Shown here: piece after piece, positions 1 to 64,000 of the stretch
How positions within the stretch are numbered: the first letter of the stretch is position 1
Layout of the letters: each line of letters begins with the position of its first letter
NCBI RefSeq assembly: GCF_008041935.1
Contig: NZ_VKAC01000001.1
Span: 620,001 to 684,000 of the forward strand
Direction: 5' to 3'
Length of the DNA: 64,000 nucleotides
From: Quadrisphaera setariae
Lineage (GTDB): Bacteria > Actinomycetota > Actinomycetes > Actinomycetales > Quadrisphaeraceae
Program-made: the position numbers and the translations under genes
Notes under the pieces: generated by a model
The model's database searches: none
What the model was told of the DNA's origin: nothing
Seen by the model: only the letters and a program-made list of their open reading frames with translations

Positions 1-444
1 GCGCTCGGGGCGGCCGCCGGGCTGCGGGTGTGGGTGACGAGCCGCTCGGAGGAGCGCCGCGCCCGCGCGCTCGAGCTGGGCGCGCACGCGGCCTTCGCGC
101 CGGGGGAGCGGCTGCCCGAGCGCGTCGACGCGGTGCTCGAGAGCGTGGGCAGGGCCACGTGGGCCCACTCGCTGCGCTCCCTCAAGCCCGGCGGGACCGT
201 GGTGGTGTGCGGCGCGACCACGGGTGACGCCCCCGCCGAGCTCAACCGGGTGTTCTTCACGCAGCTGCGCGTGGTCGGCTCGACGATGGGCAGCCGCGAC
301 GAGCTGCGCCGCCTGGCGCAGCTGTGCGCCGCCACGGGGGTGCGCCCCCTCGTCGACGACGTGCTGCCGCTGGCGGAGACCGCCGAGGGACTGCGCCGGC
401 TGGAGGCCGGCGAGGTCTTCGGCAAGCTCGTCATCCGCCCCTGA
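1..444 (+). CDS. Zinc-type alcohol dehydrogenase/quinone oxidoreductase, C-terminal part (cut by window edge)
   Basis: The reading frame is open from base 1 and ends at TGA 442-444, so the 5' part lies outside the window. What remains is about 147 residues of the nucleotide-binding half and C-terminal tail of a medium-chain dehydrogenase/reductase. It shows the segment after the Rossmann glycines (WVTSRSEERRARALELGAHA), the typical SLKPGGTVVVCGATTG strand, and the C-terminal PLAETAEGLRRLEAGEVFGK pattern in which the cofactor domain packs back on the catalytic domain. These enzymes use NAD(P)H to reduce quinones or enones, or oxidise alcohols. The catalytic domain with any zinc ligands is not visible, so substrate and exact subfamily cannot be given. 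It converges on the GDSL-like gene, with a palindrome array between them. Confidence 0.85.
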   Translation, partial: ALGAAAGLRVWVTSRSEERRARALELGAHAAFAPGERLPERVDAVLESVGRATWAHSLRSLKPGGTVVVCGATTGDAPAELNRVFFTQLRVVGSTMGSRDELRRLAQLCAATGVRPLVDDVLPLAETAEGLRRLEAGEVFGKLVIRP

Positions 445-458
445 CCCGACCCCCTCCT

Positions 459-603
459 CGCACTTGCCGCGGAAAGTGCGAGACGGGAGGCGTGGGAGCC
501 GCACTTGCCGCGGAAAGTGCGGCTCCGAGGAGGCGGGTGGCGCACTTGCCGCGGAAAGTGCGGCTCCGAGGAGGCGGGTGGCGCACTTGCCGCGGAAAGT
601 GCG
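459..603. repeat. Array of four 22-bp palindromes at exact 41-bp period
   Basis: Four copies of a near-palindrome, core CACTTGCCGCGGAAAGTG with CG on each side, lie at 459-480, 500-521, 541-562 and 582-603. Start-to-start distance is 41 bp each time. The 19-bp spacers after copies 2 and 3 are identical, while the spacer after copy 1 differs. Each palindrome is broken only at core positions 6 and 13 (G/A where T/A or G/C would be needed). The array fills the gap between two convergent genes, where hairpins could end transcription from both sides. A two-copy version with the same period occurs at 27977-28039. Confidence 0.9.
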
Positions 604-613
604 GGCAGAGGTG

Positions 614-1219
614 TCAAGGGGTGAGGGGCAGGCCCAGCCAGGCGTGCCAGCCGCCGTGCAGCACCAGCCACGCCAGCAGGCCGTAGCCCACCTGGCCGGG
701 GTGCACGCCGTCACCCGCCTCGAGGTCGGCGATCCACTGGTCGTGGGACAGCAGCGGGCTGAAGCAGTCGACGTAGGGCACGCCGCGCCGGCTGGACACG
801 TCGGCCCAGCCGCCCGCCAGCTCGGACACCGCCGCACGCAGCGACGGGTCGAGCGGCGGCGGCGGACCCACCACGAACGCCGGCACGTCGGCGGCAGCAG
901 CGGTGTCGAGCACGTCGGCGAGGTTCAGCCGGCTGCGGGCCAGCGACGACCCGGCCGCCGCGTCGGCGTGGCCCAGAGCCACCACCAGGCGGTCGTCGGC
1001 ACCGCCCCAGCGGCGAGCCGCCTCGGGGTACCAGCGCTCGCGCAGGGCCGAGGTCGACTCGCCGGGCACGCCCAGCGCCATGACGGTGGCGGCGACCGCG
1101 TCGTGCTCGGTGCGGGTGCGGGCGGCGACCCGCCCGACCCACCCGAGCGCGCGCGGGTCGCCCACCCCGGCGACGAGGTCGTCACCGACCACGCAGACCC
1201 GCGTGGCCGGTGCCCTCAC
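614..1219 (-). CDS. GDSL/SGNH-like hydrolase fold protein lacking the usual nucleophile serine
   Basis: A 201-residue protein starting at GTG. It has the first SGNH block near residue 12 and the last block near residue 172, DGVHPGQVGYG, which carries the D-x-x-H of the catalytic triad/dyad. SGNH enzymes are esterases, lipases or acyl-hydrolases acting on ester or acetyl groups. In block I the family motif GDSL reads GDDL here: the serine nucleophile is replaced by Asp. The protein may therefore be non-hydrolytic, or use another residue. There is no signal peptide, so it is probably cytosolic. It begins 34 bp after the kgd stop on the same strand and is probably cotranscribed with kgd. The substrate is unknown. 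Confidence 0.7.
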   Translation of the reverse strand: MRAPATRVCVVGDDLVAGVGDPRALGWVGRVAARTRTEHDAVAATVMALGVPGESTSALRERWYPEAARRWGGADDRLVVALGHADAAAGSSLARSRLNLADVLDTAAAADVPAFVVGPPPPLDPSLRAAVSELAGGWADVSSRRGVPYVDCFSPLLSHDQWIADLEAGDGVHPGQVGYGLLAWLVLHGGWHAWLGLPLTP

Positions 1220-1253
1220 CTGGAGTCACCCCGGGCGAGGGCCGACGACCGGG

Positions 1254-4200
1254 TCAACGGTCGAAGGCTTCCGAGACCAGGCTCTTCTGCTCCACGGCGT
1301 GCACCTTGGACCGCCCGGTGGCCGGCGAGGCCGACGCCGGACGGCTGATGCGCCGCACCGACCTGTCGGCCAGCACCTCCGCCAGCGCGTAGCCGAGGAA
1401 CGGCCACGCGCCCTGGTTGGCCGGCTCCTCCTGGACCCACACCAGCTCGGCGGAGGACGGGAAGGCCGACAGCGCCTCGTCCAGCGCGCGGGCGTCGAGC
1501 GGGTACAGCTGCTCGAGGCGGACGACGGCCGTGCGCCGGTCGCCGCGGCGCTCGCGCTCGGCCAGCAGGTCGTAGGCGACCTTGCCCGAGCACAGCAGCA
1601 CCCTGTCGACGGAGGAGGCGTCCACGGAGCCCGGGGCGTCACCGAGCACGGGCTGGAACCCGCCCTCGGTGAAGGCGGACACCGGCGAGCCCGCGGCCTT
1701 GAGCCGCAGCATCGACTTGGGCGTGAACACCACCAGTGGACGGCGGGGCCGCGCGTACGCCTGGCGGCGCAGCAGGTGGAAGTGCGACGCGGGCGTGGAG
1801 GGCATCGCCACGGTCATGTTCTCCTCGGCGCACAGCTGGAGGAACCGCTCGATGCGCGCCGAGGAGTGGTCCGGCCCCTGCCCCTCGTAGCCGTGGGGGA
1901 GCAGCAGCACCACGGAGGAGCGCTGCGCCCACTTCTGCTGGGAGGAGGAGATGAACTCGTCGATGATGGTCTGGGCGCCGCCGGCGAAGTCGCCGAACTG
2001 GGCCTCCCACATGACCAGCGCGTCCGGCCGCTCCACCGAGTAGCCGTACTCGAAGCCCATCGCGGCGTACTCGGACAGCAGCGAGTCGTACACCCAGAAG
2101 CGCGCGTCGCCGGTGGCGAACTTCTGCAGCGGGGTCCACTCGTCACCGGTGACCCGGTCGATGAGCACGGCGTGGCGCTGCGCGAAGGTGCCGCGGCGGC
2201 TGTCCTGGCCGGACAGGCGCACCCCGGTGCCCTCGTTGAGCAGGGAGCCGATCGCCAGCAGCTCGCCCATCGCCCAGTCGACGCCGCCCTCGCGGGTCAT
2301 CTGCGCGCGCTTGTCGAGCATCGGCTTGAGCTTGGGGTGCACCGTGAAGCCGTCGGGCAGCTCGGTGTGCGCCGCACCGATGGCCTCCAGCAGCTGGCCC
2401 TCGATGGCCGTCTGGGAGGGGTCGGCCACCGAGTCGTCCCGCTGGGAGGCGGGACGGTCGAGGCCGGCCGTCGTCGAGGAGCTGTCAGACCCGTCGCCGG
2501 CGCCGGAGCGTGCCGGCGGCTCCGCGCCGTCCTTGGTCTCCTCGAAGGCGCGCTCGAGCTGCTGGCGGTAGTCGTCGAGGACCTTCTCGGCCTCGTCGAC
2601 CGTGATGTCGCCGCGGCCGATGAGCGCCTCGGTGTACAGCTTGCGGGTGCTGCGCTTGGCCTCGATGAGGCCGTACATCAGCGGCTGCGTCATGGACGGG
2701 TCGTCGCCCTCGTTGTGACCGCGGCGGCGGTAGCAGACCATGTCGATGACGACGTCCTTGGCGAACTCCTCGCGGAAGGCGAAGGCCAGCTTGGCCACGC
2801 GCACGCACGCCTCGGGGTCGTCGCCGTTGACGTGGAAGATCGGCGCCTGCACCATGCGCGCGACGTCGGTGCAGTAGAAGGACGAGCGCGAGCTCGCCGG
2901 CGCCGTGGTGAAGCCCACCTGGTTGTTGATGACCACGTGCACCGTGCCGCCGGTGCGGTAGCCGCGCAGCTGGGACAGGTTCAGCGTCTCCGCCACCACG
3001 CCCTGGCCCGCGAACGCGGCGTCGCCGTGGACGAGCACCGGCAGCACCGGGAAGCGCGAGCCGCCGAGGTTGATGCGGTCCTGCTTGGCGCGCACGATGC
3101 CCTCGAGCACCGGGTCGACCGCCTCCAGGTGGGAGGGGTTGGCCGCCAGGTAGACCTTCGTCTCGGCGCCGTCCTCGGCGGTGAAGACGCCCTCGGTGCC
3201 GAGGTGGTACTTCACGTCGCCCGAGCCCTGCACGGACTTCGGGTCCTGCACGCCCTCGAACTCGCGGAAGATCTGCGCGTAGCTCTTGCCGGCGATGTTG
3301 GCCAGGACGTTGAGGCGGCCGCGGTGGGCCATCCCGATCCCGACCTCCTCGATGCCGGCGTGCGCCGCCTCGGACAGCACCGCGTCCAGCAGCGGGATGA
3401 CCGACTCGGCGCCCTCGAGGCTGAAGCGCTTCTGCCCGACGTACTTGGTCTGCAGGAACGTCTCGAAGGCCTCGGCGTCGTTGAGGCGCTTGAGCACCCG
3501 CAGGTGCCCCTCGCGGCTCAGCGGGGTGTACGGCCGCTCCACCCGCTCCTGGATCCAGCGGCGCTGGGCCGGGTCCTGGATGTGCATGTACTCGAGGCCG
3601 ACGGTGCGGCAGTAGGAGTCGCGCAGGACGCCGAGGATGTCGCGCAGCTTCATGAGCGGCTTGCCGCCGAAGCCGCCGGTGGGGAACTCGCGGTCCAGGT
3701 CCCACAGCGTCAGGCCGTGGTTGCGGATGTCGAGGTCGTAGTGGCGGCGCTGGCGGTACTCCAGCGGGTCGGTGTCGGCCATGAGGTGGCCGCGGACCCG
3801 GTAGGCGTGCACCAGCTCGACCACGCGCGCGGTCTTGCCGATCTCGTCGTCGTGGGAGACGGAGATGTCCTGCACCCAGCGGACCGGCTCGTAGGGGATC
3901 CGCAGGGCGGTGAAGATGCCGTCCCAGAAGTCGTCACCCAGGAGCTTGCCGTGCACCAGCCGCAGGAACTCCCCGGACTGGGCGCCCTGGATGATCCTGT
4001 GGTCGTAGGTGCTGGTCAGCGTGAGGGTCTTGCTGACGGCCAGGCGGGCGAGGGTCTCCGCGGAGGCTCCGGAGTACTCAGCCGGGTAGTCCATCGCGCC
4101 GACGCCGATGATCGTGCCCTGGCCCTGCACCAGGCGCGGCACCGAGTGGACGGTGCCGATGGTGCCGGGGTTGGTCAGGCTGATCGTGGTGCCCGCGAAG

Positions 4201-5144
4201 TCCGGCACGCCGAGGGCGCCGGAGCGCGCGCGGCGCACGAGGTCCTCGTACGCGGCCCAGAAGTGCGCGAAGTCGAGCGTCTCGGCCTTCTTGATGGACG
4301 GGACGAGGAGCTGGCGCGAGCCGTCCTTGGCGGGGAGGTCGATGGCCAGGCCGAAGTTGACGTGCGCCGGCTGGGAGATGCCGGGCTTGCCGTCCACCTC
4401 GGTGTAGGCCCAGTTCATCTCGGGCATCTCGCGCAGCGCCTCGACCACCGCGTAGCCGATGAGGTGGGTGAAGGAGACCTTCCCGCCCCGGGCGCGCTTG
4501 AGGTGGTTGTTGATGACGATGCGGTTGTCGATGAGCAGCTTGGCCGGCACGGTCCGCACGCTCGTGGCGGTCGGGACCGCCAGCGAGGCCTCCATGTTGG
4601 TGACCACGCGCGCGGCGGGGCCGCGCAGGCGCACCTGGGTGGGGGCCTCGGACGGCTCCTTCGCGGCGGGGGCCGGTGCCGGACGGCTCGGCTGGGCCGG
4701 CTGGGCGCTGCTGCTGCGGGTCTCGGGCCGCTCGGCCGGGCGCGACGGTCCGGGGGCGCCCGGGGTGGCGGGTGCGTCCGTGGCGGACGCGGGCGCCTTG
4801 GCGGGGGCCGTGCGCTGCGCGGCCGCCGGCTGCGGGGGCGCGACGGCCTTCGGGGCCTGCTGCGCCGGGGCCCGGGACGCCTCCTCGGATGCCGGGGCCG
4901 GCTGCTGGGCCGCCGGGGCCGAGGGCTGCGCCGGCGCGGCAGCACTGCCGCCGTTCCCGTTCCCGCCGGACCCGTTCGCCGCGTAGCCGGCGAAGAAGTC
5001 CCACCAGGCGGGGTCGACCGAGGTCCGGTCTCGGAGGTACTGCTGGTAGAGGTCCTCGACCAGCCATTCGTTGGCGCCGAACGCGGCAGCGGGGTCGAAC
5101 CCCGGCCCGTCCTGGCGTCCACCGGTCGTCGGTGTCTGCGTCAC
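1254..5144 (-). CDS. kgd: Multifunctional 2-oxoglutarate decarboxylase / dehydrogenase E1-E2 fusion (Kgd)
   Basis: This is the actinobacterial fused 2-oxoglutarate dehydrogenase component. It decarboxylates 2-oxoglutarate with thiamine diphosphate and transfers succinyl groups in the TCA cycle, and is kept in check by the FHA protein GarA/OdhI in relatives. Visible parts from the N-terminus: the [15 protein letters not shown] helix; a Pro/Ala linker (about residues 55-165); an E2-like acyltransferase domain ending in [13 protein letters not shown] (about 380), where the Gln form is typical of Kgd; then the E1 domain with thiamine-diphosphate motif GDAAFAGQG (about 705) and a transketolase-like C-terminus. 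About 1296 residues against about 1230 in mycobacteria. I chose GTG 5144 because it leaves a family-like short leader before [11 protein letters not shown] 5210 is an alternative: it has GGAGGG 9 nt upstream and adds 22 residues. Confidence 0.95.
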
Positions 5145-5192
5145 GGCGAGGATCGCCCACTTCCACGTGTCAGCGCTGGCGAGGTTCTTGGT

Positions 5193-6736
<1,544 letters not shown>

Positions 6737-6744
6737 CCCCGTCC

Positions 6745-6787
6745 GGCACCGGGCCGGGGGCGGGTGGCCAACCCCTGGCCCGGTGCC
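6745..6787 (+). terminator. Hairpin terminator after guaB1
   Basis: The arms GGCACCGGGCC (6745-6755) and GGCCCGGTGCC (6777-6787) are perfectly complementary. The stem can extend inward by about five more pairs (6756-6760 with 6772-6776, one G-U). There is no T-tract, as is usual in high-GC actinobacteria. It starts 9 bp after the guaB1 stop. Confidence 0.75.
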
Positions 6788-6815
6788 GCGGCGCGTCGGC
6801 GTGGCGTGTCGCAGC

Positions 6816-6831
6816 GTCACAGGTCTGTGAC
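6816..6831. promoter_or_regulatory. Perfect palindrome GTCACAG-GT-CTGTGAC upstream of the VanY gene
   Basis: A 7-2-7 inverted repeat lies about 180 bp before the GTG of the large peptidase gene and after the guaB1 terminator, so it belongs to the promoter region 6790-7012. It resembles a dimeric-regulator operator. It is not a standard CRP/GlxR site because the TGTGA/TCACA halves are in the opposite order. No regulator can be assigned. Confidence 0.4.
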
Positions 6832-7012
6832 CTGCAGTGAACGACAGTGGTGCAACTCCTTTTCCACAGGAAGTCCCGAAGTCCCCGACCCGAGGGCGCC
6901 CTTCACCTAGTCTCGCAGTCGTCGAAGCCCCGGCCGAGACGCTCCGCCGCACGTCAGGGGCGGGGCGCGGCCGTGCGCTCCACCCGCTGTCGAGTCCCGT
7001 GGAGGTCCCGCT

Positions 7013-9094
7013 GTGCCGTCTCACCGCGGAGCTGAGGGAGGACTCGCGGAGTCGCCCGCTGCTCCGGTGGACGTGCGCGAGCGGCCCTCCGGCGCTCAGG
7101 CGCGCAGCAGCTGGCCCAACAGCCGCGCCTCCCGCGAGGACCTCGCCGCCCGTGGCGGTCGCCGCCCAGCGGTGAACGGCCCGCGGGCCCTGGCGGACGC
7201 GCCGCTGCCGGTGCCCGCTCAGCGCTCGACGACTGCGCTGGCCACGCCTCCCGACGGGTTCGCCGAGCTGGCGGCGCTGCTGGGCGTGCCCGGCCAGCGC
7301 ACGGCCCCGCCGTCGTGGGCGGGGGACTGGTCGGACGGCATGCCCGCCGCCCACCCCTCGGCGCCGGTGCCGACCCCCGTCGCGCGGGCCGCGTCCGCCG
7401 CCCCGAGCACCACGAGCGCACCGACCCCCTCGAGCGCACCGACCCCCTCCAGCGCGTTCGGCACCGGCTGGCCGACGACCGACGAGATCGCCGCGATCGA
7501 GGCCCCCCTGCGCCGGCGCCGGCGCGCCGCCTCGCTGCCCGCCGACGGCACCACCACCGCTCTCGCTGCCGCCACCACCGCCTTCACGACGACCGCGCCC
7601 GTCGAGGCCCGCGCCGCCGCGCCGTCCGCGCCCGTCGCGCCGCCGGCGCCCGCCGACCCGGCCGCGCCCCTCACGCGCCGCGCCCGGCGCGCCGCCCAGG
7701 GCCCGGTCGACCTGCAGCCTCGCGCCGCTGAGCCCGCCCGCCCGGGGAGCCGCCGCGCACTGCGGGAGCAGGCCGCCCTCGCCCAGCAGCAGCCCACCCG
7801 CTCCGACGCCGACGTCCTGGCCCAGCTCGAGGCGCTCCTGGCGGAGCCCCTGACCGGGCGCTCCACCGAGCTGCTCACCGCCTCCGGCCCGGCGCCCGAG
7901 CTCGACCTGCGCACGGACCCGCTGTTCCCCGGCGTCGGCTGGACCCGCCACCACCCGGGCACCGAGGCCCCCCAGCACCCGCTGGCCGCCCCCGCTCCTC
8001 GCCCCGCCGGACCGCTCGACCCCGTCGACTCCGTCGACGTCGCAGAGCTGCTCCCGACGCCCGCTGCCCCGGAGGCCCCGGCGCCCTCGGCGCCCCGGAC
8101 GGCCCCCTGGACCCCGCCGGTCGGGATCACGCCCGTGGTCCTCGCGCCCGCGCCGGTCGCCGCCGCCGTGGCGGGTGCGCTGCTCGCCCAGGACGACGAG
8201 GCGACGACGGAGGCCGACGCCTTCGCACCCCGCCGCGGTCGTGGCGCCCACCGCCTTCCCCGCCGCGTCCGGGTCGCCCTGCCCCACGTGGCGGTGGTGA
8301 GCGCCCTCGGCGTCGCCACGCTCGTGGCGCCGCTGGTCGGCACCCACCTGCGGGCCGAGGCCGACACCGCCACCGGGACCACCGTCGACGCCGGCGCCAG
8401 CACCGCCCGGGCCGCGGCCGCCGCGAGCCTCGCCAGCGCCACCGACCTCGTGGCCGAGCGAGCGTCCCAGGCGCTGACCCTCTCGCGCACCTCCGCCCGC
8501 CAGGCCGCGGCGGAGGCCACCGCGGAGCGCGCCGGTGCCGCCAAGGCGGCCGCTGACCAGGCCGCCCTGGACCAGCAGGAGGAGCTGCAGCGCCAGCTCG
8601 CCCAGCAGGAGGCGGCCGCCAAGGCCGCCGCCGACCACCAGGCCGCCCTCGAGTCGCTGGTCGGCCAGTGCAGCGGGGACCGCCCGGACGTCAGCGGCAC
8701 CCGCAACGGCCGCCTCACCGACGGCCAGATGTGCGACCTGTGGACCGGGGGGCACCAGCTGCGCTCGGACGCGGCCGTCGCCTTCGCCGAGCTGAACCTC
8801 GCCTACCGCGAGCACTTCGGCAAGGACATCGTCATCACCGACTCCTACCGCTCCTACGCCGCGCAGGTGCAGGTCCGCCGCAAGAAGCCCGGCCTCGCCG
8901 CGGTCCCCGGCACCAGCGAGCACGGCTGGGGCCTGGCGGTGGACCTCGGCGACGGCGTGCAGAACAGCGACGAGCACTACGACTGGCTCATCGAGAACGC
9001 GCCGAAGTACGGCTGGGACCACCCGGGGTGGGCACGCCGCGGTGGTGGCGGCCCCTACGAGCCCTGGCACTGGGAGTTCGTGGCCGGCGAGTGA
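7013..9094 (+). CDS. M15-family (VanY-type) D-alanyl-D-alanine carboxypeptidase with long disordered N-terminus
   Basis: A 693-residue protein. Residues 1 to about 420 are Ala/Pro/Thr-rich, low in complexity and dotted with arginines. One membrane segment follows (LPHVAVVSALGVATLVAPLV, near 425), then an Ala/Gln-rich coiled coil (about 470-550) and a C-terminal zinc peptidase domain (about 560-693). The domain carries the M15B signatures: TDSYRSYAAQ, the metal ligands in SEHGWGLAVDLG, and the catalytic/ligand pair in EPWHWE. The orientation suggests a cytosolic disordered tail and an extracellular peptidase trimming peptidoglycan stem peptides. GGAGGT (7001-7006) sits 6 nt before the GTG start. 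The tail is unusual in size for the family. The closest functional guess is cell-wall remodelling. Confidence 0.82.
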   Translation: MPSHRGAEGGLAESPAAPVDVRERPSGAQARSSWPNSRASREDLAARGGRRPAVNGPRALADAPLPVPAQRSTTALATPPDGFAELAALLGVPGQRTAPPSWAGDWSDGMPAAHPSAPVPTPVARAASAAPSTTSAPTPSSAPTPSSAFGTGWPTTDEIAAIEAPLRRRRRAASLPADGTTTALAAATTAFTTTAPVEARAAAPSAPVAPPAPADPAAPLTRRARRAAQGPVDLQPRAAEPARPGSRRALREQAALAQQQPTRSDADVLAQLEALLAEPLTGRSTELLTASGPAPELDLRTDPLFPGVGWTRHHPGTEAPQHPLAAPAPRPAGPLDPVDSVDVAELLPTPAAPEAPAPSAPRTAPWTPPVGITPVVLAPAPVAAAVAGALLAQDDEATTEADAFAPRRGRGAHRLPRRVRVALPHVAVVSALGVATLVAPLVGTHLRAEADTATGTTVDAGASTARAAAAASLASATDLVAERASQALTLSRTSARQAAAEATAERAGAAKAAADQAALDQQEELQRQLAQQEAAAKAAADHQAALESLVGQCSGDRPDVSGTRNGRLTDGQMCDLWTGGHQLRSDAAVAFAELNLAYREHFGKDIVITDSYRSYAAQVQVRRKKPGLAAVPGTSEHGWGLAVDLGDGVQNSDEHYDWLIENAPKYGWDHPGWARRGGGGPYEPWHWEFVAGE

Positions 9095-9155
9095 GCCGCG
9101 TCGGCGGCCCACGGGCGCGCTGGTAGTCTCGTCAGGCCGCAGCAGTGCGGCAGCT

Positions 9156-9228
9156 GCCCCCGTAGCTCAGGGGATAGAGCACCGCCCTCCGGAGGCGGGG
9201 GCGCAGGTTCGAATCCTGCCGGGGGCAC
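9156..9228 (+). tRNA. tRNA-Arg, anticodon CCG
   Basis: The cloverleaf can be drawn by eye: acceptor GCCCCCG pairs with CGGGGGC, D arm GCTC/GAGC, anticodon stem CCGCC/GGCGG with loop CTCCGGA (anticodon CCG, reads CGG), and T arm GCAGG-TTCGAAT-CCTGC. CCA is not encoded. Confidence 0.95.
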
Positions 9229-9338
9229 CGATGGAGGTCCGGTCAGACCGCGAGGTCGGGCCGGGCCTCAGTCGTCTGCCGGAGCAGCTCGCGCGGCTGC
9301 CGCCGCCGTCGAGCGGCGCGCGTCCCGGCAGTCCCTTC

Positions 9339-9408
9339 CGATGCCCCGGAGGCATCGCCGGACGGGTGAGCAGGCATTGGACGGGTCCTGCCGCCTCGAT
9401 CCACGCTG
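9339..9408 (+). promoter_or_regulatory. Operator and promoter module of the putrescine operon
   Basis: Inverted repeat CGATGCC-CCGGA-GGCATCG (9339-9357), then 20 nt after the 6-bp arm the box GGCATTGGACGG, with TTGGAC at 9377-9382. Seventeen nt later comes TCCACGCTG (9400-9408). The same parts with the same spacings precede gabT (15836-15904). TTGGAC and TCCACG could be -35 and -10 elements, and the ATGCC/GGCAT palindrome a regulator site. Start of the amine oxidase is about 120 nt downstream. Confidence 0.65.
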
Positions 9409-9528
9409 CTCCGCAGTGCGCGACGGCGTCGTCAGCGCAGCGACCCGGAGGACCGCCGCCGCCGGGTCCCGTCGGCGCCGCCGCGCGGCGCGCTCGCAGC
9501 GAGCGCCCCGACACCAGCGGAGGACCCC

Positions 9529-10947
9529 GTGCAGCACAGCCAGCACACCGTCGAGCGCGACGTCGACGTCGTCGTCGTGGGGGCCGGCGCCGCCGGCCTG
9601 ACCGCCGCCACCGACCTGCGCCGGGCGGGCCTGAGCGTCGTCGTCCTGGAGGCCCGCGACCGCGTCGGCGGTCGCCTGCACACCGACGTCGTCGACGGCG
9701 CGGTGCTGGAGGTGGGAGGCCAGTGGGTGTCCCCGGACCAGACGGCGCTGCTCGCCACCCTCGACGAGCTCGGGCTGCAGACCTTCCCGCGGTACCGGGA
9801 CGGAGCGAGCGTCTTCGTCGACGCCGACGGCACGCGCACCCGCTACACCGGCGAGGTGCTGCCCTGCGACCCGCGCACCGAGGCCGAGGTGAGCCGCCTC
9901 ACCGCCCTGCTCGACGTGCTCGTGGCGCAGGTCGACCCCGACCGCCCCTGGGAGCACCCGGACGCCGAGCGCCTCGACGCGACGAGCTTCGAGGCCTGGC
10001 TCGCCGACCAGACCGACGACGAGCAGGCCCGGGTCCAGGTCGCCCTGTTCGTGGCCGGCGCCATGCTCACCAAGCCCGCGCACGCCTTCTCGGTGCTGCA
10101 GGCGCTGCTCATGGCGGCCAGCGCCGGCAGCTTCTCGCACCTGGTGGACCCCGACTTCATCCTCGACCGCCGCGTGGTCGGCGGGCTGCAGCAGGTGCCG
10201 CTGCTGCTGGCCGGGCAGCTCGGTGACGACGTGCTGCTGGGCCGGCCGGTCCGCACGCTGCGCTGGTCGGCGGGGGAGGACGGCGACGACGACGGCGGGC
10301 GCGTGGTGGCCGAGGCCGAGGGCGTCGTCGTGCGCGCCCGTCGCGCCGTGCTCGCCCTGGCGCCCGTGCTGCTGCCGCGCATCACCTTCGACCCGCCGCT
10401 GCCGCGCCGCCAGCAGCAGCTGCACCAGCACCTGTCGATGGGCTTCGTGATCAAGGTGCACGCGGTGTACGAGACGCCGTTCTGGCGCGCCGACGGCCTG
10501 TCGGGCACCGCCTTCGGCCCGCACCAGCTGTGCCACGAGGCGTACGACAACACCGGCCACGGTGAGGCCCGCGGAACGCTCGTCGGCTTCGTCTCCGACG
10601 CCCGCGCCGACGAGGTCTTCGCGCTGTCCGCCGACGAGCGGCGCGAGCGCGTGCTGGCCTCCCTGGCCGCCTACTACGGCGAGCCGGCGTTGCACCCGGT
10701 CGTGTACTACGAGAGCGACTGGGGCTCGGAGGAGTGGACCCGCGGCGCCTACGCCGCCAGCTTCGACCTGGGCGGGCTGGGCCGCTACGGCCCCGACCTG
10801 CGCACCCCCGTCGGACCGATCAGCTTCGCGTGCTCCGACCTGGCGGGGCTGGGGTACCAGCACGTCGACGGGGCCATCCGCATGGGCCACCTCGTCGCCG
10901 AGCAGATCACCGCCGAGCTCCGCGCACCCGTCGGCGCCCTCCGGTGA
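9529..10947 (+). CDS. FAD-dependent amine oxidase, probable putrescine oxidase
   Basis: A 472-residue flavin monoamine oxidase. The dinucleotide fold VVVVGAGAAGLTAATDL lies at residues 14-30, followed by LEARDRVGGRLHTD and the substrate-site strand VGGQWVSP. The C-terminal FAD-contact segment (GYQHVDGAIRMGHLVAEQI) is present. Such enzymes oxidise primary amines with O2 to aldehyde, NH3 and H2O2. The operon partners (APC permease, aldehyde dehydrogenase, gabT, gabD) make putrescine to 4-aminobutanal the likely reaction; this is inference from context. RBS GGAGG lies 5 nt before the GTG start. Its TGA overlaps the next GTG start (GTGA). No signal peptide, so cytosolic. Confidence 0.85.
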   Translation: MQHSQHTVERDVDVVVVGAGAAGLTAATDLRRAGLSVVVLEARDRVGGRLHTDVVDGAVLEVGGQWVSPDQTALLATLDELGLQTFPRYRDGASVFVDADGTRTRYTGEVLPCDPRTEAEVSRLTALLDVLVAQVDPDRPWEHPDAERLDATSFEAWLADQTDDEQARVQVALFVAGAMLTKPAHAFSVLQALLMAASAGSFSHLVDPDFILDRRVVGGLQQVPLLLAGQLGDDVLLGRPVRTLRWSAGEDGDDDGGRVVAEAEGVVVRARRAVLALAPVLLPRITFDPPLPRRQQQLHQHLSMGFVIKVHAVYETPFWRADGLSGTAFGPHQLCHEAYDNTGHGEARGTLVGFVSDARADEVFALSADERRERVLASLAAYYGEPALHPVVYYESDWGSEEWTRGAYAASFDLGGLGRYGPDLRTPVGPISFACSDLAGLGYQHVDGAIRMGHLVAEQITAELRAPVGALR

Positions 10948-11855
10948 GCGGCCCCGTGGGCCGCACGGTCGTCGGGTACACCTCCACCGAGGCGGGCCGG
11001 GCCGCGGTGACCGCCGCCGCCCGGCTGGTCAGCGCCCTCGGCGGCGAGCTGCACCTCGTGCTGGTCCTGCCCGACGCCGGCCGCGGCGCCGTCGTCCCGC
11101 CCGACGCCGGCTACGAGGCGCTGCTGCGCTCCAGCGCCGACGCGTGGCTGGCCGAGGCCGCGGCGCTCGTGCCCGCCGGCGTGCCACACGCCTCCCACGT
11201 GCGCCGAGCGGAGTCCGCCGCCGAGGGCCTGCTGGAGGTCGCCCACGAGCTGGGCGCCGCGCGCCTGGTGGTCGGCTCGGGCGCCGAGCGGGGTCTGGGC
11301 CGGATCGGCGTCGGCACGGCCGCCAGCGAGCTGCTGCACAGCGCGGACCTGCCCGTCGTCGTCGTCCCGGTCACCGCGGTCGAGGGGGACGACGACGGTG
11401 TCGACGGTGGAGGGCCCGCGCTGAGCCGCGTCACCGTGGCCGTCGGCACCCGTCCCGGGGCCGACGTGCTGCTGGAGGAGGCGCTCGCCCTCGCGCGGGC
11501 CTCCGGGGCGCCGCTGCGGCTGGTGTCGCTGCAGGTGCTCGACCTGCCGGGGCGCCTGGACCGCGTCGCGGCGGCGGACACCGCCGACGCCCACCTGCGG
11601 GGCGTGCTCGAGGAGGCCCGCGCAGCCGTCGGCGCGGCCCAGGTGCAGGACGCGCTGCTGGTGCGCGGCCGCGACGTCGCCGACGCCGTCGGAGGGCTCG
11701 GTTGGCTGCCGGGGGAGGTGGTGGTGGTCGGCTCCAGCCGGCTCGCGGCGCCGCACCGCTTGTTCCTGGGCGCCACGGCCGCCAGGCTGCTGCGCGCGGT
11801 GCCCGTGCCCGTCGTCGTCGTCCCCCGCACCCGCCCCCAGGGAGGCCGTCCGTGA
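10944..11855 (+). CDS. Two-domain universal stress protein (UspA family)
   Basis: About 303 residues from GTG 10944, which overlaps the stop of the amine oxidase. Two Usp folds in tandem: the first begins RTVVGYTSTEAGRAAVTAAA and ends in the nucleotide-binding signature VVGSGAERGLGRIGVGTAAS followed by LPVVVVP. The second begins VTVAVGTRPGADVLLEEA and ends VVVGSSRLAAPHRLFLGATA with VPVVVVP. The role of Usp proteins inside catabolic operons is not settled; they bind ATP in many cases. Sitting between oxidase and permease with 4-nt overlaps on both sides, it is translated as part of the putrescine operon and may tune transport or respond to the H2O2 or energy change produced by the oxidase (inference). 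Confidence 0.85.
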   Translation: MSGPVGRTVVGYTSTEAGRAAVTAAARLVSALGGELHLVLVLPDAGRGAVVPPDAGYEALLRSSADAWLAEAAALVPAGVPHASHVRRAESAAEGLLEVAHELGAARLVVGSGAERGLGRIGVGTAASELLHSADLPVVVVPVTAVEGDDDGVDGGGPALSRVTVAVGTRPGADVLLEEALALARASGAPLRLVSLQVLDLPGRLDRVAAADTADAHLRGVLEEARAAVGAAQVQDALLVRGRDVADAVGGLGWLPGEVVVVGSSRLAAPHRLFLGATAARLLRAVPVPVVVVPRTRPQGGRP

Positions 11856-13410
11856 GCGCCCAGCAGGTCGCACCACCCACCGGAGACCTGTCCAGCAAGG
11901 GCCTGGGCGCCGGCACCGTCGGCCTGGTCGGCGCGGTGGTCATCGGGCTGTCGTGCATCGCGCCCGCCTACACGATGACCGCGGCGCTCGGCCCCACCGT
12001 CTCCGAGGTCGGCTACCAGGTGCCCGCGCTGGTGCTGGTGGGCTTCGTGCCGATGCTGCTGGTGGCGCTCGGCTACCGGGAGCTCAACCGGGCCATGCCC
12101 GACTCGGGCACCACCTTCACGTGGGCCACCCGGGCCTTCGGCCCGTGGGCCGGGTGGATGGCGGGCTGGGGCCTCGTGGCGGCGACCGTGCTGGTGCTGT
12201 CCAACCTCGCGGGCATCGCCGTGGACTTCCTCTTCCTCCTGCTGGCGCAGGTGACCGGGAACGGCTCCCTGGCCGACCTCGCCTCGAACACGCTCGTCAA
12301 CGTGCTGGTGTGCCTGGCGTTCATGGCCGCCGCCACCGCCGTCGCCTACCGCGACATGCAGACCACCCAGCGGGTGCAGTACGCCCTGGTCGGCTTCCAG
12401 CTGCTGGTGCTGCTGCTCTTCGCGGGCGTGGCCCTGTACCGGGCCCTCACCGGTGTGCCGGGGAGCGCGACCCCCTCGCCGGAGTGGTTCGACCCGACCG
12501 CCGTGCCGAGCACCGCGGCGCTCGCCGCCGGCCTGTCGCTGTCGATCTTCATCTTCTGGGGCTGGGACGTCACCCTGACGATGAACGAGGAGACCAAGGA
12601 CCCCGACCGCACGCCCGGACGGGCCGCCACGGTGACCGTCGTGGTCATCCTCAGCGTCTACCTGCTGCTGGCGGTCTCGCTGCTCGCCTTCGCCGGGACC
12701 GGCGGGAGCGGCCACGGGCTGGGCAACCCCGAGATCCAGGACAACGCCTTCTTCGCCCTCGCGGGCCCGGTGCTGGGTCCGCTCGCGGCGCTGGTGTCGC
12801 TGGCGGTGCTCACCAGCTCGGCGTCGTCGCTGCAGTCGACGTTCGTCTCACCGGCCCGCACCCTGCTGGCGATGGGCCACTACGGCGCGCTGCCGGCGTG
12901 GTTCGCGCGGGTGCACCCCCGCTTCTTCACGCCCGGCAACGCCACGGTGGCGGCCGCGGTGGTGGCCTCCGCGTTCTACGCGGTGATGCGCGTGGTCAGC
13001 GAGAACGTCCTGTGGGACACCATCACCGCGCTCGGCATGATGATCTGCTTCTACTACGGCACCACCGCCTTCGCCTGCGTCTGGTACTTCCGCCGGCAGT
13101 GGTGGACGTCCGTGCGCTCGGCCCTGTTCACGCTGCTCTGCCCGCTCGTGGGCGGCGTGGTCCTGGCGGTGCTCTTCGTGACCACGCTGGTGGACAGCAC
13201 CGACCCCGAGTACGGCAGCGGCTCCTCCGTCGGCGGGGTCGGCCTGGTGTTCGTCCTGGGCGTCGGGGTGATCGGGCTGGGTGCCGTCCTCATGGTGGCC
13301 CAGCGCCTGGTGTCACCCGCCTTCTTCCGCTCTGAGACGCTGCGCCGCAGCGACAGCACCGCTGACCTCAGCCCACACCTCAGCCCAGACCGCACCGACA
13401 GGGAGCACGC

Positions 13411-13414
<4 letters not shown>
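11852..13414 (+). CDS. APC-family amino acid/polyamine permease
   Basis: A 520-residue integral membrane protein with about 12 hydrophobic helices. It has the APC superfamily start (LGAGTVGLVGAVVIGLSCIA, GPTVSEVGYQVPALVLVGF) and the conserved ELNRAMPDSGTTFTWATRAF segment. Start GTG 11852 overlaps the Usp stop (GTGA). As the only transporter between a probable putrescine oxidase and an aldehyde dehydrogenase, putrescine or a related amine is the likely substrate; this rests on context. The C-terminal tail is short, hydrophilic and Ser/Asp-rich. Confidence 0.87.
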
Positions 13415-14802
<1,388 letters not shown>

Positions 14803-14812
14803 ACCCTCCCGC

Positions 14813-14865
14813 CGTGATCACAGGTCGCCGACCACCTGCCCGGTGTGAGGCGACCTGTGATCACG
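14813..14865. terminator. Perfect 17-bp inverted repeat between convergent genes
   Basis: CGTGATCACAGGTCGCC (14813-14829) and GGCGACCTGTGATCACG (14849-14865) are exact reverse complements with a 19-nt loop. The hairpin lies 10 bp after the aldehyde dehydrogenase stop and its right arm covers the stop codon of the LysR gene, so it can end transcription from both sides. Confidence 0.75.
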
Positions 14866-15775
14866 AGGGGTAGCGGGCGAGGACGAAGTCGCTGATCCGC
14901 GTGGCCAGTGCCGCCAGCACCCCGGCCGCGGGGTGCCGCGGGTCCCAGGCGCAGTGCAGCAGGACGCGCAGCTCGTCGTCGTCATCGTCGTCGCCGGTGC
15001 CGGTCAGGGAGACGGCGACGCGGGCCAGGTCGAAGCGCGGGTCGTCGGAGACCACGGCCACCCCGCGACCTGCCGCGCTGAGCGCCTGCGCCACGGTGCC
15101 GTTGCTGGCCTCGAGCAGGCGGGGGGCGTCGAGCCCGGCCGTGGTCAGGGCCGCGTCGAGCACCCGGCGCGCCGGGTGGCTGGTGGGCAGGACGACGAGC
15201 GGCTGCTCGGCCAGCGCCGCCAGGCCCACGCGCCGCACGCCGTCGACGCCGTCGCCGCCGGCCCAGGGGTGGTCGGCGGGCAGGTAGGCCCACACCGGCA
15301 GCGGCGGCAGGGCGCGGGACGCCAGCGGGCGCGGCGGACGACCGGCCACGATGACGAGGTCGGCGCCGGCGCGCAGCGCCTCCTGCGCGGACGCGCCGTC
15401 GGTCTCGCGCACGGAGGGCACCGGGTCGTCGGGGGCCAGCGTGGTGAGGAACGGCGAGACGACGTCGGTGAGCGTGGTGGTCGGAGCCGCCACCGTCACC
15501 CGCTCCAGCGCCCCGCGGGCGTGGACGCGCGCGGCGCGGCGCAGCGCCTCGGCGTCGTCGAGCAGCGCCCGGGCGCGCGGCAGCAGCGCCCGCCCGGCCG
15601 AGGACAGCTCCAGCCGCCGCTGCCCCCGCTCGAAGAGGGCCACCCCCAGCTCGCGCTCGAGGCCGCGCAGCTGGCGGGACAGCGACGGCTGCGTCACGTG
15701 CACGCGCTCGGCGGCGGCGCTGACCGTGCCGGCGTCGGCCGTCGCGACGAAGTAGCCCAGGGTGCGAAGCTCCAC
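14861..15775 (-). CDS. LysR-type transcriptional regulator of the putrescine/GABA cluster
   Basis: About 304 residues from GTG 15775. The N-terminal winged helix-turn-helix is canonical (ELRTLGYFVATADAGTVS, AAERVHVTQPSLSRQLRGLE, LGVALFERGQRRLELSSAGR). It is followed by a type-2 periplasmic-binding-like effector domain (VTVAAPTTTLTDVVSPFL onward). An acidic run of Asp near residue 265 is a local oddity. The longer open frame to 15883 was rejected because the family starts almost exactly at the chosen GTG. It lies between the two catabolic blocks, is divergent from gabT, and is the obvious candidate to bind the ATGCC-N5-GGCAT sites in both promoters. LysR sites usually contain T-N11-A, so this needs a binding test. 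Confidence 0.88.
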   Translation of the reverse strand: MELRTLGYFVATADAGTVSAAAERVHVTQPSLSRQLRGLERELGVALFERGQRRLELSSAGRALLPRARALLDDAEALRRAARVHARGALERVTVAAPTTTLTDVVSPFLTTLAPDDPVPSVRETDGASAQEALRAGADLVIVAGRPPRPLASRALPPLPVWAYLPADHPWAGGDGVDGVRRVGLAALAEQPLVVLPTSHPARRVLDAALTTAGLDAPRLLEASNGTVAQALSAAGRGVAVVSDDPRFDLARVAVSLTGTGDDDDDDELRVLLHCAWDPRHPAAGVLAALATRISDFVLARYPS

Positions 15776-15835
15776 GACCGCTGTTCTGCCAGAGCGCGGG
15801 CCGCCGCGTCCAGGCGGTGACCGCCCCTCCACCCG

Positions 15836-15904
15836 CATGCCCCGCAGGCATGGTGGAGCGAGACCGCCGGCATTGGACGGCATGACCGGCGCAGCTCCAC
15901 GCTG
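15836..15904 (+). promoter_or_regulatory. Operator and promoter module of gabT-gabD
   Basis: Inverted repeat CATGCC-CCGCA-GGCATG (15836-15852), a 20-nt gap, GGCATTGGACGG with TTGGAC at 15873-15878, 17 nt, then TCCACGCTG (15896-15904). This is the same arrangement as at 9339-9408. The gabT start lies 68 nt downstream. It also lies upstream of the divergent LysR gene. Confidence 0.65.
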
Positions 15905-15972
15905 ACCGAGGACGGCGAGCGCGGCACAGCGACCAGCCGCCCGCCCGACCAGACCTCGACGAGGAGCGCCCC

Positions 15973-17382
15973 GTGACCCAGCTCGCCGACCGCACGCCCT
16001 CCGGCACCACCGGCTCGAACGGCGCGCCCCTCCTCGACGCGCTGCCGCAGTCGCGCCACCTCGCCACCGAGCTGCCCGGCCCGCGCTCGCGAGCGCTCAT
16101 GGCCCGCAAGACCTCCGCCGTCGCGGGTGGCGTCGGCACCACGGTGCCCGTCTTCGCAGCGCGCGCCGGCGGCGGGATCGTCGAGGACGTCGACGGCAAC
16201 CGCTTCGTCGACCTCGGCTCCGGCATCGCCGTGACCACGGTCGGCGCGAGCAACCCGGCCGTGGTGGCCGCCGTCCAGGAGCAGGTGGCGGCCTTCACCC
16301 ACACCTGCTTCATGGTCACCCCCTACGAGCCGTACGTGGCCGTGGCCGAGAAGCTCAACGAGGTCACCCCCGGTGACCACGCCAAGAAGACGGCCCTGTT
16401 CAACTCCGGCGCCGAGGCGGTCGAGAACGCCGTCAAGATCGCCCGGCACGCCACCGGGCGCGACGCCGTCGTCGTCTTCGACCACGCCTACCACGGCCGC
16501 ACCAACCTCACGATGGCCATGACCGCCAAGGCCATGCCCTACAAGAGCGGCTTCGGCCCCTTCGCCGGCGAGGTCTACCGCGCCCCGATGAGCTACCCCT
16601 TCCGCGACCCCGAGGGCATGACCGGCGAGCAGGCCGCGGCCCGCGCCATCGCCGTCATCGAGGCGCAGGTCGGCGCCGACCAGGTCGCCTGCGTGGTCAT
16701 CGAGCCCGTCCAGGGCGAGGGCGGCTTCATCGAGCCCGCGCCCGGCTTCCTGCCCGCGCTGGCCGCGTGGTGCCGCCAGAGCGGCGCGCTGTTCGTGGCC
16801 GACGAGGTGCAGACGGGCGTCGCCCGCACCGGGGACTGGTTCGCCTGCGACCGCGAGGGCGTCGTCCCCGACCTCGTCGTGGTGGCCAAGGGCGTCGCCG
16901 GGGGCATGCCGCTGTCGGCCGTCACCGGCCGCGCCGAGCTGGTCGACGCCGTCCACACCGGCGGGCTCGGCGGCACCTACGGCGGCAACCCCGTCGCCTG
17001 CGCCGCGGCGCTGGCGGCGCTGGACAGCGTCGAGCGCGACGGACTGCTGCAGCGCGCCCGCGCCGTGGAGGCGCTGGTCACGGGGCGCCTGCACGCGCTG
17101 GCCGCCCGTGACAGCCGCGTCGGGGACGTGCGTGGCCGCGGCGCGATGCTGGCCGTGGAGCTGGTCGGCGCGGACGGCCTCACCCCCGACCCGGCGCTCG
17201 CCGCGGCGGTCGCCGGCGCCGCCAAGGCGCAGGGCGTCATCGTGCTGACCTGCGGCACCCACGGCAACGTGCTTCGCTTCCTGCCGCCGCTGACGATCAG
17301 CGACGAGCTGCTCCACGACGCCTTCGACGTGCTCGACGCCGCCTTCGCGGCCACCTCGACGACGACGGCGAGCGCCCGGTGA
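15973..17382 (+). CDS. gabT: 4-aminobutyrate:2-oxoglutarate transaminase
   Basis: 469 residues of class-III aminotransferase. It transfers the amino group of 4-aminobutyrate to 2-oxoglutarate, giving succinate semialdehyde and glutamate with pyridoxal phosphate. Seen: the GAEAVENAVKIARHATGR segment, FDHAYHGRTNLTMAMTAK, the cofactor-aspartate strand LFVADEVQTGVARTG, and the PLP lysine about 306 in VVVAKGVAGGMPLSAV. GAGGAG lies 6 nt before the GTG start. Its stop overlaps the gabD GTG (GTGA), so the two are translated together. The neighbouring putrescine operon would feed it 4-aminobutyrate. Confidence 0.92.
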   Translation: MTQLADRTPSGTTGSNGAPLLDALPQSRHLATELPGPRSRALMARKTSAVAGGVGTTVPVFAARAGGGIVEDVDGNRFVDLGSGIAVTTVGASNPAVVAAVQEQVAAFTHTCFMVTPYEPYVAVAEKLNEVTPGDHAKKTALFNSGAEAVENAVKIARHATGRDAVVVFDHAYHGRTNLTMAMTAKAMPYKSGFGPFAGEVYRAPMSYPFRDPEGMTGEQAAARAIAVIEAQVGADQVACVVIEPVQGEGGFIEPAPGFLPALAAWCRQSGALFVADEVQTGVARTGDWFACDREGVVPDLVVVAKGVAGGMPLSAVTGRAELVDAVHTGGLGGTYGGNPVACAAALAALDSVERDGLLQRARAVEALVTGRLHALAARDSRVGDVRGRGAMLAVELVGADGLTPDPALAAAVAGAAKAQGVIVLTCGTHGNVLRFLPPLTISDELLHDAFDVLDAAFAATSTTTASAR

Positions 17383-18914
17383 CCGCCGTCGAGCACCGCC
17401 CGGCCGCGCCGGCCGGTCCCGGCGCCGACCTCGCGCACGGCCCCGCCCTCGAGGTCCTGATCGCCGAGCTCGAGCCCGCCCGCGCCGTCCTCGTCGGGGG
17501 TCGCGCCCTGTCCGGAGCCGGCACCTTCCCGGTGGAGGACCCGGCCACCCTCGAGGTGCTCGCGCACGTCTCCGACGGGACCGCCGCGGACGCGACGGCC
17601 GCCGTGGACGCCGCCGCGGCCGCCTTCGACGCCTGGCGGCGCACCCCGCCGCGCGAGCGCGCCGAGGTGCTGCGCCACGCCTTCGAGCTGCTCGTGCGCG
17701 ACGCCGACCGCCTCGCCGCCCTGGTCAGCGCCGAGAACGGCAAGTCGCTGGCCGACGCCCGCGGCGAGGTCCTCTACTCCGCGGAGTTCTTCCGCTGGTA
17801 CGCCGAGGAGGCCGTGCGCCCCCACGGGGACTTCGGCAGCTCGCCCGCGGGCGGCACCCGCACGGTCGTGACCCACCGCCCGGTGGGCGTGGCCGCGCTC
17901 GTGACGCCGTGGAACTTCCCGGCGGCCATGGCCGCCCGCAAGATCGCCCCGGCGCTCGCCGCGGGGTGCACCGCGGTGCTCAAGCCCGCCGCCCAGACGC
18001 CGCTGACGGCCGTGGCCGTGGTGCGCCTGCTGGCAGAGGCGGGCGTGCCCGACGGCGTCGTCAACCTCGTCCCCACCACGGACCCCGGCGCGGTGGTGTC
18101 CACCTGGCTGACCGACGAGCGCGTCCGCAAGCTGTCCTTCACCGGGTCCACCGGCGTGGGCCGGCTCCTGCTGCGCCAGGCCGCCGACCGCGTGCTGACC
18201 ACCTCGATGGAGCTCGGCGGCAACGCCCCCTTCGTCGTCCTGCCCGGAGCGGACGTCGAGGCCGCGGTTGCCGGTGCGATGACCGCGAAGTTCCGCGGCG
18301 GGGGCCAGGCCTGCACCGCGGCCAACCGCTTCTACGTGCACGCCTCCCTCGCGCAGGAGTTCACCGCGCGGTTCGGCGCCGCCGTCGAGGCGCTCACCGT
18401 GGGGCCGGCGAGCACGGGCGCGCAGGTGGGCCCGCTCATCTCCGAGCGCGAGCGCGCGGGCGTCGAGGCGCTCGTGGACGGCGCCCTCGCGCAGGGCGCG
18501 CGCGTCGCCGCGCGCGCCGCCGTCCCCGGGCACCTCACCGGCCACTTCCTCGCCCCGGTGCTGCTGGTCGACGTGCCCGCCGACGCCGACGTGCTGGACG
18601 AGGAGCTGTTCGGACCGGTGGCCCCCGTCGTCGTCTTCGACGACTCCTGGGGCGCCACCACCGGGTGGGACGGGCTGCTGGAGCGCGTCAACGGTTCCGA
18701 GATGGGTCTCGCGGCGTACGTGTTCGGCCCGCTCGGCGAGGCGCTGCGCTTCTCGGAGGAGGTCGAGGCCGGCATGGTCGGCGTCAACCGCGGGCTGGTC
18801 TCGGACCCCGCGGCGCCGTTCGGCGGGATGAAGCAGTCCGGGATCGGCCGCGAGGGCGCCCGCGCGGGCGTGGAGGAGTACCTGGAGACCCAGTACCTCT
18901 CCGTCGCCTGGTGA
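17379..18914 (+). CDS. gabD: NAD(P)-dependent succinate-semialdehyde dehydrogenase
   Basis: 511 residues of the aldehyde dehydrogenase superfamily, with an N-terminal extension of about 35 residues over the family norm. Catalytic Cys about 312 (GGGQACTAANRFYV), base Glu in SMELGGNAPFVVLPG, cofactor motif TPWNFPAAMAARKIAPALA, glycine turn FTGSTGVGRLL and the C-terminal PFGGMKQSGIGREG are all present. The GGQ-C-T-AANR active-site region is characteristic of GabD. It oxidises succinate semialdehyde to succinate for the TCA cycle, completing putrescine to succinate. It starts at GTG overlapping gabT. Confidence 0.9.
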   Translation: MTAVEHRPAAPAGPGADLAHGPALEVLIAELEPARAVLVGGRALSGAGTFPVEDPATLEVLAHVSDGTAADATAAVDAAAAAFDAWRRTPPRERAEVLRHAFELLVRDADRLAALVSAENGKSLADARGEVLYSAEFFRWYAEEAVRPHGDFGSSPAGGTRTVVTHRPVGVAALVTPWNFPAAMAARKIAPALAAGCTAVLKPAAQTPLTAVAVVRLLAEAGVPDGVVNLVPTTDPGAVVSTWLTDERVRKLSFTGSTGVGRLLLRQAADRVLTTSMELGGNAPFVVLPGADVEAAVAGAMTAKFRGGGQACTAANRFYVHASLAQEFTARFGAAVEALTVGPASTGAQVGPLISERERAGVEALVDGALAQGARVAARAAVPGHLTGHFLAPVLLVDVPADADVLDEELFGPVAPVVVFDDSWGATTGWDGLLERVNGSEMGLAAYVFGPLGEALRFSEEVEAGMVGVNRGLVSDPAAPFGGMKQSGIGREGARAGVEEYLETQYLSVAW

Positions 18915-18967
18915 CGGGTCGTTGACGGACCGTTGACGGGCCGTTGACAGGTCGCTGACGGGCGGGG
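18913..18967. repeat. Five 11-bp direct repeats upstream of a response regulator gene
   Basis: Units begin at 18913, 18924, 18935, 18946 and 18957 with the form GACGGRYCGTT: GACGGGTCGTT, GACGGACCGTT, GACGGGCCGTT, GACAGGTCGCT, and a degenerate fifth. The 11-nt period equals one helical turn, as in operators bound by OmpR/PhoP-type regulators. The array starts at the gabD stop and ends 15 bp before the TATCCT box of the next gene. Confidence 0.8.
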
Positions 18968-18994
18968 CTCGGAGGCGGCTCCTATCCTCGGCTC

Positions 18995-19411
18995 GTGGCC
19001 CTGGTGCTGGTCGTCGACGACACGGCGCAGATCCGCATGCTCATCCGCCTCAACCTCGAGCTCGAGGGGCACGAGGTCGACGAGGCGGCTGACGGCGAGG
19101 AGTGCCTCGTCCGCCTGCGCGACCCCGCCGCGCCGCGCCCGGACGTCGTGACCATGGACGCCGTCATGGAGCCGCGCGACGGGTGGAGCGCCGTGGCGGA
19201 GATCCGCCGCGACCCGGCCCTGGCCGACATCCCCGTGGTGATGGTCACCGCCAGCGTGCAGGCCCACCAGCGCGCCCGCGCCGTGCAGGTGGGCGTCGAC
19301 GCGCTGGTCGCCAAGCCCTTCGAGCCCACGGCGCTCATCCAGGTCGTCGAGGACCTCGCCGCCGCCGGCAGGCCCCCGCGGGGCGCCAGCGCGGCACCGG
19401 TGCGCCAGTAG
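18995..19411 (+). CDS. Stand-alone response regulator receiver protein
   Basis: 138 residues, a single receiver domain with no output domain. Acid pair VVDD at residues 6-9, phospho-acceptor Asp in VVTMDAVMEP (about residue 51), Thr in VVMVTAS and Lys in ALVAKPFEP complete the active site. Single-domain regulators act through protein contacts, as in CheY or phosphorelays. No partner kinase is nearby, so its pathway is unknown. TATCCT (18983-18988) lies 6 nt before the GTG start, a leaderless promoter. The C-terminal tail is short and Ala/Pro-rich. Confidence 0.88.
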   Translation: MALVLVVDDTAQIRMLIRLNLELEGHEVDEAADGEECLVRLRDPAAPRPDVVTMDAVMEPRDGWSAVAEIRRDPALADIPVVMVTASVQAHQRARAVQVGVDALVAKPFEPTALIQVVEDLAAAGRPPRGASAAPVRQ

Positions 19412-19418
19412 GCGCCAG

Positions 19419-19424
19419 TAACCT
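19419..19424 (+). promoter_or_regulatory. argS -10 box
   Basis: TAACCT lies 6 nt before the argS GTG and after the stop of the response regulator gene. It marks a leaderless transcript for argS-lysA. Confidence 0.6.
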
Positions 19425-19430
19425 GGGGGA

Positions 19431-21107
19431 GTGACCCCCGAGGAGCTGTCGGCAGCCATCCGCGCCTGCCTCACCGGCGCCGTCGACGCCGGTGAGCTGA
19501 GCCTCCCGGCGGGCGCCGTCCCGCAGGCCGTCAAGGTCGAGAGGCCGCGCAACCGCGACCACGGCGACTGGGCCACCTCGGTGGCGCTGCAGCTGTCCAA
19601 GCCCGCCGGTGTGCCGCCCCGGAAGGTCGCCGAGGTGCTCGCCGTGCGCCTGTCCGGCGTGGCTGGCGTGAAGAGCGTCGACGTGGCCGGTCCGGGCTTC
19701 CTCAACGTCGTCCTCGACGCCGCCGCCGCTGGCGAGCTCGCCCGCACCGTGGTGGAGGCGGGTCCCGCCTACGGCCGCACCGAGGCCCTGGCCGGACGGA
19801 GGGTCAACCTCGAGTTCGTGTCCGCCAACCCCACCGGCCCGGTGCACCTGGGCGGCACCCGCTGGGCCGCCGTCGGAGACTCCCTGGCCCGTGTGCTCCA
19901 GGCGGTCGGCGCCGACGTCACCCGTGAGTACTACTTCAACGACCACGGCGCCCAGATCGACAGGTTCGCCCGCTCGCTGCTGGCCCGCGCGCTCGGCCAG
20001 GAGGCCCCCGAGGACGGCTACGGGGGCGACTACATCGAGGAGATCGCCTCCACGATCGTCCGCGACGCGCTCGCCGCCGGGGCGCCGGACCCGAGCACCC
20101 TGCCCGAGGCGGAGGCGCTGGAGGCCTTCCGCAGCCGCGGCGTGGCGCTCATGTTCGACGAGGTCAAGGGCAGCCTGCACGACTTCCGGGTCGACTTCGA
20201 CGTCTACTTCCACGAGGACTCCCTGCACACCTCCGGCGCGGTGGCGTCGGTGGTGCAGCAGCTGAAGGACTCGGGCCGCCTCTTCGAGTCCGACGGCGCG
20301 TGGTGGCTGCGCTCCACGGAGTTCGGCGACGACAAGGACCGCGTCGTCATCAAGTCCGACGGCAACCCCGCCTACGTGGCCGGTGACCTCGCCTACCTGC
20401 GCGACAAGCGCGCCCGCGGCTTCGACCTGTGCATCTACCTGCTGGGCGCCGATCACCACGGCTACGTCGCCCGCCTCAAGGCCGCCGCTGCCGCGTTCGG
20501 TGACGACCCCGCGGTGGTGGAGGTGCTCATCGGTCAGATGGTCAACCTCGTCCGCGACGGCGTGCCCGTCCGCATGAGCAAGCGCGCCGGCACCGTGGTG
20601 ACGATGGAGGACCTCGTCGGGGCCGTGGGCGTGGACGCCGCCCGGTACGCCCTGGTCCGCTCCAGCGTCGACTCCCAGATCGACGTCGACCTCGACCTGC
20701 TGGTCAAGCGCACCAACGACAACCCCGTCTTCTACGTGCAGTACGCCCACGCCCGCACCTCCGGGGTGGGCCGCAACGCCCGCGACCTGGGTGTGCGCAC
20801 CGAGGACGGCTTCGACCCGTCGGTGCTCGACCACGCCACCGAGTCCGCGCTGCTGGCCGCCATCGGCGACTTCCCCCGCGCGGTGGCGCAGGCCGCCGAG
20901 CTGCGCGAGCCGCACCGCGTGGCCCGCTACCTGGAGGCCCTCGCCGGCAGCTACCACAAGTGGTACGACGAGCGCCGCGTGACGCCGATGGGCGAGGAGG
21001 CCGTCACCGACGTCCACCGCACCCGCCTGTGGCTCAACGACGCCACCCGCACGGTGCTGGCCAACGGCCTGGCGCTGCTGGGCGTCTCCGCCCCGGACCG
21101 CATGTGA
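19431..21107 (+). CDS. argS: Arginyl-tRNA synthetase
   Basis: 558 residues of class-I aminoacyl-tRNA synthetase. It joins arginine to tRNA-Arg with ATP in the cytosol. The N-terminal Add1 domain is recognisable ([20 protein letters not shown]). The HIGH-type motif appears as [20 protein letters not shown] and the KMSK-type loop as [13 protein letters not shown]. The tRNA-binding DALR domain ends the protein ([16 protein letters not shown]). The GTG start with a TAACCT box 6 nt upstream suggests leaderless expression. lysA follows after 16 bp. Confidence 0.97.
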
Positions 21108-21123
21108 TCGAGGAGAGCGTCCT

Positions 21124-22542
21124 GTGAGAGCACACCCTGCCGGGCCGCAGCACGCCGCGGGCCTCGGTGGCCCCGGCTGGCTGACCGAGCCCGACGACCC
21201 GAACGACCTCCTCCCCTCGCTGTGGCCGAGCACGGCGCGGCGCGGCGCCGACGGCGTCGTCAGCGTCGGCGGTGTCCCCGTCACCGAGCTGGCCGCCCAG
21301 CACGGCACCCCCGCCTACGTGGTGGACGAGGCGGACTTCCGCGCCCGCGCCACGGCGTTCCGCGACGCCTTCGCGGAGGCGTTCGCCGACGCCTGCGGCG
21401 GCGCCGACGTGTACTACGCGGCGAAGGCCTTCACGTGCACGGCCGTGGCCCGGTGGCTCGCCGAGGACGGCCTGCGCTACGACGCCTGCACGGGCGGGGA
21501 GCTGGCGGTGGCGCTGCGCGGCGGCACCGACCCGGCGCACGTGCTGCTGCACGGCAACAACAAGTCCGACGACGAGATCACCCGCGCCGTGCGCGCCGGG
21601 GTGGGCAAGGTCGTCGTCGACGGCTTCCACGACATCGACAGGACCGCCGACGCCGCCCGCGACGCCGGTGTGCGCCAGGGCGTGCTCATCCGCACCACCG
21701 TCGGCGTCGAGGCGCACACCCACGACTACATCGCCACGGCCCACGAGGACCAGAAGTTCGGCCTCTCCCTGGCCTCCGGGCAGGCCGCCGAGGCGGTCCG
21801 CCGGGTGCTCGCGCGCCCCGAGCTGGAGCTGCGCGGGCTGCACAGCCACATCGGCAGCCAGATCTTCGACGTCTCCGGCTTCGAGGTGGCCGCCCGCCGC
21901 CTCCTGGGCCTGCACGCGCAGGTGCTGGCCGAGCACGGGGTGGAGCTGCCCGAGATCGACCTGGGCGGCGGCTTCGGCATCGCCTACACCACCCAGGACG
22001 CCCCGCTGAGCCCGGCGGACCTGGCGCGCGGCATGGCCGAGGTCGTCACCGCCGCGTGCGCGCAGCTCGGGGTGGCGGTGCCCAAGGTCTCCGTGGAGCC
22101 CGGGCGGGCCATCGCCGGCCCGGCCGGCGTGACGCTGTACCGCGTGGGCTCCACCAAGGACGTCGCGCTGGACGGCGGCCTGCACCGGCGCTACGTGGCC
22201 GTGGACGGCGGGATGAGCGACAACATCCGCACCGCCCTGTACGACGCGGACTACTCCGCCACGCTCGGCGGGCGCCGCTCGGGCGAGCGGCCCGTGCTGA
22301 GCCGCGTGGTGGGCAAGCACTGCGAGAGCGGTGACGTGGTGGTCAAGGACGAGTTCCTCCCGGAGGACCTGGCCGCCGGCGACCTGCTCGTGGTGCCCGC
22401 CACTGGCGCCTACTGCCACAGCATGGCCAGCCAGTACAACCACGTGCCGCGCCCGCCCGTGGTCGCCGTCAAGGACGGCCAGAGCCGCGTGCTGGTCCGC
22501 CGCGAGACCGAGGACGACCTGCTGGCCCTCGACGTCGGCTGA
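21124..22542 (+). CDS. lysA: Diaminopimelate decarboxylase
   Basis: 472 residues. It decarboxylates meso-diaminopimelate to lysine, the last step of lysine synthesis, using pyridoxal phosphate. Seen: the Ala-racemase-like barrel with PLP lysine in DVYYAAKAFTCTAVARWL, the HSHIGSQIFD-type segment (GLHSHIGSQIFDVSGFEVA), the glycine loop EIDLGGGFGIAY, the EPGRAIAGPAGV strand and the second-subunit cysteine segment GKHCESGDVVV. AGGAG is 8 nt before the GTG start. argS-lysA is the classical actinobacterial pair, but here hom-thrC-thrB do not follow. A short palindrome (22546-22557) lies after the stop. Confidence 0.96.
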   Translation: MRAHPAGPQHAAGLGGPGWLTEPDDPNDLLPSLWPSTARRGADGVVSVGGVPVTELAAQHGTPAYVVDEADFRARATAFRDAFAEAFADACGGADVYYAAKAFTCTAVARWLAEDGLRYDACTGGELAVALRGGTDPAHVLLHGNNKSDDEITRAVRAGVGKVVVDGFHDIDRTADAARDAGVRQGVLIRTTVGVEAHTHDYIATAHEDQKFGLSLASGQAAEAVRRVLARPELELRGLHSHIGSQIFDVSGFEVAARRLLGLHAQVLAEHGVELPEIDLGGGFGIAYTTQDAPLSPADLARGMAEVVTAACAQLGVAVPKVSVEPGRAIAGPAGVTLYRVGSTKDVALDGGLHRRYVAVDGGMSDNIRTALYDADYSATLGGRRSGERPVLSRVVGKHCESGDVVVKDEFLPEDLAAGDLLVVPATGAYCHSMASQYNHVPRPPVVAVKDGQSRVLVRRETEDDLLALDVG

Positions 22543-22598
22543 ACGGCCCCGCGGGGCGCGCGAGCGCTGCGGGGGCCGCACCTGGCAGGATCGGGGGC

Positions 22599-22838
22599 GT
22601 GGCGATCGCTTACTGGCTCATGGGTGTCGGGTCCGTGCTGGTCTTCCTGGGCCTGCTCAACGGCGACATCTCGACCCTGCACAACATCTCGAAGTTCGGC
22701 GGCATCGTGATGATCGCGGTCGGCCTGGTGGCCTCCGCGCAGATCGCCTCCAAGCGCCGGCAGCAGGAGCGGCTGGCCCGCATCCAGGCCGGGCTGCCGC
22801 AGGCCGAGCCGCTCGGGCGCGGCGGCGCAGCCCACTGA
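22599..22838 (+). CDS. Small two-helix membrane protein of unknown function
   Basis: 79 residues with two hydrophobic segments (AIAYWLMGVGSVLVFLGLL and GGIVMIAVGLVASAQIA) joined by a short loop, then a basic, Gln/Arg-rich cytosolic tail. CAGGAT (22586-22591) lies 7 nt before the GTG, so a leaderless start is likely. It occupies the place where hom is found after lysA in many relatives. I do not recognise a named family. Confidence 0.7.
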   Translation: MAIAYWLMGVGSVLVFLGLLNGDISTLHNISKFGGIVMIAVGLVASAQIASKRRQQERLARIQAGLPQAEPLGRGGAAH

Positions 22839-22871
22839 CGCGCCGCCGCTCCGTCGTCGTCGTCGGTCTCC

Positions 22872-24176
22872 TCAGACCGGCGGGAGCACGCGGGTCGGCA
22901 CGGCCGGGTCTCCCTTGGACAGGGCCAGGCCCTCCCACGGCAGGCTGACGAGCACCTCTCCGAGGTGGTCGCGCGCTGCCTGCAGCCCTGAGCCGCTGGA
23001 GGCGGGGCCGACGCGCTCACCGCCACGCACCAGCGGCACCTGCAGCGCGCGGTCACCCGGCTCGGCGGGCGGGGGACCTCCGGCGCTGACGACCTCCTCG
23101 GTCGCGGTGCCCGAGCTGCGGTGCCGGCGCACGGCCCACTTGCGCCCGCCGTGGCTCGCCTTGGACTCCGAGCGCTTGGCCACCGGGCGCCCGTCGACCT
23201 CGACCAGCTTGTAGACCATGCCCGCGGTGGGTGACCCGGAGCCCTGCACGACCGAGGTGCCGACGCCGTAGGCGTCGACGGGGGCGGCGCGCAGCGCGGC
23301 GATGCCGAACTCGTCCAGGTCTCCGGACAGCACGATCCGGGTGCCCGTGGCGCCCAGGGAGTCGAGCTGCTGGCGCACCTGCACGGCCAGGACGGCGAGG
23401 TCGCCGGAGTCGATGCGCACCGCACCCAGCTCCGGCCCCGCCACCCGCACCGCGGTCTCGACGCCGGCGCGGATGTCGTAGGTGTCCACCAGCAGCGTGG
23501 TGCCCGTGCCGAGCGCCGCCACCTGCGCGCGGAACGCCTCCTCCTCGGAGTCGTGGAGGAGCGTGAACGCGTGCGCCGAGGTGCCCGAGGTCGGCACGCC
23601 GTACCGCCGGCCCGCCTCGAGGTTGCTGGTGGACGCGAAGCCCGCCAGGTGCGCTGCCCGCGCGGAGGCCACGGCGGCCTCCTCGTGGGTGCGGCGGCTG
23701 CCCATCTCGATGATCGGCCGGTCACCGGCGGACACCACCATGCGGGCGGCGGCGGACGCGACGGCCGAGTCGTGGTTGAGGACCGCCAGCACGAGGGTCT
23801 CCAGCACCACGGCCTCCTCGAAGGTGCCGGTGACGGTCAGCACGGGGGAGCCGGGGAAGTACACCTCGCCCTCGGCGTAGCCGTCGACGTCGCCGGTGAA
23901 GCGCCAGGCGGCCAGGTGCTCCAGCGTCTGCTGCGACAGCCGGCCGGCCGCGCGCAGGGCCTCCAGCACCGGCTCGTCGAAGCGGAACCGCTCCAGCGCG
24001 TCGAGCACGCGCGCGGTCCCCGCGACCACGCCGTAGCGGCGGCCGTCGGGCAGGCGCCGCGCGAAGACCTCGAAGGTGCAGTGCCGCTGGGCCGCGCCGC
24101 TGCGCAGGGCGGACTCCAGCATGGTCAGCTCGTACGCGTCCGTCAGCAGCGCGGTGCTGGGCAGGGTCGTCTCCAC
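22872..24176 (-). CDS. pncB: Nicotinate phosphoribosyltransferase
   Basis: About 434 residues from GTG 24176. It makes nicotinate mononucleotide from nicotinate and PRPP with ATP hydrolysis, in NAD salvage. Family features: TLPSTALLTDAYELTMLESA near the start, FEVFARRLPDGRRYGVVAG, the catalytic His region MGSRRTHEEAAVASARAA, TSNLEAGRRYGVPTSGTSAH, the phosphate-site strand VRIDSGDLAVLA, and the late SGDLDEF and GVGTSVVQGSGSP segments. The longer frame to 24293 would run through the divergent clpS promoter and was rejected. TACGGT lies 6 nt before the chosen start (leaderless). Divergent from clpS. Confidence 0.93.
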   Translation of the reverse strand: METTLPSTALLTDAYELTMLESALRSGAAQRHCTFEVFARRLPDGRRYGVVAGTARVLDALERFRFDEPVLEALRAAGRLSQQTLEHLAAWRFTGDVDGYAEGEVYFPGSPVLTVTGTFEEAVVLETLVLAVLNHDSAVASAAARMVVSAGDRPIIEMGSRRTHEEAAVASARAAHLAGFASTSNLEAGRRYGVPTSGTSAHAFTLLHDSEEEAFRAQVAALGTGTTLLVDTYDIRAGVETAVRVAGPELGAVRIDSGDLAVLAVQVRQQLDSLGATGTRIVLSGDLDEFGIAALRAAPVDAYGVGTSVVQGSGSPTAGMVYKLVEVDGRPVAKRSESKASHGGRKWAVRRHRSSGTATEEVVSAGGPPPAEPGDRALQVPLVRGGERVGPASSGSGLQAARDHLGEVLVSLPWEGLALSKGDPAVPTRVLPPV

Positions 24177-24186
24177 GGGGTCACCG

Positions 24187-24230
24187 TAGGATGGGCGCGC
24201 GTGAGCACCCACCGGACGGACGCACGGTGA
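24187..24230 (+). promoter_or_regulatory. clpS promoter with leaderless 9-codon upstream ORF
   Basis: TAGGAT (24187-24192) is followed after 8 nt by GTG 24201, which opens a nine-codon frame (peptide MSTHRTDAR) ending at TGA 24228-24230. That stop shares its A with the clpS ATG (TGATG). Transcription should begin at or near the GTG, so ribosomes would load on this mini-ORF first and couple to clpS. Confidence 0.5.
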
Positions 24231-24571
24231 TGGCCTGTCGACAGCCCGTGCTGGTCGCTGCTGCTGCAGCGCCCGTCGTCGCCACCGCTGCACCGGCCGA
24301 GGCCGAGGAGCGCGTCGCGGCGCCCGACGGCGAGCTGGCCAAGCCCTGGGTCACCATCGTGTGGAACGACCCCGTCAACCTCATGTCGTACGTGACCTAC
24401 GTCTTCCAGACGTACTTCGGCCACCCGAAGGAGAAGGCCGAGAAGCTCATGCGCGACGTGCACGAGGCGGGCCGCGCGGTGGTCTCCAGCGGCAGCCGCG
24501 AGGAGATGGAGCGCGACACCGAGGCCATGCACGCCTACGGCCTGTGGGCCACCTTCGCGAAGGACTCCTGA
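24230..24571 (+). CDS. clpS: ATP-dependent Clp protease adaptor ClpS
   Basis: 113 residues. ClpS binds proteins with bulky N-terminal residues and hands them to a ClpC/ClpA-ClpP machine. The core is intact: WVTIVWNDPVNLMSYVTYVF with the Asn-Asp-Pro of the pocket, HPKEKAEKLMRDVHEAGRAV and a C-terminal AMHAYGLWATFAKD. The first 35 residues are Ala-rich and probably flexible. I chose ATG 24230 over the in-frame ATG 24191 because the latter overlaps the -10 box. It is followed 2 bp later by the DUF2017 gene, a conserved actinobacterial pair. Confidence 0.92.
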   Translation: MACRQPVLVAAAAAPVVATAAPAEAEERVAAPDGELAKPWVTIVWNDPVNLMSYVTYVFQTYFGHPKEKAEKLMRDVHEAGRAVVSSGSREEMERDTEAMHAYGLWATFAKDS

Positions 24572-24573
24572 CC

Positions 24574-25146
24574 GTGGCGCGCCGCTTCGAGAGCACCCGC
24601 CGCGGGGTCACCGCCACCCTCGACGACGACGAGCGGGCCCTCCTGGCCGGCCTGCTGGCGGAGGTGGCCGAGCTCCTCGACGACGGCAGCACCCCCTCCG
24701 CGGACCCGCTGGAGGCGCTCGTCGGCATCGGCGGCCCCACCACGCCGCCGGCCGACCCGGCCGTGGCGCGGCTGCTGCCGCAGGGCGCCAAGGACGACCC
24801 CGACGCCGCCCGCGAGTTCCGCCGCCTCACGGAGAAGGGCCTGCGCGCCCGCAAGCGCGAGGCGCTGGAGCGCGCCCGCGCCACGCTCGCCCGCCCCGGT
24901 GCCTTCGTGCTGGACCCTGACGAGGCCCACGCCTGGCTGGTCTCGCTCACCGACGTGCGCCTGGTGCTGGCCGAGCGGCTGGGCCTGCGCGCCGACGACG
25001 ACGCCGAGCTGGTGCTCGCCGAGGCCGCCTCCCGCGACCCCGAGGACCCGCGCGTGTGGATGGCGTCGGTCTACGACTTCCTCACCTGGCTGCAGGAGTC
25101 CCTGGTCTCCGCGCTGACGTCCCGGCGGGGGCGGGCCGCGCGCTGA
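24574..25146 (+). CDS. DUF2017-family protein
   Basis: 190 residues, acidic and helical, starting at GTG two bases after the clpS stop. Typical DUF2017 segments are visible: an N-terminal FESTRRGVTATLDDDERALL, a central RLLPQGAKDDPDAAREFRRL, and a C-terminal VYDFLTWLQESLVSAL. The family is found almost only in actinobacteria directly after clpS. Its function is not established; the steady linkage suggests a part in N-degron proteolysis or its control (inference). No catalytic motif or membrane segment is seen. Confidence 0.85.
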   Translation: MARRFESTRRGVTATLDDDERALLAGLLAEVAELLDDGSTPSADPLEALVGIGGPTTPPADPAVARLLPQGAKDDPDAAREFRRLTEKGLRARKREALERARATLARPGAFVLDPDEAHAWLVSLTDVRLVLAERLGLRADDDAELVLAEAASRDPEDPRVWMASVYDFLTWLQESLVSALTSRRGRAAR

Positions 25147-25203
25147 GGCGCCGCGGGCCGGGCTCGGCGCGCCGGGACCGGCCCGCGCGGGTAGACAGGT
25201 CGG

Positions 25204-26208
25204 GTGCGAGCGATCCAGGTCAGCGGTCAGCAGTCCGGTCTCCAGCTGGTGGAGCGGGAGGTGCCCTCGCCGGGGCGCGGGCAGGTGCTGGTGCGTGTCG
25301 CCGCGTGCGGCGTCTGCCACAGCGACGCCATGGCGGTCGGCGGGATGGGCGGCTTCCCGCGGGTGCCCGGGCACGAGGTCGCCGGCCGCGTCGAGGCGGT
25401 CGGTGAGGACGTGCCGCAGTGGCAGGTGGGCCAGCGCGTCGGCATCGGCTGGTTCGGCGGCGCCTGCTACCGCTGCGACCCCTGCCGCCGCGGTGACTTC
25501 ATCTCCTGCGTCGAGGGCCGCGTCACGGGCCTGTCCTCCGACGGCGGCTACGCCGACCACGTGCTGGCTCCTGCCGATGCCCTTGCCGCGGTGCCGGACG
25601 CGCTCACCGACGCCGAGGCCGCGCCGCTCATGTGCGCCGGCGTCACCACGTTCCACGGCCTGCGGACCTCCGGGGCGCTGGCGGGCGACCTCGTGGCCGT
25701 CATCGGCCTGGGCGGACTGGGGCACCTGGGCGTGCAGTACGCCGCGAAGATGGGCTTCGAGGTGGTCGCGGTGGCCCGCGGGGCCGAGAAGGGTGAGTTC
25801 GCCGAGCGCCTCGGCGCGCACCACTACGTCGACTCCACGGCTGCCGGGGACGGGGGCGTGGCCGGTGCGCTGCAGCGCCTGGGCGGCGCCGCGGCCGTGC
25901 TGGCCACCGTCACCGACGCCGACGCGATCACCGGCACCGTGGGCGGGCTGCGCCCGCGCGGGCGCCTCGTCGTCGTCGGGGTGCCGCAGCAGCCGCTGGC
26001 GCTGGGCGCCGCCGACCTCATCCTCGCCAGCCGCACGGTCGCGGGCCACGCCAGCGGCACCTCGAAGGACTCCGAGGACGCGCTGCGCTTCGCCGCGCTC
26101 ACCGGCGTGCGCCCGATGGTCGAGGAGGCGCCGCTGGAGGACGCCCAGGACGCGTTCGACGCGATGATGGCGGGCCGTCCGCGCTTCCGGATGGTGCTCA
26201 CCGCCTAG
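25204..26208 (+). CDS. Zinc-dependent alcohol dehydrogenase
   Basis: 334 residues of the medium-chain zinc alcohol dehydrogenases. Catalytic zinc ligands Cys and His appear in CGVCHSDAM and PGHEVAGRVEAVG. The structural-zinc lobe is CYRCDPCRRGDFISC, with four cysteines. The Rossmann motif is GLGGLGHLGVQYAAKMG and an alcohol-type CAGVTTFHGL precedes it. It oxidises alcohols or reduces aldehydes with NAD(P); the substrate is unknown. TAGACA (25192-25197) lies 6 nt before the GTG start, consistent with a leaderless transcript. The gene stands alone between DUF2017 and murI. Confidence 0.9.
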   Translation: MRAIQVSGQQSGLQLVEREVPSPGRGQVLVRVAACGVCHSDAMAVGGMGGFPRVPGHEVAGRVEAVGEDVPQWQVGQRVGIGWFGGACYRCDPCRRGDFISCVEGRVTGLSSDGGYADHVLAPADALAAVPDALTDAEAAPLMCAGVTTFHGLRTSGALAGDLVAVIGLGGLGHLGVQYAAKMGFEVVAVARGAEKGEFAERLGAHHYVDSTAAGDGGVAGALQRLGGAAAVLATVTDADAITGTVGGLRPRGRLVVVGVPQQPLALGAADLILASRTVAGHASGTSKDSEDALRFAALTGVRPMVEEAPLEDAQDAFDAMMAGRPRFRMVLTA

Positions 26209-26228
26209 GTCCGGCCTAGCCTTCCCCC

Positions 26229-27098
26229 GTGCACCCCGGCTCCGCCGCGCCCATCGGCATCTTCGACTCCGGCGTCGGCGGCCTCACCGTGGCGCGCGCC
26301 GTGCTCGACCAGCTGCCTGCCGAGGCCGTGGTCTACCTCGGAGACACCGCGCGCGCGCCCTACGGTCCGAGACCGCTCGCGCACGTGCGCGCCTACGCGC
26401 TGGAGTGCCTCGACGAGCTGGTCGCCTCCGGAGTGAAGCTGCTGGTCATCGCGTGCAACACCGCCAGCGCCGCGGTGCTGCACGACGCGCGGGAGCGCTA
26501 CTCCGTGCCCGTCGTCGAGGTGATCCGCCCGGCCGTGCGCCGCGCGGTGGCGAGCACCAGGACCGGTCGGGTGGGCGTCATCTGCACCTCCGCGACCGCC
26601 ACGTCCGGCGCCTACGCCGACGCCTTCGCCGCCGCACCGGGGATCACGACGACGACGACGCCGTGCCCGCGCTTCGTGGACTTCGTCGAGGCGGGTGTCA
26701 CCTCGGGCCCGGAGCTGGTGGAGGCGGCGCGCGAGCAGCTGGCGCCGGTGCAGGCGGCCGGGGTCGACACCCTGGTGCTGGGCTGCACGCACTACCCGCT
26801 GCTCACCGGCGTCATCTCCTACGTCATGGGCGACGGCGTCACGCTGGTCTCCAGCGCCGAGGAGACCGCCAAGGCCGTCTACCGGGAGCTCACCGCGCGC
26901 GACGCGCTGCGCCCCGACGGGCTCCCGGAGCCGGAGCACCGCTGGCTCACCACGGCGGACCCGGAGCGCTTCGCGGTGCTGGCGCGGCGCTTCCTCGGGA
27001 CGGCGGCGCCGGCGCAGCTGCGGGCCGAGCGGCACCGCACGGTGCTCCACACCGGGCTGCTGCCCAAGATCACCGCGCCGCTGGCGCGCAACCGGTAG
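26229..27098 (+). CDS. murI: Glutamate racemase
   Basis: 289 residues. It interconverts L- and D-glutamate for peptidoglycan synthesis without a cofactor. The two catalytic cysteines lie in [15 protein letters not shown] and [14 protein letters not shown], and the N-terminal acid in [22 protein letters not shown] (26217-26222) lies 6 nt before the GTG start, so the message is probably leaderless. It leads the conserved order murI-MBL-rph-rdgB known from mycobacteria (Rv1338-Rv1341). Confidence 0.95.
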
Positions 27099-27111
27099 AA
27101 GGAGGCGTGGC

Positions 27112-27930
27112 GTGAGGCTGACGGTCATCGGGTGCTCGGGGTCGGTGCCGGGGCCGGACTCCCCGGCGTCCTGCTACCTGCTGGAGGCCGAGGACCCCGC
27201 CGACCCGGCGGGCAGGACCTGGCGGGTGGTGCTCGACCTGGGCAGCGGCGCGTCAGGGCCGCTGCAGCGGCACCTGCCCGGTGGTGACCTCACGGCGCTG
27301 GACGGCGTGCTGCTCTCCCACCTGCACGCCGACCACTGCCTCGACGCCTGCTCGCTGTACGTGGCGATCAAGTACGGTCCCGCCGCCCACCGCGGCGAGC
27401 CGCGCGCGCCGATGCCGCTGTGGGCGCCCGCCGGCGCCGCGGGACGGCTGGCGCGGGCCTACGACCTCCCCGACGACGGCCCGGGCATGACCGAGCAGTA
27501 CGCCTTCGGCACCTGGGCGGACCGCGTGCCGGTGCAGGTGGGGCCGTTCACGGTCGAGCCGGTTCTGGTCGAGCACCCGGTGGAGGCCTACGGCCTGCGG
27601 GTGACCGGCCCGGCGGAGGCCGGCGGTGGTGCCACCGCGGTGCTGGCCTACACCGGCGACACCGACGACTGCCCCGGCCTCGACCACCTCGCCGAGGGAG
27701 TGGACCTGCTGCTCGTCGAGGCCAGCTTCACCGACGACCTGCCCTTCGAGCGGGGGATCCACCTGTCGGGCGCCCGCGCCGGCGACGTCGCCGCCCGCGC
27801 GGGGGCCCGTGCGGTGCTGGCGACGCACCTGACGCCCTGGGCCGACCCCGACGCGGTGCTGGCGGAGGTCCGCTCGCGCTTCGACGGCCCCGCCGACCTC
27901 GCTCGTCCCGGCGCCACCCACCACCTCTGA
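27112..27930 (+). CDS. Metallo-beta-lactamase-fold hydrolase, probable cyclic-nucleotide phosphodiesterase (Rv1339-like)
   Basis: 272 residues. The MBL metal site reads SHLHADHCLDACS (HxHxDH), with later ligands in LAYTGDTDDCPGL and a final His in HLTPW. The N-terminal strand MRLTVIGCSGSVPGPDSPAS is typical of the RNase Z-like/cAMP phosphodiesterase branch. By position after murI it matches mycobacterial Rv1339, reported to hydrolyse cAMP; I infer the same here. A strong AAGGAGG (27099-27105) lies 6 nt before GTG 27112, and the gap to murI is 13 bp. A pair of palindromes lies downstream. Confidence 0.85.
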   Translation: MRLTVIGCSGSVPGPDSPASCYLLEAEDPADPAGRTWRVVLDLGSGASGPLQRHLPGGDLTALDGVLLSHLHADHCLDACSLYVAIKYGPAAHRGEPRAPMPLWAPAGAAGRLARAYDLPDDGPGMTEQYAFGTWADRVPVQVGPFTVEPVLVEHPVEAYGLRVTGPAEAGGGATAVLAYTGDTDDCPGLDHLAEGVDLLLVEASFTDDLPFERGIHLSGARAGDVAARAGARAVLATHLTPWADPDAVLAEVRSRFDGPADLARPGATHHL

Positions 27931-27976
27931 CCCGGAGCTCCCTCTCCGGACGCCACCCCCGTCGTCGTCCTCTTCT

Positions 27977-28039
27977 CGCACTTGCCGCGGAAGGTGCGGT
28001 TCCGGGCCCCTCCTTCTAGCACTTGCCGCGGAAAGTGCG
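27977..28039. repeat. Two-copy version of the 41-bp-period palindrome array
   Basis: Copies at 27977-27998 and 28018-28039 match the 22-bp element of 459-603; the first differs by one base (AAGGTG for AAAGTG) and the second has changed end bases. Spacing is again exactly 41 bp. The outer ends TCTCGCAC and GTGCGAGA are complementary, so the pair could also fold into one hairpin of about 17 bp with one mismatch. It lies between the MBL gene and rph, upstream of the rph promoter, and may act as terminator. Confidence 0.85.
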
Positions 28040-28097
28040 AGAAGGCCGGGGTGAGGGGGAGGACGACGGCGGGAGCGGGGGCGTCGGGGGCGGGTCC

Positions 28098-28103
28098 TAG
28101 GCT
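28098..28103 (+). promoter_or_regulatory. rph -10 box
   Basis: TAGGCT lies 7 nt before ATG 28111, suggesting leaderless expression of rph-rdgB separate from murI. It also argues against the in-frame GTG 28105. Confidence 0.55.
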
Positions 28104-28110
28104 CGTGAGC

Positions 28111-28838
<728 letters not shown>

Positions 28839-28842
<4 letters not shown>

Positions 28843-29540
28843 GCGGGGCGGTGGGGGAGGGCGGCAGTGCTGCGGACGACCGCGCCCACGAGCTGGACGA
28901 GCCGGTGCGCGTGGTGCTCGCCACGCGCAACGCCCACAAGGTCGGCGAGCTGCGCGCCATCCTCGCGCCGCACCTGCCCGCCGACGTGCGGGTCGAGCTG
29001 CTCGCCGTGGGAGACCCGTCGCTGCCGGAGGTGCCGGACGTCGCCGAGACGGAGGTGACCTTCGCCGGCAACGCCCTCCTCAAGGCCCGCGCGGTGGCCG
29101 CGGCCACCGGCCTGCTGGCCGTCGCGGACGACTCGGGCATCGCCGTGGACGTGCTCGGCGGCTCCCCGGGCATCTTCTCGGCGCGGTGGGCCGGCCGCCA
29201 CGGCGACGACGCGGCGAACCTCGCGCTGCTGCTCGCCCAGGTCTCCGACGTTCCTGACGAGCACCGCGGCGCCGCTTTCGTGTGCGCCGCCGCGGTGGTG
29301 ACCCCGGATGGCGGAGAGCACGTGGAGCTCGGTGAGCTCCGCGGCTCCCTGGCGCGCGAGCCGCGCGGCGAGGGCGGCTTCGGGTACGACCCCGTGCTCG
29401 TGCCGGAGGGCTCGCAGGTCAGCTGCGCCGAGCTGTCACCGGAGCAGAAGGACGCCGTCAGCCACCGCGGCCAGGCGTTCCGCGCCCTCGCGCCCCACCT
29501 GGCCGACGCCGTCCGCGCCCACCGCCGACCGCCCCGCTGA
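28839..29540 (+). CDS. rdgB: XTP/dITP diphosphatase (RdgB/HAM1 family)
   Basis: 233 residues. It removes non-canonical purine nucleoside triphosphates by hydrolysis to monophosphate. Motifs: [18 protein letters not shown] (substrate lysine), [50 protein letters not shown] and [11 protein letters not shown] 20-residue leader precedes the family start; a GTG at 28839 overlapping the rph stop is the only good initiation site. Last gene of the murI-MBL-rph-rdgB group. Confidence 0.95.
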
Positions 29541-29686
29541 GCCGGACAGCCGACGCCCGGGGCGGCCGCTGCGCCGTGCGGTCGGTCTCCAGCGCGGCCG
29601 GACCCGCGCGCTGGCAGGATGGCGCGGCCCTCGTCACCACGTCCCGTGGCGGCGCGGTGACCGCACCACGGGGGAGGAGGACCGGC

Positions 29687-31321
29687 GTGCCCGACCAGGA
29701 GCACCTGCACGACCTCCCCGACGCCGTCGCCCCCTGCTGGGTCCGCCTCGACGCCGACGACCGCGTGACCGGCCTCAACCGGCCCGCGGAGGCGCTGTTC
29801 GAGACGCCCCGCGCGCAGGTGCTCGGCCGGTCGCTCTGGGACCTCTTCCCCCACTCCCGCGACCACGACTTCGGACCCGCGTACGAGCAGGCGCGGCGGA
29901 CCGGGGCACCGCTGGCCTTCGAGGCCTGGGGGACCACGGTCCAGCGGTGGCTGTCCGTCCACGTGGTGCCCGAGGGCGACCAGCTGAACGTCCACCTGAT
30001 CGACGTCACCGAGCGCCGCCGGGCCCAGGAGGAGCTCCTGCGCACCGTGAGCAGGCTGGAGCTGCTCGGGGCTGTGAGCGAGCTGCTGTCGCACGGCTCG
30101 GACCAGGGCATCGCCGTGGGGGAGCTGGCGCACCTCGTGGTGCCGGAGCTGGCGGACTGGTGCACGGTCACGCTCGTCCAGACCGGCCGTCTGCGCCGCA
30201 CCCTCGGCTTCGCCCACCGCGACCCCGGGCTCGAGCCGGTCCTCGAGCGCTACGCCGGCTACCAGGCGGCCACCATGAGCCGCGAGGCGGCGATCGCCGT
30301 GTGCCTGCGCACCGGCCGCGAGGTGCTCGTGCCCGCGCTGCCCCCGCTGGGTGACTGGGTGGGGGACGACGGGGCCAGGTCACTGCTGGAGGTGCTCGCA
30401 CCGGCGTCGGTGCTGGTGGTGCCGCTCAACGCCGGGGGCCGCACGCTCGGCGCGATGGCGCTGGTGCGCACCGCTCCTGGGGCCGAGCGCCCCGAGGCGG
30501 AGCTGGAGACAGCCCGGGAGGTGGCGCGCCGCGCGGGCCTGGCGCTGGACAACGCCCGCCTCTACGGGGAGCAGGCCGAGCTCAACGCGGCGCTGCAGCG
30601 CAGCCTGCTCACGGCGCCACCCAGCCCGCGCGGTGCGCAGCTGGCCGTCCGCTACGTCAGCGCCGCCGTCGAGGCGAGGATCGGCGGGGACTGGTACGAC
30701 GCGTTCCGCCAGCGCGACGGCAGCACGGTGCTGGTCATCGGCGACGTCATCGGCCACGACTCCCGCGCCGCCGCGGCCATGGGCCAGGTCCGCGGACTCG
30801 TGCGCGGGATCGCCCACGCGACGGGTCAGAGCCCGGCGCAGGTGCTCACCAGCGTGGACGAGGCGGTGGAGGGGCTGGAGCTGGCGACCTCGGCCACCGC
30901 CGTCGTCGCCCGCCTCGAGCCCTGGCCCGGCTGCGCGGACGTCCCGGCGGACGCACCGCGTCGGCTGGTCTGGTCGAACGCGGGCCACCCCCCGCCGATG
31001 CTCCTGCGGCCCGACGGGTCCGCGGTGGTGCTGGAGGACGCCGAGACCGACCTGCTGCTGGGCATCGACCCGGGCACCAGCCGGCGCGAGCGCACCACGG
31101 AGCTGGCTCCGGGCAGCACCGTGCTGCTCTTCACGGACGGCCTGGTGGAGCGGCGGGGCACCTCGCTGGACACCGGCCTGGAGGACCTGCGCCAGGCGCT
31201 GGAGGCGGAGGGCCACCTGCCGCTGGAGGAGCTGTGCGACGCGGTGCTGGCCAGGGTGCTGCCCGAGGAGCCCGACGACGACGTCGCCGTCCTCGCACTG
31301 CGCGTGGTCGGCGGCGGCTGA
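29687..31321 (+). CDS. PAS-GAF-SpoIIE (PP2C-type) serine phosphatase
   Basis: 544 residues. A PAS domain (about 10-110) begins LPDAVAPCWVRLDADDRVTG, a GAF domain (about 120-290) follows, and a PP2C/SpoIIE phosphatase ends the protein (about 300-540). Metal-binding acids are seen in IGGDWYDAF, GDVIGHD, LLFTDGLVER and EEPDDDVAVLAL. Such phosphatases dephosphorylate anti-sigma-factor antagonists and so switch sigma factors in response to a small-molecule or redox signal. No anti-sigma or kinase gene is adjacent. RBS GGAGGAGG (29673-29680) lies 6 nt before GTG 29687. A longer in-frame start at 29576 lacks such a site. Confidence 0.87.
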   Translation: MPDQEHLHDLPDAVAPCWVRLDADDRVTGLNRPAEALFETPRAQVLGRSLWDLFPHSRDHDFGPAYEQARRTGAPLAFEAWGTTVQRWLSVHVVPEGDQLNVHLIDVTERRRAQEELLRTVSRLELLGAVSELLSHGSDQGIAVGELAHLVVPELADWCTVTLVQTGRLRRTLGFAHRDPGLEPVLERYAGYQAATMSREAAIAVCLRTGREVLVPALPPLGDWVGDDGARSLLEVLAPASVLVVPLNAGGRTLGAMALVRTAPGAERPEAELETAREVARRAGLALDNARLYGEQAELNAALQRSLLTAPPSPRGAQLAVRYVSAAVEARIGGDWYDAFRQRDGSTVLVIGDVIGHDSRAAAAMGQVRGLVRGIAHATGQSPAQVLTSVDEAVEGLELATSATAVVARLEPWPGCADVPADAPRRLVWSNAGHPPPMLLRPDGSAVVLEDAETDLLLGIDPGTSRRERTTELAPGSTVLLFTDGLVERRGTSLDTGLEDLRQALEAEGHLPLEELCDAVLARVLPEEPDDDVAVLALRVVGGG

Positions 31322-31343
31322 CAGCGGTCTGCCGTCGCTGGTG

Positions 31344-31425
31344 TGCGCGAGGCGGGACTCGAACCCGCACGCCGTGAGGCACAGGGACCTAAACCCTGCG
31401 TGGCTGCCAGTTTCACCACTCGCGC
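31344..31425 (-). tRNA. tRNA-Leu, anticodon TAG
   Basis: On the minus strand acceptor GCGCGAG pairs with CTCGCGC and the discriminator is A. The anticodon arm is CAGGG-TTTAGGT-CCCTG (anticodon TAG, reads CUA), there is a class-II variable arm (GTGCCTCACGGCGT region), and the T arm is GCGGG-TTCGAGT-CCCGC. 82 nt; CCA is not encoded. Confidence 0.93.
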
Positions 31426-31426
31426 C

Positions 31427-31452
31427 CACCCCGCCGGCGCGTCGGCGGGGTG
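31427..31452 (-). terminator. Hairpin between bcp and tRNA-Leu
   Basis: CACCCCGCCG (31427-31436) and CGGCGGGGTG (31443-31452) are perfect complements with a 6-nt loop. It lies 8 bp after the bcp stop and only 1 bp before the mature 5' end of tRNA-Leu on the same strand. It could end the bcp message or mark the tRNA leader for processing. Confidence 0.6.
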
Positions 31453-31460
31453 CTGGTGGG

Positions 31461-31931
31461 TCAGTCGACGCCGAGCTCCTTGCGCAGCCGCGCCACGTGC
31501 CCGGTCGCCTTGACGTTGTAGGACGCGTGCGTGACCACGCCGTCCGGACCGACGACCACGGTCGAGCGCAGCAGGCCCGTGGTGGTGCGGCCGTACATCG
31601 TCTTCTCGCCCCAGGCGCCCCAGCGCTGGACCACGCCGCGCTCGGTGTCGCTGGCGAGGGGGAACGGCAGCTGCTCCTCGGCCGACCAGGCGTCGAGCTT
31701 CGCCAGCGGGTCGGGGGAGACGCCCACGACGTCGTAGCCGGCGGCGCTGAGCGAGCCGAGGTTGTCGCGGAAGTCGCAGGCCTGCGTGGTGCAGCCCGGC
31801 GTGCCCGCCGCGGGGTAGAAGTAGACGACGACGGAACGGCCGCGGTGCTCGGAGAGCGTCCAGCTGCCGCCGTGGGTCGCGGGGAGCGTGAAGTCCGGGG
31901 CGAGGTCACCCGGCTCGAGGCGGTCTGCCAC
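31461..31931 (-). CDS. bcp: Thioredoxin-dependent thiol peroxidase (Bcp/PrxQ)
   Basis: 156 residues. It reduces H2O2 and organic hydroperoxides with electrons from thioredoxin. The peroxidatic Cys is in YFYPAAGTPGCTTQACDFRD and the resolving Cys lies five residues later, as in the PrxQ subgroup. DLAPDFTLPATHGG is the usual N-terminus. TAACCT on the minus strand (31939-31944) lies 7 nt before GTG 31931, so a leaderless start; this excludes the longer frame to 32027. Divergent from the DUF3618 gene. Confidence 0.93.
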   Translation of the reverse strand: MADRLEPGDLAPDFTLPATHGGSWTLSEHRGRSVVVYFYPAAGTPGCTTQACDFRDNLGSLSAAGYDVVGVSPDPLAKLDAWSAEEQLPFPLASDTERGVVQRWGAWGEKTMYGRTTTGLLRSTVVVGPDGVVTHASYNVKATGHVARLRKELGVD

Positions 31932-32041
31932 GTCCAGGAGGTTATCGGACGCCCCCTGTCGGGCGCCTCGCGCGTCGTCGCGCGTCCGAGCAGGTGGGCC
32001 GGGGCTGCCGGAGGCCGCCGGAGCCACTAGCGTCGCCGAGC

Positions 32042-32311
32042 ATGAGCGTCCCGCCCGACGAGCCCGCGCGCCTCGAGCGCGAGATCAGCCTCCACCAGCA
32101 GCACCTCGCGTCCACGGTCGACGAGCTCGCCGCCCGCGTCGCGCCCAAGGCGCTGGCGCAGCAGGGCGTGGAGAGCGCCAAGAGCAAGGCCAAGGAGCTG
32201 GTGCTCGACTCCGACGGAGCGCTGCGCGTCGAGCGCCTCGCCGCCGTGGGCGGTGCCGTCGTGGCGGTGGTCGGCCTGTTCACAGGGCTGGCCGTCAAGC
32301 GCAGGCACTGA
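32042..32311 (+). CDS. DUF3618-family small membrane protein
   Basis: 89 residues. An N-terminal amphipathic region RLEREISLHQQHLASTVDEL with the DUF3618 pattern is followed by a Lys/Ala-rich stretch and one C-terminal membrane helix (AAVGGAVVAVVGLFTGLAV). The family is common next to bcp and GroES-like genes in actinobacteria; its function is unknown. TAGCGT (32028-32033) lies 8 nt before ATG 32042. An upstream in-frame ATG at 31994 would lie within the promoter region and was rejected. Confidence 0.82.
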   Translation: MSVPPDEPARLEREISLHQQHLASTVDELAARVAPKALAQQGVESAKSKAKELVLDSDGALRVERLAAVGGAVVAVVGLFTGLAVKRRH

Positions 32312-32335
32312 CCCCGGCAGCGGTAGTTTCGGCGG

Positions 32336-32704
32336 GTGAGCACCACGCCCGCCAGCTCGTCGCCCTCGCGCGCGGTCCCCGGCGACGACGGTCGCCTGCC
32401 GATCCGCATGCTGCACGACAGGGTGCTCGTCGCCCTCGACCGCGAGGCGGGGGAGCGGCGCTCGGGGTCGGGCATCGTCATCCCCGCCACGGCTGCCGTC
32501 GGCAAGCGCCTCTCGTGGGGCGAGGTGTCCGCGGTCGGCCAGCACGTGCGGCAGGTCCAGCTGGGTGACCGGGTGCTCTTCGACCCGGAGGACCGCGCCG
32601 AGGTGGAGCTGTCCGGCCGCGACTACGTGCTGCTGCGCGAGCGCGACCTGCACGCCGTGGCGGCCCCGCGCGTGGAGGCCGGCTCCACCGGCCTGTACCT
32701 CTGA
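32336..32704 (+). CDS. GroES-like co-chaperone family protein
   Basis: 122 residues. The GroES beta-barrel pattern is clear: LPIRMLHDRVLVALDREAGE, SGSGIVIPATAAVGKRLSWG, EVSAVGQHVRQVQLGDRVLF and a closing YVLLRERDLHAVA. It is longer than GroES by an N-terminal Ser/Pro tail and by a C-terminal extension, and no groEL gene follows. It is therefore probably the actinobacterial GroES-like paralogue beside bcp rather than the main co-chaperonin. TAGTTT (32324-32329) lies 6 nt before the GTG start. Confidence 0.8.
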   Translation: MSTTPASSSPSRAVPGDDGRLPIRMLHDRVLVALDREAGERRSGSGIVIPATAAVGKRLSWGEVSAVGQHVRQVQLGDRVLFDPEDRAEVELSGRDYVLLRERDLHAVAAPRVEAGSTGLYL

Positions 32705-32772
32705 GCGCGTCCCAGCGCCCGGCGCAGCGGGGCGAGCGGCCGGGCGCTGCGCGACCCAACGCGCGCTACACC

Positions 32773-34176
32773 GTGCTGGACGCCCCCGGGCCGCTCCCGC
32801 GGGACATGCTGCGCGACCTGCTGGGCATCCGCCGCGACCCGCTGGGGTACCTGCGCAGCGCCGTCGAGCGCTGGGGCGACCACGTCGCCTTCCCCCTGCC
32901 GACCACCCCGGTGCTGTTCGTCAACACGGTCGCGGGAGCCCGCCGCGTGCTCGTGGAGAACGCCGGCGGCTGGACCAAGCAGACCGTCCAGTACGGGGCG
33001 CTCTCACTGGTCACCGGCAGCGGGCTGCTCACCAGCGACGGCAGCGCCTGGCGCGAGGCGCGCCGCGTGGCGCAGCCGGCGTTCCACCGGTCCGGGCTCG
33101 CCGCCGTCGCCGAGCAGTCCGTCGCGGCCGCCGAGCGGCTGCGCGCCCGCTGGGACGCGGGCGCGGCTGCGGCCGGGGACGGGCCGGGTGGAGCCGGTGG
33201 GGGCGTCGTCGACGTCGACGCCGCCGCCCTGCAGGCGACGCTGGAGGTGGTCGGCCGCACGCTCTTCGGCGGTGACGTCACCGCGGAGGGCGTGGACGAC
33301 GGCGAGCGCGTGGTCGCCGCCGTCCTGGAGGCCCTCGGCGTGGTGGTGTCCCGGGCCCGCACCCCGGTGCCGGGCTGGCTGCCCACACCGTCGCGGCGCC
33401 GGCTGCGGCGCGCGAACCGGGTGATGGACGAGGTGGTGGAGCGCGTGGTCGCGCGGCGCCGCGCGACGGGGGAGCTCGGTGACGACCTGCTCGGCCTGCT
33501 GCTGGCCGCCGTCGACGAGGGCCGCCTGCCGCCCGAGGCGGTCCGCGGCGAGCTGGTGACCATGGTGATCGCCGGTCACGAGACGGTCGCCTCGTGCCTC
33601 ACCTGGACGCTGCACCTGCTCGCGCAGCACCCCGAGGCCCAGCAGCGGCTGCACGCCGAGCTCGACCGGGTCCTCGGCGTCCCCGGGAACCCCGGCGGCC
33701 CCTCGGCCCCTGCTCCGCGCAGGGCTCCCACCTGGGAGGACCTGCGCGAGCTGCCGTGGACGCGGGCCGTGGTGGACGAGTCGCTGCGCCTGTACCCGCC
33801 GGCCTGGGTGGTGACGCGCCGCTCGGAGGCCGAGGACGTGGTCGACGGTGTGGCCGTGCCGGCCGGGACGCTGGTGATCGTCAGCCCGTGGCTGCTGCAG
33901 CGCCGGGCTGACGCGCACCCCGACCCGGAGCGCTTCGACCCGGGCCGCTTCACCGGCGAGGGCCCGGAGGTGCCGCGCGGCGCCTACCTGCCCTTCGGCG
34001 CCGGGGCGAGGCTGTGCATCGGGCGCGACTTCGCCCTCACCGAGGCGGTCCTCGTGCTCGCGGCGCTGCTGCGCGACCGCGCGGTGCGGCCGGTGCCGGG
34101 ACGTGAGCCGGTGCTGGAGGCCCTGGTGACGCTGCGGGCCCGGGACGGGCTGGAGCTGAGGCTCGAGCCCCGCTGA
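32773..34176 (+). CDS. Cytochrome P450
   Basis: 467 residues from GTG 32773. The haem-binding loop is PFGAGARLCIGRDFALTEAV with Cys about 415. The I-helix oxygen-binding segment is VIAGHETVASC, the K-helix ExxR is DESLRLYPPAWVVTRRSE, and the region resembles the CYP102/CYP4-like bacterial monooxygenases. The substrate is unknown; the electron donor is not encoded nearby. The frame is open upstream to the GroES-like gene but has no other usual start. The stop codon lies within the first unit of a 10-bp tandem repeat that follows. Confidence 0.9.
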   Translation: MLDAPGPLPRDMLRDLLGIRRDPLGYLRSAVERWGDHVAFPLPTTPVLFVNTVAGARRVLVENAGGWTKQTVQYGALSLVTGSGLLTSDGSAWREARRVAQPAFHRSGLAAVAEQSVAAAERLRARWDAGAAAAGDGPGGAGGGVVDVDAAALQATLEVVGRTLFGGDVTAEGVDDGERVVAAVLEALGVVVSRARTPVPGWLPTPSRRRLRRANRVMDEVVERVVARRRATGELGDDLLGLLLAAVDEGRLPPEAVRGELVTMVIAGHETVASCLTWTLHLLAQHPEAQQRLHAELDRVLGVPGNPGGPSAPAPRRAPTWEDLRELPWTRAVVDESLRLYPPAWVVTRRSEAEDVVDGVAVPAGTLVIVSPWLLQRRADAHPDPERFDPGRFTGEGPEVPRGAYLPFGAGARLCIGRDFALTEAVLVLAALLRDRAVRPVPGREPVLEALVTLRARDGLELRLEPR

Positions 34177-34240
34177 GCCCCGCTGAGCCCCGCTGAGCCC
34201 CGCTGAGCCCCGCTGAGCCCCGCTGAGCCCCGCTGAGCCC
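34165..34240. repeat. 10-bp tandem repeat (GAGCCCCGCT, about 7.6 units) over the P450 stop codon
   Basis: Seven perfect GAGCCCCGCT units run from 34165 to 34234, then a partial unit GAGCCC. The first unit encodes the last residues Glu-Pro-Arg and its final T starts the TGA stop (34174-34176). The copy number is likely to vary. It is followed by a GC hairpin at 34247-34262. Confidence 0.9.
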
Positions 34241-34246
34241 AGTAAA

Positions 34247-34262
34247 GCCCCGCAGCGGGGGC
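34247..34262 (+). terminator. Short GC hairpin after the tandem repeat
   Basis: GCCCCG and CGGGGGC flank a 3-nt loop (CAG). It is the only stem-loop between the P450 gene and the GGDEF-EAL gene, so it is a candidate terminator; weak evidence without a T-tract. Confidence 0.4.
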
Positions 34263-34345
34263 CATCTGCGCGGTCTCTGCGGGGGTGGCCGGGGAGGCCG
34301 ACGGGTGGAACCCTCGCCCGAACGGGCCCTTCGCGGCTCAACCCG

Positions 34346-36802
34346 GTGCCTCGCGGTGCCGATGCGCTGCTGCGGTTCGAGCACAGGGCCGTGACGAGTC
34401 CGGGGGGTCTTGTGGCACGACCAGGTGGGCACCCCGACCGCGTGCTGGGGCTGCCTCGCGGCGCCGTCCTCGCCGTCGTCGGCGTCGCGCTGTCGGTGGT
34501 CCTCCTCGGTGACGTCCTCGGCCACCTCTCGGGGGGCGCAGGAGGTCGGGTCGGCCCGGCGACTCCTGGCCGCACCGCTGCCGTCGCGGTGACGACGACC
34601 GGTCTGGCCGTGCTGTGGCTCGTCGGCACCGCCGCCGTGGCGAGCCGCGCGCGCCGGGCGTCGACCGACCGGCGCCTGTGGCGTGCGGTGGCGCTGCTGG
34701 TCGGCACCCTCGGGGCGGGCCTGGTGGCGCAGCCCCTCCTCGTGGGCGGCCTGCCCGAGCAGGCGGGCACCGCCCTGCCCTGGGTGCCGGCCGCGGCGGC
34801 GGTGCTGGTGTGCTTCCTGCCGGTGTACGGCGCCTTCGTGCGGTGGAACCTCACGCGGACGCACTCCGCGGACCCCGACGACCGGCTCAACGCCGTGAGC
34901 GCCGTGCTCACCGGCCAGGCGCTGTTCGGGCTGCTCGCGGAGCAGCTGGGCGGCCCGCTGGAGCGCCTTCCGTGGTGGCAGGCGCAGCTGCTGCTGGCGG
35001 CCAGCGCCGCGGGCGTCGTGCTGGGAGGGACCGTGCTGTCGACGGCGCTGCTGGCGCGCCGCGGGCGCGACCTGAGCACCTGGCTCGTCTGCGCCGCCGG
35101 CGTTCCCGCGACCCTGGGGGTCTTCGGCCTGGTGCTGTCCCCGAGCGGCAGCCCGTTCCCCGGCACTCTGACCGCGCTGGCAGCCGCCCTGCTCCTCCTC
35201 GTCGTGGCGAGCACGCAGCGGGCGGCGCTCGCCGCCCCCGAGGTGGTGCGGGGGGCACCCGCCACCGTGGGGGCCTACGGCGTCGTCGTGCTCGCTCTGG
35301 CGGTCGTGCTCGTCGCGGGGCTCCAGCGCACCGGTGGCGACGGCAGCGCCCCGCTGGCGTGGGCGCTGGCGACGGCGGGGCTCGGAGCGGCGGGCGCGGC
35401 GACCCGGCTGCTGCTCAACCTCGGTGAGCTCGACCAGCTGGCCGAGACGCTCCGCCAGGCCCGCACCGACGACCTGACGGGCCTGGCCAACCGGCGCGGC
35501 CTGCTCGGCCGCATCGACGCCGTGCTGGCCCAGGGAGTTCCGTTCACCGTGGTGCTGGTGGACCTGGACAGGTTCAAGGAGGTCAACGACGGCCTCGGCC
35601 ACGCCGCCGGGGACGAGCTGCTCGCCGCCGCGGCGGTGCGCCTGCGCGACGCCGCGGGGCCCGGCGCGGAGGTCGGGCGGCTCGGGGGTGACGAGTTCGC
35701 CCTGCTGCTGCCGGGCACCGGCTCGCCGCACCCCGGCGAGGCCGGGGCGGCGTCCGCTGCGTCCTGGGGCGCCCACCTGGTGCGGGCCCTCGAGGCGCCC
35801 TACCGGGTGGGGCCGGGCTCGGTGCACGTCGGCGGCAGCGTCGGCCTGGTGGTGCACGGGGGCGACCCCCGCCCAGCCCCCGCCGGAGACGGCCGTCTGG
35901 CGGCGCTGCGCTCGGAGCTGCTGCGCCGCGCCGACGCGGCGATGTACGCGGCCAAGCGCAGCGGCGGCGGGTGGGTGGTCTACGACCCCGACGTCCACGG
36001 AGACGGCGAGGACGCCCTGCGCACCGCCGAGGACCTGCGCCGCGCGCTCGTGGCGGGGGAGCTGGTGCTGCACTACCAGCCGCAGGTGCGGGTGTGCGAC
36101 GGGGCGCTCACCGGTGTGGAGGCCCTGGTGCGCTGGCAGCACCCCGAGCTGGGCCTCCTGCCGCCGGCGCGGTTCCTGCCCGTGGCGGAGGACCACGGCC
36201 TCATCGGCCAGGTCACCGGCGCGGTGCTCGCGCAGGCCGTGGCGCAGGCCGCGGCCTGGCGCCGGCAGGGCCTCGACCTGCGGGTGTCGGTCAACGTCTC
36301 CGCCACCGACCTCCTCGACACCGGTCTGGCCCGCGAGCTGGGCGCCCTCCTGCTGGGCCACGGGGTCCCCGCCTCGCGGCTGGTGCTGGAGGTCACCGAG
36401 ACCGAGCTGGTGCGCGACACCGAGCGCGCCTCCCAGGTGCTGGCGGAGCTCGCGGACCTCGGCGTGGCCACGAGCATCGACGACTTCGGCACCGGCTGGT
36501 CGTCCCTGGCCCAGCTGCACCGGATGCGGTTCAGCGAGCTCAAGCTGGACAGATCCTTCACGCAGCACCTCCTCACCGACCCCCGGGCGGCGGCGATCAC
36601 CGCGAGCACAGTGGACCTGGCCCACGCCCTGGGGCTGCGCGTGGTGGCCGAGGGCGTGGAGGACCCGCAGACCCTGGCGCGCCTGGCCGACCTGCAGTGC
36701 GACGAGTCGCAGGGCTACTGGCACGCGCCCCCGATGCCTGCGGGTGCGCTGCTCGGGTGGACGTCCACCACCCGGGAGGGGGCACGGGCCGAAGGCTGGT
36801 AG
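34346..36802 (+). CDS. Membrane-bound GGDEF-EAL c-di-GMP protein
   Basis: 818 residues. An N-terminal membrane block of about nine hydrophobic segments (residues 35-370) is followed by a GGDEF domain (LTGLANRRGLLGRIDAVL, GRLGGDEFALLLPG about 445) and an EAL domain (VEALVRWQHPELGLL about 592, VNVSATDL, LEVTETEL, IDDFGTGWSSLAQLH, LKLDRSFTQ, AEGVEDPQTL). Both active sites look complete, while the RxxD inhibitory site before GGDEF is absent. It could make or break c-di-GMP. The start is uncertain: GTG 34346 is given, GTG 34412 behind a G-rich stretch is possible and would trim 22 residues. tRNA-Lys follows after 17 bp. Confidence 0.88.
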   Translation: MPRGADALLRFEHRAVTSPGGLVARPGGHPDRVLGLPRGAVLAVVGVALSVVLLGDVLGHLSGGAGGRVGPATPGRTAAVAVTTTGLAVLWLVGTAAVASRARRASTDRRLWRAVALLVGTLGAGLVAQPLLVGGLPEQAGTALPWVPAAAAVLVCFLPVYGAFVRWNLTRTHSADPDDRLNAVSAVLTGQALFGLLAEQLGGPLERLPWWQAQLLLAASAAGVVLGGTVLSTALLARRGRDLSTWLVCAAGVPATLGVFGLVLSPSGSPFPGTLTALAAALLLLVVASTQRAALAAPEVVRGAPATVGAYGVVVLALAVVLVAGLQRTGGDGSAPLAWALATAGLGAAGAATRLLLNLGELDQLAETLRQARTDDLTGLANRRGLLGRIDAVLAQGVPFTVVLVDLDRFKEVNDGLGHAAGDELLAAAAVRLRDAAGPGAEVGRLGGDEFALLLPGTGSPHPGEAGAASAASWGAHLVRALEAPYRVGPGSVHVGGSVGLVVHGGDPRPAPAGDGRLAALRSELLRRADAAMYAAKRSGGGWVVYDPDVHGDGEDALRTAEDLRRALVAGELVLHYQPQVRVCDGALTGVEALVRWQHPELGLLPPARFLPVAEDHGLIGQVTGAVLAQAVAQAAAWRRQGLDLRVSVNVSATDLLDTGLARELGALLLGHGVPASRLVLEVTETELVRDTERASQVLAELADLGVATSIDDFGTGWSSLAQLHRMRFSELKLDRSFTQHLLTDPRAAAITASTVDLAHALGLRVVAEGVEDPQTLARLADLQCDESQGYWHAPPMPAGALLGWTSTTREGARAEGW

Positions 36803-36819
36803 TATCTTCCTCGCACCAA

Positions 36820-36892
36820 GCGCTTCTAGCTCAATTGGCAGAGCAGCGGACTCTTAATCCGCGGGTTCTGGGTTCAAGTCCCAGGGGGCGCA
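36820..36892 (+). tRNA. tRNA-Lys, anticodon CTT
   Basis: Acceptor GCGCTTC pairs with GGGGCGC (two G-U pairs). The D arm is AGCTCAATTGGCAGAGC, the anticodon arm GCGGA-CTCTTAA-TCCGC gives CTT (reads AAG), and the T arm is CTGGG-TTCAAGT-CCCAG. CCA is not encoded. Confidence 0.95.
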
Positions 36893-36899
36893 CAGCAGT

Positions 36900-36933
36900 C
36901 GAAGGGCCCGACCTCACCAAGTCGGGCCCTTCG
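36900..36933. terminator. Bidirectional terminator hairpin after tRNA-Lys
   Basis: CGAAGGGCCCGAC (36900-36912) and GTCGGGCCCTTCG (36921-36933) are perfect 13-bp arms with an 8-nt loop. It ends the tRNA-Lys transcript and, from the other side, the esterase gene whose stop is at 36940. Confidence 0.88.
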
Positions 36934-36939
36934 TCGTCG

Positions 36940-38025
36940 TCAGCCCAGCGACTGGCGCAGGAAGGCGAGCACGGCGTCGTACGTCGGGTCGGGGTCGGTC
37001 CCGGACGTCGTCTGACCGGCGCGCGTCGTGCGGACCTCGCGGTCGGGCGCGCCGTCGGCGAGGTAGGCGTCGGTGTGCCCCGCGCCCGCCACGAGCGTGA
37101 GCGCGGCCGAGGCGCCGGCGCGCTCGCACGCGGCGAAGAGCAGCTCTGACTGGCCCGGCGGCACGGACTGGTCAGCGGTGCCGTGCGCGATCCACAGCGG
37201 CGGGCTGCTCGCCGTGACGTAGCGGCTGGGGTCGGCGCGGTGGGTGGCCTCGGGGTCGGACTGGATCGGGAACCCCATGAGAGCGGACTCGGGGGAGTCG
37301 GCGCCGTCGTGGCTCGCCCCGCCCGGGACGCGCTGGGAGTCCATCGCCGTGAAGTCCGTCGGGCCGAACAGGTCCACCACGGCCTGCACCGCGCTGCTCT
37401 GGTCGGCGTGGCCGAGGTCGGCGCCCTCGAGCTCGGGGACGCCGGTGACCACCCCCGCCATCGAGGCGCACCAGCCGCCGCTGCTCGTGCCCATCGTCAC
37501 GACGCGCCCGGCATCCAGGCCGAGCTCCGCGGCGCGCGAGCGCACGTACCGCACGGCCGCCTTCGCGTCGTGCAGCTGCGCGGGGAAGGTGGCCTGGGCG
37601 CTGCTGCGGACGTTGACGCCCGCCACCGCGAACCCCGCGGGTCCCCAGCGCTGCGCCAGCAGCGCCGCCGTGGTGCCGCCGCTGAGCTCGGTGGGGCCGC
37701 CCTTGGCGTCACCGCTGAGCCAGGCGGAGCCGGGGAAGAACAGCACCACCGGCCAGGGCCCGGGCGCTGCGGCGGGGTCGGGCAGGTAGAGGTCGAGCAG
37801 GTGCGCGCGGTCCACCGGGTCGGCGTAGGCCTGGTCGGCGAGGACCCGCGCGCCGCCCTCGGCAGCGGACCCCGTCGGCACGGAGCTGCTCGTGGACGGA
37901 GCCGGTGGGGACGACGACGTCGTCGTCGTCCGAGAGGGCGACGGGCTGGAGCCACCGGAGCCGCAGGCGGCCAGGACGGCTGATCCGACGGCCGCCGAGG
38001 CGGCCATCAGGCCGCGGCGGGTCAT
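36940..38025 (-). CDS. Lipoprotein alpha/beta-hydrolase (esterase)
   Basis: 361 residues. The N-terminus MTRRGLMAASAAVGSAVLAAC has a twin-arginine pair and a lipobox LAAC, so it is exported and lipid-anchored. A Ser/Thr/Pro linker (about 25-60) leads to an alpha/beta-hydrolase core: oxyanion strand VVLFFPGSAWLSGDAKGG, nucleophile Ser in MGTSSGGWCASM, Asp region HGTADQSVPPGQ and His in AGAGHTDAYL. It resembles carboxylesterases of the BD-FAE/Aes type; the substrate is unknown. Its ATG overlaps the stop of the upstream isochorismatase gene (TGATG), so the two are coupled. Confidence 0.85.
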   Translation of the reverse strand: MTRRGLMAASAAVGSAVLAACGSGGSSPSPSRTTTTSSSPPAPSTSSSVPTGSAAEGGARVLADQAYADPVDRAHLLDLYLPDPAAAPGPWPVVLFFPGSAWLSGDAKGGPTELSGGTTAALLAQRWGPAGFAVAGVNVRSSAQATFPAQLHDAKAAVRYVRSRAAELGLDAGRVVTMGTSSGGWCASMAGVVTGVPELEGADLGHADQSSAVQAVVDLFGPTDFTAMDSQRVPGGASHDGADSPESALMGFPIQSDPEATHRADPSRYVTASSPPLWIAHGTADQSVPPGQSELLFAACERAGASAALTLVAGAGHTDAYLADGAPDREVRTTRAGQTTSGTDPDPTYDAVLAFLRQSLG

Positions 38026-38609
38026 CACCGCGCCGCCGCCGGGGCGTCCCGCTCGCCGGAGCCCAGCGTGACGTCGGCGGCCGCGGCGACCTCCGCGGTG
38101 CGCCCGGGCGCGCTCTGGAACTGCCAGTACAGGTTGGTGTGCGCGACGACGTCCGCCACCGGGGGAGCGCCCCAGGCGCTCTTGTCGCCGGCGGTGTGGG
38201 CGTCTGCCACCAGCGTCACGTCGTACCCGCGGGTGAAGGCGCCGTGGATGGTGGAGCGGATGCAGGCGTCGGTCTCGGCCCCCGTCACCACCACCCGGCC
38301 GACCCTCCGCTCGGCGAGCACCTGCTCGAGGTCGGTGGCCTCGAAGCTGTCGCCGTAGCGCTTCTGCACCACCGGCTCCCCGCTGGCGGGCCGGAGCTGG
38401 TCGACGATCCTCCAGGCGTCGCTGCCTTCCGGCATCCCCTCGTCGGAGTGCTGCACCCAGACCACCGGCACGCCCTCGGAGCGCGCGCGGTCGACGAGGC
38501 CCGCGATCGCGCTCACCACCTCGTCGCGCCGCGGGGCCTCGCCGACCACGTCGTTCTGCACGTCGACGACGAGCAGCGCGGTGCCCGGACGGTCTTCCAG
38601 CGTGGTCAT
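38025..38609 (-). CDS. Isochorismatase-like cysteine hydrolase
   Basis: 194 residues from ATG 38609. The triad of the family is visible: Asp in ALLVVDVQNDVV, Lys in PVVQKRYGDSF, and Cys in VVVTGAETDACIRSTIHGAF. These enzymes cleave amide or ether bonds in small molecules (nicotinamidase, isochorismatase, carbamoyl-sarcosine hydrolase types). The exact substrate is unknown. The longer open frame to 38816 overlaps the DUF305 gene and was rejected. It is coupled by TGATG to the lipoprotein esterase downstream. Confidence 0.87.
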   Translation of the reverse strand: MTTLEDRPGTALLVVDVQNDVVGEAPRRDEVVSAIAGLVDRARSEGVPVVWVQHSDEGMPEGSDAWRIVDQLRPASGEPVVQKRYGDSFEATDLEQVLAERRVGRVVVTGAETDACIRSTIHGAFTRGYDVTLVADAHTAGDKSAWGAPPVADVVAHTNLYWQFQSAPGRTAEVAAAADVTLGSGERDAPAAAR

Positions 38610-38697
38610 GGCGTCTCCCCACCTCGGTCCGGCCCTGGTCGCAGTGACGCTAGACCCGTCCTCCGACACCACCACCCCGGTGCTGACGTCCGCGCGC

Positions 38698-39411
38698 TCA
38701 GGCGGGGAGCTGCGCCAGCAGGGCGGCCATCTCAGCGACCTCCGCGGTCTGGTCGGCCTCGATGCGCTGCGCGAGGGCCCTGGCCTGCGGGTCGCTGCCG
38801 CTGACCTGCTCTTCACGGGCCATCTCGACGGCGCCCTCGTGGTGCACCGTCATCTGCTGGAGGAACAGCCTGTCGAAGGCGGTGCCCGTCGCGGCCTCCA
38901 GCGCGGCCGTGTCCTGCTCCGACATCCCCATCGAGCTCGTGTCCGCGCCGTGGCCGCCGTGCTGGTCCCCGTGCTGGCTCTCGTGCTCACCGCCGGCGGG
39001 GTCCTCGCCCCACGCGGCGAGCCAGCCCTGCATGAGGTCGATCTCCGGCTGCTGGGCCGCGCGGACCCGCTCCGCCAGGGCGCGGACCTCAGGCGTCGAC
39101 GCGCGCTCGACGGCGAGCTCCGCCATGTCGAGCGCGCCCTCGTGGTGCACCACCATGTCGCGGGCGAAGGCGGCGTCGACGTCGCTGTGCGCTGCCGACG
39201 TGCTCGGGCTGGCCGAGGTGGTGGAGGCGGGAGCGCTGTGCTCGGCTCCCGCCCGGTCGTCGTGGCCGTCGTGGCCGGCCGCCGACGAGCCGGCGCACCC
39301 GGCGACGAGCAGCGCGGTGGCCGCCGCAGCGGCGGCCAGGGCGGCCTTCGTGCGGGACCGCCGGGTGCGGGGGGACGGCGCGGACGTGGACGGCACGGGC
39401 GTGGTGGTCAT
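38698..39411 (-). CDS. DUF305-family metal-associated lipoprotein
   Basis: 237 residues. Signal peptide with lipobox LLVAGCAGSS (Cys about 43) and a His/Asp-rich linker, then two DUF305 repeats, each with the signature DMVVHHEGALDMAELAVERA or QMTVHHEGAVEMAREEQV. A His-rich loop EHESQHGDQHGGHGADTSSM lies between the repeats. The fold is a ferritin-like four-helix bundle; many members sit in copper-resistance clusters and are thought to bind metal outside the cell. Downstream of csoR and DUF6153 on the same strand, it is probably copper-induced. Confidence 0.88.
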   Translation of the reverse strand: MTTTPVPSTSAPSPRTRRSRTKAALAAAAAATALLVAGCAGSSAAGHDGHDDRAGAEHSAPASTTSASPSTSAAHSDVDAAFARDMVVHHEGALDMAELAVERASTPEVRALAERVRAAQQPEIDLMQGWLAAWGEDPAGGEHESQHGDQHGGHGADTSSMGMSEQDTAALEAATGTAFDRLFLQQMTVHHEGAVEMAREEQVSGSDPQARALAQRIEADQTAEVAEMAALLAQLPA

Positions 39412-39494
39412 GGGGTCCTCCGGGGTGCTGCGGGTGGTCGTGGGCGCGCGGCGACGCCGGCCAGCGCTCGTGCGCGGCCGGTGCCGGGGCGCTC

Positions 39495-39929
39495 CTACGT
39501 CCGCAGCACGCAGGAGGTGGCGTGACCTGGTGGCCCCGTGGTGGGAGGGAGCCCGTGGGTGCTGCAGGACGACGACGACGGCGCCAGGACGTCGCCGGTC
39601 GCTCCAGAGGTGTGGGCCGCCAGGGCGGTCACCAGCGGCGCCACGCCGCTGGCGGCGCCGCCGGCCTTGAGGTCGCACGCGGTGGGGCCGTCGCCGTGGT
39701 GGGAAGGGGCCGGCGAGCCGGGCGGCTCGTGCGCCCCGTGCACTCCGTGGTCGAGGTGGACGGCGTCGACCGCGTCGAGAGCGTGCCCGGACGGCGCGGC
39801 GTGCCCGGCAGCGCTCGTGCTGGCGGCGGCCGTCGGCGGTGCCGCCGCCAGCGCGTGCATCGCCACCACGCCCAGCAGCACCACCAGCCGCCGCAGCGGC
39901 GCGCGACCGGCGGCGCTCGCCGTCGTCAT
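39495..39929 (-). CDS. DUF6153-like small exported His-rich protein
   Basis: 144 residues with an N-terminal signal or anchor segment (LRRLVVLLGVVAMHALAAAP). A mature region rich in His, Ala and Ser follows, with HxxH-like spots (HLDHGVHGAH, SPAPSHHGDG) and two late cysteine spots (SSSSCSTHG, TSCVLRT) near the C-terminus. This matches the small actinobacterial family found with csoR and DUF305 genes. It starts 25 bp after the csoR stop, so it is cotranscribed with csoR. Probable metal (copper) binding outside the membrane; inferred from composition and context. Confidence 0.72.
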   Translation of the reverse strand: MTTASAAGRAPLRRLVVLLGVVAMHALAAAPPTAAASTSAAGHAAPSGHALDAVDAVHLDHGVHGAHEPPGSPAPSHHGDGPTACDLKAGGAASGVAPLVTALAAHTSGATGDVLAPSSSSCSTHGLPPTTGPPGHATSCVLRT

Positions 39930-39954
39930 GATCCCGGACCGGGGCGGCTGTCCT

Positions 39955-40278
39955 TCACGAGCGGACGAGGCGGGCGATGGCGGCCGACGCCTCGCGGACC
40001 TTCTCCTCGGCCTCGGGGCCGCCGCGGCGGGCGGCGTCGACCACGCAGTGGGACAGGTGCTCCTCGAGCAGCCCGAGCGCCACCTGCTGCAGCGCCTTGG
40101 TGGCCGCGGAGACCTGGGTCAGCACGTCGATGCAGTACTGGTCCTCGTCGACCATGCGCTGCAGGCCGCGGACCTGGCCCTCGATGCGGCGCAGGCGCTT
40201 GAGGTGGGCGTCCTTGGCGTGCGAGTACCCGTGGTGGGGCGCCTCGGCGCCGGCGGGGTCGTCCACGGGGTGGTCCAC
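39955..40278 (-). CDS. csoR: CsoR-family metal-sensing repressor
   Basis: 107 residues from GTG 40278. All-helical DUF156 repressor. The Cu(I) ligands of CsoR are in place: Cys in DEDQYCIDVLTQ and His-x3-Cys in EEHLSHCVVDAARR. The DNA-binding start is HAKDAHLKRLRRIEGQVRGL. It derepresses copper genes when Cu(I) binds. The operator-like ATACCCCCCGGGGGTGT lies 10 nt upstream, so it probably represses its own operon with DUF6153 and DUF305. Other DUF156 members (RcnR, FrmR, CstR) differ in their ligand sets. Confidence 0.92.
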   Translation of the reverse strand: MDHPVDDPAGAEAPHHGYSHAKDAHLKRLRRIEGQVRGLQRMVDEDQYCIDVLTQVSAATKALQQVALGLLEEHLSHCVVDAARRGGPEAEEKVREASAAIARLVRS

Positions 40279-40287
40279 CCGCGCAGG

Positions 40288-40304
40288 ATACCCCCCGGGG
40301 GTGT
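40288..40304. promoter_or_regulatory. CsoR operator
   Basis: ATACCCCCCGGGGGTGT has a palindromic centre ACCCCC-C-GGGGGT (40290-40302), the form known for copper-sensing CsoR sites. It lies in the 29-bp gap between the DUF3237 stop and the csoR start, so it serves the csoR-DUF6153-DUF305 transcript. Confidence 0.75.
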
Positions 40305-40307
40305 TGC

Positions 40308-40733
40308 TCAGGCCCGCACCACGAGCTCCGCCACCTCGATGACCACGCGGTCTCCCTCCACGTGCGCCTGCCCGACGAAGACCGTGGCCGTGAGCCAGTG
40401 CAGGGCGGGGTCGACGGTGCGGAAGCGCGGCGTGGTGAGGAAGTACGGCGCCGCGCCGTCCTCGGCGGGCCGCAGCACTCCGGTGTTGTGGACGTCGACG
40501 AGGCCGCCCGACGCGGTCCGCACGAGGTAGCGCGCCTCCACGGCCACGACGCCGTCGCTGCGGGTGCAGCACCAGTCGCCGCCCCCGGGGACCACCTCGC
40601 CGGTGAGGTCTCCGCGGACCTCGCCACCGGTGATGGGGATGAAGTCGAGCCGGTCGCCGCGGTCGACGAGCGGCTCGGGCGGTGCGATGAGGGCGGTGAT
40701 GGTGAAGCGGGGCTCTGCGGCGATGGCGTGCAC
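40308..40733 (-). CDS. DUF3237-family protein
   Basis: 141 residues from GTG. The DUF3237 pattern is visible: FIPITGGEVRGDLTGEVVPGG, GGDWCCTRSDGVVAVEARYL, LVDVHNTGVLRPAEDG and the closing PALHWLTATVFVGQAHVEGD. The family is a small beta-barrel of unknown activity, sometimes next to aromatic or steroid catabolism genes. No signal peptide. It is the first gene on the minus strand here and lies upstream of csoR, but the CsoR operator between them suggests separate control. Confidence 0.83.
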   Translation of the reverse strand: MHAIAAEPRFTITALIAPPEPLVDRGDRLDFIPITGGEVRGDLTGEVVPGGGDWCCTRSDGVVAVEARYLVRTASGGLVDVHNTGVLRPAEDGAAPYFLTTPRFRTVDPALHWLTATVFVGQAHVEGDRVVIEVAELVVRA

Positions 40734-40843
40734 GGCTGCTCCTCACGGGCGCTCCGGCGGTGGAGCGGGACTCGGATCCCACTCGACGGGCGGCTGTCAC
40801 CGACAGGGCAGCGGTCCCACCATGGCCGGTGGTGCACAGATGG

Positions 40844-40858
40844 TGACCGCTGTGGTCA
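40844..40858. promoter_or_regulatory. Candidate operator TGACC-N5-GGTCA before the ABC importer operon
   Basis: A perfect 5-5-5 inverted repeat lies 58 bp before the binding-protein ATG, in the 182-bp divergent gap with the DUF3237 gene. A second weaker repeat CCACC-N6-GGTGG lies at 40817-40832. The AraC regulator encoded in the operon is one candidate binder. Confidence 0.4.
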
Positions 40859-40915
40859 AGTGGGCCACCCCGCGGCGGGTCATCTTCTGAGCCTCGTCGA
40901 CGAAGGAGTCGTGTG

Positions 40916-42136
40916 ATGACCAGCCACCCCAACCGCACCGCCCGCCGGGTGCGCACCGCCCCGACGCGCACCGCCCGGGGGCTCCTCGCCGCGGCCGGGG
41001 CCGCTGCAGCCGCCGTGCTGCTGGCCGCCTGCACCTCCGCCTCGGGAGCGGCCCCTGGTGAGCCGGACGCCTCCGGGAGCGCAGCCGCCGTCCCGGCCGC
41101 CGTGACCGCCGCGGTGGCCGCCGGCTACGAGGGCCTGGCCACCGCGCCGCCCACCAGCTCCCCGGCGGTCTCGCCCGGCCACGACCTGTGGGTGGTCTCC
41201 GCCTTCCAGCAGGTGAGCGGCCTCGCGAAGATCGCCTCCGAGGCGCAGTCGGCCGCCACCGCCATCGGGTGGAGGACCACCGTGTGCGACGGGCAGAACA
41301 ACCCCGCGCAGTGGTCCACCTGCGTCCGCCAGGCCACCGCAGCGGGTGCCGACGCCATCCTGCTGGCGGGCGTCGACTGCGCCCCCGTCTCCGAGGCGCT
41401 CGCAGAGGCCCGCCGCGGCGGCGTCAAGGTGACCGGGGTCGCCTCCTTCGACTGCGACGACCCCACGCAGGGCGGCGGCGCCTCCCAGTTCGACGCGAAG
41501 CTCGGGTACACCGAGGGCGTCACCGGCACCGGCGACTTCTACGAGAAGGCCGGCAGGCTCCGCGCCGACTGGGTCATCGCCCAGACCGGTGGTTCCGCGA
41601 AGGTCCTCCACGTCGCCTTCAAGGGCGTCTCGATCGGCGAGTACCTCTCCAAGGGCTTCACCGAGGAGCTGGCGGCCCAGTGCCCCGGCTGCAGCGTGGT
41701 CGACACCGTGGCCATCACCCCCTCGGAGATCGGGCAGCTGCGCCAGCGCTTCGACTCCGCCCTGCTGAAGAACCCCCAGGCGAACGTCGTCGTCACCGAC
41801 CTCGACTTCATGCTCTCCGCCGGCGTGCAGCAGTCGCTGCAGCAGAACCCCTCCAGCGGCCGCGTGGTGCTCGGTGGTGAGTGCGTGCAGGAGACGCTCG
41901 ACTACATCCGCGCCGGCGGCGGCGCCCAGGCCTGCGTCGGCTTCTCCAACGGGCGCGCCGCCTGGTCCGCCGTCGACCAGCTGAACCGCGCCTTCGACGG
42001 TCAGCCCGGCGTCGTGGACGGCGTCGGCTCGCAGATCATCGACGCGAAGCAGAACCTGCCCGCCGCCGGCAGCCCCTACGAGGGCGCCCTCGACTACCGC
42101 GCCACCTACACCCAGCTGTGGAAGGCCGGCGCCTGA
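40916..42136 (+). CDS. Sugar-type ABC transporter substrate-binding lipoprotein
   Basis: 406 residues from ATG 40916 (GAAGGAG 7 nt upstream). Signal peptide with twin arginines and lipobox LLAACTSASG. The mature part is a type-1 periplasmic-binding fold of the ribose/galactose group: GHDLWVVSAFQQVSG, GADAILLAGVDCAPVSEAL, and a KVLHVAFKGVSIGEY hinge region. It would capture the solute outside the cell and hand it to the permease. It contains eight cysteines besides the lipid-anchored one (VCDG, TCVR, DCAP, DCDD, QCPGC, GECV, QACV), unusual for the family, so disulfides are likely. The solute is unknown. Confidence 0.85.
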   Translation: MTSHPNRTARRVRTAPTRTARGLLAAAGAAAAAVLLAACTSASGAAPGEPDASGSAAAVPAAVTAAVAAGYEGLATAPPTSSPAVSPGHDLWVVSAFQQVSGLAKIASEAQSAATAIGWRTTVCDGQNNPAQWSTCVRQATAAGADAILLAGVDCAPVSEALAEARRGGVKVTGVASFDCDDPTQGGGASQFDAKLGYTEGVTGTGDFYEKAGRLRADWVIAQTGGSAKVLHVAFKGVSIGEYLSKGFTEELAAQCPGCSVVDTVAITPSEIGQLRQRFDSALLKNPQANVVVTDLDFMLSAGVQQSLQQNPSSGRVVLGGECVQETLDYIRAGGGAQACVGFSNGRAAWSAVDQLNRAFDGQPGVVDGVGSQIIDAKQNLPAAGSPYEGALDYRATYTQLWKAGA

Positions 42137-43731
42137 TGGCCGCACCCGCTCCGTCACCGCAGGTGCAGCCGCAGCCGCTGGCCAGCGTCTCGGCGCTGTC
42201 CAAGACCTACGCCACCCGGGTCGTCGACCGCGTCGACCTGCAGGTGCTGCCCGGCCAGGTGCACGCGCTGCTCGGCGGCAACGGCTCCGGCAAGTCGACG
42301 CTGCTGAAGATGGTCGCCGGCGTCGTCGTCCCCGACCCGGGCGGCACCATCACCGTGGGCGGCGTCGAGCACCCCAGCGAGGCCCACTCCCCGGCGCTCG
42401 CGGCCGCCGGCGGCCTGCGCTTCGTCCACCAGGACCTCGCCCTGGTCGACCAGCTGTCCATCGCGGAGAACTTCGGCCTGGCCGCCGGGTTCCCCCGCGG
42501 CCGCACCGGCCTGGTCAGCGCCCGCCGGCTGCGGGAGCGGACCGCGCGGGCCCTGGCGGCCTCCGGCCTGGACCTGCACCCCGACACCCCCGCGGGGGTG
42601 CTGCGTCCCAGCGAGCGGGCCCTGGTGGCCATCGCCCGGGCCCTGCGCGGCTCAGGACCCGTCGACGGCGCCGACGACGACGGACCGCTGGCGCTCGTGC
42701 TGGACGAGCCCACGGCGAGCCTGCCCGTGGACGAGGTCGAGAGGCTGCTCTCGTCCATGGCCGCGCTGCGCGAGGAGGGGCACGCGCTGGTGTTCGTCAG
42801 CCACCGCCTCAGCGAGGTGACGGCTGTGGCCGACCACGTCACCGTGCTGCGCGACGGCCGCGTGGCCGACGAGGGGCCCGCTGCCGGCTTCGACGAGGCG
42901 CGCGTGGTGCACGCCATGACCGGGCACGCGCGCACCGGTGCCGAGCGGGCGCGCCGGTCCGCGCCCACTGGGGCGTCCACCGGAGCGCCCCGCCTGCGGG
43001 CCACCGGTCTGGCCGGTGGTGCGCTGCGCGGGGTCGACCTGGAGGTGCGCGCCGGGGAGGTGGTCGGCATCGGCGGGCTCGCTGGTTCGGGGCGCACCTC
43101 GCTGCTGCGCGCGCTGTTCGGTGACCTGCCCGCCAGCGGCGCGGTGGAGCTCGACGGCGCGCCGCTGGCGCTGCGGTCGCCGCGCGACGCGGTGCGGGCG
43201 GGCATCGCCCTCGTCCCCGAGGACCGGCTGCGCGAGGCCGCCTTCCTCGACCGGCCGATCTGGGAGAACCTCGGCGCCCGGCGGCTCCTGTTCGGCGGCA
43301 CCCGGCGCTCGCTGGTCGGATCCGGTGCTCGTGAGCGCCGTGCCGCGCCCGGGCTGGTGCGGCGCTTCGCGGTGCGCGCCCCCTCCTCCGACGCGCCGCT
43401 GGGTGCGCTGTCGGGGGGCAACCAGCAGAAGGTGGTCATGGCCCGGTGGCTGTCCACCTCGCCCCGCGTGGTCCTGCTCGACGAGCCCTCCCAGGGCGTC
43501 GACGCGGTGGCCCGCGAGGAGATCCACCGGCTCGTGCGGGAGGCCGCCGAGGGCGGCGCCGCCGTCGTCGTCGTCTCCAGCGACCTCGAGGAGCTCGAGG
43601 CGCTCAGCGACCGCGTGGTGGTGCTCGCCGACGGGCGCGTGGTCGCCGAGCTCACCGGCGACGCCGTCACCCGGCACGCCGTCACCGTCCACATGCAGGG
43701 CACGACCCACGGATGCGAGGTCGCAGCATGA
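42136..43731 (+). CDS. ABC importer ATPase with two nucleotide-binding domains (RbsA/MglA type)
   Basis: 531 residues. Domain 1 (about 15-265): Walker A GGNGSGKST, Walker B LALVLDEPTASLP, switch His in VFVSHRLSE; the signature motif is degenerate (RPSERALVAIARAL instead of LSGGQ). Domain 2 (about 290-530): Walker A GLAGSGRTS, intact signature ALSGGNQQKVVMARWL and Walker B VVLLDEPSQGVD. It has SSDLEELEAL in place of the switch His. So one composite site is canonical and one degenerate, as in RbsA. ATG overlaps the stop of the binding protein (TGATG). It powers import with the permease that follows. Confidence 0.9.
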   Translation: MAAPAPSPQVQPQPLASVSALSKTYATRVVDRVDLQVLPGQVHALLGGNGSGKSTLLKMVAGVVVPDPGGTITVGGVEHPSEAHSPALAAAGGLRFVHQDLALVDQLSIAENFGLAAGFPRGRTGLVSARRLRERTARALAASGLDLHPDTPAGVLRPSERALVAIARALRGSGPVDGADDDGPLALVLDEPTASLPVDEVERLLSSMAALREEGHALVFVSHRLSEVTAVADHVTVLRDGRVADEGPAAGFDEARVVHAMTGHARTGAERARRSAPTGASTGAPRLRATGLAGGALRGVDLEVRAGEVVGIGGLAGSGRTSLLRALFGDLPASGAVELDGAPLALRSPRDAVRAGIALVPEDRLREAAFLDRPIWENLGARRLLFGGTRRSLVGSGARERRAAPGLVRRFAVRAPSSDAPLGALSGGNQQKVVMARWLSTSPRVVLLDEPSQGVDAVAREEIHRLVREAAEGGAAVVVVSSDLEELEALSDRVVVLADGRVVAELTGDAVTRHAVTVHMQGTTHGCEVAA

Positions 43732-44816
43732 CCACCACGGACCCCACCCCCCGCACCGAGGCTCCTGCGCGCGCCTCGCAGACGTCCCCGCCGGGCCCGT
43801 CGGAGGTGGGGCGCCCGGGGACCCGGACGGGGCTGGCGGGCCTGTCGGGGCTCGGCGAGCGCTACGGGCTGCTCCTGCTCGTGGCGGGCATGGCCGTGGT
43901 CTTCAGCGTGCTGCCGGAGTCGGGGGAGGCCTTCCGCAGCGTCGGCAACGCCCGGGCCATCGCGGCCAACCAGGGCGTCGGGCTGGTGGTCGCGCTCGCG
44001 CTGCTGCTGCCGCTGGCCGCGGGCCACTTCGACTTCTCCGTGGGGGCCGTCGCGGCGTCGTCGTCGCTGGTCACCGCGGCGCTCAGCGCGCAGCACGGCC
44101 TGCCGCTGGTGGTGGCCGTGCTCGTGGCGGTGGCGTTCGGCGCGGCCGTGGGCGCGGCGCTCGGGTGGCTGGTGGCCTACCTGGAGGTCAACCCGTTCAT
44201 CTCCACCCTGGGGGCGGCCACGCTGCTCGGGGGCGCGATCTTCGCGTACACCGGCGGGCTGCAGATCACCAGCGGCATCCCGCCCCAGCTGACCGCCGTC
44301 GGGTCCTCCCAGGTGCTCGGCGTGCCGGTCATCGCCGTGGTCGCCGCGGCGGTGGCGGTGGCGGTGTGGCTGCTCACCGCGCGGACGGCGTTCGGCCGCC
44401 GCCTGTACGCGGTGGGCTCCAACGCCCGCGCCACCCAGCTGCTCGGCGTGGACGTGCGCCGCACGCAGCTGCTCGCGTTCGTCGGGTCGGGCACCGTCGC
44501 GGCCGTCGGCGGGGTGCTGCTGCTGGCCCGCCAGGGCGCTGCCACCTCTGACAGCGGCATGTCGATGCTCTTCCCGGCGCTGACGGCCGTGCTGCTCGGC
44601 ACGATCGTCGTGGACCTCGGCAGGCCCTCGGTGCCGGGCACCGTCATCGGCATCCTCTTCGTGGCCGTCATCGTCAGCGGACTGGCGCTGGTGGGCGCAC
44701 CGGCGTGGGTGAGCCCGGTGTTCAACGGCGCGGCGCTGCTGCTCGCCGTGGGGTTCGCCCGGCTGGCCCGCGCGCGCCGAGGCCCTCGCCGCGTCCGACG
44801 GGCCCGCCGTGCCTGA
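43728..44816 (+). CDS. ABC importer permease (RbsC type)
   Basis: 362 residues with about 9-10 hydrophobic helices after a 40-residue hydrophilic leader. Typical family segments: NARAIAANQGVGLVVALALL, GHFDFSVGAVAASSSLV, the cytoplasmic coupling loop RRLYAVGSNARATQLLGVDV and RRTQLLAFVGSGTVAAVGGV. ATG overlaps the ATPase stop (ATGA). The basic C-terminal tail overlaps the AraC gene by 8 bp. Forms the membrane channel for the unknown solute. Confidence 0.9.
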   Translation: MTTTDPTPRTEAPARASQTSPPGPSEVGRPGTRTGLAGLSGLGERYGLLLLVAGMAVVFSVLPESGEAFRSVGNARAIAANQGVGLVVALALLLPLAAGHFDFSVGAVAASSSLVTAALSAQHGLPLVVAVLVAVAFGAAVGAALGWLVAYLEVNPFISTLGAATLLGGAIFAYTGGLQITSGIPPQLTAVGSSQVLGVPVIAVVAAAVAVAVWLLTARTAFGRRLYAVGSNARATQLLGVDVRRTQLLAFVGSGTVAAVGGVLLLARQGAATSDSGMSMLFPALTAVLLGTIVVDLGRPSVPGTVIGILFVAVIVSGLALVGAPAWVSPVFNGAALLLAVGFARLARARRGPRRVRRARRA

Positions 44817-45852
44817 CGGGGGAGCCGTGCCCGAGCAGCCCGACCAGCGCGAGGCGGCCGCCGCCCACGAGACCCTCCTGTTCGCGTGGCTGCGCGCCGA
44901 CGACGACGCCACGCGCCCGCAGGACACCTCCGACGCCATCGTCGTGCGCTCCACCGGGCCGGCGCCGCGGATCTCGCGGCGGCTGGAGCTCGACACCGTG
45001 GAGTGCGCGGTGGTCGAGGGCGAGGAGGTGGACGTCGAGCCGTTCCCCACCACCCGGGCCTGGCGCGGCGTGCTGCTCGGCTACCTGGACGACGGCGAGC
45101 TGTCCGTCGACCAGGAGGGGCGCCGCGTGGACCTGCACCGCGGTGACTTCGTCTTCTACACCGCCGCGCAGCGGTACCGGATCCGCTCGTCGGCGGCCCA
45201 CCGCTTCCTGGTGGTGCGCATCCCCACCTCCGCGCTGGTGCTGCGGCACGGCCTGTTCACCGACGTGCTGTCCACCGACCTCAACGACCTGCCGTCGGCG
45301 CCGCTGCTGCGCAGCCTCCTGGCGGTGCTCGCCGACCCCGGGTTCGCGCCGAGCCTGCCCGCGCGGGCGCACACCGCCGACGCCCTCGTCGCCGCGGCGC
45401 ACGCCGTCATCGCCGACGCCCGCGAGCCGGGCACCGCTGAGGCGATGTCGCAGTTCCACCGCATCGTCGTGTGGATCGACGCCCACCTCGCCGACGACGA
45501 CCTGTCCACCGACCGGGTGGCCGCGGGCAGCTTCGTCTCGGCGCGCACGGTGCGCCGGGTGTTCGCCCTCAACGGCACCACGGTGTCGGCGCTGGTGCGG
45601 CAGCGGCGGCTGGAGCGGGTCCGCAACGCGCTGCTCGACCCCCGGGAGCAGGGGACGTCGATCGGCGCCCTCGCGGCCCGCTGGGGCCTGCGGGAGCCGT
45701 CCAGCTTCAGCCGGGCGTTCACCCAGCAGTTCGGCATGCCGCCTCGCCGGTACCGCGCGCTGCACCTGCACCAGGGCACGGCGGGCGGGCCCGCCGGCGC
45801 TGGTGCAGACGGGCCGGCGGGAGCGGCACCGCAGCCCGTGCCCGTCTCCTGA
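44809..45852 (+). CDS. AraC-family transcriptional regulator
   Basis: 347 residues. The N-terminal effector domain (about 25-200) has a cupin-like stretch (LSVDQEGRRVDLHRGDFVFY). The C-terminal double helix-turn-helix (about 220-325) is typical: RIVVWIDAHLADDDLSTDRV, FVSARTVRRVFALNGTTVSA, ERVRNALLDPREQGTSIGAL, EPSSFSRAFTQQFGMPPRRY. GTG 44809 overlaps the permease; GTG 44827 is an alternative. Being in the same operon as the importer, it probably senses the transported solute and activates the operon (inference). Confidence 0.88.
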   Translation: MPDGGAVPEQPDQREAAAAHETLLFAWLRADDDATRPQDTSDAIVVRSTGPAPRISRRLELDTVECAVVEGEEVDVEPFPTTRAWRGVLLGYLDDGELSVDQEGRRVDLHRGDFVFYTAAQRYRIRSSAAHRFLVVRIPTSALVLRHGLFTDVLSTDLNDLPSAPLLRSLLAVLADPGFAPSLPARAHTADALVAAAHAVIADAREPGTAEAMSQFHRIVVWIDAHLADDDLSTDRVAAGSFVSARTVRRVFALNGTTVSALVRQRRLERVRNALLDPREQGTSIGALAARWGLREPSSFSRAFTQQFGMPPRRYRALHLHQGTAGGPAGAGADGPAGAAPQPVPVS

Positions 45853-45907
45853 CCGACCCCGACCGCACCCGAACGCACCCGACCCGCCGTTCCACCGAGG
45901 AGCCCCG

Positions 45908-46828
45908 ATGACCCTGCTGTCCCGTCCGACCGTCGCCCGCTTCGTGGCGCGCCGGCTGCAGACCGTGATGCCGAAGGTGCTCGCGAAGCAGACCGGTGGC
46001 CGCGACCCCCGGGACCGGCTCCCGCAGTTCCGCACCGAGCGCACCGAGCTCGTGGTGCCCGCCAGCCCGCCGGCACCCGTGGTCGTGCACCGCGCGCCCG
46101 GCACCGGGCCGGACGCGCCGGTGCACGTGAACTTCCACGGCGGCGGGTACATCCTCGGCCAGGACCACGGCGACGACGCGCTGTGCCGGGTGGTGGCCTG
46201 CCAGGCCGGCGCGGTGGTGGTGGACGTCGACTACGCCGTCGCCCCCCAGCACCCGTTCCCGGTGCCGGTGCACCAGGCGGTCGAGGTGGTGCGGTGGGTG
46301 GCTTCTCACGGGGCGGCCCACGGCTGGGACGGCGCCCGGCTCACCGTGGGTGGTCAGAGCGCTGGTGGCGCCATCGCCGCGGCCGTGGCGCGCACCCTGC
46401 TGCGCGACGGCGGTCCGCAGCCGCTGCTGCAGGTGCTGCACTACCCGCCGCTCGACCTCACCGTGCCGGTCACGGCCAAGCACAGCCCGTTGCCCAAGCC
46501 GGTGCTCACCCCGTGGATGGGGGAGGTGTTCGACACCGCGTACGTGCCCGACGCCGCACGCCGCAGCGACCCGCTCGTCTCACCCGCCGCCGTCGGAGAC
46601 ACCGCGGACCTGACCGGCATCGCCCCGGCCCTGGTCATCGCGTGCGCGGACGACGTCCTGCACGACGAGGACGTCCGCTACGCCGCCCGGCTGGAGGGCG
46701 CCGGAGCGCTGGCCGAGCTCATCGAGGTGCCTGGCGCCGACCACGGGTACGACATGGGCGACGACGTGCGCGGCCTGGCGACCTACGAGGCGATCGCCCG
46801 GCACGTCGCGAAGGCGACCGCTGTGTGA
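45908..46828 (+). CDS. Alpha/beta-hydrolase of the hormone-sensitive lipase (Aes) family
   Basis: 306 residues from ATG 45908. Oxyanion motif HVNFHGGGYILGQD, nucleophile Ser in VGGQSAGGAIAAAV, Asp in ADDVLHDEDVRYA and His in GADHGYDMGDD complete the triad. It hydrolyses short-chain esters, natural substrate unknown. It follows the AraC gene by 55 bp on the same strand and may act on an ester brought in by the importer, or be independent. No signal peptide. Confidence 0.88.
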   Translation: MTLLSRPTVARFVARRLQTVMPKVLAKQTGGRDPRDRLPQFRTERTELVVPASPPAPVVVHRAPGTGPDAPVHVNFHGGGYILGQDHGDDALCRVVACQAGAVVVDVDYAVAPQHPFPVPVHQAVEVVRWVASHGAAHGWDGARLTVGGQSAGGAIAAAVARTLLRDGGPQPLLQVLHYPPLDLTVPVTAKHSPLPKPVLTPWMGEVFDTAYVPDAARRSDPLVSPAAVGDTADLTGIAPALVIACADDVLHDEDVRYAARLEGAGALAELIEVPGADHGYDMGDDVRGLATYEAIARHVAKATAV

Positions 46829-46982
46829 ACCACGGCTCTTCCGCACGACGCGGGGAGACCACCCCCAGCTCGCCGACGGCGAGACCCGTGGGGCGTCCCT
46901 CGAACGGGCCGGAGGTCCGACAGCCCGTCCGGACACCACCGGTGGCTCGCGGCCGGTCGGTGCCGCCGGCCCGTGCGCCCTG

Positions 46983-47813
46983 TCACCCGTGCGGAGCCAG
47001 CCGCGCCGCCAGTCCCGTCAGCAGGACCTCGAGCCCCTCGTCCAGCTCGGCGGCCCCGTCGTAGTCGGCCAGAGCCCCTGCCAGGGAGCGCAGCCGGGGG
47101 AACTCGCGCAGGGGGAGGTGGTGCAGCCCCAGGCGGAGCAGGGCCTCGTCCTCATCGGGGTCGGCCACCAGCTCCTGCAGCTCGTTCAGGACGTGGCCGT
47201 TCAAGAAGCCGAAGTAGAGCCGGTAGACGTGCAGGGCGCCGACGGGGTCGAAACCCGCAGCCACGAGCACGTCCAGCAGCTGCTCCAGGGGGCGCAGGGT
47301 GCCCAGCGGTCGCAGGCCCAGAGGCGTGGAGAGGGGGCGGGTGACCAGCAGCGGCACCACGTGCGGGTGGGCCAGGGCCAGGCGGCGGTAGGCGTGCGCC
47401 ACCTCGCGCAGCTGCTCGCCCCACCGGGTCGAGCTCGCTCCAGCGCTGTCCTGCTCACCGCCGGCGGTCCGCTGCACCTCGTGGACCTCATGGCCCTCGG
47501 TGCCAGACCCCGCGACCTGCAGACGTGACAGGACGAGCTCGACCACGCCGTCCAGCACGTCGTCGCGGTTGGCCGTGTGGCGGTACAGCGCCATCGGGTC
47601 CCGCCCCAGCTGCTGGCCCAGGCGTCGCATCGTCAGCGCGTCCAGGCCCTCGGCGTCGATGAGGTCCAGGGCCGCCTGCAGCACCAGCTCGCGGCTCAGC
47701 GGGCTGCGGTCCCGCCCGCGGTCGCGGCGACTGCTCGCCGCGGGCGGCGGCGTCGATGACGCAGGGGCGAGCCTCCCCGCACCACTGCTCCCTGAGTGAC
47801 CTGCGGTGCTCAT
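46983..47813 (-). CDS. TetR-family repressor, probable regulator of the divergent desaturase
   Basis: 276 residues. N-terminal Ser/Pro-rich tail of about 35 residues, then the helix-turn-helix SRELVLQAALDLIDAEGLDA, LTMRRLGQQLGRDPMALYRH (TetR signature about 40-90), and a TetR_C-type effector domain. Divergent from the desaturase gene, with several CTAC/GTAG repeats in between that are likely its operators. It may sense a fatty acyl-CoA or a membrane-fluidity signal (inference). Start at ATG 47813; the 154-bp gap to the hydrolase downstream holds only a weak hairpin. Confidence 0.88.
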   Translation of the reverse strand: MSTAGHSGSSGAGRLAPASSTPPPAASSRRDRGRDRSPLSRELVLQAALDLIDAEGLDALTMRRLGQQLGRDPMALYRHTANRDDVLDGVVELVLSRLQVAGSGTEGHEVHEVQRTAGGEQDSAGASSTRWGEQLREVAHAYRRLALAHPHVVPLLVTRPLSTPLGLRPLGTLRPLEQLLDVLVAAGFDPVGALHVYRLYFGFLNGHVLNELQELVADPDEDEALLRLGLHHLPLREFPRLRSLAGALADYDGAAELDEGLEVLLTGLAARLAPHG

Positions 47814-47891
47814 CGGGGCGGCTCAGCTCCTGGGGTCGAGGACGCCCGCCGGGCGGCGGGCTCATGGCCGACAGATCAAGTCGTGCTCGAC

Positions 47892-47930
47892 TTGCTACAG
47901 CGTAGACCTACGCTAACATCTACAACGTAG
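47892..47930. promoter_or_regulatory. TetR/desaturase divergent operator-promoter
   Basis: Three overlapping palindromic elements: CTACAGCGTAG (47895-47905), AGCGTAG-AC-CTACGCT (47899-47914) and CTACAACGTAG (47920-47930). A plus-strand promoter runs through them: TTGCTA (47892-47897), 16 nt, TAACAT (47914-47919), which would start transcription near 47926, about 10 nt before the desaturase GTG. A bound repressor would block it. Confidence 0.75.
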
Positions 47931-47935
47931 ACGCA

Positions 47936-49153
47936 GTGCGTGACCACGACCAGCGGTGCCGCCCGACGGCAGCGTCGGCGCGGCTCGACACCACCTGCGC
48001 TGCTGCTCATCCGGTAGGAGGTGAGCTTCCGCCCTCGACCGAGGAGAACGCCATCACCGCCACCGACCTGCGCGGGTCCGCACCGGCCGAGGACCGCGCC
48101 GCACGCCCCACCCGAGCCAGGGACCGCGCCACCACCGCCTACGCCGAGCTGGCCGGCCAGGTCCGCGCCGCTGGGCTCATGGGGCGCCGCCGCGGCTACT
48201 ACGCCGTGCGGGCGACCGCAGCGCTGCTCGCCTCAGCCGCCGTGGTCACCGGCGTCGTGCTGGTCGGGGACTCGTGGTGGCAGCTCGGGCTGGCCGCGGC
48301 GGTCGGCGTCATCGTCACCCAGTTCGCCTTCCTCGGGCACGACGGCGCCCACCGGCAGATCTTCGACTCACCCCGGCGCAACGACTGGGCCGCGCGCCTC
48401 TTCGCCGGCCTGTTCGCCGGGATGAGCTACGGCTGGTGGATGCGCAAGCACTCCAAGCACCACGGCGCTCCCAACCAGCTGGGCAAGGACACCGACATCG
48501 AGTCCACGGTGATCGCCTTCCACGAGCAGGAGGCACGCGCCCGGCGCGGCCTGCGCGCCCGGTTGACCCGTCACCAGGGCTGGCTGTTCCTGCCGCTGCT
48601 CCTCCTGGCGGGGGCCAACCTGCACGTGGACTCCGCCAAGGCGCTGCTCTCGCGGGACGCCAAGGGGCGCTGGACCGACGTCGCCCTGCTCACGGCGCAC
48701 TGGGGTCTGTACCTGACGGGCCTGCTGCTGGTGATGTCACCGCTGACCGCTGCCGCCTTCGTCGCGGTCCACCTCGCCGTCCTGGGTGTGTGCATGGCCG
48801 GGGCCTTCGCCCCCAACCACGTCGGCATGCCGATCATCGCCCGCGGCGCCCGGACCGACTTCCTGTCCCGGCAGGTGCTCACCTCCCGCAACGTCACCGG
48901 CGGGGTCTGGGTCGACTTCGCCATGGGCGGGTTGAACCGCCAGGTGGAGCACCACCTGTTCCCGAGCATGCCCCGGCCCAACCTGCGCCGGGTGCAGCCG
49001 CTGGTGCGCGCGTTCTGCGTCGAGCGCGGCATCGTCTACACCGAGCAGACCCTGGTGGGTTCCTACCGCTCGATCATCACCCACCTCAACGAGGTCGGGC
49101 TGAAGGCCGGAGACCCCTTCACCTGCGCCTCCGCGGCGCAGCTGCGCGCGTGA
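47936..49153 (+). CDS. Membrane fatty-acid (acyl-CoA/lipid) desaturase
   Basis: 405 residues. The three histidine boxes of membrane desaturases are present: FLGHDGAHRQ, MRKHSKHHGAPNQLGKDTD and NRQVEHHLFPSMPRPNL. Four or more hydrophobic helices are placed as expected. QxxHH as third box is typical of the delta-5/6/9-type front-end or acyl-lipid group. It inserts a double bond with O2 and a ferredoxin- or NADPH-linked donor to keep the membrane fluid. Start GTG 47936 fits the promoter; the only strong RBS (GAGGAG, about 48042) instead precedes an ATC codon. TetR-controlled by context. Confidence 0.88.
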   Translation: MRDHDQRCRPTAASARLDTTCAAAHPVGGELPPSTEENAITATDLRGSAPAEDRAARPTRARDRATTAYAELAGQVRAAGLMGRRRGYYAVRATAALLASAAVVTGVVLVGDSWWQLGLAAAVGVIVTQFAFLGHDGAHRQIFDSPRRNDWAARLFAGLFAGMSYGWWMRKHSKHHGAPNQLGKDTDIESTVIAFHEQEARARRGLRARLTRHQGWLFLPLLLLAGANLHVDSAKALLSRDAKGRWTDVALLTAHWGLYLTGLLLVMSPLTAAAFVAVHLAVLGVCMAGAFAPNHVGMPIIARGARTDFLSRQVLTSRNVTGGVWVDFAMGGLNRQVEHHLFPSMPRPNLRRVQPLVRAFCVERGIVYTEQTLVGSYRSIITHLNEVGLKAGDPFTCASAAQLRA

Positions 49154-49818
49154 CGGACCTCCTCACCGCCGGAGCCGGCGCAGCGCTGACACGGCGATCA
49201 CCCGAGCCCGCACCTAGCGCGTCCTGCGTGAGCGGAGACGGGGCCGGGAACGGGGACCGGGGCGCGCCCGGCGCGCCCGGCGCGCCCGGCTCGGGTCCTC
49301 CGGCATCCCACCAGCACGAGCCAGGGGACGGGCGCGCGGACGGAGACCCGCTCGCCGGCCAGGGGAGCACGTCCTCGCTCCTGGAGGAGCAGGACCGCCT
49401 CAGGCGCCGCCTGCACGACCTGCAGGAGCGCCTGAGCGCCGGTCCCACGGCCGTCGAGCGCGAAGCCCTCGTCCACGACGTCGACGGCACCGCCGACCGG
49501 CTCGACGAGGTCGCTGACGCGCTGGACGCCACCGCTGACCGCCGTGACGCCGCCGCCGAGGCCCGTGACACCCGCGCCGTGGACCGCGACCGCTTCGCGA
49601 GAGACCGCGCCACCCCTTCTCCCGAGCGAGGAGCAGGGGCTGTCGACCGCCACCACGCCGCTGTGGCCCGGGACTGGGCAGCCAGTGACCGGCTCGACGC
49701 CCGGGAGGACCGCCGGCGGGCCGCCAGCGCCCGCCGCAGCGCTGCGGACGCGCGACGCCACGCGGCCCAGCACTCACGTCCGCTCAGCGACCAGGACGAG
49801 CGGGACGACTGCCGCTGA
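49150..49818 (+). CDS. Charged RD-repeat, coiled-coil-like protein of unknown function
   Basis: 222 residues, GTG overlapping the desaturase stop (GTGA). An N-terminal low-complexity part holds a perfect 9-bp tandem repeat (49261-49289, residues GAPGAPGAPG). Then comes a heptad region EEQDRLRRRLHDLQERLSA. The second half has a 7-11 residue pattern of Arg-Asp with Ala (DATADRRDAAAEARDTRAVD, DRDRFARDR, AVARDWAASDRLDAREDRRR). Such RD repeats are seen in actinobacterial proteins of unknown role, often near signalling domains. It probably forms a long helix. It follows the desaturase and precedes a STAS remnant. Confidence 0.6.
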   Translation: MTDLLTAGAGAALTRRSPEPAPSASCVSGDGAGNGDRGAPGAPGAPGSGPPASHQHEPGDGRADGDPLAGQGSTSSLLEEQDRLRRRLHDLQERLSAGPTAVEREALVHDVDGTADRLDEVADALDATADRRDAAAEARDTRAVDRDRFARDRATPSPERGAGAVDRHHAAVARDWAASDRLDAREDRRRAASARRSAADARRHAAQHSRPLSDQDERDDCR

Positions 49819-49843
49819 GCCTCGGTCGCACGTCGCTGTTGAG

Positions 49844-50089
49844 GTGGTGCCCGTCTCCCGCTCCGGGGACTCTGGAGCTGTCCGCGGGGTGGTCCTGGAC
49901 CTGGTCCAGGTCTCCTCGGTGGACTCCGCAGGTCTGGGCGTGCTGGTGTGCGGTCACCGACGAGCGCGGCGCAGCGGTCCCACCCTGCGCCTGACCGGCG
50001 CGTCGGACCAGCTGCAGGCGATGCTGTCCGTCACCGGGCCGACCGAGGTGCTGGAGGTCTTCGCCGACGTGGAGGCCGCGACGGCGTGA
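49844..50089 (+). pseudogene. Truncated STAS (anti-sigma antagonist) domain
   Basis: The frame encodes the second half of a STAS domain: VVLDLVQVSSVDSAGLGVLV with the phospho-acceptor Ser, then GHRRARRSGPTLRLTGASDQ and a closing VTGPTEVLEVFADV. The first strand and helix (normally GELDxxTA and about 35 residues) are missing: only about 20 unrelated residues precede from GTG 49844. No compensating frame upstream holds the missing part. It looks like a decayed or internally deleted anti-anti-sigma gene, though a minimal functional domain cannot be excluded. Confidence 0.55.
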
Positions 50090-50330
50090 GGCCCCCGGCC
50101 CTCGCGACGGTGGTGGGCGAGGCGCTGACCTCGCACCGGTGGCGCGCTCCCGCCGCGGAGGTCCCCTGCAGGGACGTCGCAGCCCGAGGCCGGTGCGCAG
50201 CGGGGCCGGTCCACCTCGGGGGGGGCGAGGCGCTCGCGCTCACGAGGCCGGACCGGGCTGGACGCCGTGTGCGGGCCGCGCGAGCACCGTCTGGGCGGCA
50301 GCCCTCGAGGTCCGCAGGCGGCAGGTGGTG

Positions 50331-52775
50331 TCAGGCGGCGCCGCCGCGGCTCAGGACGGCCGGGACCTCGAACGCGGGGACCGGTCGCCCTGTCAGCCAG
50401 CCCTGCGCGTGGCGGCAGCCGAGGGAGACGAGCACCGCGCGCTCATCGGCGGTCTCCAGGCCCTCGGCCACCACCGACAGGCGGCCAGCGCGGGCCAGCA
50501 CGAGGATCGCCTCGACCAGGCCGCTGTCGAGGGGGTGGGCGTCGGGACTGGTGGACAGGCCGCTGACGAGCGACCTGTCGATCTTCAGGCCGTCCACCGG
50601 GAGCGACTTCAGGCGCGCGAGGTCGGAGTGGCTGACGCCGAAGTCGTCCACCACCACCCTCACGCCCGCGCGGCGCAGCAGCTGCAGCTGCTCCACCTCG
50701 GGTCCGCCCAGCGGCAGCCCCTCGGTCACCTCGACCACCAGGCGGGAGCTGGCGAGGCCGTGGTCCGCCAGGACGGCGAGCACTCCGGCGGCGTACTCCG
50801 GGCGGCGCAGCTCGACGGGGGAGGCGTTCACCGACAGGCGAGCTCCCGCCGCCACGGGTCCCCACCCGACCAGGTCGGAGCAGGCGCGCCGCAGCACCAG
50901 GGAGCCCAGCGCCACCACGGCGCCGCTGCGCTCGGCCAGCGGCACGAAGACCTCCGGCGAGATCCACCCCTGCGTCTCGTGACGCCACCTCACCAGCGCC
51001 TCGACACCGGTGGCGCGGTCCTCCACGAGGTCCCACACGGGCTGGTAGTGCACCTCGAGGGACTCCTCCCGCAGCGCCCGGGCGAGGTCGGCGTCGAGGG
51101 CGCTCATCCGCTGCGCGGCCACGGCGGCGTCGGCGTCGAAGAGGCGCACCCGGTGCCCGCCCGCCCGCTTGGCCTCGGACATCGCGGCCTCGGCGTCCCG
51201 CAGGGCCGCGGCGGCGCGCTCGGAGGCCGTCCCGGTCGGCGGCTCGGTGGGCTGCTCGGCGGGGCCGCCGCGCGTGACGAGCGCGCCCCCGAAGCACCCG
51301 CCGACCGTCACGCTCGCCCGCCGCCCGGAGGCACCGACGACGTCGACCGGCTGCCCGACCACGCGCAGCAGGCGCTCGCCGACGGTCGCCACCAGTGCGG
51401 CGGAGGGCAGGCCGTCCACGACGACCACGAACTCGTCCCCGCTGACCCGGGCGAGCAGGTCGTCGGGGCGCAGCGCCGCCGCCATGCGGTGGGCCACCCG
51501 CTGGAGCAGCTGGTCTCCGGCGTCGTGCCCGTGGTGGTCGTTGACGGACTTGAAGCCGTCCAGGTCGCAGAACAGGACGCCGACGTGCCCGGGGCGGCCG
51601 GGCTGCGCCAGCCGGCGCTCCAGCTCCTCCAGGAGCAGGGCGCGGTCGGCGAGCCCGGTGAGCGGGTCCAGCGCGGCGCTGCGGCGCGGGAGGTGCGGCC
51701 CGTGGAGCCCGTGCAGCACGTGGAGGTCGTGCGCGCTGCGCTGCAGCTCGGCGTGCAGGCGGAAGGACTCCAGCGCGTTCGCGGTGGACCCGGCCAGGGT
51801 GCACACGGCGTCGACCACCGCCGGGGAGAAGGCGCCGGGGTCGGTGTGCAGCGCGTAGAGGAGGGCCTTCGGGGCGCCGTCGACGAGGACGGGCACCCGC
51901 AGCACCGAGCGGACGGGAGCGCCCTGCAGCAGCGATCCGGGCCCGACCGCGGCGTCGTGGACGAGCAGCACCTGCGCCAGGTCGGCGCCCGCCTCCGCAG
52001 CGCCGCGCCGGCTCGGCCACCCGCTCTCCGCGGCCAGGCGCGTGCCCGAACCGCCCGCGAGCGCGGCCGCGCCGTCGTCGTCGAGCTCGACCACCCCTGA
52101 CCACGTCGATCCCGTGAGGTCTCCGAGGATCTCGGCCACCTCCGAGCTCAGGGGGGTGCGGTGCGCCCCGAGGCGCTCCCCGGCGCGGGCGAGCACCTCG
52201 GTGCGCCGGCGGTTCTCGGCGCCGCGGGCGGCGCTCAGCAGCCGCTCGGCCAGCGAGGACAGCACCTGCACCTCGGAGGTGGTGAAGGGGGCGTCGTGGT
52301 GGCGCAGCAACAGCACCGACCCCTTGGTCGGGTCCTCCGGCACGGGTGCCAGTCGCACGCCGGCGAGCACCTCCACGCCGTCCACGACGAGCCGGCCGCC
52401 GTCGGCGCCCGCCGACCAGGACGCGGCGGGCGCCAGGAGGCCGTGGGGGGTGGCGAGCGCACCGGGCAGGTCCGGCAGCGGCTGGGGGCCGTCGTGGGGG
52501 AAGCCGCGGGTGAAGGCGGCCACGTCGCGCGGGACGTCGGCGGAGCCAGCCGAGCCCGAGCGCACCAGGCAGGCGAGGTCCGCCTCGAAGGCGTCGGCCA
52601 TCGCCTCCAGGCCGGCTGCCAGCACCGCCTCGGGCGTCTCCACGGGGCGGGCCAGCGCCTCCAGGCACTGCATGATGCGCGCGGTGTCCCGGTGGGCCTC
52701 CTCCGCGAGCTGGCGGGCGTGCCGCAGCTCCTCGACCAGCGCGGTGCTGGGAGCGGTCGGGGGAGCCGTCGTCAC
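50331..52775 (-). CDS. GAF-GGDEF-EAL c-di-GMP protein
   Basis: 814 residues, no membrane segment. Two GAF-like sensor regions (about 40-190 and 200-350) precede a GGDEF domain with LTGLADRALLLEELERRL and a variant active site RVSGDEFVVVVDG (SGDEF, about 449). A complete-looking EAL domain follows: VEALVRWRHETQGW about 591, VNASPVELR, VEVTEGLPL, VDDFGVSHSDLARLK, LKIDRSLVS, AEGLETADE. SGDEF proteins can still be cyclases but are often weak; the EAL half is the more likely active one. The DDFG-VSHSD loop differs from the usual TGYSS. Start GTG 52775. It lies downstream of the CobW-like gene, 91 bp away. Confidence 0.87.
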   Translation of the reverse strand: MTTAPPTAPSTALVEELRHARQLAEEAHRDTARIMQCLEALARPVETPEAVLAAGLEAMADAFEADLACLVRSGSAGSADVPRDVAAFTRGFPHDGPQPLPDLPGALATPHGLLAPAASWSAGADGGRLVVDGVEVLAGVRLAPVPEDPTKGSVLLLRHHDAPFTTSEVQVLSSLAERLLSAARGAENRRRTEVLARAGERLGAHRTPLSSEVAEILGDLTGSTWSGVVELDDDGAAALAGGSGTRLAAESGWPSRRGAAEAGADLAQVLLVHDAAVGPGSLLQGAPVRSVLRVPVLVDGAPKALLYALHTDPGAFSPAVVDAVCTLAGSTANALESFRLHAELQRSAHDLHVLHGLHGPHLPRRSAALDPLTGLADRALLLEELERRLAQPGRPGHVGVLFCDLDGFKSVNDHHGHDAGDQLLQRVAHRMAAALRPDDLLARVSGDEFVVVVDGLPSAALVATVGERLLRVVGQPVDVVGASGRRASVTVGGCFGGALVTRGGPAEQPTEPPTGTASERAAAALRDAEAAMSEAKRAGGHRVRLFDADAAVAAQRMSALDADLARALREESLEVHYQPVWDLVEDRATGVEALVRWRHETQGWISPEVFVPLAERSGAVVALGSLVLRRACSDLVGWGPVAAGARLSVNASPVELRRPEYAAGVLAVLADHGLASSRLVVEVTEGLPLGGPEVEQLQLLRRAGVRVVVDDFGVSHSDLARLKSLPVDGLKIDRSLVSGLSTSPDAHPLDSGLVEAILVLARAGRLSVVAEGLETADERAVLVSLGCRHAQGWLTGRPVPAFEVPAVLSRGGAA

Positions 52776-52866
52776 GCGCTGCTCATCGGCGCCGCTCCGG
52801 TACCACCTGAGCGTCCCCCGAGGGGAGCGCCGGAGAGGTGGGCCGAACAGGTGAGGGACGTCCGCG

Positions 52867-53994
52867 TCAGGCGGCGCCGCCCACCTGGACGTCTCCCATC
52901 CAGGGCTCGAAGCCGTCGCTGCGGCCCGCCCAGGACGCGAGCCCGCGGACCAGCTCCGCCTCGGTGAGCAGGCTCGCGGAGAACGCCTCGCGCACGCGGG
53001 CCGGGTCCTCGTCCACCCCCGTCACCACCAGCCGCGTGCTGCGCTCCACCGGTGCCCCCGTGGCGCTCCACGGGCCGGCGTCGCCGACGCTGAGCTGGCC
53101 GCCGGCGCCGTCCCAGGCGCCCACCGACCCCGGGCGGGTCGGCAGCCAGAACCGGCCGCGGCCCACCAGCCGTCCACCGGCCAGCGCCTCGAGGTTCTCG
53201 CGCAGGCGGTCGGGGTGCGCGGGGCGCCAGTCGTGCAGGTCGAGGGTCCACACGCCGTGCGCGTCGGGAGCGCCGCTGGGGGCCGCGGTGCGCGGGTCGT
53301 CCCAGTAGCGGGAGGCGGAGGGGTCGTGGCGCTGGCGCAGCAGGTGCGCGGCGCCGGTCTCGCTGGCGCCGCGCGGGTCCACCGCGCCGGGCAGGGCCAG
53401 GTGCTCCAGGAGGGCGCGCGTGCGCTCGTCCGCGCCCGGGGCCAGCACGAGGTCGGCGCCGCGCAGCTGGCGGGCCAGCACCTCGCCGACGCTGCGCGCG
53501 TCGTCGTCGCCGTGGGCGAGGTCGCGCTCGTCCAGCAGGTCGTCGCCGAGGAGGTCGTCGGTGGCGGCGGCTCCGTCGACGGCGAGGACCACCCCGGCGA
53601 GGCGGAGGCGCTGGCGCACGGAGCGTCCAGCGGCGGCGCCGCCGAGCTCGCCCAGCAGGCCGCGGACCACGGACACCGGCTCGCTGGCCAGCGGGAGCGC
53701 CAGCAGCGCCGCGCTCCAGCGGCCCTCCTCCGCCAGCCGGACGAGGGTGGGCAGCAGGTCCTCGCGGACCGCGCAGCCCATGCAGGTGTGCTCGAGGGGG
53801 ACGACCACGTCCTCCAGCACGCCCGTGCCGTCGCTGACCACGCGGCGCAGCAGGCCCTGGCCGGCGCTGGAGAGGTCGTGGCGGACGACGACGGCGTCGG
53901 GCGCGTCCAGCTGGACGCTGAGGACCGCGGCGTCGCGGGAGGCGGCGTCGACGGCGGTGACGGCGGTGACGGGCAGGCGGGTCGCAGCGCTCAC
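52867..53994 (-). CDS. CobW/COG0523-like zinc-homeostasis protein without a recognisable P-loop
   Basis: 375 residues from GTG 53994. The C-terminal CobW domain is clear (TLDLHDWRPAHPDRLRENLE, GRGRFWLPTRPGSVGAWDGA). The metal-binding CxxC of COG0523 proteins is seen as LEHTCMGCAVREDLLPTLVR. The usual Walker A (GxxGxGKT) expected in the first 20 residues is absent: the N-terminus reads RLPVTAVTAVDAASRDAAVL. Nucleotide binding is therefore doubtful. It is divergent from the zinc-free ribosomal cassette and shares its operators, so it is probably induced by zinc starvation and helps deliver or economise zinc (inference from known Zur regulons). Confidence 0.8.
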   Translation of the reverse strand: MSAATRLPVTAVTAVDAASRDAAVLSVQLDAPDAVVVRHDLSSAGQGLLRRVVSDGTGVLEDVVVPLEHTCMGCAVREDLLPTLVRLAEEGRWSAALLALPLASEPVSVVRGLLGELGGAAAGRSVRQRLRLAGVVLAVDGAAATDDLLGDDLLDERDLAHGDDDARSVGEVLARQLRGADLVLAPGADERTRALLEHLALPGAVDPRGASETGAAHLLRQRHDPSASRYWDDPRTAAPSGAPDAHGVWTLDLHDWRPAHPDRLRENLEALAGGRLVGRGRFWLPTRPGSVGAWDGAGGQLSVGDAGPWSATGAPVERSTRLVVTGVDEDPARVREAFSASLLTEAELVRGLASWAGRSDGFEPWMGDVQVGGAA

Positions 53995-54016
53995 GGGGTG
54001 CTCCGGGTGTCGAAGT

Positions 54017-54062
54017 GAGAACAGTTCTCGCCTAGAGTGGCACATCGCGAGAACGGTTCTCG
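54017..54062. promoter_or_regulatory. Two Zur-type boxes between the CobW-like gene and the ribosomal cassette
   Basis: GAGAAC-A-GTTCTC (54017-54029) and CGAGAAC-G-GTTCTCG (54048-54062) are perfect palindromes, centres 32 bp apart (about three turns). TAGAGT (54033-54038) between them is a plausible plus-strand -10, placing the second box over the transcription start. Position and gene content match zinc-uptake-regulator control in actinobacteria. Confidence 0.8.
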
Positions 54063-54107
54063 TCTCGCGTCGGCACTGCCGGTCACCCCCGAACCCCGGA
54101 GGTCCTC

Positions 54108-54230
54108 GTGAAGGTCCGCTCCTCACTGCGCTCGCTCGCGCGCCAGCCCGGCTCCAAGGTGGTCCGCCGCCGCGGCCACCTCTACGTCATCAACAAGGCC
54201 AACCCGCGCTTCAAGGCGCGCCAGGGCTGA
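54108..54230 (+). CDS. rpmJ: 50S ribosomal protein L36, zinc-independent form
   Basis: 40 residues from GTG (GGAGG 5 nt upstream). [20 protein letters not shown] with the [20 protein letters not shown] tail is the alternative L36. The Cys3-His zinc ligands of normal L36 are absent. It is the first gene of the cassette, right after the second Zur-type box. Made when zinc is short, it replaces the zinc-binding paralogue and frees metal. Confidence 0.92.
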
Positions 54231-54246
54231 GAGAGGTCGACCAGCC

Positions 54247-54483
54247 GTGACCCGTCCCTGCCAGGTGACCGGGCGCCGCGGGCGCTCCGGCCACGCCATC
54301 TCCCACTCCCACCGGCGCACCAAGCGCCGCTTCGAGCCCAACACGCAGTCCAAGCGCTACTGGGTGCCCTCCCTCGGCAAGCACGTCCGCCTGGACCTCA
54401 CCCCGGCCGGCATGCGCGTCATCGACAGGCGCGGCATCGACGCCGTCGTCGCCGAGCTCGCCGCCCGCGGGGAGGTGGGCTGA
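54247..54483 (+). CDS. rpmB: 50S ribosomal protein L28, zinc-independent form
   Basis: 78 residues from GTG 54247. L28 pattern: [55 protein letters not shown]. Only one Cys remains (PCQVTG), so the four-cysteine zinc site of the C+ paralogue is lost. Spaced 16 bp after rpmJ and 2 bp before rpmG; part of the zinc-starvation operon. Confidence 0.93.
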
Positions 54484-54485
54484 CC

Positions 54486-54653
54486 GTGGCCAAGGCCCAG
54501 GACGTCCGCCCGGTCATCAAGCTCCGCTCCACCGCGGGCACCGGCTACACGTACGTCACCCGCAAGAACCGCCGCAACGACCCCGAGCGCATGGTCCTGC
54601 GCAAGTTCGACCCCGTTGTGCGCCGCCACGTCGACTTCCGCGAGGAGCGCTGA
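54486..54653 (+). CDS. rpmG: 50S ribosomal protein L33, zinc-independent form
   Basis: 55 residues from GTG 54486. [20 protein letters not shown] and [20 protein letters not shown] mark L33. Neither CxxC pair of the zinc-binding type is present. Next gene rpsN starts one base after its stop. Confidence 0.93.
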
Positions 54654-54654
54654 G

Positions 54655-54960
54655 ATGGCCAAGAAGAGCAAGATCGCCAAGGACGCCCAGCGCCGCGAGG
54701 TGGTCGCCCGCTGGGCCGAGCGCCGCGCCGAGCTCAAGCGCCTGGCCACCGCGGCCACCGCCAGCGAGGAGCAGCGCGCAGACGCGCGCGCCGCCCTCCA
54801 GCGCCTCCCGCGCGACGCCAGCCCCACCCGGCTGCGCAACCGCGACGCCGTCGACGGCCGCCCCCGCGCGTACTACCGGACGTTCGGCCTGTCCCGCGTC
54901 CGGCTGCGCGAGCAGGCCCTCGCGGGCGAGCTGCCCGGCGTGACCAAGTCCAGCTGGTGA
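54655..54960 (+). CDS. rpsN: 30S ribosomal protein S14, zinc-independent form
   Basis: 101 residues, the long S14 type without the CxxC-CxxC zinc ribbon of the short actinobacterial S14. [20 protein letters not shown] starts it and [20 protein letters not shown] is the conserved C-terminal stretch. ATG 54655 is chosen over an earlier in-frame start inside rpmG. Cotranscribed with rpmJ-rpmB-rpmG. Confidence 0.94.
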
Positions 54961-54995
54961 CCCCCCCCGAGCCCGAGGAGTCTGAGGAGACGTCT

Positions 54996-55262
54996 GTGAA
55001 GAGCGACCTGCACCCCGAGTACGGCCCCGTCGTGTTCCGCGACAGCACGGCGGGCACCGCCTTCCTCTCCCGGTCCACCGCCGTGTCGAGGGCGAGGAGC
55101 ACCGTCGAGTGGGAGGACGGGAACACCTACCCCGTCATCGACGTGGACGTCTCCTCCGCCAGCCACCCCTTCTGGACCGGGCGCGCCCGCGTGCTCGACT
55201 CCGAGGGGCGCGTGGAGAAGTTCCGCCGCCGCTACGGGCAGCGGCCCTCGGGCCGCTCGTGA
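54996..55262 (+). CDS. rpmE2: 50S ribosomal protein L31 type B
   Basis: 88 residues from GTG 54996 (GAGGAGA a few nt upstream). [40 protein letters not shown] and RRRYG are L31 type-B signatures; the CxxC zinc site of type A is missing. GTG 54957, overlapping the rpsN stop, would add 13 residues and is less likely. Its stop overlaps the GTG of the next gene. Confidence 0.93.
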
Positions 55263-55714
55263 CCGGGCCCTCGTCGTCGTCGTCCTCGTCGGGTCCTCCC
55301 GCGGGGCCGCTGGTGGCGGTGTGCACCGGCCACCGGTGCGCCGCGCTGCGGCGCCTGGACGGCGAGGACGACGCCCTCGGCGCCTCGCTGCGGGAGGCCG
55401 TCCGCGCCTCCCGCGGCGGGGTGCTCGTCTCCAGCCCGTGCGCGGGGGCGTGCGCCCGGGGTCCCGTGGCCGCCGTGGGGCAGCGCGAGGAGGGGCAGGA
55501 GCAGCCGGCCGCCGTCGTGTGGCTCGGAGACCTGGACCGCGCCCGCCGCGAGGCGCTCGCCGCCTGGGTGGGGGAGCTGAGCGGTGCGACGGCCCCGCCG
55601 GCGCAGGCGGCGCTCCCGGAGGCCCTGCGGGCCGCGGTGCTGGGGGTCCGCAGAGCCCGCCCGGGCCACCGGCGGACGTCGCCCGCGCGGGCGCGTCCTG
55701 CGCCACCCGGGTGA
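55259..55714 (+). CDS. Thioredoxin-fold [2Fe-2S] ferredoxin-like protein
   Basis: 151 residues, GTG overlapping the rpmE2 stop (GTGA). After a Ser run comes [15 protein letters not shown] and, 40 residues on, [20 protein letters not shown]. These four cysteines in C-x4-C ... C-x3-C spacing match the thioredoxin-like ferredoxin that holds a [2Fe-2S] cluster. The C-terminal third is Ala/Arg/Pro-rich and probably disordered. As last gene of the zinc-starvation cassette it may serve in cofactor repair, or as a zinc-free redox partner; function not known. Confidence 0.72.
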
Positions 55715-55765
55715 GCCCGGTCGGGTGGCGCTCACTGCGAGGGGCGCACCCGCCGAGGTCCAGGT

Positions 55766-57691
55766 GTGGGTCGAGCAGAGCGCGTCCGGGGGAGGCCCGT
55801 GTGGGTCCACCTCGCCGCGCTCGTGCTCGCACCGCTGCTGGCCGCCCTGGGGGCCGGTGCCGCGGCCGCGCTGCCGCGGGCCGAGGAGGTGCGCCACCTG
55901 CGGGCCGCGGAGGCGCTGCTGCACGACACCGCCCTCTACGACGACCTGCGCCGGGCCGTCGACCAGGAGCTGCTGCCCACGGTGGTGCTGAGCGTGCTCC
56001 GCGACGACGCGCGCTCGCAGGACGCGCTCCTCACCGGTGGCCTGCGCACCGAGCTCCTCGAGGACGACGAGCGGCGGCTGCGGGATGCGCGGGCGCGCAC
56101 CGACGGGGCCCTGGCCCGCGTCGCCGCGACATCCACCTCCCTGCCCACTGCCCGCCAGGTCGCGGACCTCAGGGCCGCCGCCGACGCCGGCCGCCTGGCC
56201 CCGGGCCTGCTGACCCAGAGCTTCCTGGCCACCTCGGACGAGCTCGTCGTGGCCGAGCGCACCGCCGCGGTGCGAGCGGGCGCCGCCTCCACCAGCTCGG
56301 CCACGGCGATGGCGGTCTCCGACGTGAGCCAGCTCGGGGAGCTCACCAGCCTCGCCAGCCGGCAGCTGCCGCTGCTGTTCGCCACCCTCGTGAGCACCGG
56401 GAAGGAGCGGCAGGACCTGCGCGTGGCCTGGCGGGCGGCTGCCGGAGCCTTCGACAGGGCCAGCGACACCGCCGCGAGCCTGTCCGACCCGCACCTGCGC
56501 GAGGGCGTCCACGCCGTCAGCACCTACGGCGCCACGGCCCAGCTGGCGACCCGCCTGTCCTCCCCGAACGCCCTGGACGGCACCGGTGTGGGGGCGCTCG
56601 TGCCGGGCCAGGTGCTCGACCTCGTGCCGCCCAGCGCAGCCCGCGACGCCGCTCTCGCCCAGCTCCTCCAGGACGCCGTGGCCACGGCGACGACGTCCGC
56701 CACCGCCGAGCGGGTCAGCGCCCAGGAGGAGCTGCGCCTCACGACGGCGCTCGTGGTGGGCGCGGTGCTCCTGGCGGTCGGTGCGACCGCCGCGGCGGGG
56801 CGCGCGCTGGCCCGCTCGCTCGGCCGCCTGCAGCTGGTCGCCGACCAGGCCCGTGACGGGCACCCGGTGGTCGTGCCGGACCGCGGGCCCCGCGAGGTGC
56901 GCCGCGCCGCGGCGGCGCTCGCCCACGCCGCCACCGGTCTGCACCGGGTGCGCGTGCAGCTCGAGGCGGTCACCCGCGGGGACCTGGCCGCTGCCAGCGC
57001 CCAGCACGCGTCCGCCGGAGGCCTGGAGGAGGCGGTGCACCGGTCGCTGCAGGAGGTGGTCCGCACCGTGGAGGCCAACGAGGCGCTGCGCGCCGAGCTG
57101 GCGGTGCGCGCGTCCACCGACGCCCTCACGGGACTGCCCAACCGCGTGGCGGCCGTGGCGGCTCTGGCGGCGCTGTGCGAGGGCCCCTCAGAGCCCGGCG
57201 CCCCGGGGGCGCTGGTCTTCCTCGACCTCGACGGCTTCAAGGCGGTCAACGACTCCCTCGGCCACGCCGCGGGCGACGAGGTGCTGCGAGCCACCGCGCG
57301 GCGCCTGCTCGCGACGGTGCGGGCCGGTGACGTCGTGGGTCGCCTCGGGGGTGACGAGTTCGTGGTGGTCGCGTCCGGCGCGGACGCGGCCGCGGCCACC
57401 GAGCTGGCGCAGCGCCTCGTCGAGGCGGTGGCGCCGCCCGTCCCGGTCGGCGGTGGGCGCACCGCCCGGATCGGGGCGAGCGCCGGCGTGGCCCTGGCCT
57501 CCGCCGGCCCCTGCGACGCCGAGCAGCTGCTCGGCGAGGCCGACGCCGCCGTCTACCGCGCCAAGGCGGCGGGCAGGGGCTGCGTGCAGGTCGCCGGCAG
57601 CACCGGCCCGGCCGCGACGACCACCCGCCCGGCCGCGACCAGCGCGGCGTCAGCCGCGACGAGCACCGGCCCTGCCCGCGGTGCCGGCTGA
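55766..57691 (+). CDS. Membrane-anchored GGDEF diguanylate cyclase
   Basis: 641 residues. One N-terminal helix (VHLAALVLAPLLAALGAGAA), an extracytoplasmic helical sensor domain of about 300 residues (nitrate/methyl-accepting-like), a second helix (TTALVVGAVLLAVGATAAAG), a HAMP-like region and a GGDEF domain: LTGLPNRVAAVAALAAL, LDLDGFKAVNDSLGHAAGDE, RLGGDEFVVVASG about 528. The product-inhibition site RxxD is present five residues before GGDEF (RAGDVVGRL). It makes c-di-GMP from GTP. The C-terminal tail is a Thr/Ala/Pro repeat. The 3' end overlaps the convergent YibE/F gene by 42 bp. Confidence 0.88.
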   Translation: MGRAERVRGRPVWVHLAALVLAPLLAALGAGAAAALPRAEEVRHLRAAEALLHDTALYDDLRRAVDQELLPTVVLSVLRDDARSQDALLTGGLRTELLEDDERRLRDARARTDGALARVAATSTSLPTARQVADLRAAADAGRLAPGLLTQSFLATSDELVVAERTAAVRAGAASTSSATAMAVSDVSQLGELTSLASRQLPLLFATLVSTGKERQDLRVAWRAAAGAFDRASDTAASLSDPHLREGVHAVSTYGATAQLATRLSSPNALDGTGVGALVPGQVLDLVPPSAARDAALAQLLQDAVATATTSATAERVSAQEELRLTTALVVGAVLLAVGATAAAGRALARSLGRLQLVADQARDGHPVVVPDRGPREVRRAAAALAHAATGLHRVRVQLEAVTRGDLAAASAQHASAGGLEEAVHRSLQEVVRTVEANEALRAELAVRASTDALTGLPNRVAAVAALAALCEGPSEPGAPGALVFLDLDGFKAVNDSLGHAAGDEVLRATARRLLATVRAGDVVGRLGGDEFVVVASGADAAAATELAQRLVEAVAPPVPVGGGRTARIGASAGVALASAGPCDAEQLLGEADAAVYRAKAAGRGCVQVAGSTGPAATTTRPAATSAASAATSTGPARGAG

Positions 57692-58972
57692 GCGGCGTCC
57701 CCGCCGTCCCGGCTGAGCGCCCCCGACCGACGCGCTGGCCACCGCGGCGGCGGCCACGGCCGTGGTGATGGGCACCGACAGGGCCACGCACGCGCCGCCG
57801 ATGGCGGTGCGCACCAGCTCCTCCGCGAGCGCGCTGGAGCCGACGGCGTCCACCCAGCGCGGGTCGGTCACCGCGAGGATCACGAGCACCGGGAGCGCCG
57901 CACCGGCGTAGGCGAAGGCCACCGTGTAGACGGTGGAGGCCAGGTGGTCGCGCCCCACGCGCATGCCGGAGCGCACCAGCGTGGTGAACGACGCGCCGGG
58001 AGCGTGCTCGCGGACCTCCCACACCGCGCTGGCCTGCGTGATGGTGACGTCGTTGAGCACCCCCACGCCCGCCAGCACGATCCCGGCGACCACCAGCCCC
58101 CGCAGCGTGCTCATCGAGGTGAGCTGCCCGAGGTAGGCCGAGTCCTCGTCGGACAGGCCCTGCAGGTGGGTGGCGCCCACCGCCACGTGCGCCGCGACGC
58201 CGACCAGCAGCAGCCCGCTCACGGTGCCCAGGTGCGCCGCCGCCGTCCGCAGGCTGAACCCGTGGGTGAGGTAGAGCACCACCGACATGATCGCCGTGCA
58301 GCCGACCACGGACACGAGCACTGCGGGGCGCCCCGCCAGCAGCGCCGGGATCATGAAGAAGGCCAGCACGGCACCCGCCATCACCATCCCCCCGAGGGCC
58401 GCGAGCCCGCGCTTGCGGGCCACGAGCACCGTGAGCAGCGCGAAGGCGCCCACCGCCAGCGCCAGCGGGCGGGTGCGGGAGAAGTCCACCCACTGCCACG
58501 TCGCGTCGTAGCCCGGGGTCGGCGGGAAGTAGCCCAGGTCCACCCGGTCACCGGGGCTGATGCCGCCCTCGGCCACCTGCGCGGGCACCTCCACCTGCAC
58601 CTGCTGGCCCTTCGAGGGGCCCTGCAGCACGGTGGCTGTGAGGGTCGGGCAGCTGGCGGTGGCCGGGACCGTGCCGTCGGGCAGCCGGTCCAGCGTGGTG
58701 CCGGGGCACGTCTTCTGCACCAGGGAGTCCGCCCGCGCCTCGACGTCGGTGACGACCGACCCGCCGGCGCTGACCTGGTCGCGGAGCTCGGCCAGCGTTC
58801 CCGGGGGCGGCCACAGCAGCGCCACCCCCACCACCGACGCCAGGGCGCACACCACCGCGAGGACGACGACGACGCGCCGGGCGAGCGCGCCCACGCGGAC
58901 GTCGTCGCCGGGGCGGGAGCCGTCAGGGCGGACGTGCCCGTGGCCGGTGTGCTCGTGCAGGTCTGAGGCCAC
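57650..58972 (-). CDS. YibE/F-family membrane protein
   Basis: 440 residues with about eight hydrophobic helices. A His-rich N-terminus (HEHTGHGHVRPDG) and first helix are followed by an extracytoplasmic barrel-like part (QKTCPGTTLDRLPDGTVPAT with two cysteines, QGPSKGQQVQVEVP, GISPGDRVDLGYFP) that is typical of YibE/F. The membrane block includes RKRGLAALGGMVMAG, VSVVGCTAIMSVVLYLTHG, GVLNDVTITQASAVWEVRE and LASTVYTVAFAYAGAALP. The family has no settled function; transport has been proposed. Start GTG 58972. Confidence 0.88.
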   Translation of the reverse strand: MASDLHEHTGHGHVRPDGSRPGDDVRVGALARRVVVVLAVVCALASVVGVALLWPPPGTLAELRDQVSAGGSVVTDVEARADSLVQKTCPGTTLDRLPDGTVPATASCPTLTATVLQGPSKGQQVQVEVPAQVAEGGISPGDRVDLGYFPPTPGYDATWQWVDFSRTRPLALAVGAFALLTVLVARKRGLAALGGMVMAGAVLAFFMIPALLAGRPAVLVSVVGCTAIMSVVLYLTHGFSLRTAAAHLGTVSGLLLVGVAAHVAVGATHLQGLSDEDSAYLGQLTSMSTLRGLVVAGIVLAGVGVLNDVTITQASAVWEVREHAPGASFTTLVRSGMRVGRDHLASTVYTVAFAYAGAALPVLVILAVTDPRWVDAVGSSALAEELVRTAIGGACVALSVPITTAVAAAAVASASVGGAQPGRRGRRSAGTAGRAGARRG

Positions 58973-59124
58973 CCGCCCATGGTCACCGCCGTCCGCGCCG
59001 GGCGTGGCCGACTCGGGAACTTCCCAGCCAGCAGATCGGCGCCGCGGCTTCAGGTCGGCTTCAGAGCCGCGTCGCAGGCTCGTCGCATGGACCAGACCCG
59101 ATCCTCACGCCGTCGGCGGTCGCG

Positions 59125-60414
59125 GTGACCGCCGCGCCGCCGGCGCAGGTGCTGCTCGACGTCGCCGTCGCCGTCCTCGTGGTGGCGGTGGTGCTCCTCG
59201 GAGCCCGGGCGGGGTGGCGCACCGGCGCCAGTCGCTCCGTGCTCTCCCTCGCCGGGCTCGTGGCCGGCGCCGTGGTGGGCCTCGCCCTCTCGACGTGGCT
59301 GGTCGGAGAGCACCTGTCCGCGCTGGTGCACCTGCTGCTCGTCGCCGTGTGCGTGCTCGGCGGCGCGCTGGTCGGGTCTGCGCTCGGCGGTGCCGTCGGT
59401 GACCTGCTCGGGCGTGGTCTCGCGCGGCTCCACCTGGGGCTGCTCGACCGGACCGCCGGTGCTGGCGTGCGCGCCGTGGTCGCGCTGGTGGTGTGCTCGG
59501 TGCTGGCGGGGCTCGTGCTGGCGTTCGCGCCGCCCTCCAGCGCCGTGGCGCGCAGCGGCGTGGTGTCCGGCCTGGCTGGCGTCGTGCCGCAGGCGCGCTC
59601 GCTGTCGGGGGTCGTCCCGCCGGCGCGCAGCGTCGTCGACGACGTGCGCACCGCGCTGCCCAGCGGCGCCGGGGACGACCTGCTCGCCCTCGTGCCCGCG
59701 CCCGCCAGCGCCGCGGCGGACGCCCCGGGGGAGTCGGTGCTGCGCTCCGTGGCGGGCCGCGCCGCGTCCAGCGTCGTGGAGGTGCAGGCACCCTCCTGCA
59801 CCCCGGGACGCACCTCCCAGGGCACCGGCTTCTACGCAGAGGCCAGCTCCGGGCAGCGCTTCGTGGTGACCAACGCGCACGTGGTCGGCTCCGCCACGCG
59901 CGTCACCGTGGAGGGGCAGCACGGGAGCGAGGCGGCTCGCGTCGTCGTCGACGACCCCGCCGCCGACATCGCGGTGCTGGCCGTGGACGGGAAGACCGGA
60001 CCCGCGCTGACCCTCGCGAGCGGGAACGCCGCCAACGGCACGCCCGCGGTGGTGCTCGGGCACCCCGAGGGCGGCCCGCTGACCGCGACCGGCGCGGTGG
60101 TGCTGCAGCGGCTGCCCGTCGTCGAGGGCACCGACGACGGCGCGGGAGCAGCCGGGCTCGTGCCGGGGATGCGTGAGGCGTTCCGGTTGGCGGCCGACGT
60201 GCGCCACGGCAACAGCGGCAGCCCGCTGCTCGACACCTCCGGGACGGTCATCGGCGTGGTCAACGCGGTGGGGCTGACCGGTGACGGCACCGGGTACGCG
60301 CTGACGCTCCCGTCGGTCCGCGCCGACCTCGAGGCCGCCGCCAGCGACGGTGCCTCTGCGACGACCACGACGACCACGACGACCACGACGAGCGGAGCGA
60401 CCGGTGGCTGCTGA
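59125..60414 (+). CDS. MarP-like membrane serine protease
   Basis: 429 residues. Four N-terminal membrane helices with the CvpA-like pattern (about 8-170) carry a chymotrypsin-fold protease domain (about 210-405). Triad: His about 252 (VVTNAHVVGS), Asp about 281 (DPAADIAVLAV), Ser about 364 (RHGNSGSPLLD). Two cysteines (APSCTPGR and the C-terminal GGC) are present, but the second differs in place from mycobacterial MarP. MarP resists acid and oxidative stress by processing a cell-wall hydrolase in mycobacteria; similar envelope duty is inferred. A Thr run near the end comes from a 9-bp ACGACCACG repeat (60357-60391). The next gene overlaps by 11 bp. Confidence 0.87.
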   Translation: MTAAPPAQVLLDVAVAVLVVAVVLLGARAGWRTGASRSVLSLAGLVAGAVVGLALSTWLVGEHLSALVHLLLVAVCVLGGALVGSALGGAVGDLLGRGLARLHLGLLDRTAGAGVRAVVALVVCSVLAGLVLAFAPPSSAVARSGVVSGLAGVVPQARSLSGVVPPARSVVDDVRTALPSGAGDDLLALVPAPASAAADAPGESVLRSVAGRAASSVVEVQAPSCTPGRTSQGTGFYAEASSGQRFVVTNAHVVGSATRVTVEGQHGSEAARVVVDDPAADIAVLAVDGKTGPALTLASGNAANGTPAVVLGHPEGGPLTATGAVVLQRLPVVEGTDDGAGAAGLVPGMREAFRLAADVRHGNSGSPLLDTSGTVIGVVNAVGLTGDGTGYALTLPSVRADLEAAASDGASATTTTTTTTTTSGATGGC

Positions 60415-61117
60415 CCCACGAGGCCCTGGCGACTCGCTGGAGCAGCTGCGCGCCGACCGGGAGCGCCACCGCGCCGAGGAGCGCGCCGACGCGCCGTCGT
60501 CGTCCTCGGTGCCGCCGCCGGACTGGCGCCACGACACCCTCGAGCTGGACCTCGACGGCCTGGGTCACGAGCCCGCGGGGCCGCCGCCCGTGGTGGACGG
60601 CAGCGTGCTGCGGTCCAGGACGCACGGCGGGGGCTGGCGTGCTGTCCGACAGGGCTCCAGCGCCGCGGCGAAGAAGGTCCGGAGGGTGAGGGTGCCGGCC
60701 GGGCTGGTGGTCGGGCTCGTGCTGGTCGTCGGGGCGGGCGCGACCAGCGCCGTGCTCGACGGCAGCGGGAGCGGCCCTCAGACGTCACCGCTGCAGACGA
60801 CCACCCAGACGGGCACCGGGACGACGCAGGGCAGCACGACGACGGCGGGTGACCGGCCGCAGGGCTCCGTCCGCGTCGAGACGGGTGGCTCCGCCGACGG
60901 CTCCGACGCCGGCCGGGCGCCCGAGCAGGACGCTGGGCTGCCTCCTGACCCGCAGGCGGGTCCGGCTGCTGGTGCCCCCGGCGGTCCGGGGGCGGCCGTC
61001 GACCAGGCGGCTGGCCCGGGGGCTGGTACCGGCGGTGGTGGCCCCGCGGGTGGACCGCGCGACAGGCCCGCAGCCGGACCCGGCGCTGGCCCGGTCGGAG
61101 CGCCCGGCCGCCCCTGA
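60404..61117 (+). CDS. Single-pass membrane protein with low-complexity extracellular tail
   Basis: 237 residues from GTG 60404, within the 3' end of the MarP gene. An N-terminal charged part (SLEQLRADRERHRAEERADA), one membrane helix (VPAGLVVGLVLVVGAGATSA, about 105-125), then a Thr/Gly/Pro/Asp-rich tail (about 130-237) without any domain. No family recognised. The 11-bp overlap with marP suggests translational coupling and a shared envelope role. Confidence 0.65.
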   Translation: MAADPRGPGDSLEQLRADRERHRAEERADAPSSSSVPPPDWRHDTLELDLDGLGHEPAGPPPVVDGSVLRSRTHGGGWRAVRQGSSAAAKKVRRVRVPAGLVVGLVLVVGAGATSAVLDGSGSGPQTSPLQTTTQTGTGTTQGSTTTAGDRPQGSVRVETGGSADGSDAGRAPEQDAGLPPDPQAGPAAGAPGGPGAAVDQAAGPGAGTGGGGPAGGPRDRPAAGPGAGPVGAPGRP

Positions 61118-61227
61118 GGCCACCCCCGCGACCCGCCACGAGCACGGGCCCCAGGGCCACCTCGCCGCCCCGGGCGGCCTCTGGTGTGCTGGGACGGTCC
61201 TGCTCCACCGACGAGGGGTGCCCCGAG

Positions 61228-61992
61228 ATGGCCCTGCTGCGCTGCGACTTCTTCTCCGACGCCCTGCGGCTGTCGACGTCGATGCAGGTGGTGCTCCCGC
61301 AGCCCGTCTACTCCCAGATCGGGATGGGAGGCAGCGGCGGTGACGAGCCTCCGCCGGTGCTGTACCTCCTGCACGGCCTCTCCGACGACTGCACCACCTG
61401 GACCCGCCGCACCTCGATCGAGCGGTACGCCTCCGAGCTGGGCCTGGCGGTGGTGATGCCGCAGGTGGCGCGCAGCTTCTACCTCGACGGCGCGCACACC
61501 GGGGCGTACTGGGAGTTCCTCTCGGCCGAGCTGCCCGCCGTCGTCCAGAGGTTCTTCCGGGTCTCGCACGCCCGTGAGGACACCTTCGTGGCGGGCCTGT
61601 CGATGGGCGGGTACGGGGCGCTGCTGTCGGGGCTGCGCCAGCCCGAGCGGTTCGCCGCGGCGGCGAGCCTGTCGGGGGCCCTCGACGCGGCCGAGCTGCA
61701 GCGCGAGGACGTGCACGGCGTGTTCTCGCACGTGACGGACGCGCCGCTCGGCGGCACGTCCGCTGACCTCTTCGCCCTGCTCGACAGCGTGGAACCCGCC
61801 ACCGCGCCCCAGCTCTACGTGCGGTGCGGCACCGAGGACGGCCTCGTCGGCTCCAACCGCCGCTTCGCCGCCGCCGCCCGCGAGCGGGGCCTGGACGTCA
61901 CGGACGGCTTCGACCCCGGCGCCCACACGTGGGACTACTGGGACCGCACCGTCCAGGACGTCCTCGCCTGGCTGCCGCTGCGCACCCGCTGA
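61228..61992 (+). CDS. Esterase of the S-formylglutathione hydrolase/tributyrin esterase family
   Basis: 254 residues from ATG 61228. Features: PPPVLYLLHGLSDDCTTWTR with the oxyanion region, nucleophile Ser in VAGLSMGGYGALLSGLRQPE, Asp in RCGTEDGLVGSN, His in PGAHTWDYWD. This is the EstA/esterase-D branch; many act on short acyl esters or acetylated polymers. An upstream in-frame start at 61186 would add 14 residues and lacks family support. No signal peptide. Not obviously linked to the neighbours. Confidence 0.88.
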   Translation: MALLRCDFFSDALRLSTSMQVVLPQPVYSQIGMGGSGGDEPPPVLYLLHGLSDDCTTWTRRTSIERYASELGLAVVMPQVARSFYLDGAHTGAYWEFLSAELPAVVQRFFRVSHAREDTFVAGLSMGGYGALLSGLRQPERFAAAASLSGALDAAELQREDVHGVFSHVTDAPLGGTSADLFALLDSVEPATAPQLYVRCGTEDGLVGSNRRFAAAARERGLDVTDGFDPGAHTWDYWDRTVQDVLAWLPLRTR

Positions 61993-62014
61993 CCAGGAGC
62001 TGGCGGCCAGCTGG

Positions 62015-63070
62015 TCACCAGCGCAGGGCGAGGTAGGCGTCACCGTGCTCGGCCAGGGCGTCGAGCGTCGATCCCGCCGGTACGGTGAGGCCCATCGCGG
62101 CGACGTCCACCAGGCACCGGGCGTTGTAGGCGAGCGTCCACGCGACCACCGCGGCGGCGGTGACCTGCTCCTCGCCGGTGAACGGGCGTTGGCGGGCGGC
62201 GTCGAGGTCGGCGAGGAAGGCCCCGGCCTCCTCGGGCGTCGGTGACTGCGCCCCGCTCGTGCTGCTGTCGGTGAAGGACGCGGCGGCCATGCCCGCGATG
62301 ACCGCCTCGGACTCGACCACCACGCTGTCCCAGTCCCACGCGCTGGTCACACGGACCCCGCCGTGCTCGCCGTCGTCGTCCTGAGCGGTGGGGGAGAAGC
62401 GGACGTTGCCGCAGTACCAGTCGCTGTGGCCGACCACGCGCTCAGCGGGTGGGACGTCGCGCCGGTTGATGACGGCCGAGGCGCGTGCGGCGACCTGGTC
62501 GATCCAGGCGTGCTCGCGCGGCGTGGTGGTGAAGTCGAAGACCGGGTCGTGCGGGGTCGGCCACGGCCCGTGCTGGTGGACGGCCCAGGCCGGCGGGTGC
62601 CGCAGCGCGTCGCGGTGGTGCGCGGGCAGGGCGCGCAGCAGCTGGACCTGCTCGGCGAGGCTGCGGGCGAGCGCGCGGCGCACGGGCGGGCGGTGGGCGT
62701 TCCCGGCGACGCCGTCGTCGAGCCAGGTGTCCACCACAGCGGTCAGGCCGTCGGTGGCCGCCGGCCCGTCCAGCGGCTCCGGGCACGGGTAGCCGGCGCC
62801 CGCGAGGAGCCGCTGGGCCTCGACGGCCGCCGCCAGCGACGCGGTCCGCCCCTCGTCCAGCCGACCCCGGTGGACCTTGACGACGACGCGGTCCCCGCCC
62901 GCCAGCCGCAGCGCGAACACGGCGCTGACGCGGCCGGAGCGCAGGACCACTTCGTCGAGGTCCGTGCCGAGACGGGCGCGGACGTGCCGGCGCAGCCAGT
63001 CGTCGACCTCGGCGACGGGCACCGCGCCGAAGGTCGCGCGCTCGACGCCGTCGACGGGGTCTTCGGCCAC
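62015..63070 (-). CDS. Phosphotransferase of the aminoglycoside/choline kinase (APH) family
   Basis: 351 residues. Kinase-like fold: nucleotide lysine in GDRVVVKVHRGRLDEGRTAS, catalytic loop VVGHSDWYCGNVRF (HxDxxxxN), and metal-binding ASAWDWDSVVVESE (DxD). The family phosphorylates small molecules or sugars. Nothing here shows drug resistance; the substrate is unknown. Single gene between convergent esterase and divergent DsbA-type gene. The start GTG 63070 is close to the promoter of the DsbA-type gene. Confidence 0.85.
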   Translation of the reverse strand: MAEDPVDGVERATFGAVPVAEVDDWLRRHVRARLGTDLDEVVLRSGRVSAVFALRLAGGDRVVVKVHRGRLDEGRTASLAAAVEAQRLLAGAGYPCPEPLDGPAATDGLTAVVDTWLDDGVAGNAHRPPVRRALARSLAEQVQLLRALPAHHRDALRHPPAWAVHQHGPWPTPHDPVFDFTTTPREHAWIDQVAARASAVINRRDVPPAERVVGHSDWYCGNVRFSPTAQDDDGEHGGVRVTSAWDWDSVVVESEAVIAGMAAASFTDSSTSGAQSPTPEEAGAFLADLDAARQRPFTGEEQVTAAAVVAWTLAYNARCLVDVAAMGLTVPAGSTLDALAEHGDAYLALRW

Positions 63071-63093
63071 GCCACCAGCATGCCGCAGCGGAA

Positions 63094-63116
63094 TACTTCA
63101 GACTTCAACTATCTTG
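63094..63116 (+). promoter_or_regulatory. Promoter with ACTTCA direct repeats before the DsbA-type gene
   Basis: ATACTTCAGACTTCAAC repeats ACTTCA with 7-nt period just before TATCTT (63111-63116), a plausible -10. It is AT-rich against the surroundings. Start codon is 36 nt further on. The repeats could be the site of a redox- or quinone-sensing regulator, which is not encoded in the window. Confidence 0.45.
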
Positions 63117-63152
63117 TGGGTGGCGACTGCACGCCCCGCCGAGGAGGACCCC

Positions 63153-63821
63153 ATGAGCGAGACCACCAGCACGACGACGACCGCTGCCCCGGCCTCTCCG
63201 GCGCCGCTGGCGCTGACGTACGTCTTCGACGCCTACTGCGGCTGGTGCTACGGCTTCGGCCCCTCCGTCCGCGAGCTGGCGCAGTCCGACGACGTCAGCG
63301 TCGAGGTGATCAGCGGCGGCCTGTTCAGCGGCGCCCGCGTCAGCGCCCTGGCCGACCACCCGTACATCCCCGAGGCCAACGCCCGCATCTCGGCCCTCAC
63401 CGGCGCGCACTTCGGCCCGGGCTACCAGCGCGCGGTGGCCGACGGCACGCTGCGCATGGACTCCGACGACGCGAGCCGCGGCCTCGTCGCGCTCAAGGCA
63501 GTCGCACCGCAGCGCCGCCAGGTGGAGCTCGCCGGGGCGCTGCAGCGCGCGTTCTACGAGGACGGCCTCAGCCTGTCGTCGCCGCAGACCTACCGCGTCA
63601 TCGCCGAGCGCGAGGGTCTGGACGCCGACGCGCTCGTCGCGGCCTTCGAGGACCCGGCCACCGCCACCGCGGCTGCTGCCGAGCGCCAGCGGGCGCGCGC
63701 CCTCGGCGTGGACAGCTACCCCACCCTGCTGGCCCGCACCGACCGTGGACTCGTGAAGATCGGCAGCCCCGTCGCGGGAGCGGAGCACCTGCGTCAGGCC
63801 GTCGAGGCGCTGCGCGGCTGA
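63153..63821 (+). CDS. DsbA-family (FrnE-like) thioredoxin-fold oxidoreductase
   Basis: 222 residues from ATG 63153 (GAGGAGG 5 nt upstream). The active site is FDAYCGWCYGFGPSV (CGWC, about residues 29-32). The fold continues VEVISGGLFSGARVSALADH and ends with GVDSYPTLLARTDRG, where Pro after Thr-Tyr is the cis-Pro of the fold. No signal peptide is present, so it is cytosolic, like FrnE proteins linked to redox stress and polyketide modification. The substrate is unknown. Confidence 0.87.
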   Translation: MSETTSTTTTAAPASPAPLALTYVFDAYCGWCYGFGPSVRELAQSDDVSVEVISGGLFSGARVSALADHPYIPEANARISALTGAHFGPGYQRAVADGTLRMDSDDASRGLVALKAVAPQRRQVELAGALQRAFYEDGLSLSSPQTYRVIAEREGLDADALVAAFEDPATATAAAAERQRARALGVDSYPTLLARTDRGLVKIGSPVAGAEHLRQAVEALRG

Positions 63822-63865
63822 CTCCCGTTCCCCCTCGACCGCGCACGTGCGAGACGATCCTGCGC

Positions 63866-64000
63866 GTGAGCCAGACCGCTGCCCTCCCGGCCCGCAGCCT
63901 CGCCGTGCAGGAGGCGCTCGCGGCGGCAGGTGTCGACGCCGCCGTCCGCGTCCTCGACGACTCCGCCCGCACCGCCGCCCAGGCGGCCGCGGCGCTGGGG
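63866..64000 (+). CDS. YbaK/prolyl-tRNA deacylase-type protein, N-terminal part (cut by window edge)
   Basis: The first 45 codons from GTG 63866 are visible; the gene runs out of the window. The segment SLAVQEALAAAGVDAAVRVL followed by DDSARTAAQAAAALG is the characteristic N-terminus of YbaK/EbsC proteins, which hydrolyse mischarged aminoacyl-tRNA. The catalytic lysine lies beyond the edge, so the subgroup cannot be fixed. Confidence 0.75.
   Translation, partial: MSQTAALPARSLAVQEALAAAGVDAAVRVLDDSARTAAQAAAALG

Follow-up and report, generated by a model that had tools for sequence, protein, structure and literature searches.

What are the short, evenly spaced palindromes that stand between genes in this stretch of DNA, and how did they come to be there? 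The window analyzed here is a 64-kb stretch (positions 620001-684000 of contig C1) of a 4.91-Mb genome, G000. An earlier note had described in it a 22-bp near-palindrome, present in four copies at 459-603 and in two at 27977-28039 with an exact period of 41 bp, and all of these copies were located. Together with the neighboring genes, whose identities were read by eye from their translations, they are:

1..444, plus strand: left neighbor of array 1, zinc-dehydrogenase-like, with its stop codon 14 bp ahead of the array
459..480, plus strand: array 1, copy 1, CGCACTTGCCGCGGAAAGTGCG, of the G..A type
500..521, plus strand: array 1, copy 2, its flanks forming a perfect stem extension (ggagc/gctcc)
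541..562, plus strand: array 1, copy 3
582..603, plus strand: array 1, copy 4, preceded by a spacer identical to that preceding copy 3
614..1219, minus strand: right neighbor of array 1, SGNH-hydrolase-like and convergent, with its stop codon 10 bp past the array
27145..27930, plus strand: left neighbor of array 2, of the metallo-beta-lactamase fold
27977..27998, plus strand: array 2, copy 1, with one mismatch (A to G)
28018..28039, plus strand: array 2, copy 2, with a ccttct/agaagg stem extension on its flanks
28111..28842, plus strand: right neighbor of array 2, RNase PH, co-directional

In our view these arrays derive from a REP-like selfish element with a Vsr-like nuclease as its partner and are solo, non-autonomous copies of it; we put the probability of this reading at roughly 65%. 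They are termed solo because a profile search of G000 gave no match to the nuclease domain PF18741 inside the window.

Within the window, the 18-bp core of the palindrome has 12 matches at up to three mismatches (six sites, each on both strands), compared with 0.02 expected, and none of 100 shuffled windows held 12. When the six copies are folded as single-stranded DNA, three have z-scores below -3.2 and the others lie at -1.9, -0.4, and 0.0. In an Rfam scan of the window, three tRNAs alone reach the gathering score, and the arrays have no match. The window also contains a perfect tandem repeat at 34165-34240, with 7.6 copies of the 10-bp unit GAGCCCCGCT, where a crude gene call ends.

The genome-wide excess of the core that the earlier note had anticipated is evident: 76 sites in G000 lie within one mismatch of CACTTKCCGCGGMAAGTG. 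At up to two mismatches there are 74 forward and 60 reverse matches, the near-palindromic core being counted on both strands, and the reversed pattern has none. The same core (core A) occurs within one mismatch in two congeneric genomes, strain NP160 (G001, 44 sites) and Quadrisphaera granulorum DSM 44889 (G002, 102 sites), as well as in G004 (3 sites); it is absent at this threshold from G003, G005, and 53 other relatives, and is thus present in 4 of 59 genomes. The exact core was not found in viral contigs. The records of strain NP160 (NZ_VDMJ01; L047 and others) are labelled Streptomyces, and the genome belongs to the genus of the window.

The copies are arranged on a tight ruler. In the 37 stretches of G000 fetched around matches, which are complete to one mismatch only, the copies form 39 arrays, with no lone copy: 27 arrays of two copies, ten of three, and two of four, one of which consists of two joined pairs. 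Neighboring copies in these arrays are 41 bp (30 cases), 42 bp (21), or 40 bp (1) apart, in addition to the single 134-bp join of two pairs. Pooling the three species, in which the arrays of G001 and G002 derive from an exact-match scan and those without an exact core are therefore under-represented, the distances are 41 bp (69), 42 bp (40), and 40 bp (1), i.e., 41 or 42 bp in 109 of 110 neighboring pairs with the 134-bp join set apart. Second neighbors are mostly 82-84 bp apart, as seen in 16 of the 18 longer distances. The period proposed from the window alone is therefore sharply peaked across the genome, although it is 41 or 42 bp rather than a constant 41 bp. With 10.4-10.5 bp to a turn of B-DNA, four turns span 41.6-42 bp. 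The spacing thus fits the suggested four helical turns, which would place successive cores on one face of the DNA.

The core also carries a direction. Two off-symmetry bases (G.A, or T.C on the other strand), which had appeared to be kept from copy to copy, are indeed kept in 83 of 92 copies in G000 and 81 of 87 in G002, but copies in NP160 are mostly symmetric (24 of 33). The cores are accordingly species-specific even at orthologous sites, being G..A or T..C in G000 and G002 and mostly symmetric in NP160. When this asymmetry is read as an arrow, the arrays of G000 and G002 follow the order TC...TC GA...GA, and a GA copy followed directly by a TC copy occurs 0 times, compared with 19.3 expected (0 of 20000 shuffles were as low). 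One exceptional array of core A runs GA-TA-TC, reaching TC by way of a symmetric copy.

In 12 orthologous array pairs, mean identity is 93% for cores, 65% for spacers, and 61% for the outer 20 bases, and the spacing is 41 or 42 bp in all. On the notion of an amplifying unit of about 41 bp the spacers are divided: likeness between neighboring spacers of an array exceeds that between spacers of different arrays in G001 (0.64 vs. 0.45; 4 pairs) and G002 (0.58 vs. 0.43; 4 pairs), and two spacers of array 1 are identical, but in G000 as a whole there is no difference (0.41 vs. 0.41; 14 pairs).

With respect to genes, the arrays had been said to sit only between them, and this holds for 37 of the 39 arrays in G000, one of the remaining two being inside a crude gene call and the other at a contig edge. 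A bias to the 3' ends of genes is likewise present, as arrays are nearly always found downstream of genes. With gene context assigned by a simple gene caller of our own, the 37 classified arrays of G000 comprise 24 convergent, 12 co-directional, and 1 divergent, compared with 8, 39, and 8 among the 55 gene gaps of the window. The corresponding numbers are 7, 6, and 1 in G001 and 20, 21, and 1 in G002, where the convergent class merely equals the co-directional class, though its excess over background is clear. Many arrays are 13-20 bp from stop codons. In addition, stems continue beyond the core: extensions of at least four pairs occur in 45 of 216 flank pairs (a count that inner copies of longer arrays enter twice), compared with 9.2 expected. 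Flanks that face each other across a spacer form such stems in 0 of 108 cases (6.0 expected). Covariation of the flanks base by base is weak, and the signal resides in whole stems.

Both the convergent placement and the extended stems would be expected if the arrays were bidirectional terminators or 3'-UTR hairpins of the host, with a shared core under selection and no selfish spread. We regard this explanation as improbable. An intrinsic terminator consists of a hairpin followed by a T-run, whereas the T-run is absent at arrays 1 and 2, where an intrinsic-terminator scan returned 0 terminator-like sites. A terminator requires neither the fixed spacing of 41/42 bp nor a conserved palindromic center, the arrow of an array is independent of gene direction, and some orthologous convergent gene pairs are without any array. 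Two observations on relatives of these arrays, presented below, also count against it: the 3' bias of another palindrome family (family E) is weaker (6 convergent, 12 co-directional, and 3 divergent), and the partnership with a nuclease would be left unexplained.

Comparison between species shows that arrays are gained and lost at orthologous sites, as the earlier note had proposed to examine. Many arrays of G000 have a counterpart at the orthologous position in G001 or G002. For ten array sites, the orthologous regions of other Quadrisphaera genomes, three to five per site, were compared; these ten were chosen for having no known orthologous array, so that variability among them is over-stated. 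At one site (L125), two stop codons that are 2-9 bases apart in G001, G003, G004, and G005 enclose a clean 129-bp array in G000. G004 is empty at the 27977 site and has a single degenerate copy at the 459 site, where G003 and G005 lack an array. Core A does occur at the orthologous places of L121 (G002 and G004), L135 (G004), L151 (G001), and L136 (G001, with one degenerate copy in G002), and at several sites a different palindrome family occupies the same place in another species. Four aligned pairs of occupied and empty sites revealed neither a target-site duplication nor a fixed boundary of insertion. The dispersal of the arrays, their 3'-end bias, and their presence or absence between species agree with the initial view of a REP/MITE-like intergenic unit distributed genome-wide.

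In G002, three genes in a 3.4-kb block, bordered on either side by palindromes, interrupt the 27977 site. More generally, G002 has ordinary-looking gene blocks beside or between palindromes (L063:2122-5630 and L062:3194-6242) where the sites in G000 hold one intact array; by eye, the translated genes in these blocks include a histidine kinase, a response regulator, and a third gene, and an amidohydrolase and another gene.

Other species, and two sister genera, have the 41/42-bp ruler as well, with differing cores. All six Quadrisphaera genomes carry family B (core CCGCARCCRRGCGCYYGGYTGCGG), with 24, 26, 23, 126, 11, and 66 copies in G000 to G005, respectively, and none of 23 other genomes does. 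Neighbors of this family in the fetched stretches are 42 bp apart in 23 of 24 pairs and 41 bp in one, with the order '-+' in 0 of 24; among the matches listed genome-wide, counted by eye, 21 distances are 42 bp, one is 41 bp, and one is 30 bp. Family C (core GGCACTC...GAGTGCC) has the 41/42-bp spacing as well, and family D (G011) has spacings of 41 and 42 bp and their multiples. Family E (core GGGCGACATGGCCACACGTCGCCC), from a sister genus, has 109 copies in G009, 53 in G012, 3 in G006, 1 in G011, and 0 in G008 at up to three mismatches, in arrays of up to eight copies. Its 77 neighbor distances are 41 bp (30), 42 bp (29), 39-40 bp (11), or other values (7), which places 59 at 41/42 bp and 70 at 39-42 bp. 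Polarity in this family is again fixed, '-' preceding '+' (43 pairs ++, 19 --, 15 -+, and 0 +-). Families A, C, and D may be akin, given the common GCACT...AGTGC that is visible by eye in their sequences, and on the same inspection families B and E bear no apparent relation to these three. In nine 20-kb stretches (180 kb) from order-level relatives, no pair at 41/42 bp with a likeness of 18/22 or better was found, and unrelated hairpin pairs show no general excess at 41/42 bp, the ruler being restricted to related copies.

Palindromes resembling the core were also seen in distant genomes. The perfect 20-mer GCACTTTCCGCGGAAAGTGC has eight matches in an unrelated Oligoflexales MAG, CANFEB (L068, L081, L087, L103, L107, L108, and L117). 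At L108 it directly follows an HNH gene (PF01844, E = 1.3e-4; DUF222, E = 0.0085), and at L117 it follows a gene with a C-terminus similar to that of the L108 gene. This MAG was considered as an array carrier and rejected, as the seven loci with the palindrome contain no 41/42-bp arrays. In Clostridia MAGs (L091, L092, L099, and L113), GCACTTGCCGCGGCAAGTGC lies between an A-run and a T-run, in the manner of an intrinsic terminator, and its likeness to the core is probably accidental.

The arrays have a protein partner. Homologous genes enclosed by arrays are found in G009, G000, and G001, and Pfam ties them to PF18741, a Vsr-fold nuclease domain. In G000, the gene associated with core A is:

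C1:271363-272250 (L123:3164-4051): core-A nuclease gene, flanked by arrays

A profile search for PF18741 in ten related genomes, blind to arrays, gave 59 matches, of which 53 were inspected and six were not fetched. Thirteen loci were initially flagged as having 41/42-bp arrays; the flag of L307 was judged spurious, and L312 and L329 were recognized later as carrying 41-bp arrays. In a tree of 49 proteins (excluding two without a gene call, the long multi-domain L286, and one protein shorter than 150 aa), the 12 genes first flagged all fall inside one clade of 14 with support of 100/99. The array label changes twice on this tree, compared with 11.0 times when shuffled (0 of 500 shuffles were as low).

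We then assessed flanking repeats at 52 loci (L286 being excluded) by a palindrome-blind procedure with one rule for gene ends, based on the reading frame of the PF18741 match. Direct repeats of 17/22 or better, 40-42 bp apart, are present beside 14 of 14 clade genes and 4 of 38 others (Fisher, 1.7e-9), and on both sides of the gene in 10 of 14 and 0 of 38, respectively. The best offset is 41 or 42 bp in each of the 14. An earlier variant, with gene starts corrected for the clade alone, gave 14/14 vs. 3/36 (Fisher, 7e-10). The left and right flanks resemble each other in inverted order in 14 of 14 clade loci, yet also in 27 of 36 others, and this feature is no specialty of the clade. Measured from the chosen start codon, the closest upstream array copy is 83-152 bp away in 13 of 14 loci (25 bp at L297); on the other side of the gene, the first copy follows the stop codon after 5-124 bp. 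Symmetric copies aside, a '(-) array, gene, (+) array' layout is clean in six of 14 loci and nearly so in one; L313 and L333 deviate, and the remaining loci, too palindromic or too mixed, could not be assigned.

Nucleases and arrays are partnered core by core. Core A lies beside the nucleases at L109, L123, and L333; core B beside L313; core C beside L304, L310, and L316; core D beside L297; core E beside L287 and L288; GGACTTCGTAGCCTTCTTCC beside L312 and L329; and two further cores of G008 beside L289 and L306. In each genome with two clade nucleases (G000, G001, G008, G009, and G012), a different core lies beside each. Copy number tends to follow the nuclease: core A has 76, 44, and 102 copies in genomes with an A-type nuclease (G000, G001, and G002) and 0, 3, and 0 where none was detected (G003, G004, and G005), an absence that is not firm given that A-type nucleases score 6e-5 to 4.5e-4 relative to a limit of 1e-3. 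Core E similarly has 109 and 53 copies with a nuclease (G009 and G012) and 1 and 0 where none was detected (G011 and G008). Family B breaks this rule, with 126 copies in G003 (91% complete), which has no clade nuclease among its five PF18741 matches, and with 24, 26, 23, and 11 copies in G000, G001, G002, and G004, where no B-type nuclease is among the inspected loci. No relative of the A-type nuclease of NP160 was found on plasmids.

Repeats of other kinds were observed beside other PF18741 genes. A second clade (L302, L305, L307, L325, L327, L334, and L335) has flanking repeats of the CGCGACGATCACGCACCTGCGCGCCAC or ATGATCACGG type, their order reversed between the left and right flanks, with a best offset of 30-33 bp in five of seven loci (52 bp at L327 and 69 bp at L307); repeats like these also occur solo at L195, L191, and L202. 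In a third clade (L303 and L319), flanking repeats of GAGTCCGACGTC are, by eye, about 20 bp apart and in both orientations.

An alignment of the 14 clade proteins (312 columns) has E194, D226, E237, and H269 among its invariant residues. The structure model (pLDDT 90.7, pTM 0.87) has as its top Foldseek match Rv2827c of Mycobacterium tuberculosis (1zel; E = 0.0023, TM 0.38), and it also matches the catalytic domain of the homing endonuclease I-Bth0305I (3r3p; E = 0.05, TM 0.81 by target); no match reaches E = 0.001. By profile search, 3r3p is matched over residues 229-283 (E = 0.021) and Vsr (1cw0) at E = 0.69. The Vsr family model TIGR00632 matches five of 14 clade proteins (best E = 3.5e-4), and weak profile matches include two AbiEi models and one homing-endonuclease model (one of 14 each), PDC-S37 (four of 14), and a restriction model (three of 14). 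The modeled C-terminal domain resembles a homing endonuclease and appears to be a nuclease of the Vsr/EDxHD type. The N-terminal part is a probable winged helix, by likeness to Rv2827c and AbiEi.

These observations point to a previously undescribed relative of bacterial REP elements, in which the nuclease may aid the spread of the arrays. The element would consist of near-palindromes in a row, set every 41-42 bp (close to four helical turns) and presenting their cores on one DNA face, and its autonomous form would be a single nuclease gene flanked by arrays, with the Vsr/EDxHD domain C-terminal to the probable winged helix. The N-terminal part could bind the palindromes along that face, and the nuclease domain could nick or cut at the palindromes or at their hairpin form; the single mismatch in the hairpin of core A recalls the taste of Vsr for mismatches. 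Repair or replication might then copy an array into a new intergenic site in a homing-like manner; the partnership with the nuclease is established by comparing genomes, and this mode of spread is inferred from it. Such copying between sites would homogenize the cores of a species and leave its spacers free to drift.

The nuclease could instead be a defense or restriction gene, with the arrays serving as self-marks or operators that it reads and their dispersal having some other cause. The weak matches to restriction, defense, and AbiEi models would suit such a role, as would the array copy 83-152 bp upstream of the start codon in nearly all clade loci, a plausible place for an operator. We nevertheless judge it unlikely, since arrays also lie downstream of the gene, tens of solo copies are far from it, and the variable occupancy of orthologous sites is suggestive of spread. 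Least probable, and largely refuted, is the notion that these are classical REP/BIME sequences moved by RAYT (an IS200-type tyrosine transposase): their size, intergenic 3' placement, species-specific families, and dimers do agree with the REPs of PMC3733652, but the REP-associated transposase looked for on the earlier note's suggestion is missing (PF01797 has 0 matches in G000, which is 99.95% complete, while the same search was positive in 5 of 14 control genomes), base counts by position over 211 copies reveal no fixed tetranucleotide, GTAG and CGTC included, adjoining the core, and the associated enzyme, a Vsr-like nuclease, is of a different kind.

If the nuclease-partnered selfish element is the correct reading, it bears on other repeats. 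REP-like repeats without RAYT, of which the CGTC-tagged REPs of PMC3733652 are one example, have no known driver. A nuclease paired with its palindromes core by core is a concrete and testable candidate, and a four-turn ruler common to differing cores suggests a shared DNA-binding geometry. Tentatively, and at somewhat less than even odds, actinobacterial Vsr/DUF559-type nucleases could drive a broad, unrecognized class of selfish elements, with one ruler and one repeat per clade (41-42 bp for the palindromes, 30-33 bp for the ATGATCACGG type, and about 20 bp for GAGTCCGACGTC, the latter types next to two other clades); solo copies of these would account for many of the orphan repeats between genes in these genomes. 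Many DUF559/PF18741 genes of unknown function would then be parts of selfish repeat systems. A literature search found no description of these arrays or of a pairing between a nuclease and palindromes.

Among known systems, CRISPR shares regular palindromic repeats with unlike spacers, and differs in that the arrays here have 2-4 copies (up to eight in family E) and spacers of 19-20 bp, and lie at tens of scattered loci. The Vsr mismatch endonuclease belongs to the same fold superfamily, although the similarity is weak, and the hairpin form of core A contains one mismatch. I-Bth0305I and other EDxHD homing endonucleases share the fold of the catalytic domain (3r3p) and, as proposed, spread by cut and repair; unlike them, the system described here has no intron, has palindrome arrays as its proposed targets, and includes an extra N-terminal part. 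A further comparison is with REP/BIME/REPIN sequences and RAYT. Here a Vsr-like nuclease replaces the Y1 tyrosine transposase, the GTAG/CGTC tag is unseen, and spacing is fixed at 41/42 bp with a non-alternating polarity; with RAYT and the tag both tested and neither found, the element acts like a REP/RAYT system but is not a member of that group. The REPs of PMC3733652 are comparable in size to the elements here, lie between genes at 3' ends, no more than about 20 bp from either convergent gene, and form species-specific families and dimers. The two systems have in common short palindromes dispersed between genes, with a preference for downstream and convergent positions, families specific to a species, inverted pairs, and a gene for the cognate enzyme with its own repeats beside it (here in 14 of 14 loci, and on both sides in 10).
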